Of a DNA stretch of 64,000 nt, positions 1 to 64,000 are shown in pieces. Source of the stretch: Oxalicibacterium flavum. GTDB lineage: Bacteria > Pseudomonadota > Gammaproteobacteria > Burkholderiales > Burkholderiaceae_D. The stretch covers positions 62,001 through 126,000 of the forward strand of contig NZ_BMCG01000002.1 of NCBI RefSeq assembly GCF_014635065.1, read 5' to 3'. The position numbers and the translations under genes are program-made. Every line of letters starts with the position of its first letter. Within the stretch, counting starts at the first letter, position 1. Below the pieces are notes generated by a model. That model did not search any database. It had not been told where the DNA came from and was given only the letters and a program-made list of their open reading frames with translations.

Positions 1-397
1 CTTGCTCGTAGTCGAGCTGATGATGTTCGCGCAACTGCTGCATGACGGACTGGCTGTAGGCGGCGACGCGATGCATGCGCTCGCGATTGAGACGGTAGCG
101 TTCCACATCGCATTCGCGTCCCCATTGACCCAGCCATTTCCAGATCTCGGTATTCCATTTGCGCTGCACGAAGAACGGCCCATCCGGTTTGCGCAGCAAT
201 TGCAGCATGGAGGTGGGCATGCCGGGACCGGCCCATGGCGCGACGGCATCGGCCGCCATCAGCCCGGCATCGCCGAAACTGGCTTCCTCGGCGACATGGT
301 TGCGGCGTTCCATGACAACGACTTCGTGACCAGCCTCGGCCAGAAAATAGGCCGTGCATACGCCAATCACTCCCGCACCGACAACCGCAACTTGCAT
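1..397 (-). CDS. D-amino-acid dehydrogenase-like FAD oxidoreductase (DadA family), 5' part only
   Basis: The first 132 residues are visible; the rest lies beyond the left edge. The protein opens with a dinucleotide-binding fold of the D-amino-acid dehydrogenase/DAO family: VAVVGAGVIG at residues 3-12 (GxGxxG), followed by an acidic residue at the end of the second strand (VVMER) that would hold the FAD ribose. Family members oxidatively deaminate D-amino acids and pass electrons to the quinone pool from the inner face of the membrane. The ATG start at 397 is preceded by an AGGTGA ribosome site at 8 bases. Substrate cannot be assigned from this fragment; other DAO-family amine oxidases are possible. 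Confidence 0.85.
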   Translation of the reverse strand, partial: MQVAVVGAGVIGVCTAYFLAEAGHEVVVMERRNHVAEEASFGDAGLMAADAVAPWAGPGMPTSMLQLLRKPDGPFFVQRKWNTEIWKWLGQWGRECDVERYRLNRERMHRVAAYSQSVMQQLREHHQLDYEQ

Positions 398-521
398 GTA
401 CCGTCACCTTTCGCCAAATCGAGGCGCCATGTTACCAAGGCAGGAGCGGGAAAACATGGCCGTGCGGAAATTTTCATGCGTCGGCCGGTGGCTGCCGTAT
501 TCGAAGAGCGGCGCCGGATAT

Positions 522-548
522 GAAAAAGCCGCTTCCGGGGAAGCGGCT
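522..548 (-). terminator. Rho-independent terminator of the small membrane-protein gene
   Basis: Perfect 10-bp arms (AGCCGCTTCC and its complement, 527-548) with a 2-base centre, followed on the minus strand by a short T-run. It lies 20 bases past the stop of the 569-718 gene. Confidence 0.75.
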
Positions 549-568
549 CAAGGGGAAGTGTCTGGTCC

Positions 569-718
569 CTACATCGGCTTGCGGCCGGTGATGATGCGCA
601 GCAGAACCAGCACGATGGCGATCACCAGCAGGATATGGATGAAGCCGCCGATGGTATAGGAGCTTACCAGGCCAAGCAGCCAGAGGATAAGCAGGACGAC
701 AGCAATGGTATAGAGCAT
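569..718 (-). CDS. Lmo0937-family small membrane protein (49 aa)
   Basis: A 49-residue, almost wholly hydrophobic protein with two predicted membrane segments (about residues 3-19 and 24-43) and a basic tail ending GRKPM. Length and pattern match the Lmo0937-type small membrane proteins common in bacteria; their function is unknown, though they often sit among stress genes. The start at 718 has an AGGA ribosome site 7 bases upstream, which favours it over longer in-frame reading. The gene has its own terminator at 522-548. It is transcribed away from the AI-2E permease gene across a region carrying a TGTACG/CGTACA palindrome. Confidence 0.8.
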   Translation of the reverse strand: MLYTIAVVLLILWLLGLVSSYTIGGFIHILLVIAIVLVLLRIITGRKPM

Positions 719-909
719 GGCAGTTCCTTTCTTTATGATGTGACGAGCTGCCCGGGGCAACCTTGCTGCAGGCGCCTGCAGCGGCATTCGGCGCTGGCCG
801 AACAACGATGCATGCGTCTGGTTGACACCTTTGCAGCGACACGGGGCTTCGGTTGCGAGGCCCCTCTTCGACTGTGAGGCCAGTCTATCGGGACGTTCCT
901 GGCGGCATC

Positions 910-925
910 TGTACGTTAGCGTACA
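910..925. promoter_or_regulatory. Palindrome TGTACG-N4-CGTACA between divergent genes
   Basis: Perfect 6-bp arms with the spacer TTAG, in the 288-bp region between the small membrane-protein gene (start 718) and the AI-2E permease (start 1007). It fits a dimeric regulator site that could serve either gene. The regulator is unknown. Nothing else distinct was seen in this gap. Confidence 0.45.
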
Positions 926-1006
926 TTGATAGAGTGACAATCGGGTGCATGATCGATCCCGCAACATGGCTTGTCATCAGCAGGTTTCACTCATATCAAA
1001 AAAAGC

Positions 1007-2185
1007 ATGTCGAACGATCATAGAGACCCGGCACCGCCCTCGACCGCCATGACCGCCTTGTCCGGGACGACAGAAGGGGAGCGCGCGAATTCGCCCCTGA
1101 TGGATTTTCCGGTCGATGCGCGAGGTCTGTCGCTGAAAATCCTGGCGGTTCTGGCGGTGGTGTTCGCATTGTCTGCCGGGCACAGCTTCTTCATCCCGCT
1201 GGTATTCGGCATTTTCTTCGCCTACATGCTCAATCCTCTGGTGCGATGGCTGGAGCGCATTCATATCCCGCGTGCGGTGGCAACCAGTCTCGTACTGGGC
1301 AGCCTGGTGGTGGGCTCGCTGACGGGTGCCTACAATCTGCGCGACGAATTCAATACCATCCTCAAGGATCTGCCGGTCGCCACCAAGAAAATGTCGCGCG
1401 CCCTGCAGTCCCTGAACGATGGTGAACCCGGCACTTTTCAGCAGATGCAGGCGGCTGCGGCGGAAATTGAAAAGGCCACCAACCAGGCGGCCGGCGTGCG
1501 TGTGACGCCCAAGAGGGCGATGACCGACCAGTCGGTCGTCAATCTCACGCAATGGCTGTGGGCAGGCTCGATGGGGGCGGTGGCCTTCGCCGGGCAGACC
1601 ATGATGGTGATCTTCCTGGTGTTCTTTTTTCTGCTATCCGGCGATACCTTCAAGCGCAAGCTCGTGAAAATCAGCGGCCGTTCGCTGTCAACGCGCAAGA
1701 TCACGGTGCACATCCTCGATGCGATCAACATGTCGATCCAGCATTACATGCTGATCCTGCTGGTGACCAATGTCCTGTTCGGACTCATGATGTGGATCGG
1801 GCTGAAGATCATCGGCGTCGAGAATGCCGGTGCGCTGGCGGTGGCTTCGGCCTTCATCCACATCATTCCGTATTTCGGCACGGTGCTGATCATCGGCCTG
1901 CTCGGCATGACGGCCTTCATGCAGTTCCAGACCATCGCTTCCGTGGTGGCAGTGGCGGCGGCCACCGTGATCGTGGCAACCATCGTCGGTACCTTCGTCA
2001 CGACCTGGATGACAGGGCGGATCGCCAAGATGAACGCCGCCGCCGTGTTCGTCTCGCTATTGTTCTGGACCTGGCTGTGGGGCGTGTGGGGCATGTTGCT
2101 GAGCATCCCCATCATCTTCATCGTCAAGGTGATTTCCGATCATGTGGAAGAACTGCACGGGGTGTCGGAACTGCTCGGCGAATAG
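1007..2185 (+). CDS. AI-2E family (PerM/YdiK-type) transporter
   Basis: The product is about 392 residues with a disordered N-terminal tail, then paired hydrophobic segments, a soluble stretch and further membrane segments, as in the AI-2E exporter/PerM family. The region PFFGTVLIIGLLG-like (here IPYFGTVLIIGLLG) and the C-terminal WGVWGMLLSIPI segment are characteristic of the family. Substrates of most members are undefined; the name derives from TqsA and autoinducer-2. The ATG at 1007 is used here; a TTG at 971 would add 12 residues, and neither has a strong ribosome site. It is monocistronic as far as can be seen, with DoxX 71 bases downstream. Confidence 0.85.
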   Translation: MSNDHRDPAPPSTAMTALSGTTEGERANSPLMDFPVDARGLSLKILAVLAVVFALSAGHSFFIPLVFGIFFAYMLNPLVRWLERIHIPRAVATSLVLGSLVVGSLTGAYNLRDEFNTILKDLPVATKKMSRALQSLNDGEPGTFQQMQAAAAEIEKATNQAAGVRVTPKRAMTDQSVVNLTQWLWAGSMGAVAFAGQTMMVIFLVFFFLLSGDTFKRKLVKISGRSLSTRKITVHILDAINMSIQHYMLILLVTNVLFGLMMWIGLKIIGVENAGALAVASAFIHIIPYFGTVLIIGLLGMTAFMQFQTIASVVAVAAATVIVATIVGTFVTTWMTGRIAKMNAAAVFVSLLFWTWLWGVWGMLLSIPIIFIVKVISDHVEELHGVSELLGE

Positions 2186-2256
2186 CATCTTGTCATCGTC
2201 TGTCAGAGGCGTATCATGCTGCCGCATGCCGCAAGGCGATTTAAACGGAGCAAGAC

Positions 2257-2661
2257 ATGGGCAATACCGACGATCTGGGAAAACTGCTGCTGCGCCTCGC
2301 ACTGGGCGTGCTGATTCTGCTGCACGGCATCGCCAAGGTGCTGTCGGGGCCGGGCTTCGTGCTGAGCGCCGCGGCCGGCGCCGGCCTGCCGTCGGCCATC
2401 GGCTATCTGGTCTATGTCGGCGAGGTGCTGGCACCGGTATTGCTGCTCCTGGGCGTCTGGTCGCGCCTGGCGGCCGTCATCGTGGCCGGCAACATGCTGT
2501 TCGCAATCTACCTGGTGCACATGAAGCAGCTGTGGTCGCTGAACTCGACCGGCGGCTGGTCGCTCGAGCTGCAGGGCATGTTCCTGGCGACCGCGGTGGC
2601 AATCGCGCTGCTTGGCGCCGGACGCTTCAGCATCGGCGGTCGCGGCGGCCGCTGGAACTGA
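2257..2661 (+). CDS. DoxX family membrane protein
   Basis: A 134-residue protein with four membrane segments and the DoxX pattern near the N-terminus: LLLRLALGVLILLHGIAKV at about residues 9-27, then YVGEVLAPVLLLLG at about 51-64. DoxX proteins are small inner-membrane proteins of loosely defined redox or stress function; some act with thiol chemistry or thiosulfate oxidation. A GGAG ribosome site precedes the ATG. It follows the AI-2E gene by 71 bases and precedes purL by 178 bases, so co-expression with either is uncertain. Confidence 0.85.
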   Translation: MGNTDDLGKLLLRLALGVLILLHGIAKVLSGPGFVLSAAAGAGLPSAIGYLVYVGEVLAPVLLLLGVWSRLAAVIVAGNMLFAIYLVHMKQLWSLNSTGGWSLELQGMFLATAVAIALLGAGRFSIGGRGGRWN

Positions 2662-2762
2662 CGGTTCCCCCCGTCCTGCCGCCGTTTCGGGCGGCGGGCG
2701 GAATTGCTCTCTCGCCGGTGCCGCACGGCCTGTTTTGTTCGATGGCAGGCGCCCCGGCGGGG

Positions 2763-2768
2763 TATAAT
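2763..2768 (+). promoter_or_regulatory. Probable purL promoter -10 box
   Basis: A consensus TATAAT lies 72 bases before the purL ATG. No good -35 hexamer sits at the usual spacing (only TTCGAT-like sequence at a 19-base spacing), so strength is uncertain. Confidence 0.45.
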
Positions 2769-2839
2769 CCTGCATTCTGATTCAACACGCGGGAGAGGGC
2801 GAAAACGCCGCTTTCTTCCGCTTCAACCATCATCTCGCC

Positions 2840-5800
2840 ATGCTCATTCTGCCAGGTTCCGACGCCCTGTCTGCCTTCCGTACCCACCGCCTCCTGCAGC
2901 AACTTCACCAGATCGATTCCGCGATTGCCGATATCAGCGCCCGCTACCTGCATTTCATCGATGCATCGGCGCCGCTGTCCGCGACCGACGTGCAGCGTCT
3001 GGAAGGGCTGCTGACCTACGGCGAACCGTTCGAGGGCGGTGCCGAAGGCGAGGAATTCGTGGTGATCCCGCGCTTCGGCACGATCTCGCCATGGGCCAGC
3101 AAGGCAACCGACATCGCGCACAACTGCGGCATGCCGCAGGTGCGCCGCATCGAGCGCGGCATCAGCTACGTGGTCCACATGAAGACGGGACTGCTCGGCG
3201 GCGAGAAGAAGCTGCCGCCGGAAGCGGCCGAACAGATCAGGGAACTGCTGCACGACCGCATGACCGAAACCGTGCTGCGCAGCGCGGACGAGGCCGCCGG
3301 CCTGTTCGATGAACTCGAAGCCAAGCCGCTGGCGTTCATCGATGTGCTGCAGGGCGGCAGGCAGGCGCTGACGGAGGCGAATGCCGAACTGGGTCTTGCC
3401 CTGTCGGACGACGAGATCGACTACCTGTTGAACGCCTTCACGACCGCCAAGCGCAACCCGACCGACGTCGAACTGATGATGTTCGCGCAGGCCAACAGCG
3501 AACACTGCCGCCACAAGATCTTCAATGCCGATTGGACCATCGATGGCGAGCAGCAGGACCGCTCGCTGTTCGCGATGATCCGCAACACGCACCAGCTGGC
3601 GCCGCGCGGCACGGTGGTTGCCTACAGCGACAACTCGTCCGTGATCGAAGGCGCCAGCGTCAAGCGCTTCTATGCGCGCGGCGCGGCGGCCGGCAATCAG
3701 TACGCCGAGTCGGAAGAACTCACGCACATCCTGATGAAGGTCGAGACGCACAACCATCCGACCGCGATCTCGCCATTCCCGGGTGCCTCCACCGGCGCCG
3801 GCGGCGAAATACGAGACGAGGGTGCAACCGGCCGCGGTGCCAAGCCGAAGGCCGGTCTGTGCGGTTTCACGGTCTCCAACCTGATGCTGCCGGATGCGAT
3901 CCAGCAATGGGAAAACCGTCACGACGTGACGCAGCCGCTGGCGGACGGCGAACAGCCGCCAGCCTACGGCAAGCCGGAGCGCATCGCCTCGCCGCTGCAG
4001 ATCATGATCGACGGTCCGATCGGCGCGGCTTCCTTCAACAACGAATTCGGCCGTCCGAACCTGACCGGCTATTTCCGCGCCTACGAACAGAACGTCGGCG
4101 GCACGGTGCAGGGCTATCACAAGCCGATCATGATCGCCGGCGGTCTCGGCAACATCTCGGCGCAGCACACGAAGAAGCACGACCTGCCGGTCGGCAGCCT
4201 GCTGATCCAGCTCGGCGGTCCCGGCATGCGCATCGGCATGGGCGGCGGTGCCGCTTCGTCGATGGCGACCGGTGCCAACACGGCCGACCTCGATTTCGAC
4301 TCCGTGCAGCGCGGCAATCCGGAAATGGAGCGGCGCGCGCAGGAAGTCATTAACGCCTGCTGGGCGATGGGTGAACACAACCCGATCCTGTCGATCCATG
4401 ACGTCGGCGCCGGTGGTCTGTCCAACGCCTTCCCGGAAATCACCAACGACGCCAAGCGTGGCGCGATCTTCGACCTGCGCAAGGTGCCGCTCGAGGAAAG
4501 CGGCCTGTCGCCGCGCGAAATCTGGAGCAACGAATCGCAGGAGCGCTACGTGCTCGCGATCGCGCCGGAAAGCCTGACGCAGTTCCGCTACCTGTGCGAA
4601 CGCGAGCGCTGCCTGTTTGCGGTGGTCGGCACCGCGACCGAGGAGCGCCAGCTCAAGGTGATCGATCCGGAACACGACAATAACCCGGTCGATATGCCGA
4701 TGGACGTCCTGCTCGGCAAGCCGCCCAAGATGCACCGCGACGTGCAGCACGTGCAGCAGCAACTGCCGGCGCTGGAACTGACGGGCATCGATCTGCTGGA
4801 AGCCTCGATCCGCGTGCTGCGCCTGCCGACCGTGGCCGACAAATCGTTCCTGATCACGATCGGCGACCGTACCGTCGGCGGCATGTCGGTGCGCGACCAG
4901 ATGGTCGGCCCGTGGCAGGTGCCGGTGGCCGACTGCGCGGTGACCGCGATGAGCTTCGAAGGGTATCTCGGCGAAGCGATGGCGATGGGCGAACGCACGC
5001 CGCTCGCCGTCATCGACGCCGCCGCTTCCGGCCGCATGGCGGTCGGCGAGGCGATCACCAATATCGCCGCGGCACCGATTGCCGACATGTCCGACATCAA
5101 GCTGTCGGCCAACTGGATGGCCGCCTGCGGCCAGCCGGGACAGGATGCTGCGCTGTTCGACACCGTCAAGGCGGTCGGCATGGAACTGTGCCCGGCGCTC
5201 GGCATCAGCATCCCGGTCGGCAAGGATTCGCTGTCCATGCGCACCACGTGGCAGGATGGCGACGAAGACAAGGCGGTGGTGTCGCCGGTGTCGCTGATCG
5301 TCTCGGCCTTTGCGCCAGTGACCGACGTGCGCCGTTCGCTGACGCCGCAGCTGCGCACCGACCTTGGCGATACCGTGCTGATCGCGATCGACCTCGGTCG
5401 CGGCAGGAGCCGCCTCGGCGCATCCGCCTTCGCGCAGGTCATGCAGCAGATCGGCAACGACGCGCCGGACGTCGATAACCCGCAGGATCTCAAGAACTTC
5501 TTTGTCGCGATCCAGCGCCTGAATCAGGAAGGCCGGCTGCTCGCCTATCACGACCGTTCGGACGGCGGCCTGTTCGTCACGCTGTGCGAGATGGCCTTCG
5601 CGGGTCACGCCGGCCTGTCGGTCAACCTCGACATCCTGACGCTGGCAGGCGGCCATGCCGACGACGAGGGCGATGCCAAGAACTGGACCACGCAGGTTGC
5701 CGAACGCCGTAACGAAATGACGCTGCGCGCGCTGTTCAACGAGGAACTTGGCGCCGTGATCCAGGTGCGCGAGAGCGAGAAGTCGGACGTCATGAACGTG

Positions 5801-6850
5801 CTGCGCGAGTACGACCTCGGCGCCTGCAGCCACATCATCGGCAAGCTGATCCCGGAGAACACGATCGAATTCACGCGCGACGGCAAGGTCATCTACAGCC
5901 AGGCGCGCATCGACCTCCACCGTTTCTGGAGCGAGACCAGCTGGCGCATCGCGCGCCTGCGCGACAATCCCGATTGCGCCGACGAGGAATACAAGCGTCT
6001 GCTGGACAAGCTCGATCCGGGCATGAAGCCGCTGGTACCGTTCAACCTGCAGGAAGACATCGCCGCGCCGTTCATCGCCAGCGGCAAGCGTCCCAAGGTC
6101 GCGATCCTGCGCGAGCAGGGCGTCAACTCGCAGGTCGAGACCGCCTACGTGATGCACAAGTCGGGCTTCGATGCGGTTGACGTCCACATGAGCGACCTGA
6201 TCGCAGGCCGTGCCGACCTGGCCGACTTCAAGGGCGCGATCGCGGTCGGCGGCTTCTCCTACGGCGACGTGCTGGGTGCGGGCGAGGGCTGGGCCAAGAC
6301 CATCCTCTTCAACGCGCAGCTGGCCGAGCAGTTCGCGACCTTCTTCAGCCGCGCCGATACCTTTGCGCTCGGCATCTGCAACGGTTGCCAGATGATGAGC
6401 AACCTCAAGTCCATCATCCCGGGCGCCGAAGCCTGGCCCAAGTTCACGCGCAACAAGGCCGAGCAGTTCCAGGCACGCTTCTCGATGGTCGAGGTGGCGT
6501 CGTCGCCATCGATCTTCTTCGACGGCATGGCCGGCACCCAGGCGCCGATCGCGATCGCGCACGGCGAAGGCTTTGCCGATTTCTCGCAGACCGGCGACAT
6601 TGAAAAGGCCATCGTCGCGATGCGCTTCATCGACAACAAGGGCAACGAGACCGAACTCTATCCGTACAACCCGAACGGCTCGCCGCAGGGCATCACTTCG
6701 GTCACCACGCCGGACGGCCGCTTCACGGTGCTGATGCCGCATGCCGAGCGCGTGTTCCGTACCGTGCAGCAGTCGTGGCATCCGGACGAGTGGGGCGAGT
6801 ATTCGCCGTGGATGCGCATGTTCCGCAATGCGCGCAAGTGGGTCGGCTGA
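2840..6850 (+). CDS. purL: Phosphoribosylformylglycinamidine synthase
   Basis: A 1336-residue single-chain enzyme that converts FGAR, glutamine and ATP to FGAM in the fourth step of purine synthesis, in the cytosol. The order is the large-type one: PurS-like N-terminal domain, linker, two AIRS-type synthetase repeats ([14 protein letters not shown] near 215; [16 protein letters not shown]-like stretch near 305; [10 protein letters not shown] near 795) and a class I glutamine amidotransferase domain from about 1080. The amidotransferase nucleophile is the first Cys of LGICNGCQM, about Cys1180; HGEGF and PHAER follow. Length matches proteobacterial PurL (about 1300). It has its own -10 box upstream and a strong terminator downstream, so it is a single-gene unit. 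Confidence 0.99.
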
Positions 6851-6870
6851 TCCCGCAGGAGAAAGAAAAA

Positions 6871-6897
6871 AGAGAGGCGCATGCCTCTCTTTTTTTA
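6871..6897 (+). terminator. Terminator of purL
   Basis: AGAGAGGC/GCCTCTCT arms around GCAT, preceded by an A-run and followed by TTTTTTT, beginning 20 bases after the purL stop. Confidence 0.9.
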
Positions 6898-6962
6898 TGT
6901 CCTGCTATGCTCGGATATTCCTTCACCATGCGACCGCCCGAGCGGTTGCTCAGGATTCCGTC

Positions 6963-7640
6963 ATGCGCGTCAATTTCCTTCTGTTCCCGGCCCTGACACA
7001 GCTCGATCTGACCGGGCCGTTCGAGGTACTGGCCCGGGTTCCCGGTTTCGAGATCGACCTGGTGTCGGCCTCGATGGAACCGGTGCGGTCGGACCGCGGA
7101 CTCGTCCTCATGCCGACCGCCACGCTTGCATCGGCGTTGCCCTGCGATGTGCTGGTGGTGCCGGGCGGTCCGGGTACCGACGATATTCTGAACGACCGGC
7201 CTTGGGTTGATTTCGTTGCGCGCCAGGGTGCGCAGGCGAAGTTCGTGCTCGGCATCTGCACCGGATCGCTGTTGCTGGGTGCTGCCGGACTTCTGCGCGG
7301 CAGGCGTGCGGCCTGTCATTGGCAGGCGATCGAATTTCTGGCGTCGTTCGGCGCGATCCCGGATGCCTCACGCATCTGCGTTGACGGGAACATCTTCACT
7401 TCGGGTGGTGTGACTTCCGGCATCGACATGTCACTCAAGGCGGTGGCGCTGATACGCGACGAAGACACGGCGCGCCAGATTCAGCTGCAGATCGAGTACG
7501 ATCCCGCTCCGCCATTTGCCGGCGGATCACCGAATACCTCGCCCGCGCATATCGTCGAGCGTTGTCTGGATGCGAACAGTGCGCGTCGCGAGGTTCGCGC
7601 TGCTGCGGTGGCGCGCGCAGCGCAAGCACTGGAAAGATGA
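6963..7640 (+). CDS. DJ-1/PfpI family protein (isonitrile-hydratase/ThiJ-like)
   Basis: A 225-residue class I glutamine amidotransferase-like protein of the DJ-1/PfpI superfamily. The nucleophile elbow is GICTGS with Cys99, and Glu21 of GPFE is the usual acidic partner of that cysteine. Length and the LTGPFEVL opening resemble the isonitrile hydratase (InhA)/cyclohexyl-isocyanide hydratase branch; other members are glyoxalases or transcription factors with an added AraC domain, which is absent here. The start at 6963 is chosen because the family begins with the strand MRVNFLLFP; longer in-frame reading runs back into the purL terminator. Specific substrate is unknown. Confidence 0.85.
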   Translation: MRVNFLLFPALTQLDLTGPFEVLARVPGFEIDLVSASMEPVRSDRGLVLMPTATLASALPCDVLVVPGGPGTDDILNDRPWVDFVARQGAQAKFVLGICTGSLLLGAAGLLRGRRAACHWQAIEFLASFGAIPDASRICVDGNIFTSGGVTSGIDMSLKAVALIRDEDTARQIQLQIEYDPAPPFAGGSPNTSPAHIVERCLDANSARREVRAAAVARAAQALER

Positions 7641-7666
7641 GCCAGACAGATCGTGTTTTAAATATG

Positions 7667-7697
7667 AAAAAAGCCGCTGAAATTCAGCGGCTTTTTC
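7667..7697. terminator. Bidirectional terminator
   Basis: AAGCCGCTGAA/TTCAGCGGCTT stem flanked by A-run and T-run between the convergent DJ-1-like and parvulin genes; it can end transcription from both sides. Confidence 0.9.
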
Positions 7698-7715
7698 GTT
7701 GGTGCGATCAGGCTC

Positions 7716-8492
7716 TTACTTGATGACTGCCTTGGAGCGCAGTTCCTGCTGGTAGGCCTGCAGTTTGCGCTGTTGCAGCGATTCGGCGACCTGCGGCTTG
7801 ACTTCTTCCAGCGTCGGGATCTTTGCCGCGCGTACGTCGTCAAGACGGATCACGTGGTAGCCGAACTGGGTTTGTACCGGGGTTTCGAGCAACTGGCCTT
7901 TCTTCAGCGAGACCATCGCGTCGGAGAACGGCTTCACGAAGGCAGACGGGGCCGCCCAGTCGAGATCGCCGCCGTTGGCAGCCGAACCTGGATCCTTGGA
8001 TTGCTTGGCCAGGTCTTCGAACTTGGCGCCGCCCTTGAGCTTGGCGATGATGGATTTGGCTTCATCCTCGGTTTCCACCAGGATGTGGCGCGCATGGTAT
8101 TCCTTGTCGCTGGCCTGGGCGCGGAACTTGTCGTACTCGGCCTTGATATCGGCATCCTTGACCGGATTCTTCTTCAGGTAGTCGGCGACCAGTGCGCGGA
8201 TCAGGATCGACTGGCGTGCGATTTCCATCTGCGCCTTGACGTCGGCATTGTTGGCGAGGCCGAGCTTGTCGGCTTCCTGGATCAGGATTTCACGATTGAT
8301 CAGTTCTTCCTTGACCATGGCGCGCAGTTCGGGCGTGTCCTGCTGGCCTTGCGCGGCCATCTGCTTGATCATGGCGTCGGCGCGGGAAGAGGGGACGTTC
8401 TTGCCGTTCACCACGGCGAGGTTCTGCGCCATGACGGGCACGGAGGCGGATACGAGCAAAGCGACCAGCAAATGAGCGGGTTTCAGGATCAT
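7716..8492 (-). CDS. Periplasmic peptidyl-prolyl cis-trans isomerase, parvulin type
   Basis: A 258-residue precursor with a signal peptide (hydrophobic 8-20, cleavage likely after VMA at about 22), a SurA/PrsA-like helical chaperone region (about 25-130) and one parvulin domain (about 132-228) containing YHARHILVE, GGDLDWAAPSAFVKPF and TQFGYHVIRL. It would catalyse prolyl isomerisation and assist folding of exported proteins. Family relatives in Burkholderiales are often called Cbf2-like or PrsA-like. It is the last gene of the minus-strand selO-msrB-yciB-bolA run, 71 bases after bolA, and ends at a bidirectional terminator. Confidence 0.93.
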   Translation of the reverse strand: MILKPAHLLVALLVSASVPVMAQNLAVVNGKNVPSSRADAMIKQMAAQGQQDTPELRAMVKEELINREILIQEADKLGLANNADVKAQMEIARQSILIRALVADYLKKNPVKDADIKAEYDKFRAQASDKEYHARHILVETEDEAKSIIAKLKGGAKFEDLAKQSKDPGSAANGGDLDWAAPSAFVKPFSDAMVSLKKGQLLETPVQTQFGYHVIRLDDVRAAKIPTLEEVKPQVAESLQQRKLQAYQQELRSKAVIK

Positions 8493-8563
8493 AAGGTTTC
8501 CTAGAGGATTTTTAGAGTCGTTATGGATGGCAATTTCGGGCGTGAGCCCGGGAACGGCGCATG

Positions 8564-8833
8564 TCAGACTTCGGATGGCGCCAGTGCCGTAATGGCCAAT
8601 GCATGGATGTCTTTTTTCATCATGTCATCCAGGCAATCATACACCAGCCGATGCCGGTTAACGCGACTCTGATTTTCAAATTTCGCTGCAACAATGGTCA
8701 GGCGAAAATGCCCGCCACCCGAGGCAGCGCCTGCATGTCCGGCGTGTAAGGCCGACTCGTCCTCCAGTTGACACACCTGGGGAGAGAAAGTTTCGAGAAG
8801 GCGGCTGCGGATGCGTTCGATGCGGTCGGTCAT
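8564..8833 (-). CDS. bolA: BolA family protein
   Basis: An 89-residue BolA/IbaG-fold protein. The conserved parts are GGHFRLTIVA (about 40-49) and the nucleic-acid/ligand loop VNRHRLVYDCL (about 58-68). BolA proteins partner with monothiol glutaredoxins in Fe-S handling and influence morphology and stress responses. The conserved ligand His is present in the RHR motif. It sits 31 bases downstream of yciB and is probably on the same transcript. Confidence 0.92.
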   Translation of the reverse strand: MTDRIERIRSRLLETFSPQVCQLEDESALHAGHAGAASGGGHFRLTIVAAKFENQSRVNRHRLVYDCLDDMMKKDIHALAITALAPSEV

Positions 8834-8864
8834 GGGTTCCTTTTATACGTTCTTCCGTGCAGTT

Positions 8865-9485
8865 TTACTGCGGTTCTTTCATGTGCTTGGACAGCACCAG
8901 GCTCTGCACCACGATGAACAGGAACATCAGGCCCATGCCGCCGAACATCTTGAAGTTGACCCAGGCCGCGGTCGAGAAGCTGTAGGCGACGAACAGGTTG
9001 AGCAGGCCCATCGTGATGAAGAAGGCGACCCACGACAGGTTGACACGGCGCCACAGGCCTTCCGGCAGCGACATCTGCTTTTCGAGCATGGCGCGCACCA
9101 GGTTGCGGTTGAAGAACATCTGGCTGAACAGCAGCACTGCGGCGAAGCACCAGTAGAGCACGGTCGGCTTCCACTTGATGAAGGTCTCGTTGTGGAAATA
9201 GATGGTGGCGCCGCCGAACACGGCGATGATCGCCAGCGAGATCCACAGCATGTTATCGACCTTCCTGCCGCGCACCAGCAGGTAACCGATCTGCGCGAAG
9301 GTGGCGAGGATGGCGATCGCGGTCGCCAGCAGGATCGGCGCCTGCGCGGCGGTCACCGTGCCGTCGGAGACGAGCGCCGACAGGTACTGCTGGCCGATCG
9401 CCTGCGCGGTCTCGGCATTGCCTTCGCCCCACTTGAAGACGCCGAAGAAGAGGATGACGGGGAACAGGTCGAACAGGAACTTCAT
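8865..9485 (-). CDS. yciB: Inner membrane-spanning protein YciB (septation protein A)
   Basis: A 206-residue protein with five or six membrane segments, opening [18 protein letters not shown] as in YciB/IspZ. It also has the conserved WKPTVLYW motif at about 105-112. The family is tied to cell envelope synthesis and septation (Shigella ispZ mutants divide poorly; E. coli YciB interacts with elongasome and divisome proteins). It lies 15 bases after msrB and 31 before bolA; the yciB-bolA pairing is frequent in betaproteobacteria. Confidence 0.95.
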
Positions 9486-9500
9486 GGAAGGCTCGCGTGG

Positions 9501-9908
9501 TCAGGTCAGATCGGTCAGCGGGGAAAAGCGCAGCGCCCCGGAATTGATGCAGTAACGCAGGCCGGTCGGCGGCGGGCCGTCGTTGAAGACGTGGCCGAGG
9601 TGCGCGTCGCAGACGTTGCAGATGACTTCGGTGCGCACCATGCCGTAGCTGCGGTCGAGCTTTTCCTTCACCAGCTTCGGATCGAGCGCCTTGAAGTAGC
9701 TCGGCCAGCCGCAGCCGGATTCGAACTTGGCGTCGGATGCGAACAGCGGCGTGTCGCAGCAGACGCAGGTGTAGATGCCGGCTTCGTGGTGATCCCAGTA
9801 GCGGCCCGAGAACGGCGCTTCGGTGGCGGCGTGGCGCGTGATTTCGAATTCCTCGTCGCCGAGCAGTTCGCGCCATTCGGCTTCGGTCTTGATTACTTTG
9901 TCGGTCAT
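9501..9908 (-). CDS. msrB: Peptide-methionine (R)-S-oxide reductase MsrB
   Basis: A 135-residue stand-alone MsrB that reduces the R-epimer of methionine sulfoxide in proteins. The zinc site is complete: CxxC at Cys48/Cys51 and at Cys97/Cys100. GCGWPSYF is at 65-72, and the catalytic Cys120 lies in [11 protein letters not shown]. No signal peptide, so it should be cytosolic. Its start overlaps the selO stop by four bases (ATGA), implying translational coupling. An in-frame upstream extension through selO is not coding. Confidence 0.97.
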
Positions 9909-11386
9909 GATGAGCAACTCACTTCCAGGTCGTTGGCCCAGTCGGGCGGCAGGGCGGCGTAATGGTCGTTTTCCGGCTGTTCGTCGAACGGTCTTTCGAG
10001 CACGGCGAGCAGCCGCGCGACTTCCGAAAAATCCTTGTGCTGCGCCTTTTCGATCGCATTCTGCGCCAGATAGTTGCGCAGCACGTACTTGGGATTGACG
10101 GCGTTCATCGCCGCTTTCCGCTGCGCATCGTCGCTGTCTTCCGCTTGCAGGCGTGCCGCGTATTGTAGCGCCCAATCGTCGAAGGCGGCGCGGTCGAGGA
10201 ACAGGTCGCGCACGCCATCTGCCTGCTGCGGACGCGCGGTTTCGAGCTCGGCCAGACGGCGGAAGAACAGCGTGAAATCGGCGCGGCCATCCTGCATCAG
10301 GCCGAACAGCGCATCGAACAGTTCGGGGTCCTCGTTCTGCGCCGTGCGCAGGCCGAGCTTGGCGCGCATCAGGTCCATGAAGTGTTCGGCAAAGGCCGGA
10401 CGATAAATGCGCAGGGCCGCCTGCACGCCTTCCACCGAACCGATCAGCGGCAGCATCGCCTGGCCCAGCGCATGGCAGTTCCAGTCGCCGATCTGCGGCT
10501 GGCGCGCATACGAATAGCGGCCCTGCTGGTCGGTGTGGTTGCAGATGTGGTGCGGGTCGAAGGCTTCCATGAAGCCGAACGGGCCGTAGTCGAGCGTCAG
10601 GCCGAGGATCGACATGTTGTCGGTGTTCATCACGCCGTGCATGAAGCCGACCGCCTGCCAGTGCGCGATCAGTTGCGCGGTGCGCAGCGTGGCCTCGGTC
10701 AGCAACGCCCGGTAGGGATTGTCGGCGGTGCGGAAGTCCGGATAGAAGGTGTCGATCACGTAGTCGGCCAGCGTCTTCAGTTCGTCGTGCTGCTTGTTGT
10801 AGTACCAGTGCTCGAAGAAGCCGAAGCGCACGAAGCTGGGTGCCATGCGCGTGACGACGGCGGCGGTTTCCGGCCGCTCGCGCAGCACCATCTGGTCCGA
10901 GCCGGTGATGCAGAGTGCGCGCGTGGTCGGGATGCCGAGCGCGGCCATCGCTTCCGAACACAGGAATTCGCGGATTGACGAGCGCAGCACGGCGCGGCCG
11001 TCGCCCATGCGCGAATAGGGCGTGAGTCCGGCGCCTTTCAACTGCAATTCGAGGCGCGCACCGCCATTGGCGGCCGGCACGTCGCCGAGCAGGATGGCGC
11101 GGCCGTCGCCGAGCTGGCCGGCCCAGACGCCGAACTGATGGCCCGAATAGACGGCGGCCAGTGGCTCGATCTGCTCGGGCACCTGGTTGCCGGTGAACAG
11201 CGCAATCGCGTCGGTATCGCGCAGGAAGTCCGGCTCAAGGCCGATCAGGCGGGCGGCGGCAGGGCTGGATGCCACGGCGTAGGGCGCCGGCAGCGGCGTC
11301 GGCATCAGTTTGGTGTAATGCGTGGCGGGCAGTGCGGCAAAGCCGCTGGCAAAGGCGAGCTGCTGGGGCGAGACGGAGGAATTCAA
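9905..11386 (-). CDS. selO: Protein adenylyltransferase SelO (YdiU)
   Basis: A 493-residue SelO pseudokinase. Family work shows it transfers AMP from ATP to Ser/Thr/Tyr of target proteins and links to redox stress. The characteristic stretches are present: [18 protein letters not shown] near 82-99, [20 protein letters not shown] near 117-136, and the inverted active site [13 protein letters not shown] followed by LDYGPFGF near 245-268. The last residues are CSS, so the redox-active cysteine that replaces selenocysteine of animal SelO is kept. It is first in the minus-strand operon, directly coupled to msrB. Confidence 0.96.
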
Positions 11387-11507
11387 TATGCGGCGTCCTT
11401 GTCGAGGTCGGTCCGTGAAGAGGCAAAAGGTGCCGGAATGTGGCGCAAGACCTCATTCTGACAGAGAGCAGAAAAGCATGTCGGCCAGAGCGATTTCACA
11501 TTGGTGA

Positions 11508-11525
11508 ATACCATGAATATGGTAT
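11508..11525. promoter_or_regulatory. Perfect palindrome ATACCAT-N4-ATGGTAT before the liv-type operon
   Basis: Seven-base perfect arms around GAAT, centred about 50 bases before the ATG of the binding-protein gene. It lies in the 180-bp gap between that gene and divergent selO and looks like a dimeric operator overlapping the promoter. The regulator is unknown and is not encoded next door. Confidence 0.5.
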
Positions 11526-11566
11526 AAACAACATCAGTTGCCATAAAGAACGATCAGAGACGCCTC

Positions 11567-12826
11567 ATGACGATTTCCCTCCCTGTTTTTCCTCGCTCCT
11601 GGCGCAATGTCGCTACGGCCCTGCTGCTCTGCGGCGCGGCCGGCAGTGCTGCCGCGGAGACAGTGCGCATCGCCTTCATCGATCCGTTGTCCGGCCCGTT
11701 CGCGCCGGTCGGCAACAACGTGCTGCGCAGCTTCCAGATGGTGGCCGAGCTTGCCAACGGTGAGCAATGGGCGCAAGGCCATACCATCGAGGTCAACGGT
11801 TTCGACAACAAGGGCAGTCCGCAGGAATCGCTGATCCAGCTCAAGTCCGCCATCGACCAGGGTTACCGATACGTCACGCAGGGCAACGGCTCGGGCGTGT
11901 CGCTGGCGTTGATCGATGCGATCAACAAGCACAACGCGCGCAATCCGGGTAAGGAAGTATTGTTCCTCAACCATTCTGCCGGCGATCCGGTGCTGACCAA
12001 CGGCAAATGCAGCTTCTGGCATTTCCGCTTCGACGCCAACTCGGACATGAAGCTCGAATCGCTGACGAGCTACATGGCGACGCGGCCGGAAATCCGCAAG
12101 GTCTATCTGATCGGCCAGAACTATGCATTCGGGCGGGAGGTCGCTCGTTCGGCACGCGCCTATCTGCAGCGCAAGCGGCCTGACATCCAGATCGTTGGCG
12201 ACGAGCTGCACCCGATCGGGCAGGTCAAGGATTTTTCTCCCTACGTTGCCAAGATCAAGGCTTCGGGCGCCGACACCATCATCACCGGCAACTGGGGTAC
12301 CGACCTCGCGCTGCTGGTCAAGGCTGCGCGCGATGCCGATCTGAAGGCGAACTTCTACACGCTGTATGCCGCGACTACCGGCGTGCCGACCGCGATGGGC
12401 GCAGCCGGCCTCGACCGCGTGCGCTACATCGCCTACTGGAATCCCAACAACGAAACCTACGCCGGCAAGGAACTGATCGCGCAGTTCAAGAAGCGCTACG
12501 ACGACGATTACTATGCGATGGTCTCCTACACCATGCTCGCGATGCTGGGCAAGGCGATCACGGCGACCAACTCCACCGAACCGCTGCGCGTGGCCTATGC
12601 GCTGGAAGGCATGAAGGTTAAGAGCCTGAACGGCGAGGTCGAGATGCGCGCAACCGATCACCAGGCGCAGCAGCCGCTGTACATCGGCAACTGGGTGCGC
12701 AGGAACGATACCGACGTGCGCTTCGATTCGGAAAATACCGGCTTCGGCTGGCGCACCGAGCGTAAAATCGACGCCTATGTGGCTGCGCAGCCGACCTCCT
12801 GCCAGATGAAGCGGCCATCGCGTTGA
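11567..12826 (+). CDS. Branched-chain amino acid-type ABC transporter, periplasmic binding protein
   Basis: A 419-residue precursor of the LivJ/LivK type I binding-protein family. A signal peptide covers about residues 1-29 (cleavage after SAAA), then VRIAFIDPLSGPFAPVG begins the mature domain, as in amide/urea/amino-acid binding members. Later motifs (SGVSLALIDAINKHN, GKCSFWHFRFDAN, YAFGREVARSARAYL) place it in a subgroup usually annotated only as branched-chain amino acid binding; the true ligand is uncertain. It heads a five-gene operon with two permeases and two ATPases and is separated from them by a large hairpin. Confidence 0.92.
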   Translation: MTISLPVFPRSWRNVATALLLCGAAGSAAAETVRIAFIDPLSGPFAPVGNNVLRSFQMVAELANGEQWAQGHTIEVNGFDNKGSPQESLIQLKSAIDQGYRYVTQGNGSGVSLALIDAINKHNARNPGKEVLFLNHSAGDPVLTNGKCSFWHFRFDANSDMKLESLTSYMATRPEIRKVYLIGQNYAFGREVARSARAYLQRKRPDIQIVGDELHPIGQVKDFSPYVAKIKASGADTIITGNWGTDLALLVKAARDADLKANFYTLYAATTGVPTAMGAAGLDRVRYIAYWNPNNETYAGKELIAQFKKRYDDDYYAMVSYTMLAMLGKAITATNSTEPLRVAYALEGMKVKSLNGEVEMRATDHQAQQPLYIGNWVRRNDTDVRFDSENTGFGWRTERKIDAYVAAQPTSCQMKRPSR

Positions 12827-12827
12827 A

Positions 12828-12878
12828 CGGCCGCCGTCGCTGCGCCATACGCTCGTCGATGAGTGGCGTCGGCGGCCG
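12828..12878 (+). promoter_or_regulatory. Large intercistronic hairpin after the binding-protein gene
   Basis: Outer arms CGGCCGCCG (12828-12836) and CGGCGGCCG (12870-12878) pair perfectly. An inner CGCCA/TGGCG pairing extends the stem. No T-run follows, so it is more likely an mRNA-protecting or partial-termination element than a full terminator. Such a structure would raise binding protein output over the membrane parts. Confidence 0.55.
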
Positions 12879-12896
12879 CAGGCATTTCGTGGATGC

Positions 12897-13856
12897 ATGG
12901 CCCGGGACCGCTCCGTGGAATTCTTTCTGATCTCTTTGTTGAACGGCGTCAGCTACGGGCTGCTGCTGTTCATGCTGTCATCGGGCCTGACGCTGATCTT
13001 CAGCATGATGGGCGTGCTGAACTTCGCGCATGCGAGCTTCTACATGCTCGGTGCCTATTTCGCCTATGCGCTGAGCCAGTTCGCCGGTTTCTGGGTCGCG
13101 CTGCTGCTGGCGCCGCTGACGGTCGGCGCGCTCGGCATGCTGGTCGAGCGCTACGGCCTGCGCCGCGTGCATCGCCACGGCAAGATTCCCGAACTGCTGT
13201 TCACCTTCGGCCTGGCTTACGTGATCGTCGAACTGGTGCAGCTCGTATGGGGCCGCATGGCGGTGCCGTATGCGATTCCGGGTGCCCTGCAGGGTTCGCT
13301 GTTCACGCTCTACACCACCACCTTTCCCGTCTATCGCGCCTTCATGATGCTGGTGGCGGTCGTCATGCTGCTGAGCCTGTGGCTGCTGTTGACGCGCACG
13401 CGCATCGGCCTCGTGATCCAGGCCGCGCTCACGCATCCGCAGGCGGTCGAGGCGCTCGGCCACGACGTACCGCGCGTGTTCATGTGGGTGTTCGGCGGCG
13501 GCTGTGCGCTGGCGGGGCTGGCCGGTGTCATCGGCGGCAATGCCTTCGTCACCGAACCGGGCATGGCGCATGCGCTGGGCAGCATCATCTTCGTGGTGGT
13601 CGTGGTCGGCGGCATGGGATCGTTGACCGGCGCACTGGCGGCCTCGCTGCTGATCGGCGTGCTGCAGACCTTCGCGGTTTCGCTCGACGTGTCGCTGGCG
13701 GATCTGCTGCACGCGCTTGGCGCATTGGCGGGTGGCACGGCGCATCCCTTGTTGACGATCACCATCTCGCAGGTGGCACCGGTGCTGCCGTATCTGCTGC
13801 TGGTCGGCATGCTGATCCTGCGCCCGCGCGGGCTGCTCGGCAGGCGGGAGGGCTAG
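12897..13856 (+). CDS. livH: ABC transporter permease, LivH type
   Basis: A 319-residue inner-membrane permease of the LivH family: about eight membrane segments, opening NGVSYGLLLFMLSSGLTLIF and the family motif MGVLNFAHASFYMLGAY at about 39-55. It forms the translocation channel together with the LivM-type protein encoded immediately downstream. The operon order (binding protein, H, M, G, F) is the usual one. The stop is directly followed by the GTG of the next gene. Confidence 0.94.
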   Translation: MARDRSVEFFLISLLNGVSYGLLLFMLSSGLTLIFSMMGVLNFAHASFYMLGAYFAYALSQFAGFWVALLLAPLTVGALGMLVERYGLRRVHRHGKIPELLFTFGLAYVIVELVQLVWGRMAVPYAIPGALQGSLFTLYTTTFPVYRAFMMLVAVVMLLSLWLLLTRTRIGLVIQAALTHPQAVEALGHDVPRVFMWVFGGGCALAGLAGVIGGNAFVTEPGMAHALGSIIFVVVVVGGMGSLTGALAASLLIGVLQTFAVSLDVSLADLLHALGALAGGTAHPLLTITISQVAPVLPYLLLVGMLILRPRGLLGRREG

Positions 13857-15089
13857 GTGGCGCATCGTTCCTGGAAGCCGTGGATGACGTGGGGCGCGTA
13901 TGCCGCCGTGCTGATTGCGGCACCGCTGGTGTTCAACGGCGGTGCCTCGGTCTCGCTGCTGTGCCAGATGGCGACCTTCATCGTGCTCACGCTGTCGTGC
14001 AACATGCTGCTGGGGCAGGGCGGCATGCTGTCGTTCGGCCATGCCGTCTATTCGGGACTGGGAGCGTTCTGCAGCGTGCATGCGCTGAACATGGCGGCCG
14101 ACGGCTGGCCGCTGCCGGTTTCCCTGATACCGCTGGTCGGCGGCGTTGCCGGCATGCTGTTCGGTGTGCTGTTCGGTTACGTCACCACGCGCAAGGCCGG
14201 CACCACCTTCGCGATGATCACGCTCGGCATTGCCGAACTGGTGTTCGCCTGCTCGCTGATGTTTCCGGGATTCTTCGGCGGCGAGGGCGGCGTCATGAGC
14301 GATCGCGTGATCGGACAGCCGGTGTTCGGCATCACCTTCGGTCCGCAGATCGAGGTCTATTACCTGATCGCGTTCTGGCTGTTCGTCTGCACGGTGGCGA
14401 TGTACGCCTTCACGCGCACGCCGCTGGGCCTGATCCTCAACGCCGTGCGCGACAATCCCGAGCGTGCCGAATTCATCGGCTACGACGCGCGTCGCGTGCG
14501 CTACCTGGCGCTGATCCTGTCGGCCTTCTTCGCTGGCGTCGGCGGCGGGCTGACGGCGATCAATTTCGAGATCGTGAGCGCCGAGAACGTCGGCGTGATC
14601 CGCTCCGGCACCATCCTGCTGTTCACCTTCATCGGCGGCGCCGGCTTCTTCTTCGGTCCCGCCATCGGTGCCGTGGTCGGCGTGCTGCTGACGGTCAGCC
14701 TGTCGGGCCACACGCCGGCGTGGCAACTCTATCTTGGCCTGTTCTTCATTGCGATCGTGATGGCGGCACCCGATGGGTTGGCCGGACTCGGCATGCGCAT
14801 CCTTGCCGCATGGCGCAGCGGACGGCGCACGCAGATGCTGCCATTGGCGGCCGCCGTGCTGCTGATTGGCGCGTCGCTGCTGGCCGGACTGATCCTGCTG
14901 GTCGAGATGCTGTACCACCTGAGCCTGGAACGCCATGGCGCCAGCGAGATGGCCGTGCTCGGCTTCACGATCGATCCGCACCACGTGGTGACCTGGCTGG
15001 CGGCGGTCATGCTGCTGCTCAACGGCGTGGTCGGCTGGCGCGTGGTGCTCGGCATGGTGAACGAGCGACGGCGCGAGGTGCAGGCATGA
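13857..15089 (+). CDS. livM: ABC transporter permease, LivM type, with C-terminal extension
   Basis: A 410-residue permease with a GTG start right after the livH stop and a GGGAGGG ribosome site inside the end of livH. The LivM core is clear: LTLSCNMLLGQGGMLSFGHA near 42-61, and TPLGLILNAVRDNPERAEFIGYD near 185-207. After the normal end of the family (about residue 320) the chain continues for some 90 residues with two more hydrophobic segments (about 323-345 and 373-395), which I do not recognise. The stop codon overlaps the next ATG. Confidence 0.93.
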   Translation: MAHRSWKPWMTWGAYAAVLIAAPLVFNGGASVSLLCQMATFIVLTLSCNMLLGQGGMLSFGHAVYSGLGAFCSVHALNMAADGWPLPVSLIPLVGGVAGMLFGVLFGYVTTRKAGTTFAMITLGIAELVFACSLMFPGFFGGEGGVMSDRVIGQPVFGITFGPQIEVYYLIAFWLFVCTVAMYAFTRTPLGLILNAVRDNPERAEFIGYDARRVRYLALILSAFFAGVGGGLTAINFEIVSAENVGVIRSGTILLFTFIGGAGFFFGPAIGAVVGVLLTVSLSGHTPAWQLYLGLFFIAIVMAAPDGLAGLGMRILAAWRSGRRTQMLPLAAAVLLIGASLLAGLILLVEMLYHLSLERHGASEMAVLGFTIDPHHVVTWLAAVMLLLNGVVGWRVVLGMVNERRREVQA

Positions 15090-15868
15090 GCATGCAGGCT
15101 CCGAATTCCACGCCCGCGCTCGAGCTGCGCAATGTCCGCAAGGATTTCGGCGCGCTGGCCATCCTGCGCGACGTCAGCCTGCAACTGCAGCAGGGCGAGC
15201 GGCTGGCGCTGATCGGGCCCAACGGCGCTGGCAAATCGACGCTCTTCAACCTGATTTCCGGCCGGCTGGCGCCACAGGGCGGCGAGATCTTCCTGCTCGG
15301 GCACGACATCGCCGGCCGCAAGCCGTATGAAATCAATCGCCTGGGTCTTGCGCGCAGCTTCCAGATCACGCATCTGTTCCCGCGCCTGAGCGTGCTGGAC
15401 AACCTGCGTTGCGCCGTGATGTGGTCGCATGGCGGCCGCTACGCGTTCTGGCAGCGCCTGAGCCGGATGACGGCGGTGCGCACCCGTGCCGAGGAAGTCA
15501 TGCTGCAGATCGGTCTCGAGGCGCGGCGCGATGTGGCGGCGGGCGAACTGAGCTATGCCGAGCAGCGCGCGCTGGAGATCGGCGTGACGGTGGCCGGCGG
15601 CGCCGAAGTGATCCTGCTCGACGAACCCACGGCCGGCATGAGCCGCGCCGAATCGGAGGCCGCCATCGCCCTGATCCGGCACGCCACGCAAGGACGCGCA
15701 CTGCTGATGGTCGAGCACGACATGAGCGTGGTGTTCGGCCTGGCCGACCGTATCGCGGTACTGGCGCAGGGTGAACTGATCGCCTGCGACACGCCCGAGC
15801 GCATACGCGCCGACCAGCGCGTGCAACAGGCCTATCTCGGCGACCTGGCAAGCGAGGAGAGGCAATGA
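15086..15868 (+). CDS. livG: ABC transporter ATP-binding protein, LivG type
   Basis: A 260-residue nucleotide-binding subunit. Walker A is GPNGAGKST with Lys50, the signature is LSYAEQRALEIG, and Walker B is VILLDEPTAGMSR. The LSYAEQ signature in place of LSGGQ is a LivG-like variant. The start overlaps the livM stop by four bases and the stop overlaps livF by four, so the three genes are translationally coupled. It works with the LivF-type subunit to drive import. Confidence 0.94.
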   Translation: MSMQAPNSTPALELRNVRKDFGALAILRDVSLQLQQGERLALIGPNGAGKSTLFNLISGRLAPQGGEIFLLGHDIAGRKPYEINRLGLARSFQITHLFPRLSVLDNLRCAVMWSHGGRYAFWQRLSRMTAVRTRAEEVMLQIGLEARRDVAAGELSYAEQRALEIGVTVAGGAEVILLDEPTAGMSRAESEAAIALIRHATQGRALLMVEHDMSVVFGLADRIAVLAQGELIACDTPERIRADQRVQQAYLGDLASEERQ

Positions 15869-16566
15869 GCGCGCTGCTCGAGATCGAGGACTTGCAGGCT
15901 TGGTACGGCAAGAGCCATGTGTTGCGCGGCGTCGGCCTGCGCATCGAACGCGGCGAGATCGTCGGCCTGCTGGGCCGCAACGGCTCCGGACGTTCGACGC
16001 TGGTGAAGGCGGTGATGGGGCAGGTGCAGGCGAGCGGTTCGGTTCTGTTCAGGGGCGAGCAATTGCTGGGACTGCCGACCAGCCGCATCGCGCGCGCCGG
16101 CATCGGCTACGTGGCGGAAAACCGCGACATCTTCCCGACGCTGACAGTGGCGCAGAACCTGACGCTCGGGGTGCAGCGTAGCCGGCCCGGCAGGTGGTCG
16201 CTGGCCGACGCGCTGCGGCTGTTTCCGCAACTGGAGGCACGCATGCAGGTCGCGGCCGGCGTGCTGTCGGGCGGCGAGCAGCAGATGCTGGCGCTGGCGC
16301 GCGCCATGATGGGTAATCCCGAGCTGATGCTGATCGACGAGCCGACCGAAGGATTGGCGCCGCAACTGGTGGCGGCGATTGCCGTCTTCCTCGAGGAACT
16401 GGCCTCGCGCGGCACGGCGGTGCTGCTGATCGAGCAGAAGCTGGCGATCGCGCTGGCGGTTTCGCAGCGCATCTATCTGCTGGGCCACGGCCGCGTGGTG
16501 CATCACGGCGCGCCGGACAGCCTGCGTACGCAGCCCGAACTGAGCCGCGATTGGCTGGCGGTTTGA
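15865..16566 (+). CDS. livF: ABC transporter ATP-binding protein, LivF type, with arginine in Walker A
   Basis: A 233-residue second ATPase subunit. The Walker A is GRNGSGRST: the normally invariant lysine is Arg43 (codon CGT, plainly readable at 15991-15993). Signature LSGGEQQMLALAR and Walker B LMLIDEPTEGLAP are normal. If arginine cannot support hydrolysis, this would be the degenerate site of an asymmetric pair with the intact LivG subunit. Otherwise the domain is full length and under no sign of decay. It is the last gene of the operon. Confidence 0.94.
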   Translation: MSALLEIEDLQAWYGKSHVLRGVGLRIERGEIVGLLGRNGSGRSTLVKAVMGQVQASGSVLFRGEQLLGLPTSRIARAGIGYVAENRDIFPTLTVAQNLTLGVQRSRPGRWSLADALRLFPQLEARMQVAAGVLSGGEQQMLALARAMMGNPELMLIDEPTEGLAPQLVAAIAVFLEELASRGTAVLLIEQKLAIALAVSQRIYLLGHGRVVHHGAPDSLRTQPELSRDWLAV

Positions 16567-16579
16567 ACCGCCCGCGTAC

Positions 16580-17998
16580 TCAGAGCCAGTAGCCGAAGCG
16601 CCGCGCCAGCCATTCGCGCATGCGGTCGCCCGTCGGGCGCTTCTCCCATTCTTCCGGCGTGATCTCGATCGAATTGCGCAAGTCTTCCTGGAAGGCGCTT
16701 TCCATGATGGCGCCAAACTCCAGGTCCAGTGCGATCAGGTTGACCTCGGTGTTGTGCAGGAAGCTGCGCATGTCGAGGTTGGTGGAGCCCACCGTGGACC
16801 AGTAGCCGTCGATGACGGCGGTCTTGGCATGCAGCACCGACGCCTGCAGTTCGAAGATGCGCACGCCCGATGCCAGCAGTTCGCTGTAGAACGAGCGGCC
16901 TGCATGCATGACCAGGCTGGCGTCCGACATGCCGGGGAAGATCAGCTTCACATCGACGCCGCGCCGCGCGGCACCGGTCAGCGCATCGATCAGTTGCGCA
17001 TCGGGCACGAAATAGGAGTTGGTGATGTGAATGGTCTTCCTGGCTTCCTGCATTGCCAGCACATAGGCTTTGTAGACTTCGTAGTCGCTGCCGGGCTCGC
17101 TGGCGATCACGCGCACGATCTTGTTGCCGGCCGCCTTCAGCGGCGGGAAATAGTTGCGGTCGGCGAGGTTGTCGTTGCGCTGGCTGACCCAGGTCTGCAT
17201 GAACAGCCACTGGAAGGATGCCACGGCCGGGCCTTCGATGCGGATATGCGTGTCGCGCCAGCCCAGATTTTCCTGGTTCTTGGCGCGCGAACGGAACAGC
17301 GAGGCGGAAGAATATTCGTTGGTGATGTTGATGCCGCCGGTGAAGGCGACCTTGCCGTCCACCACGAGGATCTTGCGATGGTCGCGGTTGTTGAGCTTCC
17401 AGCGGCCGAAGCGCGCGAAGGGATTGATCGGATTGAATTCGACCACGGCCACGCCGGCATCGCGCAGGCGCTGGAAGAATTCGGGCGGCGTGGTCATGGA
17501 GCCGACGCTGTCGTAGATCAGGTTGACCTGCACGCCTTGCTTCTGTTTCTCGATCAGCAGGTCGGCGAATTCCTGCCCCAGTCCTTCCTTGCCGAAGATG
17601 TAGGTTTCGAGGTTGACGTGATTGGTGGCGGCGCGGATGGCCTCTGTCATGGCCGCGATGGTTTCGGGGCCGTCATTGAGCAGCTTGAGTTCGTTGCCGG
17701 CGATCAGCGGGCTGCCGGTCGCGGCTTCTTCCAGCGCCGCCAGTTGCGGCAGGTCGACCTTGTCGCGTCGCAGCCGCTTGGCGAGCAGCGATTCGGCCTT
17801 TGTGCCGGAGAGTTTGCCGTCGGCGGTCTTGATGGTAGGGGAGGAGGGGGTGTCGAGCGAGGTGTTCAGATAGCGCACATCGGGCAGCGACGCGCAGGCA
17901 GCAAGAACAAGACTGGCAGCGGCGACGGCGAGTCGCGAAAGCAGGGCGCGAGACAGGATGCGGTGCGGCAGAGAGCCTTGATGAAAAACGACATTCAT
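16580..17998 (-). CDS. Phospholipase D-family cardiolipin synthase, lipoprotein-type signal
   Basis: A 472-residue protein with two HKD motifs: HRKILVVDGK near 209 and HAKTAVIDG near 390, both with GG/GSxN downstream, as in ClsA/ClsC/YmdC-type cardiolipin synthases. These join phosphatidyl groups at the membrane. The N-terminus carries a signal ending in a lipobox-like LAAC, with Cys at about 35, so it may be lipid-anchored in the periplasm, unlike classical ClsA, which has two membrane segments. Convergent with livF, 13 bases apart. A role as a secreted PLD-like phospholipase is the alternative. Confidence 0.88.
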   Translation of the reverse strand: MNVVFHQGSLPHRILSRALLSRLAVAAASLVLAACASLPDVRYLNTSLDTPSSPTIKTADGKLSGTKAESLLAKRLRRDKVDLPQLAALEEAATGSPLIAGNELKLLNDGPETIAAMTEAIRAATNHVNLETYIFGKEGLGQEFADLLIEKQKQGVQVNLIYDSVGSMTTPPEFFQRLRDAGVAVVEFNPINPFARFGRWKLNNRDHRKILVVDGKVAFTGGINITNEYSSASLFRSRAKNQENLGWRDTHIRIEGPAVASFQWLFMQTWVSQRNDNLADRNYFPPLKAAGNKIVRVIASEPGSDYEVYKAYVLAMQEARKTIHITNSYFVPDAQLIDALTGAARRGVDVKLIFPGMSDASLVMHAGRSFYSELLASGVRIFELQASVLHAKTAVIDGYWSTVGSTNLDMRSFLHNTEVNLIALDLEFGAIMESAFQEDLRNSIEITPEEWEKRPTGDRMREWLARRFGYWL

Positions 17999-18275
17999 TT
18001 TTATTATCCTGAGTGAATCTTGCGTCGTGCCGGAGCACGCAGGGACAAAAATCGCGCAGCGAACAATGCCTCAAATTTCCGGAGCGGGCAAACGACATCG
18101 ACGATAGGACCTTCGTTTGCGACAAAAGTTGTCCTGCGGATAAAGATCGCGAGACGAATGTGCGCTTTCTCGCATAGGATGCGACTGACGAACCATTCCC
18201 GTTCGGCTGCTGTCCATCTGCTGCAGTGGACGATGGAGCGCATCGCCGCGTCGAGACACTCATTGGGAGCATACA

Positions 18276-18878
18276 TTGACCGAAACATCCGAATCGATAC
18301 TCGCCTTCTGGTTTGGCACCGGCAAGGACGACACCGCCGTCGCCAGGGCGCAGACGAAGCTTTGGTGGGCCAAGGACGAACACACGGATCAGGAAATCCA
18401 CCGCCGTTTCGAGAGCAGCACCGAGGCTCTGGGGCGTGGCGAGATCGACGACTGGGCCGCAACGCCGCGCGGCTTGCTGGCGATGGTGCTGCTGGCCGAC
18501 CAGTTCCCGCGCAATATGTACCGCGGCCTGCCGGAATCCTTTGCCTTCGATCCGCTGGCGCTGCGCTGGAGCATGCATGCGCTCGAGCGCGGCATGGACG
18601 GCAGCCTGCGACCGATCGAGCGTGTGTTTCTCTATCTGCCTTTCGAGCATTCCGAGTCGCTGGCCGACCAGCAGCGGGCAGTCTTCCTGTTCGAACAATT
18701 GCTCAAGGATGTGCCGGAAGAGCAGCGCGACATCTTTGCCGGCTTTGTCGATTTCGCGATACGCCATCGTGACGTGATCGAGCGGTTCGGTCGTTTCCCG
18801 CACCGCAATCGCATACTGGGACGCGAATCGACAGCGGAGGAAACCGCTTTCCTCAAGCAGCCGGGCTCGTCGTTCTGA
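18276..18878 (+). CDS. DUF924 family protein
   Basis: A 200-residue soluble protein of the DUF924 family. The family hallmarks are ILAFWFG at about 8-14, KLWWAKD at 28-34, LLADQFPRNMYRG at about 70-82, and FLYLPFEHSES near 115. The fold is all-helical and resembles tetratricopeptide-like proteins; no biochemical function is established. The start is TTG with a GGGAG ribosome site 7 bases upstream; no ATG in frame gives the full N-terminal motif. A bidirectional terminator follows. Confidence 0.85.
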   Translation: MTETSESILAFWFGTGKDDTAVARAQTKLWWAKDEHTDQEIHRRFESSTEALGRGEIDDWAATPRGLLAMVLLADQFPRNMYRGLPESFAFDPLALRWSMHALERGMDGSLRPIERVFLYLPFEHSESLADQQRAVFLFEQLLKDVPEEQRDIFAGFVDFAIRHRDVIERFGRFPHRNRILGRESTAEETAFLKQPGSSF

Positions 18879-18916
18879 GCCGATGCGCACGTCACGCAGG
18901 AGCTCATGCCGCAACA

Positions 18917-18943
18917 AAAACGCCCGTTCATGACGGGCGTTTT
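18917..18943. terminator. Bidirectional terminator
   Basis: AAAACGCCCGT/ACGGGCGTTTT arms around a five-base loop, between the convergent DUF924 and TetR genes. Confidence 0.9.
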
Positions 18944-18966
18944 CAATTAGACGGAGCGAACGGTTG

Positions 18967-19602
18967 CTAACCGTTTTTGCCGGGCCAGGCGCGCATGGCC
19001 GCGTTGGCGATCGCCAGCAGGCGGTCGCGGTTGCCGCCGGTGTCGCGCGCCTGCATCGACATGCCCTGCAGCACGGTGCTGTAGAAGCCGGCCAGCACGC
19101 AAGGATTGGTGTCGGCCGGCAGTTCGCCGTCGGTCACGGCCTGTTCGAAGCGGTGGCGGATGATGGATTCCACGTCGTCGCGCCGCTCGCTGACCGCATC
19201 CTGCACATGCGAGGCGGAGGCCGAGCAGTTGACGGCGGAGGAGGCGACCAGGCACCCCGGCGGATGGCTGGGGCAGGTCATCTCGACGGCGCTGCTTTGC
19301 AGCAGGCGCTCGATGGCGTCGCGCGCGGTCGGTGCTTCGTGCAGCAGGCACTGCAGGCTGTCGCAGCGCTCGGACGAGTAGCGCTCGACGGCTTCCAGGT
19401 AAAGCTTTTCCTTGTCGCCGAAGGCCGCGTACAGGCTGGGCGGCGTGATGCCCATCGCCGAAGTCAGTTCCTGCAGCGAGGCGGCCTCGTAGCCGTAACG
19501 CCAAAAGACCAGCATCGCGCGTTCAAGCGCCGCTTCGCGATCGAAGGAAAGCGGGCGGCCCGACTTCTTGCGTGGTTTTTTGGATACGTCTTCCATTTTC
19601 AT
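18967..19602 (-). CDS. TetR/AcrR family repressor of the adjacent RND operon
   Basis: A 211-residue TetR-type regulator. The N-terminal helix-turn-helix is clear (LQELTSAMGITPPSLYAAFG at about 43-62, then DKEKLYLEAVERY); the C-terminal ligand domain resembles regulators with a TetR_C_AefR-like or C-terminal 'CLV' pattern (PPGCLVASSAVNCS, with two cysteines). It is transcribed away from the efflux operon, and a 30-bp near-ideal palindrome lies 55 bases from its start, so autoregulation and repression of the efflux genes are likely. Inducer unknown. Confidence 0.93.
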   Translation of the reverse strand: MKMEDVSKKPRKKSGRPLSFDREAALERAMLVFWRYGYEAASLQELTSAMGITPPSLYAAFGDKEKLYLEAVERYSSERCDSLQCLLHEAPTARDAIERLLQSSAVEMTCPSHPPGCLVASSAVNCSASASHVQDAVSERRDDVESIIRHRFEQAVTDGELPADTNPCVLAGFYSTVLQGMSMQARDTGGNRDRLLAIANAAMRAWPGKNG

Positions 19603-19622
19603 AGCGATCGTTATTAAAACCC

Positions 19623-19651
19623 TTGACAGCTTAAAACAAGCTGACTAAAGT
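19623..19651 (+). promoter_or_regulatory. Sigma-70 promoter of the RND efflux operon
   Basis: TTGACA (19623-19628), 17-base spacer, TAAAGT (19646-19651). The TetR palindrome begins 7 bases downstream, over the expected start site, so the repressor would block this promoter. Confidence 0.65.
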
Positions 19652-19657
19652 CTCAAC

Positions 19658-19687
19658 TATATTTCGTAGTGATCGATACGAAATATA
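19658..19687. promoter_or_regulatory. TetR operator, perfect 11-bp inverted repeat
   Basis: Left arm TATATTTCGTA (19658-19668), 8-base centre, right arm TACGAAATATA (19677-19687). All 11 pairs match. Position between the divergent TetR gene and the RND operon, just after a promoter, supports the operator call. Confidence 0.8.
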
Positions 19688-19713
19688 AAAAGTGTAACTG
19701 GCGAAACATTCAC

Positions 19714-19733
19714 GGAGCGGCGGCAACCGCTCC
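19714..19733 (+). other. Hairpin in the RND operon leader
   Basis: GGAGCGG/CCGCTCC arms around a 6-base loop, no T-run. It sits near the 5' end of an approximately 575-base untranslated or weakly coding leader before the membrane fusion protein gene. Confidence 0.4.
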
Positions 19734-19869
19734 GGGCAGAAGGGCAAGGACAGGCGGCAGAGTTTTCCGCACGCATGTCCCGTTCGCCGCATCCACCTGC
19801 ATTTCATCTCATGGAGGGTGGTTTTCCCGTTCCGCTTCGGGACGGAAAGGCCACCGGGAGCTGCGTCAA

Positions 19870-20052
19870 ATGAAAAAGAGAATATACCAAGTTACGGCAC
19901 TTGCTGCCGGTTCCATTGCGCTTTCCGCCGCGGTCCACAGCGGACCCTTGCAGGAAACGCTGTGCGACAGCGCCATGGCGGGCGGTGCTGTATGGGCGAG
20001 CGCCACCGCTTCGCTCGGCGACCTCGGCCGCATGCTGGCGCCGGATTCCTGA
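19870..20052 (+). CDS. Possible 60-residue secreted hypothetical protein in the efflux leader
   Basis: A short reading frame starting MKKRIYQVTALAAGSIALSA, which looks like a signal peptide (basic start, hydrophobic 8-21), followed by about 38 residues with one Cys and no known motif. A GGGAG lies 10 bases before the ATG. It is the only credible frame in the 545 bases between the TetR operator and the membrane fusion gene. It could be a leader peptide or small exported accessory of the efflux system, or a chance frame. I do not recognise it. Confidence 0.35.
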   Translation: MKKRIYQVTALAAGSIALSAAVHSGPLQETLCDSAMAGGAVWASATASLGDLGRMLAPDS

Positions 20053-20232
20053 ACCGCGCCGATGTGCGCACACTTTCTGGAACACAGCCATGAACCGATG
20101 TCGTCGCCCCGCGCCAGACCGGCGCTGATCTAGTCCCCCGAACCGAATTCCCGATGCGATGGATGCGCTTGCGCGTCCCGGGTATCGCTTTGTTTTTTTA
20201 GCCGTTTTTGAACAATTTTCGACAGGAAATCC

Positions 20233-21468
20233 ATGAAGAACCCTATTCAATCCCATACTGTGTCGCGACGTTTTTCGCGCAGCGCCATCGCGATTGCGGT
20301 CGGCGCACTCCTGATCGTCGGCGCCGCCGGCTATTCGCTGTCCGGCCACGCCGAAAAACCGGATGCCGCCAGCGCCGCGCCGCCGGCCACGCCGGTGACG
20401 GTGGCCGGCGTGCTCGAACGCTCGATCATCGAATGGGACGACTTTTCCGGCCGTGTCGAATCGGTCGAGCGCGTCGATATCCGGCCGCGCGTTTCGGGCA
20501 CCATCGAAGCCGTGCACTTCAAGGACGGGCAACTGGTGAAGAAGGGCGACAAGCTGTTCACCATCGACCAGCGGCCGTACAAGGCGGAACTGGCGCAGGC
20601 CGAAGCTACACGGGCCGGTGCCCAGGCGCGCGCCGCGCTGACGCGCACCGAACTCGAGCGCACGCGGCGCCTGATCGAGGACCGCGCAGTGGCGCGGCGT
20701 GAACTCGACGAGCGGGAGAACGCCTGGCATGAAGCCGAGGCCAACCTGAAGGCGGCCGAAGCCGCCGTCATCTCGGCACGCCTGAACCTGCAATACACGG
20801 AAATCACCGCGCCGGTCAGCGGCCGCGTCTCGCGTGCCGAGATCACGGTCGGCAACCTGGTCGCCACCGGCCCGACCGCGCCGACGCTGACCACCGTGGT
20901 GTCGGTGTCGCCGGTCTATGTCAACTTCGAGATCGACGAACCGACCTACATTCGCTACGCCAGCACCGGCGCGGTCGGCAATGCCAACGTGCAGCGCATC
21001 CCGGTCGCCATCGGCCTGACCAGTGAGACCGGTTATCCGCGCGAAGGCCACGTGCAATCCTTCGACAACCGGCTCGATACCGGCTCCGGCACGATCCGTG
21101 TGCGCGCAGTGTTCGACAATGCCGATGGCACGCTCACTCCAGGCATGTACGCGCGCGTGCGCACCGGCGACGCCAATGCCAAGAACGCCTTGCTGATCGA
21201 CGACCGCGCGGTCGGCACCGACCAGGACAAGAAATACGTGATGGTGGTCGGCAGCGACAACAAGGCCGTCTATCGTCAGATCACGCTGGGACCGATGGCG
21301 GATGGTCTGCGCGTGGTGCGCGGCGGTCTGAAGAAGGATGAGCGCATCGTGGTGAACGGTCTGCAGCGCATACGCCCGAATGATGCCGTGACACCCGAAG
21401 TGGTGGCTATGGATGCACGCGTGGCGGGGCTGAACAAGGCGGCCGGGCAGATGGCTTCGGCGCAGTAA
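20233..21468 (+). CDS. RND efflux periplasmic adaptor (MexE/AcrA type)
   Basis: A 411-residue membrane fusion protein. An N-terminal membrane anchor/signal (about 17-36), lipoyl halves (VDIRPRVSGTIEAVHFKDGQ near 78-97 and LQYTEITAPVSGRVSRAEIT near 188-207), a coiled-coil hairpin between them (about 115-180), then beta-barrel and proximal domains to GLQRIRPND. It bridges the inner-membrane pump and the outer-membrane channel. No lipobox Cys is present, so it is held by its N-terminal segment, if at all. First clear gene of the TetR-controlled operon. Confidence 0.96.
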   Translation: MKNPIQSHTVSRRFSRSAIAIAVGALLIVGAAGYSLSGHAEKPDAASAAPPATPVTVAGVLERSIIEWDDFSGRVESVERVDIRPRVSGTIEAVHFKDGQLVKKGDKLFTIDQRPYKAELAQAEATRAGAQARAALTRTELERTRRLIEDRAVARRELDERENAWHEAEANLKAAEAAVISARLNLQYTEITAPVSGRVSRAEITVGNLVATGPTAPTLTTVVSVSPVYVNFEIDEPTYIRYASTGAVGNANVQRIPVAIGLTSETGYPREGHVQSFDNRLDTGSGTIRVRAVFDNADGTLTPGMYARVRTGDANAKNALLIDDRAVGTDQDKKYVMVVGSDNKAVYRQITLGPMADGLRVVRGGLKKDERIVVNGLQRIRPNDAVTPEVVAMDARVAGLNKAAGQMASAQ

Positions 21469-21507
21469 GCGCGGCCGTGCTTGCATATTTAAACAAGAAG
21501 AATCCTC

Positions 21508-24500
21508 ATGAATATTTCCCGCTTTTTCATCGACCGGCCGATCTTCGCCGGTGTGCTGTCGGCCATCATTCTGATGGGCGGCCTGATCGCGATGCTGAAC
21601 CTGCCGATTTCCGAATATCCGGAAGTCGTGCCGCCTTCGGTCGTGGTCAAGGCTAACTTCCCCGGCGCCAACCCGCAGACCATCGCCGAAACCGTCGCCA
21701 CGCCGATCGAGGAACAGATCAACGGCGTCGAAGGCATGCTCTACATGTCGTCGCAGGCTACCTCGGATGGCCTGATGACGCTGACCGTCACCTTCAAGCT
21801 CGGCACGCCGCCCGATCTGGCGCAGCAACTGGTGCAGAACCGCGTCAACCAGGCGCTGCCGCGCCTGCCCGACGTGGTGCAGCGGCTTGGCGTGACCACG
21901 GTCAAGAGTTCGCCCGACATGACGATGGTGGTCCACCTCGTCTCGCCGAACGACCGCTACGACATGACCTACTTGCGCAATTACGCCGTGCTGAACGTCA
22001 AGGACAACATCGCGCGCCTGCCGGGCGTGGGGTCGGTGCAATTGTTCGGCGCGGGCGATTATTCGATGCGCGTCTGGCTCGATCCGCGCAAGGTGGCTGA
22101 ACGCGGTCTGGCGGCCAATGATGTGGTGGAGGCGATCCGCGAACAGAACGTCAACGTGGCAGCCGGCGTGATCGGTGCATCGCCGTCGGTGCCCGGCGTC
22201 GATTACCAGATGTCGGTCAATGCGCAGGGCCGCCTCAAGACCGAGGACGACTTCCGCGACATCGTGATCCGTACTTCGCCGGACGGCGTGGTCACGCGTC
22301 TGCGCGACGTGGCACGGGTCGAACTTGGCGCCAGCGAATATGCCTTGCGTTCGCTGCTCGACAACAAGCCGGCGGTGGCGATGCCTATCTTCCAGTCGCC
22401 GGGATCCAACGCGCTGGAAATTTCCGACAACGTGCGCAAGCTGATGGCGGAACTCAAGAAGGACATGCCGGAAGGCGTCGATTACAGCATCGTCTACGAT
22501 CCGACCCAGTTCGTGCGCGCCTCGATCAATGCCGTCGTGCATACGCTGCTGGAAGCCATCCTGCTGGTCGTGATCGTGGTGATCGTGTTCCTGCAGACCT
22601 GGCGCGCGTCCATCATTCCGCTGCTGGCGGTGCCGGTCTCGGTGATCGGCACCTTCGCGGTGATGCTGGGCTTCGGTTTTTCGATCAACGCCTTGAGCCT
22701 GTTCGGGCTGGTGCTGGCGATCGGCATCGTGGTCGACGATGCGATCGTGGTGGTGGAGAACGTCGAGCGCAACATCGAAGAAGGCTTGACGGCACGCGAG
22801 GCGACCTACAAGGCCATGCGCGAAGTGTCGGGTCCGATCGTCGCGATTGCGCTGACGCTGTGCGCGGTGTTCGTGCCGCTGGCTTTCGTCAGCGGCCTGA
22901 CCGGGCAGTTCTTCAAGCAGTTTGCGCTGACGATCGCGATATCCACCGTGATCTCGGCCATCAACTCGCTGACGCTGTCGCCGGCCTTGTCGGCTCTGCT
23001 GCTCAAGGGCCACGGCGCACCGAAGGACAGGTTCCAGTTGCTGATCGATAGGTTGTTCGGCTGGTTCTTCGTGCGCTTCAACAAGGTCTTCCATCGCGGT
23101 TCTGGCAATTACGGCAACGGCGTGCAGGGCATCCTCAAGCGCAAGTCGATGTCGCTGGTGGTCTATGCGGTGCTGATCGGCGCAACCATGCTGCTGTTCA
23201 ACAAGGTGCCGGCCGGCTTCATCCCGGGACAGGACAAGCAGTATCTGGTGGGCTTTGCGCAGCTGCCTGATGCGGCATCGCTGGACCGTACCGAAGACGT
23301 GATCCGCCAGATGTCGGAGATCGCGATGAAGACGCCGGGCGTGGAATCGGCGGTGGCTTTCCCAGGCCTGTCGATCAACGGCTTCGTCAACAGCCCCAAC
23401 TCGGGCATCGTGTTTACCACGCTCAAGCCGTTCAACGAACGCACCAGCGCAGACCTGAGCGGCGCGGCCATCGCGCAGAAGCTGAACCAGCAGTTCTCCG
23501 GCATCCAGGGTGCGTTCATTGCGATGTTCCCGCCGCCGCCGGTGCAGGGACTGGGCACGATCGGCGGCTTCAAGCTGCAGATCCAGGATCGCGCCGCACT
23601 CGGCAAGGAAGCGCTCAACGATGCGCTGAAGGCCTTCATGACCAAGGCATACCAGACGCCCGAACTGGCCGGCATGTTCTCGAGCTACCAGATCAGCGTG
23701 CCGCAGTTGTATGCGGACCTGGATCGCACACGTGCCCAGCAACTGGGGCTGTCGATTCCGGCGGTGTTCGACACGCTGCAGATCTATCTCGGCTCGTTGT
23801 ACGTGAATGACTTCAACAAGTTCGGCCGTACCTTCCAGGTGCGCGTGCAGGCCGATGCGCCGTTCCGCGCGCATGCCGAGGATATCGGGCTGCTGAAGGC
23901 GCGCAACAAGAATGGTGAGATGGTGCCGCTGTCGTCGGTGTTGAAGATGACGCAGAGCTATGGCCCCGACCAGTTCGTCCGTTACAACGGATTCCCGGCT
24001 GCCGATGTGAATGGCGGTCCTGCACCCGGCTACTCGACCGGGCAGGCGCAGGCGGCCATCGAACGCATCGCGGCCGAGACGCTGCCGCGCGGCATCAGCT
24101 TCGAATGGACCGAGATCACCTATCAGGACAAGATCGCCGGCGACACGCTGTTCATCATCCTGCCGCTGGCGATGCTGCTGGTGTTCTTCGTGCTGGCTGC
24201 GCAATACGAGAGCCTGACGCTGCCGCTGGCGGTGCTGCTGATCGTGCCGATGGGCCTGCTGTCTGCCATCTTTGGCGTCTGGCTGACCGGCGGCGACAAC
24301 AACATCTTCACGCAGATCAGTCTGATCGTGCTGGTGGGACTCGCATGCAAGAACGCGATCCTGATCGTCGAGTTCGCACGCGAGCTCGAGCATCACGGGC
24401 GCGGCACGTATGAAGCGGCGATCGAGGCGGCCCGTCTGCGGCTGCGTCCGATCCTGATGACCTCGATCGCCTTCATCGCCGGCGTGGTACCGCTGATCCT

Positions 24501-24723
24501 GTCGTCGGGCGCCGGCGCAGAGATGCGGCATGCGATGGGCGTGGCGGTGTTCTCCGGCATGATCGGCGTGACCGCCTTCGGCCTGTTCCTGACGCCGATC
24601 TTCTACGTGCTGCTGCGCACGCTGGAGAAAAAATTCACACCGAAGCACGAGCCGGAAGAAGTCGCCTATGGCGCGCATCCGGCGCCGCTGGCGGTGGAAG
24701 CACCACATCATTACGAGGGTTGA
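21508..24723 (+). CDS. RND multidrug efflux pump, inner-membrane transporter (MexF/AcrB, HAE-1)
   Basis: A 1071-residue proton-driven antiporter. It begins MNISRFFIDRPIFAGVLSAI as HAE-1 members do and has 12 membrane segments with two large periplasmic loops. Asp410-Asp411 of GIVVDDAIVVVENVER are the proton-relay aspartates of TM4. The second-half motif FVLAAQYESLTLPLAVLL and the TM10 Lys (ACKNAILIVEFA) are intact. Sequence style is closest to MexF/BpeF, which export chloramphenicol, quinolones and trimethoprim; the actual substrates cannot be read here. It lies 39 bases after the adaptor gene and 1 base before the channel gene. Confidence 0.97.
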   Translation: MNISRFFIDRPIFAGVLSAIILMGGLIAMLNLPISEYPEVVPPSVVVKANFPGANPQTIAETVATPIEEQINGVEGMLYMSSQATSDGLMTLTVTFKLGTPPDLAQQLVQNRVNQALPRLPDVVQRLGVTTVKSSPDMTMVVHLVSPNDRYDMTYLRNYAVLNVKDNIARLPGVGSVQLFGAGDYSMRVWLDPRKVAERGLAANDVVEAIREQNVNVAAGVIGASPSVPGVDYQMSVNAQGRLKTEDDFRDIVIRTSPDGVVTRLRDVARVELGASEYALRSLLDNKPAVAMPIFQSPGSNALEISDNVRKLMAELKKDMPEGVDYSIVYDPTQFVRASINAVVHTLLEAILLVVIVVIVFLQTWRASIIPLLAVPVSVIGTFAVMLGFGFSINALSLFGLVLAIGIVVDDAIVVVENVERNIEEGLTAREATYKAMREVSGPIVAIALTLCAVFVPLAFVSGLTGQFFKQFALTIAISTVISAINSLTLSPALSALLLKGHGAPKDRFQLLIDRLFGWFFVRFNKVFHRGSGNYGNGVQGILKRKSMSLVVYAVLIGATMLLFNKVPAGFIPGQDKQYLVGFAQLPDAASLDRTEDVIRQMSEIAMKTPGVESAVAFPGLSINGFVNSPNSGIVFTTLKPFNERTSADLSGAAIAQKLNQQFSGIQGAFIAMFPPPPVQGLGTIGGFKLQIQDRAALGKEALNDALKAFMTKAYQTPELAGMFSSYQISVPQLYADLDRTRAQQLGLSIPAVFDTLQIYLGSLYVNDFNKFGRTFQVRVQADAPFRAHAEDIGLLKARNKNGEMVPLSSVLKMTQSYGPDQFVRYNGFPAADVNGGPAPGYSTGQAQAAIERIAAETLPRGISFEWTEITYQDKIAGDTLFIILPLAMLLVFFVLAAQYESLTLPLAVLLIVPMGLLSAIFGVWLTGGDNNIFTQISLIVLVGLACKNAILIVEFARELEHHGRGTYEAAIEAARLRLRPILMTSIAFIAGVVPLILSSGAGAEMRHAMGVAVFSGMIGVTAFGLFLTPIFYVLLRTLEKKFTPKHEPEEVAYGAHPAPLAVEAPHHYEG

Positions 24724-24724
24724 G

Positions 24725-26188
24725 ATGAAAAAAACGATATGGACATTGAGCGCGCTGGCCGCCGCATTGGTACTGGCCGGCTGCTCGACGGCGCGGCCGC
24801 CGGCCGAGGTGCACCTCGAACTGCCGAACCAGTACCGCGAGCAGGCGAATCTGGACGGCGCGTGGAAACTTGCTGCGCCGGCCGATGACAAGGATCGCGG
24901 CGCATGGTGGACCGTCTATGGCAACGAGGAGCTGAACCGGCTCGTCGTCGCTGCCACCGAATCCAACCAGAACCTCGCCATTGCGCTGGCGCGCGTCAAG
25001 GATGCGCGTGCGGCGGCCGGCGTGGTGGATGCCGACCGCGGCGTGCAGGCCGACGTCGGCTTCGGCCCGACGCGCAGCGGCAATGCGCAGGGCGCATCGA
25101 CCACCTATCGCGCGCCGCTGTCGTTCTCGTACGAGGTCGATCTGTTCGGCCGTCTGTCGGACGCCAGCCGCGCCGCGCAACTCGACGCGCAAGGGCAGGA
25201 GGCCGCCTACCGCTCGGTGCTGCTGGCGCTGCAGTCGGACGTCGCGCAGCTGTATTTCACGATCCGCTCGCTGGATTCGGAAATCGACGTGCTGCGCAAG
25301 ACCATCGCGCTGCGGCAGGAAGCGCTGGACCTCGCGCAGCGGCGTTATGACGCCGGCGACACCAGCGAACTCGACGTGGCGCAGGCCAGGACCGAATGGG
25401 CGACCACCAGTGCCGAGCTCGAAGGCGTGACGCGCGAGCGTGCGCAGCGCGATCATGCGCTGGCCTTGCTGCTGGGCCGCGCGCCGGCCGAGTTCTCGCT
25501 GGCGGCGGCGCCGTTCAATGCGCCCATCGTCACGGTGCCGGCAGGTCTGCCGTCGGATCTGCTGGAACGCCGGCCCGACATCGCGCAGGCGCAGCGCCAG
25601 TTGGCGGCGGCCAGTGCGCGTATCGGCGCTGCCAAGGCGGCGTTCTTTCCGCGCCTGCTGCTGACGGGTTCGGCCGGTTATGAATCGGACGAGCTGCGTG
25701 ATCTTTTCAAGTGGTCGAGCCGCAGCTGGCTGCTGGGACCGCTGGTCGGCACCATGCTGAGCATGCCGATCCTCGACGGTGGCCGCAACCGTGCCAACCT
25801 CGCGCGTGCCGACGCCGGTTACGAGGCGACGGTCGCCAATTACCGCCAGCAGATCCTGGTCGGCTTCCAGGACGTCGAGGACAATCTGGCCGCCTTGCGC
25901 ACGCTGGACCGCCAGATGGTGTTCGAGGAACAGGCGATCAACTCGGCGCAACTGGCGGCGCGGCTCGCCGATTCGCGCTACCGCAACGGTTCGGCCAGCT
26001 ACTTCGAGGTCATCGACGCGCAACGTTCCAATCTGGCTTCGCAGCGCGCGCGCATCCGCAGCGCAGGACAACGCGCAGTGGCTTCGGTCGGCCTGATCCG
26101 TGCGCTCGGCGGCGGCTGGCAGACCGAACCGCACGGAGAGCTGCAGACAGGGCAGGCGACGCCGGTGGCCTTGGCACGAAATCCGTGA
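24725..26188 (+). CDS. RND efflux outer-membrane channel lipoprotein (OprN/NodT family)
   Basis: A 487-residue TolC-fold outer-membrane factor. The signal peptide ends in the lipobox LAGC with Cys at 19-20, then two OEP repeats (about 55-255 and 270-470) with typical RRPDIAQAQRQLAAASARIGAA-like start of the second repeat (ERRPDIAQAQRQ). It completes the tripartite pump. ATG follows the pump stop by one base. A strong terminator ends the operon at 26206-26237. Confidence 0.96.
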   Translation: MKKTIWTLSALAAALVLAGCSTARPPAEVHLELPNQYREQANLDGAWKLAAPADDKDRGAWWTVYGNEELNRLVVAATESNQNLAIALARVKDARAAAGVVDADRGVQADVGFGPTRSGNAQGASTTYRAPLSFSYEVDLFGRLSDASRAAQLDAQGQEAAYRSVLLALQSDVAQLYFTIRSLDSEIDVLRKTIALRQEALDLAQRRYDAGDTSELDVAQARTEWATTSAELEGVTRERAQRDHALALLLGRAPAEFSLAAAPFNAPIVTVPAGLPSDLLERRPDIAQAQRQLAAASARIGAAKAAFFPRLLLTGSAGYESDELRDLFKWSSRSWLLGPLVGTMLSMPILDGGRNRANLARADAGYEATVANYRQQILVGFQDVEDNLAALRTLDRQMVFEEQAINSAQLAARLADSRYRNGSASYFEVIDAQRSNLASQRARIRSAGQRAVASVGLIRALGGGWQTEPHGELQTGQATPVALARNP

Positions 26189-26205
26189 ACGTGAAATAAT
26201 CACGT

Positions 26206-26237
26206 GCCGGCAAGGACTTGGTCTTTGCCGGCTTTTT
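26206..26237 (+). terminator. Terminator of the RND operon
   Basis: GCCGGCAA/TTGCCGGC arms with an 11-base loop followed by TTTTT, beginning 18 bases after the channel gene stop. Confidence 0.85.
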
Positions 26238-26283
26238 CTTTTTGCGCGGCCGGTCCGTGCTTCCGTTTTTTTCCTTTGCTTCA

Positions 26284-27468
26284 ATGAACAACCATTTCTT
26301 CAAGAACGCGCTGGTGCTCGGCCTCTTGTCGGCCATCGGCCCGTTCGCCATCGACATGTACCTGCCGGCGCTGCCCTCGATCGGGCAAAGCCTGAATGCG
26401 CCAATGAACGCGGTGCAGGCGAGCCTGATGGCATTCTTCATTTCGCTCGGCATCGGGCAACTGCTGTACGGCCCGATTTCCGACATGGTCGGCCGCAAGC
26501 CGCCGCTGTACTTCGGCCTCGGGCTGTTCGCGTTGTGCAGCGTCGGCTGCGCGCTCGCGCCCGACATCGAAACGCTGATCGTGCTGCGCTTTCTGCAGGG
26601 CCTGGGCGCGAGCGCCGGCATGGTGATTCCGCGCGCCGTGGTGCGCGACCTGCATACGGGCAACGACGCGGCCAAGCTGATGGCGCTGCTGATGCTGGTG
26701 TTCAGCGTGTCGCCGATCCTGGCGCCGCTGGCCGGCAGCTTCCTGATCGAATGGGCGGGCTGGCGCAGCGTGTTCTGGTCGGTGACGGTGGCGGCCGTGA
26801 TGGCGCTGGTGCTGCTGGCGACCGGGCAGAAGGAAACGCGTCCGGCCAGCGAGCGCGCCGGCAGCAGCGTGCGCGGGGCCTTGCAGGCCTACTGGCTGCT
26901 GCTGCGCGACTGGCATTTCCTGGGGCTGGTGTTCATCGGTGCCTTCGGCATTTCGAGCTTCTTCGCCTATCTCGCCAATTCCTCGTTCGTGCTGATCGAC
27001 CATTACGGCCTGACGCCACGCCAATACAGCATTGCCTTCGCGGCGAACGCGGCGGCCTTCATCGGCGTGTCGCAACTGACCGGCAACCTGACGCGCCGTT
27101 TCGGCCTCGGGCCGCTGGTGAAATTCGCGGTACGCGGCTACGCGCTGTTCATGGTGGCGCTGCTGGTGCTGAACCTGTTTGGCATGGACAGGTTGGATGT
27201 GATGCTGGGGATGCTGTTCGTCGGCTTCGGCTTCCTCGGCCTGGTGATTCCGACCACGGCGGTGCTTGCGCTCGAGGAACACGGAGCGATCGCCGGTACC
27301 GCATCGGCGCTGATGGGTACCTTGCAGTTCGTCACCGGCGCGGTGGTGATGGGTGTGGTCGGTCTGTTCGCCAATGGACTGGCCGGGCCGATGATCGCCG
27401 GCATCGCCGGCTGCGCCATCCTTGCCGCACTGGTGGCAAGGCTGACGCTGCCGCACGTTAAGGTGTAA
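26284..27468 (+). CDS. Bcr/CflA family drug-resistance MFS transporter
   Basis: A 394-residue 12-segment MFS exporter of the Bcr/CflA (DHA1) group. The signature loop YGPISDMVGRKPPLYFGL (about 60-77) and the motif C-like GLGASAGMVIPRAVVRD (about 105-121) are clear. Members export bicyclomycin, sulfonamides or chloramphenicol, or cysteine. The ATG at 26284 is chosen because the family begins about ten residues before TM1. The 3' end overlaps the convergent DUF3014 gene by 11 bases, and no terminator separates them. Confidence 0.93.
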   Translation: MNNHFFKNALVLGLLSAIGPFAIDMYLPALPSIGQSLNAPMNAVQASLMAFFISLGIGQLLYGPISDMVGRKPPLYFGLGLFALCSVGCALAPDIETLIVLRFLQGLGASAGMVIPRAVVRDLHTGNDAAKLMALLMLVFSVSPILAPLAGSFLIEWAGWRSVFWSVTVAAVMALVLLATGQKETRPASERAGSSVRGALQAYWLLLRDWHFLGLVFIGAFGISSFFAYLANSSFVLIDHYGLTPRQYSIAFAANAAAFIGVSQLTGNLTRRFGLGPLVKFAVRGYALFMVALLVLNLFGMDRLDVMLGMLFVGFGFLGLVIPTTAVLALEEHGAIAGTASALMGTLQFVTGAVVMGVVGLFANGLAGPMIAGIAGCAILAALVARLTLPHVKV

Positions 27469-28315
27469 CTGCGGGTGTAGTTGCAGGCGTGGCTGCAGGT
27501 GCCGGTTGACGGGTGATTGCCGCACGCAGTTCGCGCAGCTTCATCTTGACGATCTGCGCATTCTCGACGCCGATGCGCAGCATGATCTTCTGTCCGGCCG
27601 AACGTTTTTCGAGGTCGGGATCGGCGAACTGGTAGATTACCTTGTCCTGCATCAGGCGCGGCGCTTCCAGCGGTTCCGGCGTTGCCAGCAGATCGTCGAT
27701 CGTGACCACCAGGCGATCGTTGAAGTAGGCGTCCGGATAGCCGAGATCGGCATAGGCTTGCTGGAACAGCGGATAGTACCTGCGGTAAATGGTCACTGCC
27801 TTGTCGACCGGCACGTTCTGCACCAGCGTCATGTAGGGCGCATAACGTTCGGCGTTGGCGGGCGAGATGATGAGGTTGCCTTCGCCGCCGACGGTTTCCA
27901 TCCAGGTTCCGGCCGGCTGCAGCGGCCACAGTTTGGCTGACGCTTCACGGCGCGGCAGGTTATCGACGGTGGTGACGATGCGGCGAATGATTTCTTCCGG
28001 ATAAAACAGTTCGCTCCAGGCCTGCTTGCCGACCAGCGCCGATAGCGGTGGCGTGATCAGGCTGTCGCTGTCGCGCACGGCGGGCAGCGTTTCCTCGACA
28101 GGTGCCGGTTCTATCGGATGCTGAACCGGCTGCGGCGCATCCCAGGCGGGGGCTTCGGGTGCGGGTTCGGCTTGTTCCACCAGTGCCGGGGTTTCCGGCG
28201 CAGCGGCTTGTGGTGGCGGGGCCGGCGTGCGGTCTCGTTGCAGCCAGTAGTAATAGCCGGCCGCAAGTGCGGCGGCGACGGTGATGGCAATCAATATGCG
28301 GGTGACGGTCTTCAA
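27458..28315 (-). CDS. DUF3014 domain-containing membrane-anchored protein
   Basis: About 285 residues: one N-terminal membrane anchor (about 5-22), a Pro/Ala/Glu-rich linker (about 25-75), then the DUF3014 domain, recognised by IIRRIVTTVDNLPRREAS, YRRYYPLFQQAYADLGYP and YFNDRLVVTIDDLLATPEP-like patterns. The domain should sit in the periplasm; function unknown. I prefer a TTG start at 28315 because AGGAG lies 7 bases upstream; an ATG at 28345 would add 10 residues without a ribosome site. The gene overlaps the tail of the convergent Bcr/CflA gene. Confidence 0.85.
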   Translation of the reverse strand: MKTVTRILIAITVAAALAAGYYYWLQRDRTPAPPPQAAAPETPALVEQAEPAPEAPAWDAPQPVQHPIEPAPVEETLPAVRDSDSLITPPLSALVGKQAWSELFYPEEIIRRIVTTVDNLPRREASAKLWPLQPAGTWMETVGGEGNLIISPANAERYAPYMTLVQNVPVDKAVTIYRRYYPLFQQAYADLGYPDAYFNDRLVVTIDDLLATPEPLEAPRLMQDKVIYQFADPDLEKRSAGQKIMLRIGVENAQIVKMKLRELRAAITRQPAPAATPATTPAVTP

Positions 28316-28445
28316 TATGGACTCCTGGCTGATACGGCGTGGCAACGCCTGCGGATAAACAATCCGCCGATGGACAGGGTGAGGGAAGCAGTCAGTCTAC
28401 CGCATGCGAGGGTAGTCGGCTTTCAAGCGGCCGGCATGCGCCTTG

Positions 28446-29558
28446 TCAGCTATTGCGAAAGAGCAGTTCCGCAGAGACCTGTTCGAGCGTGGCGACGCCG
28501 CTCAGCGCCATCGCGATCTCCAGTTCGTCGCGCAACAGCCGGATGACGTGCGCCACCCCCATGGCCCCCGCATTGGCAAGGCCATGGACATACGGTCGTC
28601 CGATCAGTACGGCGTTGGCACCGAGCGCGATCGCTTTCAATACATCCGTGCCGCGCCGGATGCCGCCGTCCACCAGCAGCGGCATGCGGCCGCCAACCGC
28701 CTGCGCGATGCGCGGCAGGACGGCTGCGGTGGCGGGCGTGGAATCCAGCGTGCGGCCGCCATGGTTGGAAACGATGATGCCGTCGAGTCCAAGGCCCGCC
28801 GCGATGCGCGCATCTTCTTCATGCAGCACGCCCTTGATCAGGACCGGCAGGCGGGTATGGGCTTTCAGCCATGCGAGATCGTCCCAGCCCGGCGCGGCCA
28901 GCAGCAGATCGTCGAACAGCGCACTTTGCCCCGGCTCGAGTTGGCGGCTTTGACGATACTGCTGCGCCAGATGAACCGCCGAGACGCCATCGGGAAGACG
29001 AAAGCCGCTGCGCCGTTCGCGGTCGCGCACACCGCTGGTCGGCGCATCGACCGTAACCACCAATGCTTCATAACCGGCTTCTTCAGCCTGCCGCACGAGG
29101 TCGAGCAGGAACCCGCGCTCGTAATGCATGTACAACTGAAACCACATCGGCCCGCGCGCAGGTTCGGCCTGCACGGCCTGCGCGATGGTCTGCATCGCCA
29201 CGCTGGTCTGCATGCTCAGCACGAAACCGGCACCTTGTGCGGCTGCCGCATAGGCGCTCGCCAGTTCGCCGTCGCCATGCGCCATGCGTTGGTAGGCAAC
29301 CGGTGCCAGCAGGACCGGATGCTCGAGCGTGCGACCGAACAGGGAGATGCGCGTATGTCCGCGCGCCACGGGTCGCAGGATGCGCGGCTGCAGCTGCAGC
29401 CGGGTCCAGGCGTCGCGGTTGTCGCGCAGCGTGTATTCGTCGCCGGCGCCGCCGCTGAAGTAGGCCCAGGCGATCTCGTCCATGCGCGTTTGCGCCTGTG
29501 TGGCGTGATCTTCCAGATTGGTCAGTCCCGGCGGAAGCGATTGAAGCTGTGCAGTCAT
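28446..29558 (-). CDS. FMN-dependent alpha-hydroxyacid oxidase/dehydrogenase
   Basis: A 370-residue TIM-barrel flavoenzyme of the glycolate oxidase/lactate oxidase family that oxidises 2-hydroxyacids to 2-oxoacids. The active-site block VSNHGGRTLDS (catalytic His and Arg, about 263-273) and the FMN phosphate site LVDGGIRRGTDVLKA followed by GANAVLIGRPYV are intact; MQTSVAMQTIA and MWFQLYMHY-like blocks are upstream. No membrane-binding insert is evident. It lies 7 bases after the PiuC gene on the same strand, so the two are likely cotranscribed. Substrate unknown; mandelate, lactate or glycolate are the family choices. Confidence 0.92.
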   Translation of the reverse strand: MTAQLQSLPPGLTNLEDHATQAQTRMDEIAWAYFSGGAGDEYTLRDNRDAWTRLQLQPRILRPVARGHTRISLFGRTLEHPVLLAPVAYQRMAHGDGELASAYAAAAQGAGFVLSMQTSVAMQTIAQAVQAEPARGPMWFQLYMHYERGFLLDLVRQAEEAGYEALVVTVDAPTSGVRDRERRSGFRLPDGVSAVHLAQQYRQSRQLEPGQSALFDDLLLAAPGWDDLAWLKAHTRLPVLIKGVLHEEDARIAAGLGLDGIIVSNHGGRTLDSTPATAAVLPRIAQAVGGRMPLLVDGGIRRGTDVLKAIALGANAVLIGRPYVHGLANAGAMGVAHVIRLLRDELEIAMALSGVATLEQVSAELLFRNS

Positions 29559-29565
29559 GTGTTCC

Positions 29566-30246
29566 TCAGGTATCCGACCATTGGCGCAACAGGTTGTGAT
29601 AGACGCCGCTCAGCTTGAGGACAGCGGGGTTGTCCGGTGCATCGGCGCTCAGTTGCTGGATCGCCGTATCGAGCTCGAACAGCATGGTGCGCTGCGTGTC
29701 GTCGCGGACCAGGCTCTGCACCCAGAAGAATGCCGCCAGCCGTACGCCGCGGGTGACCGGCGTGACGTGATGCAGGCTGGTGCCCGGGTACAGCACCATG
29801 TCGCCGGCCTTGAGCTTGACCGCATGACGGCCATAGGTATCGGACACCACGAGTTCGCCGCCGTGGTAACTGTCGGGCTCCGACAGGAACAGCGTGCACG
29901 AGATGTCGGTACGCACGCGGTGTGGGGTGCCGGGCACGCTGCGGATCGCGCCGTCGACATGGTCGCCATAGGTGCCGCCACCTTCGTAGCGATTGAACAT
30001 CGGCGGCACCACCTTCAGCGGCAGGGCGGATGACAGGAACAGCGGATTGTTGCCCAGCGCTCCCAGAATGAAATCCGATAACTGCTGGGCGACCGGATCG
30101 TCGGCCGCCAGTTGCCGGTTGTTCTTGGCCCTGGCGGCCATGTGGCCGGCCGTGTTCCTGCCGTCGTGCCATTCCTGGCGCAACAGCGCGTCGCGGAACT
30201 GTTCCGCCTGTTCCGGCGTAAGGAAGCCGGGAATCTCCAACATCAT
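29566..30246 (-). CDS. piuC: PKHD-type Fe(II)/2-oxoglutarate hydroxylase PiuC/YbiX
   Basis: A 226-residue dioxygenase. The iron triad is His96-x-Asp98 and His159 ([10 protein letters not shown]), and an Arg ten residues later would hold 2-oxoglutarate. PiuC/YbiX genes usually lie beside catecholate-type siderophore receptors (piuA, fiu) and are iron-regulated; their substrate is not settled, with a role in siderophore or receptor modification proposed. Here it is divergent from such a receptor across a 229-bp region holding a Fur-like box, matching that pattern. Confidence 0.94.
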
Positions 30247-30401
30247 GGAAATGGCCTTTCGACTGCGAGGGAAGCCCGATGGTAATGCACAAGCGCCGGG
30301 TTGTAAAAACGGAACATTAGCCGTTCCTGCATAGAAATTTTGTTGTAAATCTGCTTTTTCGGAAACAAACGTAAAAATTACGTTAAGAAATAAATGGAAA
30401 T

Positions 30402-30420
30402 GCCAATGATAAGCGTTACT
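30402..30420. promoter_or_regulatory. Fur-like box between piuC and the siderophore receptor
   Basis: The 19 bases starting GCCAATGATAAGCG match 13 of 19 positions of the classical GATAATGATAATCATTATC-type Fur consensus. They sit 56 bases before the receptor ATG and could serve both divergent genes. Confidence 0.55.
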
Positions 30421-30475
30421 ATTTGTCTCGCGGTAACAATTTTAGCCGTTCATTAATACAGAAAAGGGACAAGTA

Positions 30476-32695
30476 ATGAAAAATCACGCTTTTCGTTTGA
30501 CGCCAATCGCGTTCGCCATCCTGTCGCTGAGCGCGCATGCGCAGACCGCGCCGGCGGCTTCCACCTTGCCGGCCGTGGAAGTCTCGGCCGACCAGGAGCG
30601 CCAGTCGTCGCCCAAGGCAACCGCGCCGCTGGTCGATACGCCGCAAACCGTGCAAATCATTCCGAAGGAAGTCTTCAACGAGCAGGGCGCGCGCAACCTG
30701 ACCGACATCCTGCGTAACACCACCGGCATCACCTTCAACGGCGGCGAGAACGGCTTTGCCACCAGCACCGCCAACTTCAGCCTGCGCGGCTTCGACACCA
30801 GCGGCAACATCTTCGTTGACGGCTTCCGCGATTCCAACAGCTACAACCGCGATGCCTTCAATCTGGAACAGGTCGAAGTCGTGAAGGGGCCTGCCGCCGA
30901 CAACGGCCGCGGTGCGGCGGGTGGTTACGTCAATCTGGAAACCAAGTCGCCCAAGCTGCAGAACTTTGCGACCGGTAGCGTCAGCTTCGGTTTCGATTCC
31001 GAGGATTCGGACAACCGTCAGCGCATCACGGCAGACATCAACCGCGTGCTGAGCGAAACCTCGGCCTTCCGCATCAATCTGCTGGCCGAAGACGGCGGCG
31101 TCGCCGGCCGCAAGCATGCACAGGTCAATTCCATCGGCATCGCGCCATCGGTCGCCTTCGGCATCGGCACGCCGACCACGGTGACGTTGTCGTATCAGCA
31201 CGTGACGCAGAAGGACCGGCCGGACTTCGGCGTGCCGGGCGCGATCGTCGAGGGTTTGCAGACCTACAATCCGGCCTTTGCCGGCGTCAGCCGCGACAAC
31301 TTCTACGGCTTGCTGTCCGATTATGACGACGTGAAGTCGGATTCCTTCCTGGCCAAGGTCGAGCATCGCATTTCGCCGAATGTCCTGTTGAGCAACCATA
31401 CGCGCTGGGCAAGAACCGATCGCGACGCGCGCTTCATGGTGTTCGGCAATCCGGCGGTGGCAGCGGGTACCGAGAACGTCTCGACCTCGCGTGCCGGTTA
31501 CAACCGCGAAAACAACTCGCTCGCCAACAACACCAATCTGTCGGTCAAGCTGGATGCGGGCGGCGTCAAGCACAACCTTGCGTTCGGCCTCGAACTGTCA
31601 CGCGAGGAAGCCGACGCGACCGGTTTCGGCAATGCAGGAACCGGACCGACGAACATCTTCAATCCCGATCCGGGCCGTGCCGATCCGAGCCTGCCGGTGA
31701 CGCAGACCTCGACCGTCAAGGTGGATACGGCTGCGCTCTACGCCTACGACACCATCGAGTTCAATCCGCAATGGCAGTTGACCGGCGGTCTGCGCGCCGA
31801 GCATTACAAGGTCAGCATTAACGGCACCAATGCAGCCGTTGACGGCTATGACGTTTCGGAAACCACCTTCGGTGGCAAGCTGGGGGTGGTGTACAAGCCG
31901 GCCTCGAACGGTAGTGTGTATGTTTCCTACGGCCAGTCGGCTTTGCCGCCCGGATCGTTCCTGTCCAACTCGGACATCTCGCGTTCGGACGCGGCTGCGT
32001 TTCCGGGCCTGACCGGGCAGAACAGCCAGGGTTCGCGCGTGCAGAAGGCGGCCAATCTCGAGATCGGCACCAAATGGGACCTGCTGGATAATCGTCTGTC
32101 CACCACTGCCGCCATTTTCCGCACCGAGCGCAGCAACATCGGCATGGGGCCGACTGCCAATGGACCTACCGGTTACGGCAAACAGATCGTGCAGGGCATC
32201 GAGCTCGGCGCCTTGGGTCGCGTCACCAATGCATGGACGATATCGGGCGGCCTGACGCTGCTCGACAGCGAACGCAAGCATAGCGCGGCGATCGACGATG
32301 CAATCCGTTCCACCGGCGACTACGGTCCGGGCGTGTTGTCGACCAATGGCGACGAACTCGCGTTCACGCCCAAGGTCACTGCCAACCTGTGGACCACGTA
32401 TCGCGTGCAGCCGAGCCTGACGGTTGGTGGCGGCGTGCAGCACGTCGGCAGCGCCTATATCGGCCGTCCGGACAATGCCGATCGCGTGATCAAGAACGGC
32501 CGCTATGGCAAGACGCCGAGCTTCACCGTGCTGAACCTGATGGCCGCATACGAGGTGAATCCGAACCTCACGCTGCGCTTCAATATCGACAACGTGACCG
32601 ACAAGGAATATGTGATCGCCTCGAACTGGAACGCTCAGCGCGTCATGCTCGGCGCGCCGCGCACCTTCCTCGTCAGCGCCGATATCAGGTTCTGA
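30476..32695 (+). CDS. TonB-dependent siderophore receptor (Fiu/PiuA-like)
   Basis: A 739-residue outer-membrane receptor. Signal peptide about 1-22 (AHA-Q), then a plug domain from about 50 (LVDTPQTVQIIPKEVF, LRGFDTSGNIFVDGFRD, VEVVKGPAADNGRGAAGGYVNL-like), then a 22-strand barrel ending in aromatic Phe (SADIRF). No N-terminal STN signalling domain is present. The plug sequence resembles Fiu/PiuA catecholate-siderophore receptors, which also import siderophore-mimic antibiotics. The AAAAGGGACA ribosome region precedes ATG, and a Fur-like box lies upstream. Exact ligand is inferred only from the piuC neighbour. Confidence 0.94.
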   Translation: MKNHAFRLTPIAFAILSLSAHAQTAPAASTLPAVEVSADQERQSSPKATAPLVDTPQTVQIIPKEVFNEQGARNLTDILRNTTGITFNGGENGFATSTANFSLRGFDTSGNIFVDGFRDSNSYNRDAFNLEQVEVVKGPAADNGRGAAGGYVNLETKSPKLQNFATGSVSFGFDSEDSDNRQRITADINRVLSETSAFRINLLAEDGGVAGRKHAQVNSIGIAPSVAFGIGTPTTVTLSYQHVTQKDRPDFGVPGAIVEGLQTYNPAFAGVSRDNFYGLLSDYDDVKSDSFLAKVEHRISPNVLLSNHTRWARTDRDARFMVFGNPAVAAGTENVSTSRAGYNRENNSLANNTNLSVKLDAGGVKHNLAFGLELSREEADATGFGNAGTGPTNIFNPDPGRADPSLPVTQTSTVKVDTAALYAYDTIEFNPQWQLTGGLRAEHYKVSINGTNAAVDGYDVSETTFGGKLGVVYKPASNGSVYVSYGQSALPPGSFLSNSDISRSDAAAFPGLTGQNSQGSRVQKAANLEIGTKWDLLDNRLSTTAAIFRTERSNIGMGPTANGPTGYGKQIVQGIELGALGRVTNAWTISGGLTLLDSERKHSAAIDDAIRSTGDYGPGVLSTNGDELAFTPKVTANLWTTYRVQPSLTVGGGVQHVGSAYIGRPDNADRVIKNGRYGKTPSFTVLNLMAAYEVNPNLTLRFNIDNVTDKEYVIASNWNAQRVMLGAPRTFLVSADIRF

Positions 32696-32718
32696 TCGAA
32701 TCGTTGTTGCTTTGCCGG

Positions 32719-32747
32719 AAAAGCCTCTTCTTCGAAGAGGCTTTTTT
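32719..32747. terminator. Terminator after the siderophore receptor
   Basis: AAAAGCCTCTT/AAGAGGCTTTT stem with CTTCG loop and T-run, 24 bases past the receptor stop; symmetric enough to act in both directions. Confidence 0.88.
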
Positions 32748-32805
32748 ATTGGAGCAGGGTGTTTGTCATGCGCGGCGCCATGGGAACTGGCACGGCCATG
32801 CCGGT

Positions 32806-33018
32806 TCAGGAGATGAGCAGCCTGGCGCGCGCGATGGCTTCGGTTTCGAGCTGTCTGATCGTCAAGGCCTCCGCATCGGCTTCCGATATGGCGATGGTGA
32901 AGACTCCGTAGTCGGTCTTGCGTGTCTTTTCATCGTCTTCATGGAAAGTGGCGCTGAGCTTGACGAGATAGCCGGGCGTGAGGAGGTCGTGTTCGATCGA
33001 GATGAGTTCCAGCTTCAT
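32806..33018 (-). CDS. Hypothetical protein, 70 aa, downstream of ligD
   Basis: A small soluble, mostly acidic protein (MKLELISIEHDLLTPGY start) with a probable beta-strand-rich first half and a helical C-terminus rich in Ala and Glu. The AAGGA site 5 bases before the ATG at 33018 supports this start over a longer frame. It begins 10 bases after the ligD stop and is probably the third gene of the ku-ligD operon. I do not recognise the family; the pattern LxPGYxVKLSATF resembles no NHEJ factor known to me. Confidence 0.6.
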   Translation of the reverse strand: MKLELISIEHDLLTPGYLVKLSATFHEDDEKTRKTDYGVFTIAISEADAEALTIRQLETEAIARARLLIS

Positions 33019-33028
33019 GAAGTCCTTT

Positions 33029-35704
33029 CTATTTCTGCTTGACCGGTACAAAGCCTAGCATGCGCATGGCGGCGGTCAGCGATTGCGCGGATTTGGCGTA
33101 GTCCTGCCACGGCGCGTTGCCCTGGTCGAGCCGGGTGTGGATGTTGGCGACATGCCATTGCGCGCTGCCATGCAGTTTCTCGATCTCGTCCCAGCCGACC
33201 GGCACCGAGACGCCTAGTCCCGGTCGCGAACGGATCGACCAGGCCGATACCGTGGTGGCGCCGAAGCCGTTGCGCAGGTAGTCGATGAAGATCTTGCCGA
33301 CGCGGTTCTTCGGGCCGCTCTTGGCGACGAAGCGCATCGGCAGCGTGTTCGCCATGTGTTCGACGATGGCCTTTGAAAAGTCCTTGACCGTGTCCCAGTC
33401 GTACTGCTGCTTGAGCGGAACGATCACGTGCATGCCCTTGCCGCCGCTGGTCTTGGCGAAGCTTTTCAGGCCGAGCTGCTCGAGAAAGGATTTCATCAGC
33501 AGCGTGGCTTCCTGCATCAGCGGCCATTCCACGCCTTCGCCCGGATCGAGGTCGAAGGTCATGCGGTCGGGCGTGCCGATGGCGGTCTTGACTGCGTTCC
33601 ACGTATGGAACTCGACCACGTTCATCTGCGCCGCCGACAGCAGGCCGAGCGGCTTGGCGACTTCCATCAGCGAGGCATGGTCGGGATCGAGCGCCGGGTC
33701 GAGCAGGGCGATGCCGTCCAGCTTGTGTTCCATGTGCTTCTGGAAGAACAGCTGGCCGCCGATGCCCTCGGGCGCGCGCACCAGCGACACCGGCCGGCCT
33801 TTCAGGTGTTCCATCATCAGCGGCGCGACCAGTGCGTAATAGCGGATCAGGTCGATCTTGGTCAGCCCGCTTTGCGCGTCAACCACGCGCTCGCCATGGG
33901 TGACCTTGAAGTCCTTCGGCAGCGTGCCCGGCAGATCGGGATGGTTGGCGGCGGCGGATCTGGACTGGGCTTTCGAATTTGCATTTGAGTGCGTGCCCGC
34001 GCCCGATTTGCCGTTCACGTGGGTTGCCTGTTCGCGCACGATGCTGCGCGCCTTCTTGTCCGTGCGCAGGCCGTGAAAGACAGAATGGCGGATACGGCCG
34101 GTGTTGGTCCATTCGCCGAACGAGACTTCCGCCATCAGCGCCGGCTTGACCCAGTGTGCCTTGCCGGTATCGGTCTCGGACGAAAACGGGTTCTTGTCGC
34201 TGCCAATCGCGTCGAGCTGGCGGCGCAGTTCGGCCAGCGTGCGTTCGCTGAAACCGGTGCCGACATTGCCGGCGTAGAGCAGGTTGCCTTCCTGGTCGTG
34301 CACGCCGAGCAGCAGCGAACCGATGCCCTTGCGCGAGCCCTTGGGGTCGGTAAAGCCGCCGATCACGAATTCCTGACGCTGCGCGCACTTGAGCTTGATC
34401 CAGTCGCGCGAGCGGCGTGTCACGTACGGTGAATCCTTGCGCTTGCCGATCAGGCCTTCGAGCCCGATGCGGCACGACGACGCCAGCAGGTCCTGCACCG
34501 AGGCGTCGAAGGAATCGCTGTAGCGCACCAGGTCACTGGGCGAGCGTTGCAGCACCATCTGCAGGATGCGGCGGCGTTCGATCAGCGGCACCTGCCGCAG
34601 GTCGTGGTCGGCGCAGTAGGGCAGGTCGAACACGTAATAGGCGATGTTCTGTGTCCTTGCGGTATCGAAGGCGTTCTGCAGCGCCTGGAAATCCGGCAGG
34701 CCGTTCTCGTCGGCCACCACGATCTCGCCGTCGAGCCAGCACGACGGCAGCTGCATGGAGGCGAGCGCCTGCGCGAGCGCCGGCAGCCTGGCGGTCCAGT
34801 CGTGGCCGTTGCGCGTGACGAGGCGCACCTCGCCGCTATCGATGCGGGCGACGATGCGGTAGCCGTCGAACTTGATTTCGTAGAGCCAGTTTTCCGTGTC
34901 GGCAGGGGGGGCGTCAACCAGTGTCGCCAGTTGCGGCGACAGGGAGTCTGGCAGCGTCGAAGGGACGGCACCGGCCGGCGGACCGGCGTGAGGGTGCACG
35001 GCTGCGTCTGAAGAAGCCGTGCCGCGTTGCTTGCGTGCTGGCTTGGCAGAAACGTTGGCTGCGGCTTTACGCGTGCTTGCACCGCGTTTGCCATTGCCGG
35101 TGTTGGCCGCCGCCGACTTGTCGTTCGCCGGCTGCGCGCCATCCGGCATGGGCAGCGCAGCCACGCTGTCCGGCAGTTCATCGACCACGCTGTATTCGGT
35201 GGCGGGACGCATGAACGCGTCCTTTTCCTTGATCAGCAGCCACGGCTCCTGTTTTTCACCCTTGCCCTTCATGCGCACCAGCACCCATTTGCCGCGCAGC
35301 TTGTGGCCGCGCAGCTCGAATTTCAGGTTGCCGTTGCGATAGCCTTCGCGCGGATCGCCGAGCGGAATCCAGGTGCCCTTGTCCCAGATGATGACCTTGC
35401 CGGCGCCATACTGCTTTTCGGGAATCGTGCCTTCGAAGGTGTTGTACGAGATCGGATGGTCCTCGACGTGGACCGCCATGCGCTTGTCCTTCGAATCGAA
35501 GCTCGGGCCCTTGGGCACGGCCCAGCTTTTCATGGTGCCGTCCAGTTCGAGCCGGAAGTCGTAATGCAGGTGCGACGCCCAGTGCTTCTGGATCACGAAG
35601 GAGCGCGCCTCGACGTTCGGCTCGCCGCCTTCCTTCGGTTCGGACGTGATGTCGAAATTGCGCTTGCTGCGGTAGATGCTCAGGGAATCGAGTGCCATGG
35701 TCAT
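33029..35704 (-). CDS. ligD: Multifunctional DNA ligase D of bacterial NHEJ
   Basis: An 891-residue LigD with all three activities in the Pseudomonas-type order: 3'-phosphoesterase (about 10-165; HYDFRLELDG near 47), ATP-dependent ligase (about 255-560; adenylated Lys of YEIKFDGYR near 278, DGEIVV, EGLIGKR, IKLKC), and primase-polymerase (about 595-885; metal Asp pair in MTFDLDPGEG near 715). An Ala/Lys-rich linker joins the first two. With Ku it repairs double-strand breaks without a template. Start overlaps the ku stop by four bases (ATGA). Confidence 0.97.
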   Translation of the reverse strand: MTMALDSLSIYRSKRNFDITSEPKEGGEPNVEARSFVIQKHWASHLHYDFRLELDGTMKSWAVPKGPSFDSKDKRMAVHVEDHPISYNTFEGTIPEKQYGAGKVIIWDKGTWIPLGDPREGYRNGNLKFELRGHKLRGKWVLVRMKGKGEKQEPWLLIKEKDAFMRPATEYSVVDELPDSVAALPMPDGAQPANDKSAAANTGNGKRGASTRKAAANVSAKPARKQRGTASSDAAVHPHAGPPAGAVPSTLPDSLSPQLATLVDAPPADTENWLYEIKFDGYRIVARIDSGEVRLVTRNGHDWTARLPALAQALASMQLPSCWLDGEIVVADENGLPDFQALQNAFDTARTQNIAYYVFDLPYCADHDLRQVPLIERRRILQMVLQRSPSDLVRYSDSFDASVQDLLASSCRIGLEGLIGKRKDSPYVTRRSRDWIKLKCAQRQEFVIGGFTDPKGSRKGIGSLLLGVHDQEGNLLYAGNVGTGFSERTLAELRRQLDAIGSDKNPFSSETDTGKAHWVKPALMAEVSFGEWTNTGRIRHSVFHGLRTDKKARSIVREQATHVNGKSGAGTHSNANSKAQSRSAAANHPDLPGTLPKDFKVTHGERVVDAQSGLTKIDLIRYYALVAPLMMEHLKGRPVSLVRAPEGIGGQLFFQKHMEHKLDGIALLDPALDPDHASLMEVAKPLGLLSAAQMNVVEFHTWNAVKTAIGTPDRMTFDLDPGEGVEWPLMQEATLLMKSFLEQLGLKSFAKTSGGKGMHVIVPLKQQYDWDTVKDFSKAIVEHMANTLPMRFVAKSGPKNRVGKIFIDYLRNGFGATTVSAWSIRSRPGLGVSVPVGWDEIEKLHGSAQWHVANIHTRLDQGNAPWQDYAKSAQSLTAAMRMLGFVPVKQK

Positions 35705-36744
35705 GCCGTCCTGCGCGTTTTGGGTTTGGCGGCGCTCTTGCTTGCCGCGCTACGGGGGGCGGATTTGGCGGCTGCCTTCTTTGCTGCGGTCTTCGCGGCT
35801 GTCTTTGCAGCGGTCTTTGCCGCCGGCCGCTCGGCGTCCTTGCCGGTCTTGCGCGCCGCGGCCTTGGCGGCGGTCTTGATCGAGACCGTCTTTGCCGGCG
35901 CCGCATCCTCGTCATCCCTGGCGGGCTTGGCCTTGCCGGATTTTCCCTGCAGGCTGCGCTGCAGCATCTCGGTGAGGTCGTAGATGCGCGCGGTCTCGCC
36001 GCTTTCCGCCGATTCGACGGGCGTGACGGTTTCGGTCTCGCCGGCCTTCACCTTTTCCTCGACCAGCTTCAGGATCTGTTCCTTGAAGGAGTCGGTGAAG
36101 TGCTCGGGATTCCATTCGCCGCTCATGTCCTCGACCAGTTGCTCGCCCATTTTGATTTCCTTGTCGGTCAGGCCGGCCGCCTTGGCGCCCTTGGCCGGCA
36201 GGTCGAGTGCTTCCCAGCTGCGCACCTCGTCGCCCCAGCGCAGCAGGTTGAGCACCAGCGCCGGGCCGACCGGGATCAGCACGGCCAGGTGCTGCTTGGT
36301 CTGGATCACGACCTTGGCGATGCCGACCTTGCCGCTGCGCTGCAGGATCTCGCGCAGCAGCGCATAGACCTTGTGGCCCTTGTTGATTGGCGAGACGTAA
36401 TAGGGCCGTTCCAGGTACATGAACGGAATCGCGTCGGCCTCGACGAAGGATTCGATCTCGATGGTCTGCGTGGTCTTGGGAAAGGCGGCGCTGATTTCCT
36501 CGGGCGAGAGCACCACGTAGTGCCCGTCTTCGATCTCGATGCCCTTGACGATGTTCTCGCGCGCGATTTCCTTGCCGGTCTTCTTGTTGACGCGCTTGTA
36601 GCCGACCGGGTCCATGGTGCGCTTGTCGAGCCAGTCGAAATTGAGGCTGTGCTCCTCGGTCGCGGTGTGCAGGGCGATCGGAATGTGCACCAGTCCGAAG
36701 GAGATGGCGCCTTTCCACAGGATGCGTTTGCTGGTGGTAGCCAT
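35701..36744 (-). CDS. ku: Ku protein (bacterial NHEJ end-binding) with Lys/Ala tail
   Basis: A 347-residue bacterial Ku. The core (about 1-255) starts KRILWKGAISFGLVHIPI and contains HYVVLSPEEI, FMYLERPYYV and GEQLVEDMSG, a homodimeric ring that threads DNA ends and recruits LigD. The C-terminal 80 residues form a basic low-complexity tail dominated by Ala-Ala-Lys units. Such tails strengthen DNA binding and vary between species. Start at 36744 fits the family; a longer ATG at 36774 has no better ribosome site. It is first in the ku-ligD operon. Confidence 0.96.
   Translation of the reverse strand: MATTSKRILWKGAISFGLVHIPIALHTATEEHSLNFDWLDKRTMDPVGYKRVNKKTGKEIARENIVKGIEIEDGHYVVLSPEEISAAFPKTTQTIEIESFVEADAIPFMYLERPYYVSPINKGHKVYALLREILQRSGKVGIAKVVIQTKQHLAVLIPVGPALVLNLLRWGDEVRSWEALDLPAKGAKAAGLTDKEIKMGEQLVEDMSGEWNPEHFTDSFKEQILKLVEEKVKAGETETVTPVESAESGETARIYDLTEMLQRSLQGKSGKAKPARDDEDAAPAKTVSIKTAAKAAARKTGKDAERPAAKTAAKTAAKTAAKKAAAKSAPRSAASKSAAKPKTRRTA
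35780..35822. repeat. Degenerate 12-bp tandem repeat coding the Ku tail
   Basis: About three and a half copies of a 12-base unit (for example GCGGCTGTCTTT, GCAGCGGTCTTT) encode repeated Ala-Ala-Lys-Thr units at the Ku C-terminus. Copy number could vary between strains. Confidence 0.55.
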
Positions 36745-36896
36745 GGTCGATGAACGTAGCGATAGAGGAGCCATGATGCGCCGCGCTCTGGCATGTCGTC
36801 TGTAGGACGAGTCCGAAATTCCTGTCGGAACTCCCGAATAATGGGGATGTTGCCCACATGCATCGCGGCTTATGCTGACAGCTTTCTCATTGCTCG

Positions 36897-37841
36897 ATGC
36901 ACGCCATGTCTTTCCTCATCCGTTTTTCAATCGCCCTGCGGCTTGTGCTGCTTCTTTCGTTTTCCGCCTTCATGGGCACGGCTCCGGTCCTTGCGCAGAC
37001 GCCGGCGCCGGTCATGCTGGCGAATACCTATCATCCGGGGATCGACCTGTCGGCCTACTGGGTCAGCGAGAAATACGACGGCATCCGTGCCTACTGGGAC
37101 GGCACGCGTCTGCTCACGCGCGGTGGCGAGATCATCCATGCGCCGGCATGGTTCGTCGCGCGCTGGCCGCGCGTGCCGCTCGACGGTGAACTGTGGGCCG
37201 GGCGCGGCGGGTTTTCGGAGGCGGTCTCGACCGCGCGCACGCAGGTGCCGGACGAGGCGGCCTGGCGCCGCCTGCGCTTCATGGCGTTCGACCTGCCCGC
37301 GCACGGCAGTACCTTCGACCAGCGCCTGCCGGCCCTGCGTCGGACCGTGGAAGCCATCGGCAGCACGTGGGTGCAGGCCGTGCCGCAGGAGCGCATCGCC
37401 AGCCATGCGCTGCTGCGCAAGCGGCTGCAGGAAATCGGCAGGGGCGGCGGCGAAGGGCTGATGCTGCATCGCGGCGATTCCTTCTACAAGGCCGGGCGCA
37501 ACGACGACCTGCTCAAGCTCAAGCTGCACGACGATGCCGAGGCGCGCGTGATCGGCTATCTGCCGGGCAAGGGCAGGCACCAGGGACGGCTCGGCGCCTT
37601 GCTGGTGGAAACCGAGCACGGATTGCGCTTCCGCCTCGGCACCGGCTTCACCGATGCGCAGCGCGAGGCGCCGCCGGCGATCGGCACCTGGGTCACCTAC
37701 CGTCATCGCGGTTTCAACGACAGCGGCATTCCGCGCTTCGCGAGTTTCCTGCGGGTTCGCCCTGACGTGGCTCGTCCTGACGCGGGTCGCCCCGATATGC
37801 CGCCGGCAGCGGATGAGGTAAAGTCACGGACAGGTTTGTAG
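36897..37841 (+). CDS. Exported ATP-dependent DNA ligase (Lig E type)
   Basis: A 314-residue minimal ATP-dependent ligase with a signal peptide (hydrophobic 13-30, cleavage after VLA near 33), so it is probably periplasmic. Motif I is SEKYDGIRAYWDG with nucleophile Lys59; DGELWAGRG (motif III), RFMAFDLP (IIIa), GEGLMLH (IV) and LLKLKLHDDAEARVIGY (V) follow, then an OB domain. There is no zinc or extra DNA-binding domain. Lig E enzymes of other proteobacteria have been linked to extracellular DNA, biofilm or competence. It is divergent from ku-ligD, 152 bases apart. The Pro/Asp-rich tail after about 290 is unstructured. Confidence 0.92.
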   Translation: MHAMSFLIRFSIALRLVLLLSFSAFMGTAPVLAQTPAPVMLANTYHPGIDLSAYWVSEKYDGIRAYWDGTRLLTRGGEIIHAPAWFVARWPRVPLDGELWAGRGGFSEAVSTARTQVPDEAAWRRLRFMAFDLPAHGSTFDQRLPALRRTVEAIGSTWVQAVPQERIASHALLRKRLQEIGRGGGEGLMLHRGDSFYKAGRNDDLLKLKLHDDAEARVIGYLPGKGRHQGRLGALLVETEHGLRFRLGTGFTDAQREAPPAIGTWVTYRHRGFNDSGIPRFASFLRVRPDVARPDAGRPDMPPAADEVKSRTGL

Positions 37842-37937
37842 CCAGGGGATGCCGCGTTGTGCTGGCAGCGTCGCCGGGCGCTTTGCCGTTCCAGTCCCGC
37901 CGCTGCGGTCCGCGGCTTCATCTTCAGGAGAATAAGC

Positions 37938-38630
37938 ATGTCGTTTTTCAGACTTCCCCATGTCGTCACCGCTGCCGCCTTGCTGTCGGCTGCTTCGCTG
38001 GCCTGTGCCTTGTCGCTGTCCGACCTGAGCAGCAAGGATGCGACCAGCGGCGTCAAGACCGCGCTCGAGAAGGGCGCGACGGTGGCGGTCGCCAAGCTCG
38101 GCGTGCAGGACGGCTTCCTGAACAACGACAAGGTGCGCATCGGCCTGCCCGGCCCGGTCGAGAAGGCCAAGCCGATCCTGAAGATGCTGGGCCAGAGCAA
38201 GCGGGTCGAGGAGCTCGAGGTATCGATGAACCACGCGGCCGAATCGGCCGTGGCCGAGGCCAAGCCACTGCTGCTGGATGCCGTGAAGAACATGTCCGTC
38301 ACCGATGCCAAGAACATTCTGACCGGTGGCGAGACCTCGGTGACCGAATTCTTCCGCGGCAAGACCTCGGCTTCGCTGACCACCAAGTTCCTGCCCATCG
38401 TCAAGAAAATCACGGACGGCAACGGCCTGTCGGCCCAGTACAACACGCTGATGAGCAAGGCCAACGCCTCCGGCCTGACCAAGGAAAATGCCACCGTGGA
38501 AGATTACGTGACGCAACGCGCGCTCGACGGCCTCTACACCATCATCGCCGACGAGGAAAAGGCGATCCGTGCCGATCCGGTCGGCACCGGCAGCGCGATC
38601 CTCGGCAAGGTGTTCGGTGCGGTGAAGTAA
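37938..38630 (+). CDS. DUF4197 domain exported protein
   Basis: A 230-residue precursor with a signal peptide (about 1-24, cleavage near ACA-L) and the DUF4197 domain over the rest. The domain is recognised by LSLSDLSSKDATSGVKTAL near the mature start, KVRIGLPGPVEKA near 66, and the C-terminal VTQRALDGLYTIIADEEKAIR pattern. It is helical and of unknown function. AGGAG lies 7 bases before the ATG. The gene is monocistronic with a terminator right after it. Confidence 0.85.
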   Translation: MSFFRLPHVVTAAALLSAASLACALSLSDLSSKDATSGVKTALEKGATVAVAKLGVQDGFLNNDKVRIGLPGPVEKAKPILKMLGQSKRVEELEVSMNHAAESAVAEAKPLLLDAVKNMSVTDAKNILTGGETSVTEFFRGKTSASLTTKFLPIVKKITDGNGLSAQYNTLMSKANASGLTKENATVEDYVTQRALDGLYTIIADEEKAIRADPVGTGSAILGKVFGAVK

Positions 38631-38664
38631 TCGCTGCGCTGCACGATGCAGTCATCGCAAACGA

Positions 38665-38688
38665 ACGGCGCCATCAGGCGCCGTTTTT
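38665..38688. terminator. Terminator after the DUF4197 gene
   Basis: ACGGCGCC/GGCGCCGT arms around ATCA followed by TTTT, between convergent genes. Confidence 0.85.
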
Positions 38689-38708
38689 CATTGCGGAATG
38701 CCGACGAT

Positions 38709-39713
38709 TCAGAACCCTTCGAGCACGATCTTGCCCTTCGCGGTATTGCTCTCGATCAGCGCATGTGCGCGCTTCAGGTTGTCCGCGTTGATGGTGCCGT
38801 AGTGCTCGGCCAGCGTGGTGCGCAGCGTGCCGGCATCCACCAGCCGTGCCACTTCGTTCAGCAGCGCGTGCTGCTTTTGCATGTCCGGCGTTTCGAACAT
38901 GGAACGCGCGAACATGAATTCCCAATGGATCGCCGCGCTCTTGCGCTTGAGCGGCATGGCGTCCAGCACGGCGGGATCGTCGATCACGGCAAGATGGCCT
39001 TGCGGCGCGATCAGCTTGACGATCTCTGCGTAGTGGCGGTCGGTCTGGTTCAGGCTGGCGACGTACTTCACTTCCTTGAAACCGATGCCTTCGAGTTCCG
39101 CGGCCAGCGGTTTCGTATGGTCAATGACGTGATGCGCGCCGAGTTCCTGCACCCATTGCCGCGTTTCCGGGCGCGAGGCGGTGCCGATCACGGTCAGGCC
39201 GGTCAGCTTGCGCGCGAGTTGTACGAGGATGGAGCCGACGCCGCCGGCCGCGCCGATCACCAGCAGCGCATCCTTGCTGTCGACGGTGACGGCCAGCCGG
39301 TCGAACAGCAGTTCCCACGCCGTGATCGCGGTCAGCGGCAGGGCTGCGGCCTGCGCGAAATCGAGCGAGGCCGGCATGCGGCCGACGATGCGCTCGTCCA
39401 CCAGGTGCAGCTCGCTGTTGGCACCGGGGCGCGTGATCGAGCCTGCGTAGAACACGCGGTCGCCCGGCTTGAACAGCGACACGCCATCACCGACTGCCTT
39501 CACCACGCCGGCGGCGTCCCAGCCGATGACCTTGTGTTCGCCGTCCGGCGGATTGGCGCTGCCGCGCACCTTGATATCGACCGGATTGACCGAGATCGCA
39601 CGCACCTCGACCAGCAGGTCGCGGTTGCCCGGAACCGGATCGGGCAGGGTGACGTCGAGCAGGGCGTGCGGGTCGGTGATGGGCAGGGCCTGGCGGTAGG
39701 CGACGGCTTTCAT
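38709..39713 (-). CDS. Zinc-type alcohol dehydrogenase/quinone oxidoreductase family protein
   Basis: A 334-residue medium-chain reductase. The groES-like N-terminal half contains SVNPVDIKVRG and IGWDAAGVV, and the Rossmann half contains VIGAAGGVGSILVQLA (about 154-169), binding NADPH. Cysteines of the structural and catalytic zinc sites are lacking, so it is of the quinone oxidoreductase (zeta-crystallin/QOR2) kind; it ends AKGKIVLEGF as that group does. It is divergent from a LysR gene 115 bases away, which probably regulates it. Confidence 0.9.
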   Translation of the reverse strand: MKAVAYRQALPITDPHALLDVTLPDPVPGNRDLLVEVRAISVNPVDIKVRGSANPPDGEHKVIGWDAAGVVKAVGDGVSLFKPGDRVFYAGSITRPGANSELHLVDERIVGRMPASLDFAQAAALPLTAITAWELLFDRLAVTVDSKDALLVIGAAGGVGSILVQLARKLTGLTVIGTASRPETRQWVQELGAHHVIDHTKPLAAELEGIGFKEVKYVASLNQTDRHYAEIVKLIAPQGHLAVIDDPAVLDAMPLKRKSAAIHWEFMFARSMFETPDMQKQHALLNEVARLVDAGTLRTTLAEHYGTINADNLKRAHALIESNTAKGKIVLEGF

Positions 39714-39828
39714 GTTCTTTTCCTTTACAGTGAACGGTTGGGTGGCGCTGTGATGTCGTTGCCTGCAGTTTCGGCTATATTCGCTTATCGATAAATATGC
39801 CTAATCCAATAACACTTTCAAAATAAAA

Positions 39829-40752
39829 ATGAAAATGCCGCGCATCGAGGACTTGCAGCTGTTCGTCTGTGCCGCCGACCACGGCGGGCTGTCGGCCGCC
39901 GCGCGTGCACTCGACATGGCGCCGGCCGCCGCCAGCGCCGCGCTCAAGCGCCTGGAAACCGCGCTCGGCGGACGGCTGTTCGTGCGGTCCACGCGCAGCC
40001 TGCGCCTGACGATGGAGGGCGAACGCTATCTGGCCTACGCGCGCGGCGTGCTGCAACTGCTGGAAGAGGGCGCGGCCAGCGTGGCACAGGCCTCGGCCGT
40101 GATCGGCGGCGAACTGAACCTGTCGATCCCGTCCGACCTCGGCCGCAACGTGCTGCTGCTGTGGCTCGACGATTTCCAGGCGCGGCACCCGGACGTGCGC
40201 CTGCGCATCCGCATCAGCGACCGCCTGGCCGACCTGTACCGCCAGCCGGTGGATATCGCGATCCGCTACGGCGAGCCGGAGGATTCGAGCATGGTGGCCT
40301 TGCCGCTGGCGCCCGACAACCGGCGCGTGCTGTGTGCCGCGCCGGCCTACCTGAAGCGGCATGGCGCGCCACGCGCCGTGAGCGATCTGGCCGCGCACAA
40401 TTGTCTGCGCTTCGTACTCGGCGAGCAGATTCACGAACGCTGGACCTTTCATCGCGGCAAGCGCACCGAGCAGGCGACGGTGCAGGGCGACCGCATCGGC
40501 GACGACGGCGACCTCGTACGGCGCTGGGCGCTTGCCGGGCAGGGCCTAGCGTACAAGTCCACGCTCGACGTGGCCGACGACCTGCGGCGCGGGCGGCTGG
40601 TGGCGCTGCTGGAAACGCATCAGGGAGAGACTGCGCCGCTCAATCTGGTCTGCGCCCATCGCCTGATGCTGTCGCCGGCCGTGGTTGCGCTACGCACCTT
40701 CCTGCAGGAGCGGCTGGCAAGGCACGCCGTCGTTGCGCGTCCCACGAAATGA
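39829..40752 (+). CDS. LysR family transcriptional regulator
   Basis: A 307-residue LysR-type regulator: winged helix at about 5-65 (FVCAADHGGLSAAARALDMA, AASAALKRLETALGGRLFVR) and a periplasmic-binding-like effector domain from about 90. It is transcribed away from the quinone oxidoreductase gene. The gap is AT-rich near 39777-39800 and includes an ATATT/AATAT repeat compatible with a LysR site. Effector unknown; by analogy a quinone or electrophile is possible. Confidence 0.92.
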   Translation: MKMPRIEDLQLFVCAADHGGLSAAARALDMAPAAASAALKRLETALGGRLFVRSTRSLRLTMEGERYLAYARGVLQLLEEGAASVAQASAVIGGELNLSIPSDLGRNVLLLWLDDFQARHPDVRLRIRISDRLADLYRQPVDIAIRYGEPEDSSMVALPLAPDNRRVLCAAPAYLKRHGAPRAVSDLAAHNCLRFVLGEQIHERWTFHRGKRTEQATVQGDRIGDDGDLVRRWALAGQGLAYKSTLDVADDLRRGRLVALLETHQGETAPLNLVCAHRLMLSPAVVALRTFLQERLARHAVVARPTK

Positions 40753-40754
40753 AC

Positions 40755-40775
40755 AACCCGGCGCCTGGCCGGGTT
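40755..40775. terminator. Weak hairpin between convergent lysR and epimerase genes
   Basis: AACCCGGC/GCCGGGTT arms with a 5-base loop just after the lysR stop; only TTCTC follows, so termination would be weak. Confidence 0.4.
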
Positions 40776-40800
40776 CTCGATGGAGCAGGTCTGCCGACGA

Positions 40801-41724
40801 TCAGCGCGGATTGACGACCGGCAGGTCGGTGCGCATGTCGTCGAGTATCCATTCGAATACCGAGGTGTGGCGCGGCTGCCAGCCCAGTTCACGGCGCGCC
40901 TTGTCGGCCGTCACGCGGCTGTTGGAGCCGAACGAATAGACGGCGTGGCCGAAGCCCCATTCCTTGATCGCTTCTTCCACCGGCCACGCTTGCGGTTCGC
41001 CGAGGTTCAGGCGGCGGGCGATCGCGGCCACGATGTCGGCATAGGATGCCTCGCCGTTCTCGACGAAGTAGAACGAGCCGGCCGGCGCTTTTTGCAGCGC
41101 CAGCAGGTAGAGCTCGGCCACATCTTCGATGTGCACATTGGACCAGACGTTGAGCCCGCGTCCGACGTAGCGTGCGATGCCGCTTTTCTGCGCCTGCGCC
41201 ACCAGCGGCGGAATCTGCACGCTGTTCGGGCTGGCGCCGAGGCCGGTGCCGTAGATCATGGTGTTGCAGAGAATGACCGAGCGCACGCCGCGCTGCGCGG
41301 CATCGAGGATCAGCTTGTCGAGCGCGGCGCGCGCGGCTTTCTCGGGCACCACCTCGACCGGCGTGTTCTCGGCAAACACCTGTTCCGACTTCCATTCGCC
41401 GCGCGCATCGTCGCCGACCACGCTGGAACCGCTGGTGTGGAGGAACGGCTTGCCCGAGCCTTCGAGCGCGTCGAGCATGGCCTCGACCGAGGGCCGGTGA
41501 TCGGAGCTGGCGGCGTTGATCACGGCATCCGCCGCCGCGGCTTCGCGCGCCAGGATGCCTGCATCGTCGAGCGTACCGATGACGGGATCGATGCCGAGCG
41601 CACGGATGCGCTCGGCCTGTTCCGCCGTGCGCACCAGTCCGCGCACGCTGTGGCCTTCGCGCAGCATCCGGTGGGCGACCGAGCCGCCGATGTAGCCGGC
41701 TGCGCCGGTGATGAAGATGTTCAT
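40801..41724 (-). CDS. NAD(P)-dependent epimerase/dehydratase-like protein (extended/atypical SDR)
   Basis: About 307 residues with a Rossmann start MNIFITGAAGYIGGSV (TGAxGYIG). It continues with SDHRPSVEAMLDAL and HTSGSSVVGDD, placing it among extended or atypical SDRs used as nucleotide-sugar epimerases, dihydroflavonol-type reductases or NmrA-like sensors. The usual Tyr-x3-Lys is not obvious. The start at 41724 has AAAGGACG 6 bases upstream, and the Rossmann motif begins at once. Substrate unknown. Confidence 0.82.
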   Translation of the reverse strand: MNIFITGAAGYIGGSVAHRMLREGHSVRGLVRTAEQAERIRALGIDPVIGTLDDAGILAREAAAADAVINAASSDHRPSVEAMLDALEGSGKPFLHTSGSSVVGDDARGEWKSEQVFAENTPVEVVPEKAARAALDKLILDAAQRGVRSVILCNTMIYGTGLGASPNSVQIPPLVAQAQKSGIARYVGRGLNVWSNVHIEDVAELYLLALQKAPAGSFYFVENGEASYADIVAAIARRLNLGEPQAWPVEEAIKEWGFGHAVYSFGSNSRVTADKARRELGWQPRHTSVFEWILDDMRTDLPVVNPR

Positions 41725-41893
41725 GGTGACGTCCTTTCGTTTGAATGACATGCCGCGCGCTCCGGCGATGACGTCACTATGCTGGTTTTGATTGCGGAGA
41801 AAAACGGCTGGAATGGAAAAAGATATTTGCCTGTCGATCAGTAATGGCCAGGAAAAATGGCTGCCGCGCCGGAGAGCGCGGCAGCCGGTGCCG

Positions 41894-44329
41894 TCAGAAC
41901 GTGTATTTGAGATTCAGCATCACGCTGCGCGGTTCGCCCCAGGTGTAGGTGCTGTACCAGTCGAAGACGGTGTGGTACTTCTTGTCCAGCAGGTTGTTGA
42001 CGTTGACCGAGCCGGACAGGTTGTCGCTGAACTGGTAGCTGGCCATCGCGTCGAGCAGCCAGTAGCTCGGCGTCACATGTTTGACGCTGCTGTTGTCCGG
42101 CAGGTACGCCATGCTCCAGCTCTTGTCCTGCCAACGTGCGCCGCCACCGAGGGTCAGGCCCTGCCATTGCCCCTGCAGCTTGTAGCTGGTGAAGAAGCTG
42201 AACTGGTTGGCGGGATTGAGCGTGGTCACGCGCTCGCCCTGCTGGCGCGACACGCTGTGCGTGTAGCCGGCCTGCACCTGCCATGCCGGAGAGAGCTGGC
42301 CCGATATTTCGAGCTCGTAGCCACGCGTCTTCACACCCTGTGCCGCGCGGAAGGCTGGCGTTCCTCTGGGCGTGACGCCACCGGTCGCCAGCGCGAAGTT
42401 GTCCTGCACGAGGTCGAAGTAGGCGGCGCTTGCATTCAGCCGGCCATCGAGGAAGGCTGCCTTGAGACCGATCTCCCGGTTCTTGCCTTCGAGCGGATCG
42501 AGCGTGCGGCCCTGTTCGTCCTGTGCCGACTGCGGTTTGAAGATGCCGGTATAGCTGGCATAGACGGAATAGTTCTGGTCGAGGTCATAGACCACTCCCA
42601 GGTAAGGCACGAATACACCGGATTCGTCGAGTTCCTGGTCGCGGTTGCGGTAGCTCGACCAGCGTCCGCCCGTGATCAGCTTGAGGTCGTCGCGCAGGTT
42701 CCAGCGCGCGGTGGTGTAGAGACCGTGTTCACGCGTGGTTTCGTTGTTCGAGTAGTCGGGCGCGCCCCATGCAGGTTCGGGCGCGTTGCCCTGCCACTGG
42801 TAATAGTCGGGGACCGTGAAGTCGTAGCCGGGCAGGTTCCAATAGCCGTCGTTTTTCCAGCGCCGCTTGGCGAAGCTGCCGCCAATCACCAGTTCGTGTT
42901 CGCGCCCGACAAGCGAGAAGGGACCGCTCACATAGACGTCGGCTGCATCGCTGGTGGTGCGGCCGATGTATTGTCCGACCCAGAGTTCGGTGCCGGTGCC
43001 GTTGGCCGGATTCGGATAGCCGGCCGCCGCTGCGCCCAGGTTGGCGTCATAGCCGTTGATCTGGTGATTGAGCTGCATCTTCGCGACCCAGCCGTTCTCG
43101 AGCTGGTGTTCGAGCGTGGCGAAGGCAGTGCGCGTGTACTGCTCCCAGTGGCTCCAGTTGGCGCCGTTGTTGAACGAGCGCGGCATGTCGTTGAAATTGC
43201 CGTTGCTGTCGTGGATTGGAATGCCGCCCCAGGTCGAGCCGCGCGGCTTGTTGTTCTGGTAGTCGGCGCCCAGCGTCAGCAGCGTGCGTGGACCGAGATC
43301 GGCTTCCAGGATGCCGTAGAACACCGTGGTATCGCGCTGGTAGCGGTCGAGATGCGAATGGCGGTCCTGATAGGTGGCGACGGCACGCGCCCGCAGCGAG
43401 CCGCTTTCGTTGACCGCGCCGCCGACATCGACCTCGGTACGGTAGTTGTCCCATGACCCCGCGCCGACGGCGACATGACCCTGGAACTGCCTGGTCGGCT
43501 TTTTCCGCACCAGATTGATGGTGGCCCCCGGATCGCCGCTGCCGGTGAGCAGGCCGGTCGCACCTTTCAGGACCTCGACGCGGTCGTAGATCGCCATGTC
43601 GCTCAGGGTATTGCCGGCCGAATAGGCGGAGTCGCGCTGCATCGGAATGCCGTCGTACTGGAAGTTCTGGATCGCGAAGCCGCGCGAATAATATTCGGTG
43701 CGCTCGCTGTCCCAGGTCACGATGCTGATGCCAGGCGTATGGGCCATCACGCTGTCGATGGAAGTCAGGTTGAAGTCGTCCATCTTCTGGCGCGTGATGA
43801 CGCTGACGGACTGCGGCGTTTCCCTCGGCGTCAGCACCAGCCGTGTCGCGGTGGCGATGGCGCCGGCTGTGTAGGAGCCGGTGCCTTCGGAAATCTCTCC
43901 CAGCTGATTGGCCATGACGGTGACCTGCGGCAGCACCGAGTCGTCGGGCGCGGCATCGCCGGCATTGGATGCGGCCGGCAGCAGCACGTAGCCGGCCGGT
44001 GTCTTGCCGATGCGGAATCCGCTGCCCTGAAGCAGCACGTAATAGCCGCGTTCGACACTGTAATTGCCCTGCAGGCCGCGCGTCTGCAGACCCTGCAGCC
44101 TGTCGGCCTCGAACGAGAGCGGTGTGCCGGACTGCTGGGCGAACAGGCTCAGCGCCTCGGCCAGCGAGCCGGCCGGTATCGTGTAGCTGGCGGTGCTGCC
44201 TGCCTGTTGCGCCTGCGCCGGCTGTATGCCGGCGACGATCAGGCCGGCGCACGCCAGATGGACGGCCAGCGCGAGGGCCGGTAGTGGTTTGCGGGAAAAG
44301 GGAAGTGCGCGGAGTTGCGGCGAATGCAT
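41894..44329 (-). CDS. TonB-dependent siderophore receptor with STN signalling domain
   Basis: About 811 residues: signal peptide (cleavage after AQA near 40), STN domain (about 48-98; SYTIPAGSLAEALSLFAQQSG, LSFEADRLQGLQTRGLQG parts), plug from about 150 (TPRETPQSVSVITRQKM, YDGIP), and a barrel ending LNLKYTF. The STN domain contacts a FecR-type anti-sigma factor when the ferric siderophore binds. It resembles FpvA/FoxA/FhuE-like hydroxamate or mixed receptors. Start 44329 has AGAGGA 9 bases upstream; the ATG at 44338 overlaps that site. The matching fecR and fecI genes are just upstream on the same strand. Confidence 0.93.
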   Translation of the reverse strand: MHSPQLRALPFSRKPLPALALAVHLACAGLIVAGIQPAQAQQAGSTASYTIPAGSLAEALSLFAQQSGTPLSFEADRLQGLQTRGLQGNYSVERGYYVLLQGSGFRIGKTPAGYVLLPAASNAGDAAPDDSVLPQVTVMANQLGEISEGTGSYTAGAIATATRLVLTPRETPQSVSVITRQKMDDFNLTSIDSVMAHTPGISIVTWDSERTEYYSRGFAIQNFQYDGIPMQRDSAYSAGNTLSDMAIYDRVEVLKGATGLLTGSGDPGATINLVRKKPTRQFQGHVAVGAGSWDNYRTEVDVGGAVNESGSLRARAVATYQDRHSHLDRYQRDTTVFYGILEADLGPRTLLTLGADYQNNKPRGSTWGGIPIHDSNGNFNDMPRSFNNGANWSHWEQYTRTAFATLEHQLENGWVAKMQLNHQINGYDANLGAAAAGYPNPANGTGTELWVGQYIGRTTSDAADVYVSGPFSLVGREHELVIGGSFAKRRWKNDGYWNLPGYDFTVPDYYQWQGNAPEPAWGAPDYSNNETTREHGLYTTARWNLRDDLKLITGGRWSSYRNRDQELDESGVFVPYLGVVYDLDQNYSVYASYTGIFKPQSAQDEQGRTLDPLEGKNREIGLKAAFLDGRLNASAAYFDLVQDNFALATGGVTPRGTPAFRAAQGVKTRGYELEISGQLSPAWQVQAGYTHSVSRQQGERVTTLNPANQFSFFTSYKLQGQWQGLTLGGGARWQDKSWSMAYLPDNSSVKHVTPSYWLLDAMASYQFSDNLSGSVNVNNLLDKKYHTVFDWYSTYTWGEPRSVMLNLKYTF

Positions 44330-44508
44330 GAAGTCCATCCTCTGATTACGTTGAGCCCTGCGGGCGGGTAACGAAAACCGGGAACTGGCTAATGCTGGAA
44401 TCTCTGCGCTTGGCGGTCCGCTTTCGTCGTGCTGTGCGTTTCATGTGCCTTGACGGATGAAACGCGCGAACACGAACCTGTCGGAAGAAAAATTTTTGAA
44501 TGCCCGGT

Positions 44509-45516
44509 TCAGTGATCGCCGGCAGGGCGGTCAACCATGACCAGATACGGGGTGAGCCGACGTATGCGCAGGCCGGGTACGCTGTTGGCAAGCAGTTGCA
44601 GCGCCTGCCCGGTGTCTTCCAACGGCAGCACGGCGGTCATGCGGATGTCCTGCAGTTGATCGGCGTCGTAGAAGATGCGCCCGCTGTGGTAGCGATCGAG
44701 CTCGTCGAGAATCTGCGGCACCGGACGCGCGCTGACCACGAGCTGATGACGGTTCCAGGCGCTTTCCAGGCGTTCCTGGTTTACGGTCTCGATGGTGCCG
44801 AGGCCGTCGCCGTCTATGCGCAGGCGCTGGCCTGCATGCACGATCAGGTGATCCTTGCCATGCGCCGTGCGTACCAGCGTATCGGATTCGAGCATGCTGA
44901 GCGTGGTGGTGTCGCGATGTCGATCGACGATGAAACGCGTGCCGAGGGCGCGAATGTCGGCTTCGGCCGTGTCCACCACGAAAGGGCGGGCTGCATCGTG
45001 CGCCACATCGATCAGGATGTTGCCGTCCACCAGTTCGATGCTGCGTCGCTCCGCGCTGAAATGGAGATTGACGGCGCTGCCGCCGGCAAGCGTGAGGCGC
45101 GTACCGTCTTCGAGCACGTGCGACTGCCACTCTCCGCTTGCCGTCCGCAGGTCTGCGGTCAATGCAGCCGGCGGAAAGGCCTGCGTGGCGAGCCATCCCG
45201 CCAGCACCAGGCATAACGCCGACAGGCCGACGGTCACTGCGCGGCGCATGCGCTGCTTCGTCTGCAGGCCGCTTTTCAGTGCGGCCTGCGCCGGCTCCGT
45301 GCGGCCGTCAGTCGCTGCACGGATGTCGTCCATCCTGCCAAGCACGCTGTGCAGGCGCGCGGCGGCTTCGGCATGGCTTGGGTCGCGCTGCTGCCAGGCT
45401 TCGAATTCGGCGCGTGCCTGCTTGCGCTCGGCCGGTGTGCCGTAGCTCAGCAGCACGATCCAGTCGGCGGCCTGTTCGGCGATCTCGGGCGGCAGCCCGG
45501 CGACGTCAGTCTGCAT
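44509..45516 (-). CDS. fecR: FecR family anti-sigma/transmembrane signal protein
   Basis: A 335-residue FecR-type regulator: N-terminal cytoplasmic DUF4880 region (about 8-52, AADWIVLLSYG and FEAWQQRDPSHAEA), one membrane segment (about 92-112), and the periplasmic FecR domain (about 120-220, LEDGTRLTLAGGSAVNL, ALGTRFIVDR) plus a C-terminal secretin-like STN-interacting region. It relays the receptor signal to the sigma factor. It lies 2 bases after fecI and 170 bases before the receptor gene. Confidence 0.95.
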   Translation of the reverse strand: MQTDVAGLPPEIAEQAADWIVLLSYGTPAERKQARAEFEAWQQRDPSHAEAAARLHSVLGRMDDIRAATDGRTEPAQAALKSGLQTKQRMRRAVTVGLSALCLVLAGWLATQAFPPAALTADLRTASGEWQSHVLEDGTRLTLAGGSAVNLHFSAERRSIELVDGNILIDVAHDAARPFVVDTAEADIRALGTRFIVDRHRDTTTLSMLESDTLVRTAHGKDHLIVHAGQRLRIDGDGLGTIETVNQERLESAWNRHQLVVSARPVPQILDELDRYHSGRIFYDADQLQDIRMTAVLPLEDTGQALQLLANSVPGLRIRRLTPYLVMVDRPAGDH

Positions 45517-45518
45517 GG

Positions 45519-46043
45519 TCAGTGTCGCTCGTCCGCCAGCGCCGCGTGGCAGTGCAGCAGCGCCTGCGCCAGATACTTTTGCACCATGCGCACGGAAATG
45601 CCGAACTCGGCGGCGATTTCGGGCTGAGTTTTCTCATGGAAGTAGTGCAGGATGAAGGCTTCGCCGGCCTTGGCGGGCAGGGCGGCCAGCGCGTCGGCAA
45701 ACTGCCGCAATGCCTGGACCGCCATCAGTACGGCTTCCGGCGAGGGTGCGACCGGCAGGTCGTCGGCGATCAGGGCCAGTTCCGCAAGGTAGGCCTGTTC
45801 GATCTGCTGGTGGCGTGCGCGGTCGATCAGCAGGCGGCGCGCCATGGTGGTCAGAAAGGCGCGCGGCTCATGGACGCCCGGCAGGATGTCACGTGCGGAC
45901 AGCAGCTTGAGAAAGGTGTCGTGGGCCAGATCGGCGGCCTGGTCGTGGCAGCCGAGTTTGCGCCGCAGCCAGTTGCGCAGCCAGCCATGGTGATGGCTGT
46001 AGAGGGCTTCAACTTGCTCGGTATGGGAATCGGCGGCCGACAT
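45519..46043 (-). CDS. fecI: ECF sigma factor, FecI family
   Basis: About 174 residues with sigma2 (YSHHHGWLRNWLRRKLG, ADLAHDTFLKLL) and sigma4 (LPAKAGEAFILHYFHEKTQPEIAAEFGIS) regions only, as in iron-starvation ECF factors. It should direct polymerase to the receptor gene. The start at 46043 is preferred: longer in-frame reading would run through a Fur-like box at 46079-46097, and the family begins a few residues before sigma2. Its ribosome site is weak. Confidence 0.93.
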   Translation of the reverse strand: MSAADSHTEQVEALYSHHHGWLRNWLRRKLGCHDQAADLAHDTFLKLLSARDILPGVHEPRAFLTTMARRLLIDRARHQQIEQAYLAELALIADDLPVAPSPEAVLMAVQALRQFADALAALPAKAGEAFILHYFHEKTQPEIAAEFGISVRMVQKYLAQALLHCHAALADERH

Positions 46044-46078
46044 GCGTATTTCGGGATCGGCAGGCGACCCGGATGATC

Positions 46079-46097
46079 GAGAATGATTCGCAATTAT
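46079..46097. promoter_or_regulatory. Fur-like box before fecI
   Basis: GAGAATGATTCGCAATTAT matches 11 of 19 bases of the classical Fur consensus and has the AATGATTCGCAATTAT look of many fecI/pvdS-type promoters. It is 36 bases upstream of the chosen start. Confidence 0.55.
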
Positions 46098-46216
46098 AGG
46101 GTGGCGCTTCGCCGTGGCGCAAACACGATCGTGTTGGCGGATTTGGTGCCGCAAGCGGTCTGACGTCAAGAATCCATGCTCATGTATTACATGATGTGTA
46201 TGTGAAATTCTTTATT

Positions 46217-46258
46217 AATCAATAAGTTGAAATTAAAACTTAATGTAATTTATTGATT
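46217..46258. repeat. AT-only inverted repeat after the VanY-like gene
   Basis: AATCAATAA (46217-46225) and TTATTGATT (46250-46258) are perfect 9-bp arms with a 24-base loop in a very AT-rich patch next to the stop codon. It may act as a weak minus-strand terminator. Confidence 0.4.
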
Positions 46259-46801
46259 TTAATTTTCGTTGTAGAACCAGTGCCACGGCTCGTGAATAAA
46301 ACCCAGAGTGTTGTCTTTGGGGTACGAAAGGGTGAAGCCGAAGCCGCCGGCATGCGCTTGCAGCCAGCGGTAGGCGTCGGTGTCCTCGAATTCCGGCTCG
46401 GTGGCGCGGCAGCCCGGCGTGTTGATGTCGAGCGCGCAGCCGGTGTGGTGTTCGCTGTAGCCGGGCGGCGCGCTGAGGGTCAGGATTTTCTCCATCGGCA
46501 TGTTGCGGTCGAGCTTGGCCTGGATGATGTCGATCTGCCGTTCGATGGTGCGGAAGGACGACACCACTTCGAGCACGATGCCGTCGCCGCGCGCGGCCAT
46601 CTTCATGGCCGCCCAGGCGCGGCTGGCGCCCGGCGTCATCAGGCATTCGCGGCCTTCGGGGCTGAAATCGCCGAGCACCAGTTCCCGTGCTTCCGGGTAG
46701 AAGGGCAGTTTTTTGTCTGTTATCCACTGCATCGGAATGCCAAGGCGATGCAATTCGCGATGAATGCGCTGCCGGTAGTCGTCGTCCTGCTCAATGTTCA
46801 T
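46259..46801 (-). CDS. VanY/M15-type peptidase (LD- or DD-carboxypeptidase-like), no signal peptide
   Basis: A 180-residue M15 peptidase. The zinc and catalytic residues are visible: SEHHTGCALDIN (His and Asp ligands, about 117-128) and HEPWHWFY (final Glu base and His ligand, about 170-177). M15 enzymes trim peptidoglycan stem peptides. No signal peptide or anchor is seen, so it may act on cytoplasmic muropeptides or reach the wall another way, as phage endolysins do. The ending YNEN is followed by an AT-rich repeat. Substrate not assignable. Confidence 0.88.
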   Translation of the reverse strand: MNIEQDDDYRQRIHRELHRLGIPMQWITDKKLPFYPEARELVLGDFSPEGRECLMTPGASRAWAAMKMAARGDGIVLEVVSSFRTIERQIDIIQAKLDRNMPMEKILTLSAPPGYSEHHTGCALDINTPGCRATEPEFEDTDAYRWLQAHAGGFGFTLSYPKDNTLGFIHEPWHWFYNEN

Positions 46802-46918
46802 GCGGGTTTTCCGTGATCGGGTGAATCGATGGCGATTTATTCGGCGCGCGCCTACGTGAAATCCCGTATGCGTCCGCCCAACTTTGCTATCATGCCGCCT
46901 GCAAAGGAGAGCTTATCC

Positions 46919-47512
46919 GTGAAATTGAAGATGGCAAAGAATTCGGTGTTCGCTGTGCTGCTGCGCTCGAACTGGTGGGTCAGCGGCGTGGTCGGCCTGG
47001 TGTTGGGGCTGATCGGCGTGGTCAGCATGCCGCCCGGATACCGATTGTTTGGCACCATCATGGGCATTCCGTTCCTGATCATCAGCATGATTCGCTTCAA
47101 GCAGCAGTGGGACGAGCCAGGCCCGATGCGCACCGAGGAAGTCCTGCAGAAGATGCGCAAGCTGAGCTGGGACCAGTTTGCCGCCGAGGTCGAGGCGGCG
47201 CTGCTGCGCGACGGTTTTGCGGTCACGCGCGTGCAGATGGCGGAAGCCGATTTCTCGATCACGGCCGACGGCCGCACCGCGCTGGTGGCCTGCAAGCGCT
47301 GGAAGGTACCGAACACCGGCGTCGAGCCGTTGCGCGAACTGCACAAGGCGGTGCAGCGCGAGGGTGCGCACGAGGGGTTCTACATCACCTCCGGTGAATA
47401 TACGGATACTGCGATCCGCTTTGCGGCCGAAAAGAACATCCGTCTGGTCAATGGCATGCCGCTGGTCAAGCTGCTGCGCGAACTGCGTTATACGGAGACC
47501 GGCAAGGTCTGA
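46919..47512 (+). CDS. Membrane-anchored Mrr-like restriction endonuclease fold protein
   Basis: About 197 residues: two membrane segments (about 9-28 and 36-55), then a soluble Mrr-type nuclease-fold domain (about 75-195) with LSWDQFAAEVEAALLRDGFAV, the acidic residue of EADFSI and VACKRWKV. In Mrr the catalytic set is D...QxK; here the last part reads ACK, so the Gln is replaced. GTG start at 46919 has AAGGAGA 8 bases upstream; an ATG at 46829 lacks one. Similar two-TM proteins are common in betaproteobacteria and are of unknown role; self-restriction or nucleic-acid sensing are guesses. Confidence 0.75.
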   Translation: MKLKMAKNSVFAVLLRSNWWVSGVVGLVLGLIGVVSMPPGYRLFGTIMGIPFLIISMIRFKQQWDEPGPMRTEEVLQKMRKLSWDQFAAEVEAALLRDGFAVTRVQMAEADFSITADGRTALVACKRWKVPNTGVEPLRELHKAVQREGAHEGFYITSGEYTDTAIRFAAEKNIRLVNGMPLVKLLRELRYTETGKV

Positions 47513-47604
47513 CGGGCAAGGAATTCCGGAGCCTGGCGCAGGGCGTGTCCTGCATCAGGTAGTGGAGGAGGCAGAAGAGTCGGCACAAGCCGACCTGCAA
47601 CAGA

Positions 47605-47637
47605 AACCGGCGGGCCGGGCGGCTCGCCGGTTTTTTT
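47605..47637 (+). terminator. Terminator after the Mrr-like gene
   Basis: AACCGGCG/CGCCGGTT arms with a GC-rich loop and TTTTTTT, about 93 bases after the stop. Confidence 0.85.
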
Positions 47638-47647
47638 ATGCGGATTT

Positions 47648-47664
47648 ATATCATAAAGTGATAT
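47648..47664. promoter_or_regulatory. Palindrome ATATCA-N5-TGATAT before marR
   Basis: Perfect 6-bp arms, 33 bases before the marR ATG, over the probable promoter. MarR proteins bind such short palindromes, so autoregulation of marR-clc is likely. Confidence 0.6.
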
Positions 47665-47696
47665 GATTCCGGCTCGACTTTTCCGGGCCGGATTGC

Positions 47697-48125
47697 ATGG
47701 ACACGCCTTCCACACTGAAAAAAAGCGATTTCGAGGCGCTCTCGGAATTCCGCTACCAACTGCGCCGCTTCGTGAAGTTCAGCGAGGAAGCGGCCCAAAA
47801 CGCGGGACTGACGCCGCTGCATTACCTGGTGCTGCTGCATATCAAGGGCTTTCCGGGGCAGGACTGGGCCAGCATCGGCCAGATCGCCGAGCGCCTGCAA
47901 ATCCAGCATCACGGCGCGGTGGCGCTGGTGTCGCGCTGCGAAAAGGCCGGGCTGGTCACGCGTTCGCCGGGACGCGAAGACCGGCGCCAGGTGCGCGTGC
48001 ACCTGACCGCGCTGGGCGAGAAGCATCTGCACCACCTGGCCGACCTGCACCGCAAGGAACTGCGCTCGCTTGGCCACGTGTTCCGCGTGGCGCAGATTTC
48101 CGCCTTCAACGACGGCGACGCCTAG
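47697..48125 (+). CDS. MarR family transcriptional regulator
   Basis: A 142-residue winged-helix MarR regulator (IGQIAERLQIQHHGAVALVSRCEKAGLVTRSPGREDRRQVRVHLT contains the recognition helix and wing). Pattern LHYLVLLHIKGFPGQDWASI is like MarR proteins found next to ClC channels. It precedes the ClC gene by 23 bases in one operon and sits behind a palindrome, so it probably represses itself and the channel gene. Ligand unknown. Confidence 0.9.
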   Translation: MDTPSTLKKSDFEALSEFRYQLRRFVKFSEEAAQNAGLTPLHYLVLLHIKGFPGQDWASIGQIAERLQIQHHGAVALVSRCEKAGLVTRSPGREDRRQVRVHLTALGEKHLHHLADLHRKELRSLGHVFRVAQISAFNDGDA

Positions 48126-48148
48126 GCTTCGTCTCTCCAGGATTCTTC

Positions 48149-49882
48149 ATGCACAATCATCTGCGCGATTTCTCGGTTGACCGCCGCCTGCTGTTCTTCT
48201 GCACGCTGGCGCTCGTCATCGGCATGGTCAGCACGCTGGCGGCCTGGGTGCTGCTCAATGCCATCCATTTCTTCACCAATCTGTTCTTCTTTCAGGAACT
48301 GTCGTTTGCGGACCGGTCGCCGGCCGGGCATACGCTGGGGCTGTGGGTGATCGCGCTGCCGGTCGTCGGCGGGCTGATCGCGGGGCTGGTTGCGCGCTAC
48401 GGCTCGGACAAGATTCGCGGGCACGGCATTCCGGAAGCGATCGAGGCGATCCTGTTCCGCAAGAGCCAGATGTCGCCCAAGGTCGCGGTGCTCAAGCCGC
48501 TGACCTCGGGCATCGTGATCGGCAGCGGCGGGCCGTTCGGCGCCGAAGGGCCGATCATCATGACCGGCGGCGCGATCGGTTCGCTGATCGCCCAGCATTT
48601 CCGCATCACTGCGGCCGAACGCAAGGTGTTGCTGGTGGCGGGTGCCACCGCCGGCATGACGGCCGTGTTCGGCACGCCGGTGGCAGCAGTTATGCTGGCG
48701 GTCGAACTGCTGCTGTTCGAACTGCGCCCGCGCAGCCTGCTGCCGGTCATCATGGCCTGCGCGACGGCGGCGTTCTGCCGGCCTTTCCTGCTGGAGGGCG
48801 GCCCCTTGTTCGCGATGCAGACGGCGGCGCCGGTGTTCCAGGACTTTGCGATCTGCCTGGCTGCCGGTGTGCTGTGCGGCGCGCTGGCGACCCTCATGTC
48901 GCGCTGCCTGTACCTGGTCGAGGACTGGTTTTCCAGCTTGCCGCTGCACTGGATGTGGTGGCCCGCCATCGGCGGGCTGATCGTCGGCATCGGCGGCTAT
49001 TTCGAGCCACGCGCGCTCGGTGTGGGCTACGACGTGATCGCGGACCTGCTCGGCAATCATCTGGCGGTGACGGCGGTAGTCTCGCTGCTGGTGGTCAAGG
49101 CCGTGATCTGGATCTTCGCGCTCGGTTCGGGCACCTCGGGCGGCGTGCTGGCCCCGCTATTGATACTCGGCGCCGGACTCGGCACGCTGGTGGCGAGCGT
49201 GGCGCCCGGCAGCGATGCCAACCTGTGGCCGCTGGTCTGCATGGCGGCGGTGCTGGCCGGCGTGCTGGGCGCGCCGTTGACGGCGGCCATCTTCGGTCTC
49301 GGACTGACGGGCGACTTCAATGCCTTGCTGCCGCTGCTGCTGGCGACCGGCGTGTCCTACGGCTTCACGATCCTGGTCATGCGCCGTTCCATCATGACCG
49401 AGAAGATCGCGCGGCGCGGCCTGCATATCTATCGTGAATACGGCGTCGATCCGCAGGAGCGGGCGTTTGTGGCAGACGTGATGTCGGCCGATCCGCTCAG
49501 CCTGTCGGGCAGCATGACGTTCGAGGCCGCGCACCGGCTGTATTTCGGTCCCGAACAGCGCTATCGCTTCTATCCGGTGACTGACGACGAGGGCGCCATC
49601 GTCGGCATGATGGATCGCAACCTGCTGGCGCGCGGTCTGCGCCTGCATCCCGGGGCCGGCCTGGCCTCCGTTTTCGAGCAGGGGCCGCAGGTAGCGCTGA
49701 CGACCGAAAGTTGCCAGCGCGTCGGACGCCGCATGGCCGACCTGAACCTGGAATGCCTGCCGGTGGTGGCCGATCTGCATTCGAAGAGATTGATCGGCGT
49801 GGTCAGTCGCAGCGACCTGCTGAAGCCGTCGCGTTCCGTCTTCCATGAAGAGCACGTGCGCGAGCGGTTGATCGGCGGCTAG
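48149..49882 (+). CDS. ClC family chloride channel/antiporter with C-terminal CBS pair
   Basis: A 577-residue ClC protein. Core of about 11 membrane helices (15-425), with GSGGPFGAEGP (about 127-137; the gating Glu is kept in GAEGP) and GSGTSGGVLAPLL (about 327-339). Then a cytoplasmic CBS pair (about 440-570; FVADVMSADPLSL, VVADLHSKRLIGVVSRSDLL). The GSGGP variant of GSGIP suggests altered anion selectivity. ATG at 48149 has AGGA 7 bases upstream. It follows the MarR gene by 23 bases and ends with a terminator. Confidence 0.93.
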   Translation: MHNHLRDFSVDRRLLFFCTLALVIGMVSTLAAWVLLNAIHFFTNLFFFQELSFADRSPAGHTLGLWVIALPVVGGLIAGLVARYGSDKIRGHGIPEAIEAILFRKSQMSPKVAVLKPLTSGIVIGSGGPFGAEGPIIMTGGAIGSLIAQHFRITAAERKVLLVAGATAGMTAVFGTPVAAVMLAVELLLFELRPRSLLPVIMACATAAFCRPFLLEGGPLFAMQTAAPVFQDFAICLAAGVLCGALATLMSRCLYLVEDWFSSLPLHWMWWPAIGGLIVGIGGYFEPRALGVGYDVIADLLGNHLAVTAVVSLLVVKAVIWIFALGSGTSGGVLAPLLILGAGLGTLVASVAPGSDANLWPLVCMAAVLAGVLGAPLTAAIFGLGLTGDFNALLPLLLATGVSYGFTILVMRRSIMTEKIARRGLHIYREYGVDPQERAFVADVMSADPLSLSGSMTFEAAHRLYFGPEQRYRFYPVTDDEGAIVGMMDRNLLARGLRLHPGAGLASVFEQGPQVALTTESCQRVGRRMADLNLECLPVVADLHSKRLIGVVSRSDLLKPSRSVFHEEHVRERLIGG

Positions 49883-49900
49883 GACGGGACGATAAAAAAG

Positions 49901-49923
49901 GGGAGCGCATGGCTCCCTTTTTT
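49901..49923. terminator. Terminator between the ClC and PAS genes
   Basis: GGGAGC/GCTCCC stem in an A-rich/T-rich frame, 18 bases after the ClC stop; symmetric, so it can serve both convergent genes. Confidence 0.82.
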
Positions 49924-49959
49924 CTGGCTTGCATCGATCCCTCGATGACGCAGTCTTTT

Positions 49960-50415
49960 TTACGCGGTCTTTTCCGCCAGCGCCTTTTCGAGTTCGGCCA
50001 TCTTGACGCGCGTGGCGGCGTCGTTGGCCTGGCGCTCGGTGACGTCGCGCGCGAAGGCGACCGCGCCGAGGATGGTGCCGGCCGCGTCGCGCACCAGATC
50101 GAAGCTCATATCGACATAGATGCGTGAGCCATCCTTGTGCATGGAGCGCGTGGTCAGCACCTTGTTGACGTACTTCATCTCGCCGGTCTCGACCGCGTGG
50201 TCGAAGCCGCGGTTGTGGGCATCCACCATGCGTTCGGGGATGATGATGTCGAGCTTGCCGCCGATCACGTCTTCCGCCTTGTGGCCGAAGATGCGTTCGG
50301 CACCGGCGTTCCAGACCTGCACCAGGCCGTCGCGGTCGGCGAAGATGATGGCGTCGGTGGCGTGGTCGATGATGCTCTTGGCAAGAGCGGGATCGTAGTC
50401 GTTGGGGGTTGGCAT
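49960..50415 (-). CDS. Single PAS-domain sensor protein
   Basis: A 151-residue protein that is one PAS fold (about 10-125; IIDHATDAIIFADRDGLVQVWNAGAERIFGHKAEDVIG is the classic start, ARDVTERQ the end) and a short helix (about 128-150). It has no kinase, GGDEF or DNA-binding output, so it must act through a partner or as a stand-alone sensor of ligand or redox. It is convergent with the ClC gene and 62 bases from the HPP-CBS gene on the same strand, possibly in an operon with it. Confidence 0.88.
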   Translation of the reverse strand: MPTPNDYDPALAKSIIDHATDAIIFADRDGLVQVWNAGAERIFGHKAEDVIGGKLDIIIPERMVDAHNRGFDHAVETGEMKYVNKVLTTRSMHKDGSRIYVDMSFDLVRDAAGTILGAVAFARDVTERQANDAATRVKMAELEKALAEKTA

Positions 50416-50477
50416 GGCTATCTCCAGTTGGCTGTGCGCAAGGGTTCGGGCGGAATGCGTGTGTTTTTGCGTGTTTC

Positions 50478-51653
50478 TCAGCGATCCGCCATCGTGTGTT
50501 CGTAGAGGGCGGCGATCAGGTCGCTTTGCGACAGGATGCCGACCAGTTGCTGCTTGTCGTCGATGACAGGCACCTGATGCAGTTCGCGGTCCGACATCAG
50601 CGGCACCAGATCGACGATCGACTGCGTGGCCTGGGCCGTGACGACTTCGCGCGTCATGATCTGGCCGACCACCTCGTGCTTGTCGCTGTGACTCATCTGC
50701 GACGGCTTGATGAAGTGCGCCAGGCGCTGGCCAAGGCCGGCGTGCGTGTCGCCGGCCGCGTGCGCCAGGTAATCGGCCTTGGTGATGATGCCGATCACAT
50801 GACGGCCGCGATCGATCACGGGCAGGGCGGTCAGGTCGTGCCGCTGCAGTTGCAGCCAGGCTTCAGCAAGAGGCGTGCCGAACTCGGTGGTGACGACGTC
50901 CTTCGACATGATGTCCGCACAGCGCGTGGCACCGACCTTGCGGCGGTAGGCCTGCATCTCGGTCTGCAGCATGATGGCCTCGAGGTCGCCGCGGCTGATG
51001 TCGAACACCTGGTTGTAGCGCTTGAGGACTTCGTCGAGGTCCTGCGCCGTGATGCCGGTGCGTTCGGTCGGCGGCGGATCGGCGGTGTCGTGCTTCTTGT
51101 TCTGTTCGGCCAGGGCCTGCGGATGGTGCGGGTAGGTGCGGCGCGTTGCATTGTTGTAGAACAGCGCCATCAGGACCATCAGGAAGGAATTGACCATCAC
51201 CGGCGCCAGCACGAATTCATAGCCCATCGCATGTACCGCGGGGCCGCCGAGCACGGCAGTCAGGGCCACCGCGCCGCTTGGCGGGTGGATGCAGCGGAAC
51301 CAGAACATGCAGCCGATGGACAGCCCGGCCGCGACGCCGGCCGCCACCACCGGCGCATCGATGAGCTTGACGCAGGTGACGCCGATCACCGCCGCGACGA
51401 AATTGCCGCCGATGATGGACCACGGCTGCGCCAGCGGGCTCGACGGCACGCCGAACAGCAAGACCGAAGAGGCGCCCATGGGCGCGATCAGCCAGGCGGT
51501 GCCCACCGTGTCGCCGAGCATCAGGTAAGTGACGGAGCCGGTCAGCACCAGGCCGAACAGCGCGCCTGCCGAAGCGCGCATGCGTTCGTAGCGATCGACA
51601 TAACCCTGGGTAGGAAGAAACCTGCGAAGCCAGTTGCTGAGTAGTGGATGCAT
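50478..51653 (-). CDS. HPP family membrane protein with CBS domains
   Basis: About 391 residues: HPP transmembrane domain (about 20-170, with the name-giving CIHPPSGAVAL motif) followed by a linker and a CBS pair (about 240-385; CADIMSKDVVTTEFGTPL, QIMTREVVTAQATQSI and LVGILSQSDLI). Some HPP proteins are linked to nitrite transport in chloroplasts and cyanobacteria; CBS pairs usually sense adenine nucleotides. Start at 51653 gives the typical length; an ATG at 51701 would add 16 residues with no ribosome site. Confidence 0.88.
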   Translation of the reverse strand: MHPLLSNWLRRFLPTQGYVDRYERMRASAGALFGLVLTGSVTYLMLGDTVGTAWLIAPMGASSVLLFGVPSSPLAQPWSIIGGNFVAAVIGVTCVKLIDAPVVAAGVAAGLSIGCMFWFRCIHPPSGAVALTAVLGGPAVHAMGYEFVLAPVMVNSFLMVLMALFYNNATRRTYPHHPQALAEQNKKHDTADPPPTERTGITAQDLDEVLKRYNQVFDISRGDLEAIMLQTEMQAYRRKVGATRCADIMSKDVVTTEFGTPLAEAWLQLQRHDLTALPVIDRGRHVIGIITKADYLAHAAGDTHAGLGQRLAHFIKPSQMSHSDKHEVVGQIMTREVVTAQATQSIVDLVPLMSDRELHQVPVIDDKQQLVGILSQSDLIAALYEHTMADR

Positions 51654-51965
51654 GCGGTGTGATGACGACGTTCGAATTCGGGTTGCCGATGATACAGGCA
51701 AGGCGTCAGTTTAAATAACATGCATTTTATATGCAATATTGAAGGGAGGTGGACGGATGGGGAAACTGCGTAGTGCGGCGGGCAGGGCGCATGAAAAGCT
51801 TTCATCCATACGCCGGGAAGATGCACCGTTTTTGCGCCGCGCCCGCACAAGAGGAAATAGAATGCTTCCAGCATAAACCGAAACCGGACCCAGAACCGGC
51901 CTGCGCCGCAAGACCGCATCGCAGTACGTCAGCGCGGCAGGACAATCGACCACCGAGGAGACTGC
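51654..51965. other. Intergenic region between divergent HPP and lldD-type genes
   Basis: 312 bases without a credible gene. The only structure seen is TGCAT-N5-ATGCA at 51721-51735 in a short AT-rich patch, which could be a regulator site. No terminator, RNA gene or clear promoter was recognised. Confidence 0.5.
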
Positions 51966-53150
51966 ATGCCCGTCATCACCTGCATCGAAGACCTGCGCGT
52001 GCTCGCGCAAAAGCGCGTCCCGCGCATGTTCTACGACTACGCCGACGCCGGTTCGTGGACCGAATGTACCTACCGCGCCAATTGCAGCGACTTCGCGCCG
52101 ATCAAGTTCCGCCAGCGCGTGGCGGTCAACATGGAGAACCGCACGCTGCGCACCACCATGGTCGGCGAGGATGTGCGCATGCCGGTCGCGCTGGCGCCGA
52201 CCGGCTTTACCGGCATGCAGCATGCGGACGGCGAAATCCTCGCGGCGCGCGCGGCCGAGCGCTTCGGCGTGCCGTTCACGCTCTCGACCATGAGCATCTG
52301 CTCGATCGAGGACATCGCCGCGCATACCAGCAAGCCGTTCTGGTTCCAGCTTTACATGATGAAGGACCGCGCCTTCATCGAACGCCTGATCGCACGCGCC
52401 AAGGCCGCCAACTGCTCGGCGCTGGTGCTGACGCTCGACCTGCAGGTGCTGGGCCAGCGCCACAAGGACCTCAAGAACGGCCTGTCGGCGCCGCCCAAGC
52501 TGACGCTGCCGAACATCGTGAACATGATGACCAAGCCGCGCTGGTGCCTGGGCATGCTGGGCACGCAGCGGCGCGGTTTCGGCAACATCGTCGGCCATGC
52601 GAGCGACGTGTCGGACCTGTCGTCGCTGTCGGCCTGGACTGCGCAGCAGTTCGATCCGGCGCTGTCGTGGGCCGATGTGGAATGGATCAAGCAGCGCTGG
52701 GACGGCAAGCTCATCATCAAGGGCATCATGGACCCCGAGGATGCGCGGTTGGCGGTACAGAGCGGGGCGGATGCGATCGTGGTGTCCAACCACGGCGGGC
52801 GCCAGCTCGACGGCGCGCTGTCCAGCATCGCCGCCTTGCCGGGCATCGTCGATGCGGTCGGCAGCGAGATCGAGGTCCACATGGATGGCGGCATCCGCTC
52901 GGGGCAGGACGTGATCAAGGCGCTCGCGCTGGGCGCCAAGGGCGTCTATATCGGCCGCGCCTTCCTGTACGGACTCGGTGCGATGGGCGAGGCCGGCGTG
53001 ACCAAGACGTTGGAAATCATCGAGCGAGAACTCGACCTGACCATGGCCTTCTGCGGCTTGACCGACGTGCGCAAGGTCGATAAGGCGATCCTGATTCCGG
53101 GCACCTGGCAGGTTCCGCAGAGCTATATTCTTCCTGGCGATCTGGCATAA
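51966..53150 (+). CDS. lldD: L-lactate dehydrogenase (FMN, LldD-type alpha-hydroxyacid oxidase)
   Basis: A 394-residue FMN enzyme of the LldD/glycolate oxidase family. It starts ITCIEDLRVLAQKRVPRMFYDYADAGSW-like as LldD does and has VSNHGGRQLDG (catalytic His/Arg near 275) and HMDGGIRSGQDVIKALALGA (FMN phosphate site). The middle holds the longer loop 180-230 that in LldD meets the membrane, so electrons probably enter the quinone pool. A second, smaller hydroxyacid oxidase is at 28446-29558. It is the last housekeeping-like gene before the AT-rich islet. Confidence 0.92.
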   Translation: MPVITCIEDLRVLAQKRVPRMFYDYADAGSWTECTYRANCSDFAPIKFRQRVAVNMENRTLRTTMVGEDVRMPVALAPTGFTGMQHADGEILAARAAERFGVPFTLSTMSICSIEDIAAHTSKPFWFQLYMMKDRAFIERLIARAKAANCSALVLTLDLQVLGQRHKDLKNGLSAPPKLTLPNIVNMMTKPRWCLGMLGTQRRGFGNIVGHASDVSDLSSLSAWTAQQFDPALSWADVEWIKQRWDGKLIIKGIMDPEDARLAVQSGADAIVVSNHGGRQLDGALSSIAALPGIVDAVGSEIEVHMDGGIRSGQDVIKALALGAKGVYIGRAFLYGLGAMGEAGVTKTLEIIERELDLTMAFCGLTDVRKVDKAILIPGTWQVPQSYILPGDLA

Positions 53151-53200
53151 GAGATATGCGAGATGAAAGAAAGATACCAAAGACAAAGGCGATGGTAGCC

Positions 53201-53533
53201 TCATCTACAAGGAAACGTATCCTTAAGTAATCCTCCAAACAGGACTTCCGAAGGTAGATGACGTATTTGAGGTTCGTCGCGCAATTGTTTCTTGAATAAG
53301 TCGATGAGTTGTAACGTAGTCACATGCTCAGGGAGACAAAAGAATTTTTGCTGCTTCGTAAGATATGCTTGTGCACTTACACCATTCATGAAGCCATTTA
53401 TAAAACCTACGCAGATGCCTTCTCTCGCATCCTTCGCATTGCAGACATTGTGGTAGTAGTTGCCGTCCAAAGCGAATGTATTAAATGAGCCAACAAGAAG
53501 CATTTGCATTAATAATATATTTTTAATTTTCAT
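53201..53533 (-). CDS. Rap1a/Tai-like small secreted protein
   Basis: A 110-residue precursor with a signal peptide (hydrophobic 7-19, cleavage near TFA at 21). Mature part has four cysteines (31, 41, 66, 109), giving two likely disulfides. The order C(x9)C-VGFINGF, FFCLPEHVTTLQLIDL and final FPC matches the Rap1a/Tai family, which includes periplasmic immunity proteins against type VI secretion amidase effectors. No T6SS gene is in the window, so the role may differ. It is AT-rich, on the minus strand 29 bases after the 323-residue gene, and probably cotranscribed with it. Ribosome site weak. Confidence 0.8.
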   Translation of the reverse strand: MKIKNILLMQMLLVGSFNTFALDGNYYHNVCNAKDAREGICVGFINGFMNGVSAQAYLTKQQKFFCLPEHVTTLQLIDLFKKQLRDEPQIRHLPSEVLFGGLLKDTFPCR

Positions 53534-53562
53534 TTTATGAATAGGAAGTTATTCAAGATTAA

Positions 53563-54534
53563 TTAAGATTGCACAGTCTTTATAAGTTGGGCTGCACGAA
53601 TCTGTCCGCGAATGATTGTTGCATTAACTTCCAGCTTTACCGGTAGACGTTTTTCAGCACATTCCCAAATTTTCTTGCGGCTGTCTGCATCGATTTCTTC
53701 ATCTAGGATTGTGATCGAAAACTCACCAGTTTCAGCACTCGCAAGCCAGATTTTTGTGGCACTTTCTCTAAACTCCATGCGAACGATGACAAAATCGTTG
53801 GAGATAATTTTTGCGTCTGCCTTTTCTTTTGCAGCTCGCTGATTAATTTCTTGAATTTCTTCCGAATCGAAGGTGATTCTGCCAATTTTTATTTCGGCAG
53901 CATCTGATGCCCCTTTAACGATTGCACGAGTACCTTCTTCCGAGGCTTTAGAAAAACGTGCTGCTACTTGGTTCTTCTCAGCTAGTTTGCTGAATTCTTG
54001 TAACCGCGCAGTTTCTTGCTGGTTTCCATCAATTGCTATCTGCGCAGCGATTTCAGCCTTTTTAACATCTGCCAATGTCTCGGTAATAGTTATAGCTCCC
54101 CATCCAATTGCAATAATTAACGCGACAGTAATGATGGTTTTCCGTTTATCTATGCTATCCATAGAGGTCATGCCTTCCGCGAGCTTTTCTAAAAATCCAG
54201 TAATAACAGCAGTAATACTGGTGGAACCTTCATTCACATTGAAAATGAGTTGAAAATCAATTCGCTGCTCACCAGTGAGTTTCCGAATATCATCTGATCC
54301 ATACAAAGCAAAGGCGGCCGCCCTGTAGAGTTGTTCTTGAAATTCCCACAAGCCTCGAGCAAGTTCAGCTGGGATGCTCGAATCGTATTTCGTGCCTTCA
54401 ATATGGGCAGTCCATTCCGAAAGTTCTCCAGTAAAAACCAACGGCACGTCAAATTTAGCCCCGTCAGAAATTTTTAAAAGTGCTTCGTCAATTGTTGAGA
54501 TTAATTCAGCTTGATTATCATTGCGGCCGGGCAT
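53563..54534 (-). CDS. Unrecognised 323-residue single-pass membrane protein in AT-rich islet
   Basis: Layout: acidic soluble N-terminal domain (about 1-128) containing IPAELARGLWEFQEQLYRAA and a conserved-looking LTGEQRIDFQLIF stretch; one membrane helix (about 133-152, TIITVALIIAIGWGAITITE); an Ala/Glu/Lys-rich, probably coiled segment (about 155-230); and a beta-strand-rich C-terminal domain (about 240-323). No enzyme motif is visible. An AAGGAAC ribosome site lies 7 bases before the ATG. Codon use is AT-rich, unlike its neighbours. It is first of a two-gene operon with the Rap1a/Tai-like gene. Topology and role unknown. Confidence 0.75.
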   Translation of the reverse strand: MPGRNDNQAELISTIDEALLKISDGAKFDVPLVFTGELSEWTAHIEGTKYDSSIPAELARGLWEFQEQLYRAAAFALYGSDDIRKLTGEQRIDFQLIFNVNEGSTSITAVITGFLEKLAEGMTSMDSIDKRKTIITVALIIAIGWGAITITETLADVKKAEIAAQIAIDGNQQETARLQEFSKLAEKNQVAARFSKASEEGTRAIVKGASDAAEIKIGRITFDSEEIQEINQRAAKEKADAKIISNDFVIVRMEFRESATKIWLASAETGEFSITILDEEIDADSRKKIWECAEKRLPVKLEVNATIIRGQIRAAQLIKTVQS

Positions 54535-54709
54535 TAGAGTTCCTTTTTGTTTTTTGTAAAAGATATTTTTACTTTTCGTAAGTTGCCATACGAGATGGCG
54601 AAAGTTTGACGTTTCGTGGATGTACCTTGAAAAGCCTCATGTAACCCCTAATTATCATTGCTAAACAGTAATGTTGCACCACATAAATATGGGATGCCGC
54701 CCTGTTTAA

Positions 54710-54725
54710 CTGTATTTATATACAG
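54710..54725. promoter_or_regulatory. LexA (SOS) box before the radical SAM gene
   Basis: CTGTATTTATATACAG: perfect CTGT-N8-ACAG with an all-AT core, flanked by AA and TA. It ends 12 bases before the ATG of the 54738 gene, overlapping its promoter. Confidence 0.82.
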
Positions 54726-54737
54726 TATAGTGGGCGC

Positions 54738-55880
54738 ATGATTAATCGTGATTGGCCTCTTGTCTTCAAGCCGTTTCCACTCAAGGCGGAAAAAGGGCGC
54801 GGCGCTGTCTCCAATCTGCAGGGCCGCTACGAGGTGCTTGGGCGCGAACGCTTCGACGACGGCTGGACACATGAGGACGAGGAAGAAGACGGCCGCCGTA
54901 TCGTCACTACCGTCCACCACGAGCAGGCAAAAACCATCCTGAGCCGCAACGCCTCGCCCGACATCCCGTTCGGCGTGTCGCTGAATCCCTACCGTGGTTG
55001 CGAGCACGGCTGCATCTATTGTTTCGCGCGTCCCACGCACAGCTATCTGGGCCTGTCGCCCGGCATGGACTTCGAGACGCGGCTGTTCGCCAAGGTCAAC
55101 GCGCCGGAACTGCTGCGGCAGGAACTGGCGAAGCCTTCCTATATGCCGGAACCGATCGCGCTCGGCATCAACACTGACGCCTACCAGCCCTGCGAACGCA
55201 CGCTGGGCCTGACGCGGCGCGTACTCGAGGTGCTGCACGAATGCCGTCATCCGGTCGGGCTGATCAGCAAGTCGTCGCTGATCGAGCGCGACATCGACCT
55301 GCTTGCGCCGATGGCCGCCGACCGCCTGGCCGGCGCCGCCGTCACGCTGACCACGCTCGATCCGACCATCGCGCGGACGCTGGAACCGCGCGCGGCGGCA
55401 CCGGCGCGTCGTCTGCGCACGATACGCACGCTGGCCGAGGCCGGCATTCCGGTCAGTGTCAGCATCGCGCCGGTGATCCCGTTCGTGACCGAGCCGGACC
55501 TCGAGCACATCGTGCAGGCCGCCTTCGATGCCGGCGCCTGCAGCGCGCACTACATCGTGCTGCGCCTGCCGTGGGAAGTCAGCCCGCTGTTCCGCGAATG
55601 GCTGGAGGCGCATTTCCCGGACCGTGCGCAACGCGTGATGAACCGCATCCAGGACATGCGCGGCGGCAAGGACTACGACGCCGACTTCGCCACGCGCATG
55701 AAGGGCGAGGGCATCTGGGCCGACCTGATCCGCCAGCGCTTCGAAAAGGCGGTGGCGCGCTACGGCGTACAGGGACCGGACCGTTTTGGCGGGCTCGATA
55801 CCTCGCAGTTCCGCCGCCCGCTGACGGTGCCGACAAAAGAAAAGGCCGGCAAGCATGCCGGCCAGCTCGACCTGTTCTGA
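54738..55880 (+). CDS. PA0069-family radical SAM protein
   Basis: A 380-residue radical SAM enzyme. The cluster motif is Cys88-x3-Cys92-x2-Cys95 (CEHGCIYC) and the whole resembles spore-photoproduct-lyase-like and PA0069/Rv2578c proteins (LSRNASPDIPFGVSLNPYRG, YRGCEHGCIYCFARPTHSY parts; ISKSSLIERDIDLL; RIQDMRGGKDYDADF). The reaction is not established; a DNA or RNA repair/modification role is often suggested. It sits directly behind a LexA box and is convergent with an SDR gene 10 bases away. ATG 54738 is the natural start and lies within the SOS promoter context. Confidence 0.93.
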   Translation: MINRDWPLVFKPFPLKAEKGRGAVSNLQGRYEVLGRERFDDGWTHEDEEEDGRRIVTTVHHEQAKTILSRNASPDIPFGVSLNPYRGCEHGCIYCFARPTHSYLGLSPGMDFETRLFAKVNAPELLRQELAKPSYMPEPIALGINTDAYQPCERTLGLTRRVLEVLHECRHPVGLISKSSLIERDIDLLAPMAADRLAGAAVTLTTLDPTIARTLEPRAAAPARRLRTIRTLAEAGIPVSVSIAPVIPFVTEPDLEHIVQAAFDAGACSAHYIVLRLPWEVSPLFREWLEAHFPDRAQRVMNRIQDMRGGKDYDADFATRMKGEGIWADLIRQRFEKAVARYGVQGPDRFGGLDTSQFRRPLTVPTKEKAGKHAGQLDLF

Positions 55881-55890
55881 TAGAAGGTTC

Positions 55891-56646
55891 TTAAAGGAAC
55901 ATGCCGCCCGAGGCCTCGATGCGCTGCGCGTTGACCCAGCGGTTGTCGTCCGACAGCAGCGAGGCGATCACGCCGCCGATATCGTCCGGCAGGCCGACGC
56001 GGCCGAGCGCGGTCTGCGCGGCGATCATGTCGTTGAGCTGCTTGTTGTCGCGTACTGCGCCGCCGCCGAAATCGGTCTCGATCGCGCCGGGCGCCAGCGT
56101 GTTGACCGCGATGCCGCGCGCGCCGAGTTCCTTGGCCATGTAGCGCGTCAGCACCTCGATGCCGCCTTTCATGGTGGCGTAGGCGGCATAGCCGGGCAGG
56201 GCGAAGCGGGCCAGGCCGCTCGAGATGTTGATGATGCGTCCACCGTCGGCGATCAGCGGCAGCAGCTTCTGCGTCAGGAAGAACGGCCCCTTCAGATGGA
56301 TATCGACCAACTGGTCGAACTGTTCCTCGCTGGTGTCGGCAAACGACGCGTGGATGCCGATGCCGGCATTGTTGACGAGGAAATCGAAGCGATCGCGCTG
56401 CCAGGTGTTCTGCAGTTCGGCGCGCAGGGCATCGGCAAAGGCGGCGAAACTGGCGCTGTCGGCCACGTCGAGCTGCAGCGCAACGGCCTGCCGGCCGAGG
56501 CGGCGGATCTGCGCGACGACCTCGGCCGCCTCGTCCTTGCCGCTGCGGTAGGTCAGGATCACATCGTGGCCCTTGGCCGCCACGTGCAGGGCGGCGTTCT
56601 TGCCGAGGCCGCGGCTGGCGCCGGTGATGAGTGCAATCTTGGTCAT
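55891..56646 (-). CDS. Short-chain dehydrogenase/reductase
   Basis: A 251-residue classical SDR: TGASRGLG (8-15), NNAG (92-95), catalytic Ser142/143, Tyr156-x3-Lys160 (YATMK) and PGAIETDF. It would reduce or oxidise a small carbonyl/alcohol with NAD(P). AAGGAG lies 8 bases before the ATG at 56646. It is divergent from a LysR gene 132 bases away, which is the likely regulator. Substrate unknown. Confidence 0.93.
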   Translation of the reverse strand: MTKIALITGASRGLGKNAALHVAAKGHDVILTYRSGKDEAAEVVAQIRRLGRQAVALQLDVADSASFAAFADALRAELQNTWQRDRFDFLVNNAGIGIHASFADTSEEQFDQLVDIHLKGPFFLTQKLLPLIADGGRIINISSGLARFALPGYAAYATMKGGIEVLTRYMAKELGARGIAVNTLAPGAIETDFGGGAVRDNKQLNDMIAAQTALGRVGLPDDIGGVIASLLSDDNRWVNAQRIEASGGMFL

Positions 56647-56747
56647 GTCGTTTCTCCTTGATGAGATTGGTTTGAAGGGTTGGGAAAGGCTGGAAACAAG
56701 TCTAGGCGCAGCGCGCGCGTGGATAAATCGGCTTGTTCCAATTACAC

Positions 56748-56766
56748 TGTTCATATAAAGCGAACA
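56748..56766. promoter_or_regulatory. Short inverted repeat between SDR and lysR
   Basis: TGTTC-N9-GAACA in an AT-rich centre, 13 bases before the lysR start; a possible LysR site, with only 5-bp arms. Confidence 0.35.
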
Positions 56767-56778
56767 ATCGGAGCAAAA

Positions 56779-57690
56779 ATGGACAAACTGGAAGCGATGC
56801 GCACCTATATGCGCGTGGCCGAACTCGCCAGCTTCACACGTGCGGCCGACAGCCTGGGTTTGCCCAAGGCCAGCGTTTCGACCTCGGTACAAAAGCTCGA
56901 GAACCTGCTCGGCACGAGGCTGCTGCACCGGACCACACGGCGTGTGCAGATGACGCAGGACGGGCAGGTGTTCTACGAACGCTGCAAGGACATGCTGGGC
57001 GACATGGACGAGCTCGAGTCGCTGTTCCGGCAGACGCCCGACAGCCTGCGCGGACGGCTGCGGGCGGACATGCCGACCGTGGTCGCGCGCGAGGTCGTGA
57101 TGCCGCGGCTGCCTGAATTCCTGGCGCGTCATCCGCACGTGCGCATCGAACTGAGCAGCACCGACCGTCGCGTCGATCTGGTCGAGGAAGGCTTCGACTG
57201 CGTGGTGCGTGCCGGCACGCTGCAGGAATCCGACCTGATCGTGCGGCCGCTCGGCATGCTGCCGATGGTCAATCTCGCCAGCCCGGCCTACATCGAACGG
57301 CATGGCGCGCCGGAATCGATTGCCGACCTGGCGCATCACTTTGCGGTCGGCTACGCACCGCGTCTGGGCAGCAGGCCGGACGGCTTCGAATACATGGATG
57401 GCGACCAGCGACGCTGGGCAGAGATCGGCATCATCCTTACCGTCAACAACGTGGATGCCTACCAGCAGGCCTGCCTGGCCGGACTCGGCATCATCCAGGT
57501 GCCGCGCGCCGGTGTGCGTGCGCTGCTGGCGCAGGGCAGGCTGGTCGAGGTGCTGCCGCAGGTGGGTGCGGCCCCCATGCCGTTGTCGCTGCTGTATCCG
57601 AACCGGCGCCACCTGGCGCGGCGCGCGCAGGTGTTCATGGACTGGCTGGCCGGTTTGCTGAAGGATGACTACGCCGAGCAGGCAGGGTAA
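56779..57690 (+). CDS. LysR family transcriptional regulator
   Basis: A 303-residue LysR regulator of the CrgA/AaeR-like branch: winged helix (FTRAADSLGLPKASVSTSVQKLE, about 18-40) and effector domain (about 90-295) with VDLVEEGFDCVVRAG. GGAG is 7 bases before the ATG. Divergent from the SDR gene, which it probably controls. Confidence 0.93.
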   Translation: MDKLEAMRTYMRVAELASFTRAADSLGLPKASVSTSVQKLENLLGTRLLHRTTRRVQMTQDGQVFYERCKDMLGDMDELESLFRQTPDSLRGRLRADMPTVVAREVVMPRLPEFLARHPHVRIELSSTDRRVDLVEEGFDCVVRAGTLQESDLIVRPLGMLPMVNLASPAYIERHGAPESIADLAHHFAVGYAPRLGSRPDGFEYMDGDQRRWAEIGIILTVNNVDAYQQACLAGLGIIQVPRAGVRALLAQGRLVEVLPQVGAAPMPLSLLYPNRRHLARRAQVFMDWLAGLLKDDYAEQAG

Positions 57691-57724
57691 GCGGCGCGTT
57701 TCGCCGGTATCCTGCACGCTTTTC

Positions 57725-57752
57725 ATTTATATCGTAATATGCCGATATAAAT
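57725..57752. promoter_or_regulatory. Palindromic operator before the ArsR-MFS-OYE operon
   Basis: ATTTATATCG (57725-57734) and CGATATAAAT (57743-57752) are perfect 10-bp arms with an 8-base centre, 40 bases before the ArsR ATG. The AT-rich long palindrome is typical of ArsR/SmtB operators. Confidence 0.75.
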
Positions 57753-57792
57753 TTTTATTTTTCCCGATATTTATTTCGGATTGTTTCGAACC

Positions 57793-58104
57793 ATGACCGA
57801 CACTCACATCGACATCGACGCCATCCACAAGGCGCTGGCCAATCCCGTGCGACGCCAGATCCTGGCCTGGCTCAAGGAACCGGAAAAGAATTTCCCGGAG
57901 CAGGAGCATCCGCTCGACTTCGGCGTCTGCTGCGGCCAGATCGACAAGCGCAGCGGCCTCTCGCAGTCAACGATTTCGGCGCACCTGGCGACCCTGCAGG
58001 CGGCCGGCCTCGTCAATTCGCGCCGGGTCGGGCAGTGGGTTTTCTACAAGCGCAACGAAGCGGCCATCGAAGCCTTCCTCTCTTCCATCCACAGCGATCT
58101 CTGA
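57793..58104 (+). CDS. ArsR family regulator with a Cys-Cys pair
   Basis: A 103-residue winged-helix regulator: IHKALANPVRRQILAWLKEP (11-30), recognition helix in LSQSTISAHLATLQAAGLV, and wing RRVGQWVFYKRN. Cys46-Cys47 (FGVCCGQI) lie between helices, where they could sense metals, arsenic or thiol-reactive electrophiles; the classical metal sites of ArsR/SmtB are not obvious. ATG 57793 is used. It leads an operon with an MFS transporter (28 bases later) and an Old Yellow Enzyme, behind a perfect 10-bp palindrome, so it probably represses all three. Confidence 0.9.
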   Translation: MTDTHIDIDAIHKALANPVRRQILAWLKEPEKNFPEQEHPLDFGVCCGQIDKRSGLSQSTISAHLATLQAAGLVNSRRVGQWVFYKRNEAAIEAFLSSIHSDL

Positions 58105-58132
58105 TCTCCGTCCACCTTCTGCGGACCATCCC

Positions 58133-59311
58133 ATGCCTTTTGCCTTGCTCGTCCTGGCGCTCAGCGCCTTTGCCATCGGTACCACCGAATTCGTCATCAT
58201 GGGTTTGCTGCCCGACGTCGCGCGCAGCCTGTCCGTTTCCATTCCGAGCGCCGGCTGGCTGATCAGCGGCTATGCGCTGGGCGTCGCCATCGGCGCACCC
58301 ATCATGGCGGTGGCGACCGCCTCGCTGCCGCGCAAGCGCGCCTTGCTGATCCTGATGGGCATCTTCATCGTCGGCAACGTGCTGTGCGCGGTGGCCGGCA
58401 GCTACGGCTTCCTGATGCTGGCGCGCGTCGTCACCTCGCTGTGCCACGGTGCCTTCTTCGGCATTGGCTCGGTGGTGGCTGCCAGCCTGGTCGCGCCGAA
58501 CCGCAAGGCGTCGGCGGTGGCGCTGATGTTCACCGGCCTCACGCTGGCCAACGTGCTCGGTGTACCGCTTGGCACCGCGCTCGGCCACCTGGCCGGCTGG
58601 CAGACGCCGTTCTGGGCAGTGGCGGTGCTCGGCCTGCTGTCGCTGGTCGGCCTGTGGTTTGCGATGCCGTCGCGCAGCGACGAGGAAAAGACCGACCTGC
58701 GGGCCGAGATCGGCCAGCTGCGCAGCGCCGGGCTGTGGGTCGCGCTGTCGATGACGGTGCTGTTCTCGGCCGCGATGTTCGCGTTGTTCACCTACATCGC
58801 GCCGCTGCTGGAAGAAGTCACGCACCTGCCGCCGCAGGGCGTCACGTGGTCGCTGTTCCTGATCGGCCTCGGCCTCACGGTCGGCAACTACATTGGTGGC
58901 CGGCTTGCCGACTGGCGCCTGGGCGCGGCGCTGACCGGTATCTTCATCGCGCTGGCGGTGGTCGGCTCGCTGGTGCGCTGGAGCAGCCCGCACCTGATCC
59001 CGATGGAAATCAACCTGTTCCTGTGGGCGCTCGTGAGTTTCGCCGCGGTACCGGGTTTGCAGATCAACGTGATGACCTTCGGCAAGGACGCGCCCAACCT
59101 GGTGGCGACGCTGAACATCGGCGCCTTCAACGTCGGCAATGCGCTTGGCGCATGGGCCGGCGGCAGCGCCATCGATGCCGGTCTCGGCCTGCAGTCGGTG
59201 CCGCTGGTGGCCGGCGCGCTCGGCGTGCTGGCGGTGGTGGCCACACGCATCTGCATGCGGCTGGCGGCACGCGCCGAGCGGCGCGCGGCGGCTGTGGTCG
59301 CCTGCCACTGA
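58133..59311 (+). CDS. MFS transporter, DHA1 (AraJ/YdhP-type) exporter
   Basis: A 392-residue, 12-segment MFS carrier. It begins LLVLALSAFAIGTTEFVIMGLLPDVA as in the AraJ/YdhP/PbuE-like arabinose or purine efflux branch, and motif A (about 60-73) and the RVVTSLCHGAFFGIGSVVAASLV block follow. It would export a small organic compound. It lies between the ArsR gene and the OYE gene in the same operon, suggesting that pump and enzyme handle the same kind of electrophile or drug. Confidence 0.92.
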   Translation: MPFALLVLALSAFAIGTTEFVIMGLLPDVARSLSVSIPSAGWLISGYALGVAIGAPIMAVATASLPRKRALLILMGIFIVGNVLCAVAGSYGFLMLARVVTSLCHGAFFGIGSVVAASLVAPNRKASAVALMFTGLTLANVLGVPLGTALGHLAGWQTPFWAVAVLGLLSLVGLWFAMPSRSDEEKTDLRAEIGQLRSAGLWVALSMTVLFSAAMFALFTYIAPLLEEVTHLPPQGVTWSLFLIGLGLTVGNYIGGRLADWRLGAALTGIFIALAVVGSLVRWSSPHLIPMEINLFLWALVSFAAVPGLQINVMTFGKDAPNLVATLNIGAFNVGNALGAWAGGSAIDAGLGLQSVPLVAGALGVLAVVATRICMRLAARAERRAAAVVACH

Positions 59312-59346
59312 TTCTCTTTTTTCGATCAACCCAACAGGAAGGAAAC

Positions 59347-60405
59347 ATGAGCAATACTCTTTTCACCCCCATCAAGGTCGGCGATCTGGAACTGCCGAAT
59401 CGTGTTTTCATGGCGCCGCTGACGCGCCTGCGCAGCAGCCCCGGCCGTGTGCCGAACGCGCTGATGGCCGAATACTATGCGCAGCGCGCCTCGGCCGGCC
59501 TGATCCTGAGCGAGGCGACCTCGGTCACGCCGCAGGGCGTCGGCTATCCCGATTCGCCGGGCATCTGGTCGGAAGAGCAGGTCGCGGGCTGGAAACTGGT
59601 GACCGAGGCCGTGCACAAGGCCGGCGGCCGCATCTTCCTGCAGCTCTGGCACGTGGGCCGCATTTCCGATCCGGTCTATCTCGATGGCGAGCTGCCGGTG
59701 GCGCCGAGCGCGATCGCGGCCGAGGGCCACGTGAGCCTGGTACGTCCGAAGAAAGGCTATGAGACGCCGCGCGCGCTGGACCTGGCCGAGATTCCGGGCG
59801 TGGTCGCGGCCTACCGCAAGGGCGCGGAGAACGCCAAGCGCGCCGGCTTCGACGGTGTCGAGGTGCATGGCGCCAACGGCTACCTGCTCGACCAGTTCCT
59901 GCAGGACAGCACCAACAAGCGCACCGATGCCTACGGCGGCCCGGTCGAGAACCGCGCGCGCCTGATCCTCGAGGTGGTGGACGCCTGCGTCGATGTCTGG
60001 GGTGCGCAACGTGTCGGCGTGCATCTGTCGCCGCGTGGCCAGTCGCATTCGATCAGCGACAGCGATCCGCTGGCGACCTTCGGCTACGTGATGAAGGAAC
60101 TCGACCGCCGCAACGTCGCCTTCGTTTGCGTGCGCGAAGTACTGGGTGACGACCGCCTCGGCCCGCAACTGCGCAAGCTGTATCGCGGCGTCTATATCGT
60201 CAACGACGGCGTCTCGCAGGAACAGGCGGAACGTGCGCTGGCGACGGGAGAGGCCGATGCCGCCGCCTTCGGCCGCGTCTTCATCGCCAACCCGGACCTG
60301 CCGGCGCGGCTGCAGAAAGGCTTGCCGCTGAATGCGCAGCATCCGGAAACCTTCTATGGCGGCGGGGCGGAAGGCTATACGGATTATCCGGCTGCCGCCG
60401 CGTAA
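59347..60405 (+). CDS. Old Yellow Enzyme alkene reductase (NemA/XenB type)
   Basis: A 352-residue FMN TIM-barrel ene-reductase. The substrate-activating pair is His174 and Asn177, with proton-donor Tyr179, in VHGANGYLLDQFLQ; FMAPLTRLRS near 21-30 and TDAYGGPVENRARL are further family blocks. It reduces activated double bonds, quinones or nitro compounds with NAD(P)H. E. coli NemA is similarly paired with an electrophile-sensing repressor (NemR). A GGAA-rich ribosome site precedes the ATG. It ends the ArsR operon before a strong terminator. Confidence 0.95.
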   Translation: MSNTLFTPIKVGDLELPNRVFMAPLTRLRSSPGRVPNALMAEYYAQRASAGLILSEATSVTPQGVGYPDSPGIWSEEQVAGWKLVTEAVHKAGGRIFLQLWHVGRISDPVYLDGELPVAPSAIAAEGHVSLVRPKKGYETPRALDLAEIPGVVAAYRKGAENAKRAGFDGVEVHGANGYLLDQFLQDSTNKRTDAYGGPVENRARLILEVVDACVDVWGAQRVGVHLSPRGQSHSISDSDPLATFGYVMKELDRRNVAFVCVREVLGDDRLGPQLRKLYRGVYIVNDGVSQEQAERALATGEADAAAFGRVFIANPDLPARLQKGLPLNAQHPETFYGGGAEGYTDYPAAAA

Positions 60406-60423
60406 CCGTAAGGCTCTTGAAGA

Positions 60424-60453
60424 AAAGCCCTTCCATCGCGGAAGGGCTTTTTT
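60424..60453. terminator. Bidirectional terminator
   Basis: AAAGCCCTTCC/GGAAGGGCTTT stem with a 5-base loop, A-run before and T-run after, between the convergent OYE and GNAT genes. Confidence 0.9.
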
Positions 60454-60467
60454 GTTGGCGGCTGCCG

Positions 60468-60797
60468 TTAGCCGGCGGTATCGCTCCCGCCGATCGCGAA
60501 CAGCTTTGCCGTCTCCGCGCTGACCATGTCGTGATGCTGCGGCCGCGTGCGCAGGAAGTGCGCAAAGAAGGCGCAGACCGGCACGATGTGCGCGCCCGTC
60601 GCCCGGAAATGCGCGACCGCGCTTTCGGCGACGGCGCTGCCATGTCCCTTGCCTTGCAGCGCGGGATTGGTCTCGGTATGCACGAGGACGATGGTGCTGC
60701 CGAAGCGGTAGTAGTCGATGAAGCCGAGCAGCGTCTCGCCGTCGAAAACGCGATGGCGTTCGGCCGGCGGGGAACCGTGGGGCAGGGAATCATTCAT
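60468..60797 (-). CDS. GNAT-related N-acetyltransferase (YidJ/YjdJ-type)
   Basis: A 109-residue compact GNAT-like protein (PF14542 type): VLVHTETNPALQGKGHGSAVAESAV carries the acetyl-CoA loop (QGKGHGS). The core is short for a full GNAT, as in YidJ-type proteins, whose substrate is unknown. ATG 60797 fits; no strong ribosome site. Divergent from the NTF2-like gene by 79 bases. Confidence 0.85.
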   Translation of the reverse strand: MNDSLPHGSPPAERHRVFDGETLLGFIDYYRFGSTIVLVHTETNPALQGKGHGSAVAESAVAHFRATGAHIVPVCAFFAHFLRTRPQHHDMVSAETAKLFAIGGSDTAG

Positions 60798-60876
60798 ACT
60801 GGTGATGTTCGCATGTTTGTGGCGCTGCCGCATGCATGCTGCACGCAATCCATCATCACAAGAAAGGAGACCCGGC

Positions 60877-61305
60877 ATGCCCGCCGACAAAAAACCGAAC
60901 AGCCGTACCGCCATGCAGCCCGACGATGCAAGCCGCATCCTGGTCACCGCGATCGAGGTCGGCGACATCGAGACCATCGTCGCGCTCTACGAGCCGGATG
61001 CCATCCTGTTCAGCAAATCGGGACGCGCGATGCAGGGCGCGGAGGCGATTCGCCAGGACAATCTGGGCCTGATCGCGCTCAAGCCGACCTTCACGATCGA
61101 CTTCATCACGGCCACCGTCAGTGCCGACGGTCAGCTCGCGACCAACCGCATGAAGGCCGATCTGGCCTGGACCGACAAGGAAGGGAAGGAAAAGCGGGGC
61201 AGCGTGGATACGCTGGAAGTGCTGCGGCGCCAGGCCGACGGATCGTGGCGATACGTGATCGACGATCCGTACGGCAGCATGCGCGCCAATCTGGAACGGC
61301 GCTAG
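60877..61305 (+). CDS. SnoaL/DUF4440-like NTF2-fold protein
   Basis: A 142-residue single-domain protein of the NTF2/SnoaL superfamily (ILVTAIEVGDIETIVALYEPDAI, GAEAIRQ, WRYVIDDPY). Such folds serve as small-molecule isomerases, hydratases or binding proteins; none of the SnoaL catalytic pairs can be assigned with confidence. AAGGAGA precedes the ATG. Convergent with the LprI-like gene, 16 bases apart, without a terminator. Confidence 0.82.
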   Translation: MPADKKPNSRTAMQPDDASRILVTAIEVGDIETIVALYEPDAILFSKSGRAMQGAEAIRQDNLGLIALKPTFTIDFITATVSADGQLATNRMKADLAWTDKEGKEKRGSVDTLEVLRRQADGSWRYVIDDPYGSMRANLERR

Positions 61306-61321
61306 GCCGTCATCGCAGCGA

Positions 61322-61720
61322 TCAGGACTTGGGCGCGCGCACGAAGCGGCTCAGGTCGTGGATGCGCTGGTCGGTATGCACACGCATGCAGGAGAAGTAC
61401 TCGATGCCGCGCAGCGCCGAGCCGCGGTTGTAGATCGCGATGGCCTTGCAGTCGGCGTCAACGAAGTTTTCCCAGGCGCTTTGCGCCTTGTCCATCTGCC
61501 TCTTGACGGCCTTGTACGGAATGCCGTCCTCGTCCTTGGATGGAATCTGCTTGAGCAGCGCGGCGTGCGTCTGCGCCAGCTTTTCTTCCGACTCGCGGTA
61601 GCGCGCTTCGGCACAGGCGCTCATTTCCTGCGCATTTTCTTTCGACAGGCAGGGGTCAACCTGCTGGGCGAAAGCGGAAACCGGCAGCAGGGCAAGGGCG
61701 AACAGGAGGCTTTTTTTCAT
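61322..61720 (-). CDS. Exported LprI/DUF1311 domain protein
   Basis: A 132-residue precursor: signal peptide about 1-18 (cleavage SAFA-Q), then the DUF1311/LprI domain (about 22-120) with the conserved cysteines C24, C36 and later DADCKAI and FSCM. LprI of Mycobacterium is a lysozyme inhibitor; many proteobacterial members are of unknown function. AGGAA lies about 10 bases before the ATG. The 131 bases after it to the ABC permease hold no gene. Confidence 0.85.
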   Translation of the reverse strand: MKKSLLFALALLPVSAFAQQVDPCLSKENAQEMSACAEARYRESEEKLAQTHAALLKQIPSKDEDGIPYKAVKRQMDKAQSAWENFVDADCKAIAIYNRGSALRGIEYFSCMRVHTDQRIHDLSRFVRAPKS

Positions 61721-61851
61721 TGTGGACTTTCCTGAAAGAGGGGAAGAAACCGATGTCGGCCGCGTATGGCGGCGGCCGTTATCATCATGCGCGGACAGCT
61801 TGCGTGAAAATTTGCGCAAGGTCAATAAAACCCGTCTTTTTCCCTCGGCAA

Positions 61852-62613
61852 TCAGTGTTTGAGGCGGTAGCCGGTGCGGAAGATCAGCGCCGTCACGCCA
61901 AGGCAGACCGCGAGGAAGAACAGCGTCATGCCGATGCTGACGCCGACGCTGACGTCAGCCACGCCGAAGAAGCTCCAGCGGAAGCCGCTGATCAGATAGA
62001 CCACCGGGTTGATCAGCGCGATCTTCTGCCAGATGTCCGGCAGCATGGAGATCGAATAGAAGCTGCCGCCGAGGAAGGCGAGCGGCGTGATGACCAGCAG
62101 CGGGATGATCTGCAGTTTTTCGAAGCCGGTGGCCCAGATGCCGATGATGAAGCCGAACAGGCTGAAGGTGACCGAGGTCAGCAGCAGGAAGAAGATCATC
62201 CACAGCGGATGCAGGATCTCGAAGGTGACGAAGAACTCCGACGTGACCAGGATCAGCAGTCCCAGGATCATCGACTTGGTGGCGGCCGCGCCGACATAGC
62301 CCATGACGATCTCCGCATGCGAGATCGGTGCCGACAGGATTTCATAGATGGTGCCCGCGTACTTGGGCATGAAGATGCCGAACGAGGCGTTCGAGATGCT
62401 CTGCGTCATCAGCGTCATCATGATCAGGCCGGGCACGATGAAGGCGCCATAGCTGACGCCATCGATCTCGGCCATGCGCGAGCCGATGGCGGCGCCGAAC
62501 ACGACGAAGTAGAGCGAGGTGGAAATGACCGGCGAGGCGATGCTCTGCATCAGCGTGCGCCAGGTGCGCGACATTTCGAAATGGTAAATGGCACGGACAG
62601 CATAGAGATTCAT
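61852..62613 (-). CDS. ABC-2 type exporter permease
   Basis: A 253-residue, six-segment ABC-2 permease (DrrB/NodJ-like). The motif [36 protein letters not shown] (split: [18 protein letters not shown] and [13 protein letters not shown]) is characteristic of the export permease family. With the ATPase encoded 10 bases upstream it forms a half-size export system for a lipid, polysaccharide or drug; cargo unknown. Confidence 0.92.
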
Positions 62614-62623
62614 GACGGCGCTT

Positions 62624-63550
<927 letters not shown>

Positions 63551-63688
63551 GCGAACTCCGGAAATGATTCTGCAATCGGGCATTGTAGCGCCGCCGACGC
63601 GCCCGTGCATTTGGGGCTTCATGACGCATGGCATGCGGTCGTTGCCTGATATGCATCGGTGAGGCGAGACAGGTCGAGTCGCGCGTTT

Positions 63689-63702
63689 TTGATGTAAATC
63701 AA
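63689..63702. promoter_or_regulatory. FNR/Anr box before hemN
   Basis: TTGATGTAAATCAA: perfect TTGAT-N4-ATCAA, 76 bases before the hemN start and in the only gap between the ABC gene and hemN. It would switch hemN on under low oxygen. Confidence 0.85.
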
Positions 63703-63778
63703 TCGTCCCGCACATGTGCAACCTACACTGCATGCATGGCGCGGCATTCCGGCGGCGCCGCATGGCGGAGCAGGTGGT

Positions 63779-64000
63779 ATGACAGTTTTCAAGGCGGCAA
63801 CGGCGGACGGAACGGGCATCGAATTCGACACGGCGCTGATACGGCGTCTGGACCGGCCGGGCCCGCGCTACACCTCCTATCCGACGGCCGATCGTTTCGA
63901 TCCGGGGTTTTCGTCGCGCGATTATCTGCAGGCGGTCAACGGCGCGGCGGTGCGCGGCAATGTACCGCCGCTGTCGCTCTACATCCATATTCCATTCTGC
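63779..64000 (+). CDS. hemN: Oxygen-independent coproporphyrinogen III oxidase (HemN), 5' part only
   Basis: The first 74 residues are visible: the family start [15 protein letters not shown] (26-40) and YIHIPFC (68-74), whose Cys74 is the first ligand of the radical SAM cluster. HemN makes protoporphyrinogen IX precursors without oxygen in heme synthesis. ATG 63779 is preceded by an AGGTGG ribosome site. An FNR/Anr box upstream fits anaerobic induction. The remainder runs off the right edge. Confidence 0.95.

Follow-up and report, generated by a model that had tools for sequence, protein, structure and literature searches.

The window, i.e., the whole stretch of 64,000 nucleotides that was analysed, harbors an AT-rich islet of two genes borne by the same strand and separated by only 29 bases, in agreement with the original prediction. 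The islet and its surroundings comprise the following features:

51966-53150, plus strand: FMN-dependent dehydrogenase gene, the left flank of the islet
53151-54737, no strand assigned: AT-rich inserted islet, between the FMN-dependent dehydrogenase gene and the radical-SAM gene
53186-53202, minus strand: terminator-like stem at the stop codon of the Rap1a gene (from a consensus scan only)
53201-53533, minus strand: gene of a 110-aa, secreted-looking Rap1a (PF18602) protein with cysteines 31, 41, 66 and 109
53563-54534, minus strand: gene of a 323-aa phrog_6191 protein with an acidic N-terminal domain, a transmembrane segment (residues 133-151), a helical stalk and a C-terminal OB-like domain (residues 238-323)
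54710-54725, plus strand: CTGT-N8-ACAG palindrome upstream of the radical-SAM gene (54738), marking the right edge of the insert
54738-55880, plus strand: radical-SAM gene, the right flank of the islet

The GC content of the islet is 40.8% (0.408), versus 63% for the window as a whole and 57.3% (0.573) for the lowest of any stretch of the same length that does not overlap the islet, which bears out the sharp compositional drop first noticed between these housekeeping-like genes. The 500-bp segments with less than 50% GC all fall in the islet and nowhere else in the window, and at third codon positions the two islet genes have a GC content of 0.35-0.40, versus 0.83-0.90 for the flanking genes.

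The islet is an insertion, because the genes that flank it are adjacent in two sister genomes (G012 and G006), where they are almost joined (about 85 and 62 bp apart, as counted by eye). The similarity of these sisters to the window ends at 53108-53123 and restarts at about 54709, i.e., at the palindrome located at 54710-54725. A palindrome of this CTGT-N8-ACAG form, which we take to be LexA-box-like, is present at the equivalent place in G012 and G006, and is thus common to all three genomes; at least one such match arose in 36 of the 100 shuffled versions of the window. The radical-SAM gene may be SOS-controlled through this palindrome, and the islet lies directly beyond that promoter region. 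In a third genome (G008), the dehydrogenase and radical-SAM genes are far apart. The radical-SAM gene is present in four of the 13 genomes of the genus (our own counted), and the dehydrogenase gives a long match, with at least 85% identity, in 12 of these 13 genomes (our own counted) and weak partial matches in the thirteenth. Together, the low GC content and the empty site of the two sister genomes support the horizontal acquisition of the islet, as first predicted.

No integrase or transposase was recognised in the islet, no tRNA gene was found across the 64-kb window, and neither phage genes nor a repressor were found beside the islet pair in the window. The search for flanking att-like or long direct repeats returned only short chance-like pairs, none of which was convincing. 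The terminator-like stem at the stop codon of the Rap1a gene is consistent with a two-gene transcript. The consensus scan that located this stem returned four terminator-like sites, versus 1.8 (standard deviation 1.2) expected by shuffling, and no minus-strand promoter-like site before the 323-aa gene.

The 323-aa protein had been described as a single-pass membrane protein of no recognisable kind. It does possess a single clear hydrophobic segment (residues 133-151), and it can now be placed, as its residues 18-321 match positions 19-332 of the 338-position profile of phrog_6191 (E 5e-41), a family listed in PHROGs v4 with unknown function. All 26 members of our family alignment (A5) match this same profile. 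The members of phrog_6191 are only about 18-24% identical to the window protein (19-23% for the twelve relatives in a 13-row alignment), and the most conserved positions in the 13-row alignment (G47, Q66, L86 and G103) all belong to the N-terminal domain. Similarly to the products of gene mEp33204 of phage mEp332 and of the phiR12 gene, the window protein shows a near full-length match to the family, with the same place of the hydrophobic segment and the same order of domains, whereas it differs from the other members in being encoded outside a recognisable prophage and next to a Rap1a gene.

Searches of Pfam, NCBIfam, PADLOC and PDB sequences yielded no convincing match, either for the 323-aa protein or for its family, and the weak matches to Cas6, HEC-02B, DesA and PDC-M43A (E 0.007-0.2) were discarded as chance. 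The phiR12 phages label their member (L013:3860-4885) as a "T2SS GspM containing protein"; a Pfam scan of 13 members, the phiR12 one included, returned no GspM match. We found no functional description of phrog_6191 members in open-licence PMC text, and subscription papers may describe one. The available parts of PMC4587872, PMC9122126 and PMC12945033 hold nothing on a phrog_6191-type gene, and the literature passage available on UTI89_C5141, which is named as similar in the mEp332 record, places that gene in an expression list.

The AlphaFold2 model generated from the 26-member alignment (mean pLDDT 84.1, pTM 0.68) predicts an N-terminal alpha/beta domain, followed by the hydrophobic segment (133-151), a helical stalk and a beta-rich region (238-323). 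In this full-length model, the ten-residue blocks of the N-terminal domain mostly have pLDDT values of 84-95 (53 and 70 for the first and third blocks); modelled alone, this domain reached a mean pLDDT of 62, too poor for a fold comparison. Residues 238-323 match OB-type chains with Z scores up to 8.6 over 69-84 residues, among the matches listed. This OB-like fold is uninformative on function, because the best matches are heterogeneous (SilF, AB5 toxin B subunits and tRNA synthetases) and their Z scores of 8.5-8.6 are near the range that the structure-comparison tool calls common. One fold search returned no PDB structure at E 0.001 or better, and two uncharacterised BFVD phage proteins, although aligned with the greater part of the model (E values of 2e-6 and 7e-6), have TM-scores of only 0.28-0.36.

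Across the 26 members, the lysines and arginines beside the transmembrane segment number 56 on its N side versus 107 on its C side (the script having chosen, in L080, another hydrophobic stretch of equal score), which points to a C-inside orientation of the family; the window protein itself has 3 versus 2. We also considered that the C-terminal domain might be a DNA-sensing head, making the protein a one-chain Rex. This idea of a RexA-type DNA-binding sensor was weakened: the C-terminal fold is OB-like, but the net charge of the domain is 0 in the window protein and has a median of -3.5 (range -5 to +7) in the 26 members. This neutral to acidic character, seen in most members, argues against a role as a nucleic-acid sensor.

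To place the family, tblastn searches identified nine phage records and five plasmid records. Scans of viral contigs yielded 70 further loci (a further two viral scans, made with family proteins, were negative), and a scan of genome contigs yielded two more, while that made with the window protein was negative. Before the count, we set aside two loci matching over the membrane/stalk part only (L029 and L030), two regarded as chance (L007 and L008; E about 4e-4 for all four), six loci holding the window itself, and six short genome loci that were replaced by their enlargements (L103-L108). The resulting 86 loci form 26 clusters at 90% identity. A repressor-like gene occurs directly upstream, on the same strand, in 13 of these clusters (30 loci), and four clusters (42 loci) have the member beside the antiterminator Q gene, on the opposite strand. 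The other nine (14 loci), of which one is carried by a Vibrio plasmid, are at neither site. The combined count of 17 clusters at a repressor or Q site is partly circular, as it uses jackhmmer seeds drawn from some of the counted loci, and the window copy itself is not carried at such a lysogeny site of a phage or prophage. The upstream repressor was confirmed by annotation in three clusters, by Pfam S24/HTH matches in seven (L099 being just under the cut-off and L104 showing the HTH only) and by jackhmmer alone in three; antiterminator Q was named by Pfam for one of the Q-site clusters. Most of the sampled relatives occupy lysogeny-cargo sites of temperate phages or prophages, in a sample that leans to the groups near the scan queries and whose viral-contig collections are phage by construction.

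The repressor-linked arrangement is best illustrated by mEp332, in which the family gene (mEp33204) directly follows cI and precedes the terminator Timm, within what is annotated as the immunity region. The phage phiR12_2 has its family gene in the same order behind the repressor, as does a 7-kb lambda-like E. coli plasmid record. This "plasmid" (L016, CP148562.1) is largely a lambda-type immunity and replication region, with genes for a CI/LexA-type repressor, Cro, CII, a replication protein and P, and ren. Another record of the plasmid collection (L015, NZ_OL790811.1; Proteus mirabilis, 4.08 Mb) looks like a mislabelled chromosome. At the Q site, the member of one cluster is preceded on the same strand, at a distance of 200-250 bp, by a gene for a short secreted-looking protein (L043:4340-4729, and also in L044 and L101); the L043 protein has no PADLOC match, and a jackhmmer search with the window Rap1a protein did not retrieve this short protein.

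The genome searches, which constitute a less biased sample of the phrog_6191 context than the viral-contig scans, returned six believable members outside the window. Three of them are behind regulators (S24 type in L105 and L106, HTH in L104), a fourth (L103) is about 2 kb from a phage integrase, and the last two (L107 and L108) have neighbours which we take to be Mu-like genes, the gene upstream of the L108 member encoding an outer-membrane barrel (Pfam). The window copy departs from this pattern, as no phage gene adjoins it. In L103 (genome G034, L103:8913-10689), the member is followed, 13 bp further on, by a 279-aa gene with no Pfam or PADLOC match, then by a DUF2971 gene (weak PADLOC PDC-S31 score) and by the phage integrase; this region is possibly the end of a defence-rich element. 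Within the order, phrog_6191 is rare, being found in six of 399 genomes, two of which are near the threshold and probably chance matches. Of 5426 complete E. coli genomes, 18 contain one member and 86 contain another, with at least 99% identity, and the copies listed (eight for each member) bear the annotation "hypothetical protein".

Repressor-linked prophage cargo is of an already known kind. BstA is an abortive-infection protein reported at a repressor-linked prophage site, and 15 of 72 BstA homologues were classed as putatively prophage-independent, according to the available part of PMC8585504. As described in the passages available to us, bstA is transcribed from the cI promoter, as a repressor-linked gene sharing the lysogen transcription (PMC7067206), and a RexAB-type system was reported in a Pseudomonas putida prophage (PMC12894663). 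Genes located behind a prophage repressor can share the transcription of this repressor in lysogens. Similarly to BstA and RexAB, phrog_6191 members stand directly behind a repressor in half of the clusters; by analogy, they are putative exclusion genes. Unlike these systems, the window copy has no adjoining repressor; no sequence relation was established, and phrog_6191 is a single chain with a transmembrane segment. Because the family is sited like repressor-linked exclusion genes, superinfection exclusion is, as judged from position only, the most likely role of the 323-aa protein.

The siting of the family beside the repressor or antiterminator Q would also suit a membrane protein that serves its own phage, by tuning the switch or the lysis timing of its prophage instead of excluding other phages, in the way that RexA reportedly biases the switch of lambda (available part of PMC11077077). 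We nevertheless regard such a role as quite unlikely, since the occurrence of two insertion sites, the opposite strand at Q and the stand-alone survival in a chromosome would better fit accessory cargo.

The other islet protein was correctly recognised at the outset as a four-cysteine, secreted-looking Rap1a-type protein. It matches the Pfam Rap1a family (PF18602) with 53.7 bits against a cut-off of 27.7 (E 3e-14), being the sole PF18602 match in the genome, and it also matches phrog_3870 (E 3e-8). Its N-terminal signal-like segment makes it look secreted, and its cysteines 31, 41, 66 and 109 align with the four cysteines of its closest relative, a 32% identical protein from the same genus (G011). 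No PDB chain matched it by sequence. The G011 gene resides in a prophage-like region, where it is preceded by an HTH repressor-like gene and a 105-aa gene and stands opposite a CII gene; an identical Rap1a gene is found in IMG/VR, borne by a viral contig of 38 kb. The single-sequence search with the window Rap1a protein gave matches in four of 148 genomes, our own counted. In phages, the settings are mixed: the Rap1a gene of DSL-LC04 is among small genes downstream of the DNA polymerase gene, that of Mwe-JY07 is behind an HTH gene and upstream of replication genes, and Cronobacter phage ENT47670 has a weakly Rap1a-like frame (L158:3001-3270, E 0.009) that is unannotated, opposite in strand to its neighbours and adjoining a head morphogenesis gene. 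PF18602 was found in 83 of the 399 genomes of the order, and its context in the 29 loci sampled from these 83 genomes (96 of 144 ORFs given to Pfam) was varied, with mostly chromosomal-looking families (25 of the 61 families shown).

The Rap1a protein resembles the T6SS immunity proteins of its family (presumably those named Tai4) by its score above the cut-off, its signal-like N-terminus and its four cysteines. In contrast with the Tae4/Tai4 pair, the own genome has no match to the Tae4 amidase (PF14113), a search that was positive in one of 14 control genomes, and no match to the T6SS sheath protein VipB, for which the search was likewise positive in one control genome. As Pfam describes PF18602 as Rap1a immunity proteins, the islet might be an orphan immunity islet against rival bacteria, in which the Rap1a protein would block foreign T6SS amidases and the membrane protein would be a passenger. 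A match to neither the cognate effector family nor the T6SS sheath is what is expected of an orphan, and a putative orphan T6SS/CDI immunity gene islet provides a precedent (available part of PMC7400221). We consider this explanation unlikely for three reasons. First, it does not account for the membrane protein, a member of a family consisting mostly of phage cargo. Second, the nearest Rap1a relative lies itself in a prophage-like region. Third, because PF18602 is common in the order, this label alone is no sign of T6SS immunity or of a T6SS islet.

The two genes had been predicted to form a two-gene immunity or envelope-sensing module, in which a membrane sensor would work with a periplasmic, disulfide-linked Rap1a partner. 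Such a co-operation is in line with their proximity on one strand, the terminator-like stem behind them and the low GC content of both, but several lines of evidence led us to reject it. First, PF18602 was detected in none of the 32 records or genomes carrying the membrane family, many of which are viral or plasmid sequences, in part fragments that could hide a partner; the same model found it in none of the 14 control genomes, and was positive in the own genome and in the 83 genomes of the order. The six genomes from the searches, as well as the two from which L101 and L102 derive, are likewise PF18602-negative. Second, jackhmmer with the window Rap1a protein found no match among the ORFs of the 86 family loci (the file holding no positive control). 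Third, the own genome (G000) is the only one of the order with both Rap1a (83/399) and phrog_6191 (6/399), although this overlap count is weak alone, since about one of the other five carriers would be expected by chance to have Rap1a at that frequency. Fourth, as mentioned above, neither VipB nor Tae4 was matched in the own genome. Within what was searched, the two genes were never adjacent elsewhere. Because none of the 32 carriers of the membrane family has PF18602, the adjacency of the two genes is, as far as the data go, an isolated event, and we regard the module as very unlikely. The original prediction thus stands for the horizontal acquisition and the Rap1a label, and falls for the two-gene sensor/immunity module.

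From these data, we propose, with a probability of about 0.55, that the islet is the stranded lysogenic-conversion cargo of a prophage, probably acting in superinfection exclusion. A small lysogenic-conversion piece would have inserted between two ordinary chromosomal genes and either lost the remainder of its phage or arrived without it. Temperate phages would often keep phrog_6191 genes where expression can persist in lysogeny, either immediately after the repressor gene or, in the opposite orientation, next to Q, and we infer that the cargo is expressed in the present host. The 323-aa protein would be an inner-membrane protein, probably oligomeric via its helical stalk, whose terminal domains might recognise a component of an incoming phage, so that entry is blocked or the infection is aborted. 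The Rap1a gene would probably be a second, independent cargo gene, encoding a disulfide-stabilised periplasmic protein that may neutralise a peptidoglycan-cleaving enzyme of a rival bacterium or of an incoming phage.

Several observations count against this cargo and exclusion reading. The nine clusters at neither site include one on a Vibrio plasmid, and a barrel gene precedes the member of L108. The islet itself has no flanking phage gene, repressor, att-like repeat or promoter-like site. No PADLOC model fits the family convincingly, its OB-like domain is neutral to acidic, and the settings of the phage Rap1a genes are mixed. Furthermore, morons can serve virulence or host fitness instead of exclusion.

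More tentatively, and with odds that we place somewhat short of even, phrog_6191 may be an undescribed one-gene superinfection-exclusion family of Gram-negative temperate phages, whose one-chain membrane protein would combine an acidic domain for sensing with a helical stalk and an OB-like head, and which would be expressed in lysogens from repressor or Q sites and could outlive the prophage as a stand-alone chromosomal defence, while repressor-linked Rap1a might be a second type of cargo, inhibiting phage peptidoglycan hydrolases.

The islet corrects the reading of two adjacent genes as one system. Phrog_6191, which is without an assigned function, occupies a known exclusion-gene position in half of the sampled clusters, and such a placement is seen in enterobacterial, Moraxella and other prophages, which makes this family a concrete, testable candidate for exclusion. 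The window also suggests that prophage cargo can outlive its prophage.

Follow-up and report, generated by a model that had tools for sequence, protein, structure and literature searches.

Enzymes that repair DNA by direct reversal are few, comprising the photolyases, AlkB, Ada/Ogt, and spore photoproduct lyase. The spore photoproduct lesion forms in spores, and the hosts of the gene described here are nonsporulating. SOS control of a gene called splB was predicted in 2012 in alpha- and betaproteobacteria via divergent LexA motifs (PMC3323433), and COG1533 has been listed as SOS regulated in several species (PMC8565304); together, these reports place SOS-regulated splB (COG1533) in alpha- and betaproteobacteria and Bacteroidetes. 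Their passages on splB treat the product as a spore photoproduct lyase or photolyase, whereas the protein in our window (the whole 64,000-nucleotide stretch analyzed) lacks the catalytic cysteine; a clamp motif is not mentioned in those passages. The regulatory claim made there, resting on divergent LexA boxes, is the same as ours, and the published splB and the window gene very probably belong to the same gene family. SOS control of the gene is thus an already known pattern, for which PMC3323433 has precedence. Three points appear to be new as far as checked: the conserved tail predicted to dock on the clamp, the argument that the chemistry is not that of spore photoproduct lyase, and the operons with an alternative LexA-like gene.

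The features of the locus are compiled in Table 1. The first-pass annotation had described a CTGT-N8-ACAG box with an AT-only core, 12 bases from the start codon of a radical SAM gene of the PA0069 family that has a CxxxCxxC motif, and everything in that description that the sequence itself can show was correct. The box reads CTGT-ATTTATAT-ACAG, its core consisting of A and T throughout, and the ATG at 54738 follows after a gap of 12 bases (54726 to 54737). If the TATAGT that follows the box served as a −10 element, the transcript would possibly be near-leaderless; this element is a guess because the promoter scan gave only one unrelated weak match, at 54627 to 54655. Over residues 19 to 363 the protein scores 473 bits with NF033668 (rSAM_PA0069), whose cut-off is 360, and it belongs to this family over its full length. 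It shares the family's CxxxCxxC, NTDxYQPxE, and EPR motifs; the family model assigns no function, and its description line does not mention a clamp-binding tail.

Table 1. Positions of the features in the window, with the basis for each
Feature	Position	Strand	Basis
LexA (SOS) operator CTGTATTTATATACAG	54710..54725	+	Perfect CTGTN8ACAG; top matrix score of 17 genome sites; kept upstream of homologues
Possible −10 element TATAGT	54726..54731	+	Abuts the box; read from sequence; a guess
PA0069-family radical SAM protein, 380 aa	54738..55880	+	NF033668, 473 bits; Pfam Radical_SAM PF04055, 51 bits
N-terminal KGRGA..N..GR segment, codons 19-30	54792..54827	+	R21 and R30 invariant in alignment A1 of 62 homologues
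Predicted [4Fe-4S]/SAM-binding CxxxCxxC, codons 88-95	54999..55022	+	C88, C92, and C95 invariant in 62 sequences
N-T-D-x-Y-Q-P-x-E signature, codons 145-153	55170..55196	+	At the place of the lyase catalytic Cys loop
Predicted C-terminal beta-sliding-clamp-binding pentapeptide QLDLF, residues 376-380	55863..55877	+	Motif conservation in homologues

The bare presence of CTGTN8ACAG was, on its own, not above chance: 0.40 sites are expected per 64-kb window, at least one site occurred in 36 of 100 shuffles, and the genome contained 17 sites compared with 15 for the reversed control. The discriminating feature was the core. The 17 sites were ranked with a scoring matrix trained only on the lexA, recA, dinB, and imuA boxes of this genome, the identities of these genes being assigned by NCBIfam. 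The radical SAM box took the first rank with a score of 22.8, above the boxes of all four training genes; the better lexA box scored 21.9 and the recA box 20.4. Other high-scoring sites with an AT core included those of lexA, which has two tandem boxes, recA, dinB, and imuA. We consider the box real because its score tops those of the genome's own SOS boxes, it recurs within the same family, and its motif is exchanged in alphaproteobacteria (see below).

In the same genome, CTGTTTTTTCATACAG, a LexA-type box with a high score, lies 97 bp ahead of flhD, which encodes the master regulator of flagella (G000:C2:518035; L003:1536-1551), and SOS control of motility is a possibility. Separately, CTGTTTTTTTATACAG, identical to the recA box, was found 74 bp upstream of the gene for a DUF481 protein (G000:C1:268883; L001:1584-1599).

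Across relatives, the gene scored above the cut-off in 75 of 145 genomes of its own GTDB family. Its distribution in its own genus was patchy, with four sampled genomes having it and four others lacking it. Orthologous promoters were scanned from −150 to +60. Within the own family, 70 of them extended far enough upstream, and 55 of these had the perfect box; elsewhere in the same loci the motif occurred twice in 196 kb, which gives an expectation of 0.0021 per promoter. The box was likewise kept in 33 of 42 named Burkholderiales (Massilia, Collimonas, Paraburkholderia, Caballeronia, Variovorax, Polaromonas, and others) and in 17 of 20 genomes of a further draw (17 from the same class and 3 from the same order). 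Alphaproteobacterial homologues had no CTGT box and carried instead GTTC-N7-GTTC, the alphaproteobacterial LexA motif, in 22 of 30 and 16 of 18 cases, the set of 30 being called alphaproteobacterial because its genomes belong to other classes of the phylum and have this motif in common. Among the actinobacterial Rv2578c-type homologues, two of three (Streptomyces, L306, and Nonomuraea, L307) had GAAC-N4-GTTC upstream. The motif thus shifts with the repressor of the lineage, and this speaks for selection acting on LexA control as such. However, SOS control is not universal, because a draw of one genome per family across the class had the box in only 1 of 30, despite the presence of lexA in many of them, and it was present in none of six xanthomonad homologues, in which the xanthomonad-type LexA motif TTAGTA-N6-TACTA was also not found. 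Overall, with a box that is canonical by the standard of its own genome, conserved, and matched in its motif to the lineage, the sequence evidence strongly supports the earlier proposal that the gene belongs to the LexA regulon. The first-pass annotation had also placed PA0069 itself in the P. aeruginosa SOS regulon; the PA0069 literature examined gave no link to SOS, and we found none joining PA0069 or Rv2578c with LexA.

Nine own-family genomes had no box upstream of the gene, and in none of the nine did a lexA gene exceed the family cut-off. An S24 LexA-like gene adjoined the radical SAM gene in four of them, and a GTGAAC-N4-GTTCAC-type palindrome was located upstream of the radical SAM gene or operon, or in a shared S24 promoter, in seven. 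All seven also encode a divergent S24 LexA-like protein. The two genes formed a single transcription unit at L177, L179, and L180; the palindrome variant GTGTACAATTGTTCAC lay directly upstream of the radical SAM gene at L178, and GAACGAATGTTC lay ahead of the gene preceding it at L183 to L185. Relatives that lack canonical LexA often retain the gene next to a divergent LexA-like repressor or next to the palindrome of that repressor. The repressor, with its own operator, shares an operon with the radical SAM gene or regulates it, apparently as an alternative small SOS circuit. The other GTGAAC-type palindromes in these genomes were not at recognizable SOS genes, so a wider regulon of this operator is unproven. 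The divergent repressor (MVRPRxNLxxY...SITELxxLWxIxGRSWTHRLV) was observed at L177 to L180, L183 to L185, and L303 to L305, in own-family genomes without canonical lexA; it is a Peptidase_S24 protein by Pfam and falls below the cut-off of TIGR00498.

An AlphaFold2 model of the protein built with 62 homologues had a mean pLDDT of 83.6 and a pTM of 0.86. Its six best structural matches in the PDB were all spore photoproduct lyase (Z 18.6 to 18.9, about 258 residues), the best (4fhc/4fhg/4k9r) covering residues 55 to 349 with a Z of 18.9, an rmsd of 3.0 Å, and 257 aligned residues. The lyase has a CxxxCxYC motif equivalent to the CxxxCxxC of the window protein, but the two share 11% identity, the window protein has an extra conserved N-terminal segment, and the solved lyase ends in FFPGAYVQYFT, without the clamp peptide. 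The next match was lipoyl synthase (Z 15.2). Lipoyl synthase, NifB, and RlmN can be aligned as well, at Z 12 to 15, so likeness of fold leaves the substrate unfixed, and sharing the fold of spore photoproduct lyase does not prove function. Apart from C88, C92, and C95, no cysteine exceeded 40% conservation in the 62 sequences, which speaks against both an auxiliary cluster and a mechanism of the RlmN type. Searching the PDB by sequence returned nothing relevant for the single protein and only SkfB, weakly, for the profile, and a search of an anti-phage library with the protein gave no match. The family is found in Alpha-, Beta-, and Gammaproteobacteria and has actinobacterial relatives, the Rv2578c family (NF038135), to which the window protein is homologous over residues 58 to 299 (222 bits, below that family's cut-off of 430) but from which it differs in the N-terminal segment. 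The three Rv2578c-type homologues all end in a clamp-type peptide (QLTLL, QLRLL, and QESLF), in addition to the lineage SOS box in two of them.

The canonical consensus of the beta-sliding-clamp-binding pentapeptide, expected in an exposed or disordered region, is QL[SD]LF, and the QLDLF at residues 376 to 380 matches it in a tail modeled with low confidence. A Qxx[LM][FLW] motif occurred within the last 10 residues in 156 of 171 homologues with complete C termini, and in 88 of 99 after removal of close relatives, compared with 1.2% of shuffled tails and 1 of 455 other open reading frames of at least 200 aa in the same loci. Several of the remaining homologues end in hexapeptide-like forms (QMALDL, QFTLAL); other ends include QLSLL in S. 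meliloti, QLDLFAGIV in Legionella, and AQLSLGI in Gemmatirosa. The last block of the model had a mean pLDDT of 53, a low confidence as would be expected of a flexible docking peptide. A short C-terminal motif of this kind predicts clamp binding and is not proof of it. Judged by titles and abstracts, the literature searched yielded nothing relevant on radical SAM enzymes with a clamp-binding motif, which is not proof of absence. For the earlier suggestion of a possible role in repairing or processing a lesion in nucleic acid, the conserved clamp-type peptide provides an independent line.

Our preferred reading, to which we assign a probability of roughly 0.6, is that the gene encodes an SOS-controlled, clamp-docked radical SAM enzyme with a lyase fold that repairs or processes a DNA lesion. 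LexA bound to the box, close ahead of the start codon, would block transcription, and DNA damage would lift this repression through RecA-driven self-cleavage of LexA. The product, predicted to be a radical SAM enzyme that has one cluster and folds like spore photoproduct lyase, would dock on the beta sliding clamp by its QLDLF tail, much like a translesion polymerase, and docking would deliver it to damaged DNA at stalled forks or gaps. There, at or behind the fork, as its fold and regulation suggest, the 5′-deoxyadenosyl radical may abstract hydrogen from a damaged nucleotide, after which the lesion would be reversed or remodeled. The chemistry would differ from that of spore photoproduct lyase because the hydrogen-donating cysteine is missing; speculatively, the product could be formed without a cysteine donor, via the invariant Y94, the near-invariant Y149, or regeneration of SAM. 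The operator, the fold, and the conserved clamp motif are well supported by the comparisons above; clamp binding, DNA as the substrate, the identity of the lesion, and direct reversal are what we infer from them. We give about even odds to the broader proposal that the family is a widespread, unrecognized repair class of SOS-induced, clamp-tethered radical SAM enzymes that reverse or remodel a replication-blocking lesion by a non-lyase mechanism. If true, the family would add a direct-reversal repair enzyme working at the fork, possibly beside the translesion polymerases whose activity drives mutation during antibiotic stress.

Among other explanations, a chance palindrome ahead of a gene outside SOS regulation would fit the 0.40 bare motifs expected per window and a genome count near that of the control, but it is hardly credible for a box whose conservation is several hundred times background and whose motif is replaced lineage by lineage. 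It is unlikely that the protein is a true SplB performing light-independent repair of the UV lesion 5-thyminyl-5,6-dihydrothymine. The hosts make no spores, in which that lesion forms. In its favor, no solved fold is nearer than that of spore photoproduct lyase, an EP...APVI segment is locally similar (hhalign E of 0.001, but a probability of only 21%), and such repair has been proposed for the SOS-regulated splB of alpha- and betaproteobacteria (PMC3323433). However, the window protein had no match to TIGR04070 at an E of up to 10, the best of three family members reached 11.3 bits against the cut-off of 400, and searching the genome of the window with TIGR04070 also gave no match. In addition, the hydrogen-donating cysteine of the lyase (140 in Geobacillus, 141 in Bacillus) aligns to residue 144, which is T, A, V, I, G, or S and never Cys, or to residue 145, which is N. 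Although this placement comes from a gappy, distant MAFFT alignment, the absence of an invariant fourth cysteine is independent of it. The second relay tyrosine, Y98, is F in 37 of 62 sequences. Identity as a photoproduct lyase was rejected on the missing catalytic cysteine, the lack of an invariant fourth cysteine, and the TIGR04070 result; of the relation to that enzyme drawn in the first-pass annotation, the fold stands and family membership does not.

The remaining alternatives accept LexA control as genuine. The enzyme might be an SOS-induced, clamp-bound modifier that remodels, for example, a nucleotide or a fork protein to aid translesion synthesis. Such a role, which we view as a lesser possibility, would suit a clamp peptide of the kind common to translesion polymerases (the DinB of the same genome has QGSLF near its end) and the arrangement in one class-level genome (L181, G215), where lexA2, dinB, and the radical SAM gene stand in tandem, close together on one strand, but this is a single such operon among about 211 loci. 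Action on RNA or a small molecule, with another role for the C-terminal peptide, has precedent in the many radical SAM enzymes of similar fold that act on tRNA, rRNA, or metabolites (RlmN, MiaB, TYW1). We regard it as very improbable, given that the clamp consensus persists in tails across phyla despite divergent linkers and that no fourth conserved cysteine is available for an RlmN-type mechanism.

The radical SAM gene was also seen to serve as an integration site, being broken at codons 86 to 91, the conserved GCEHGC cluster codons, in three genomes (L313/L314 in G126, L317/L318 in G101, and L315/L316 in G291). In G126, three large recombinase-like open reading frames, two of them with Phage_integrase matches, and a small one adjoin the break, and an intact radical SAM copy lies inside the element of about 51 kb; in G291, an intact copy lies beside the 5′ fragment. 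Among the NCBIfam entries is also a subfamily of Rv2578c that contains an intein.
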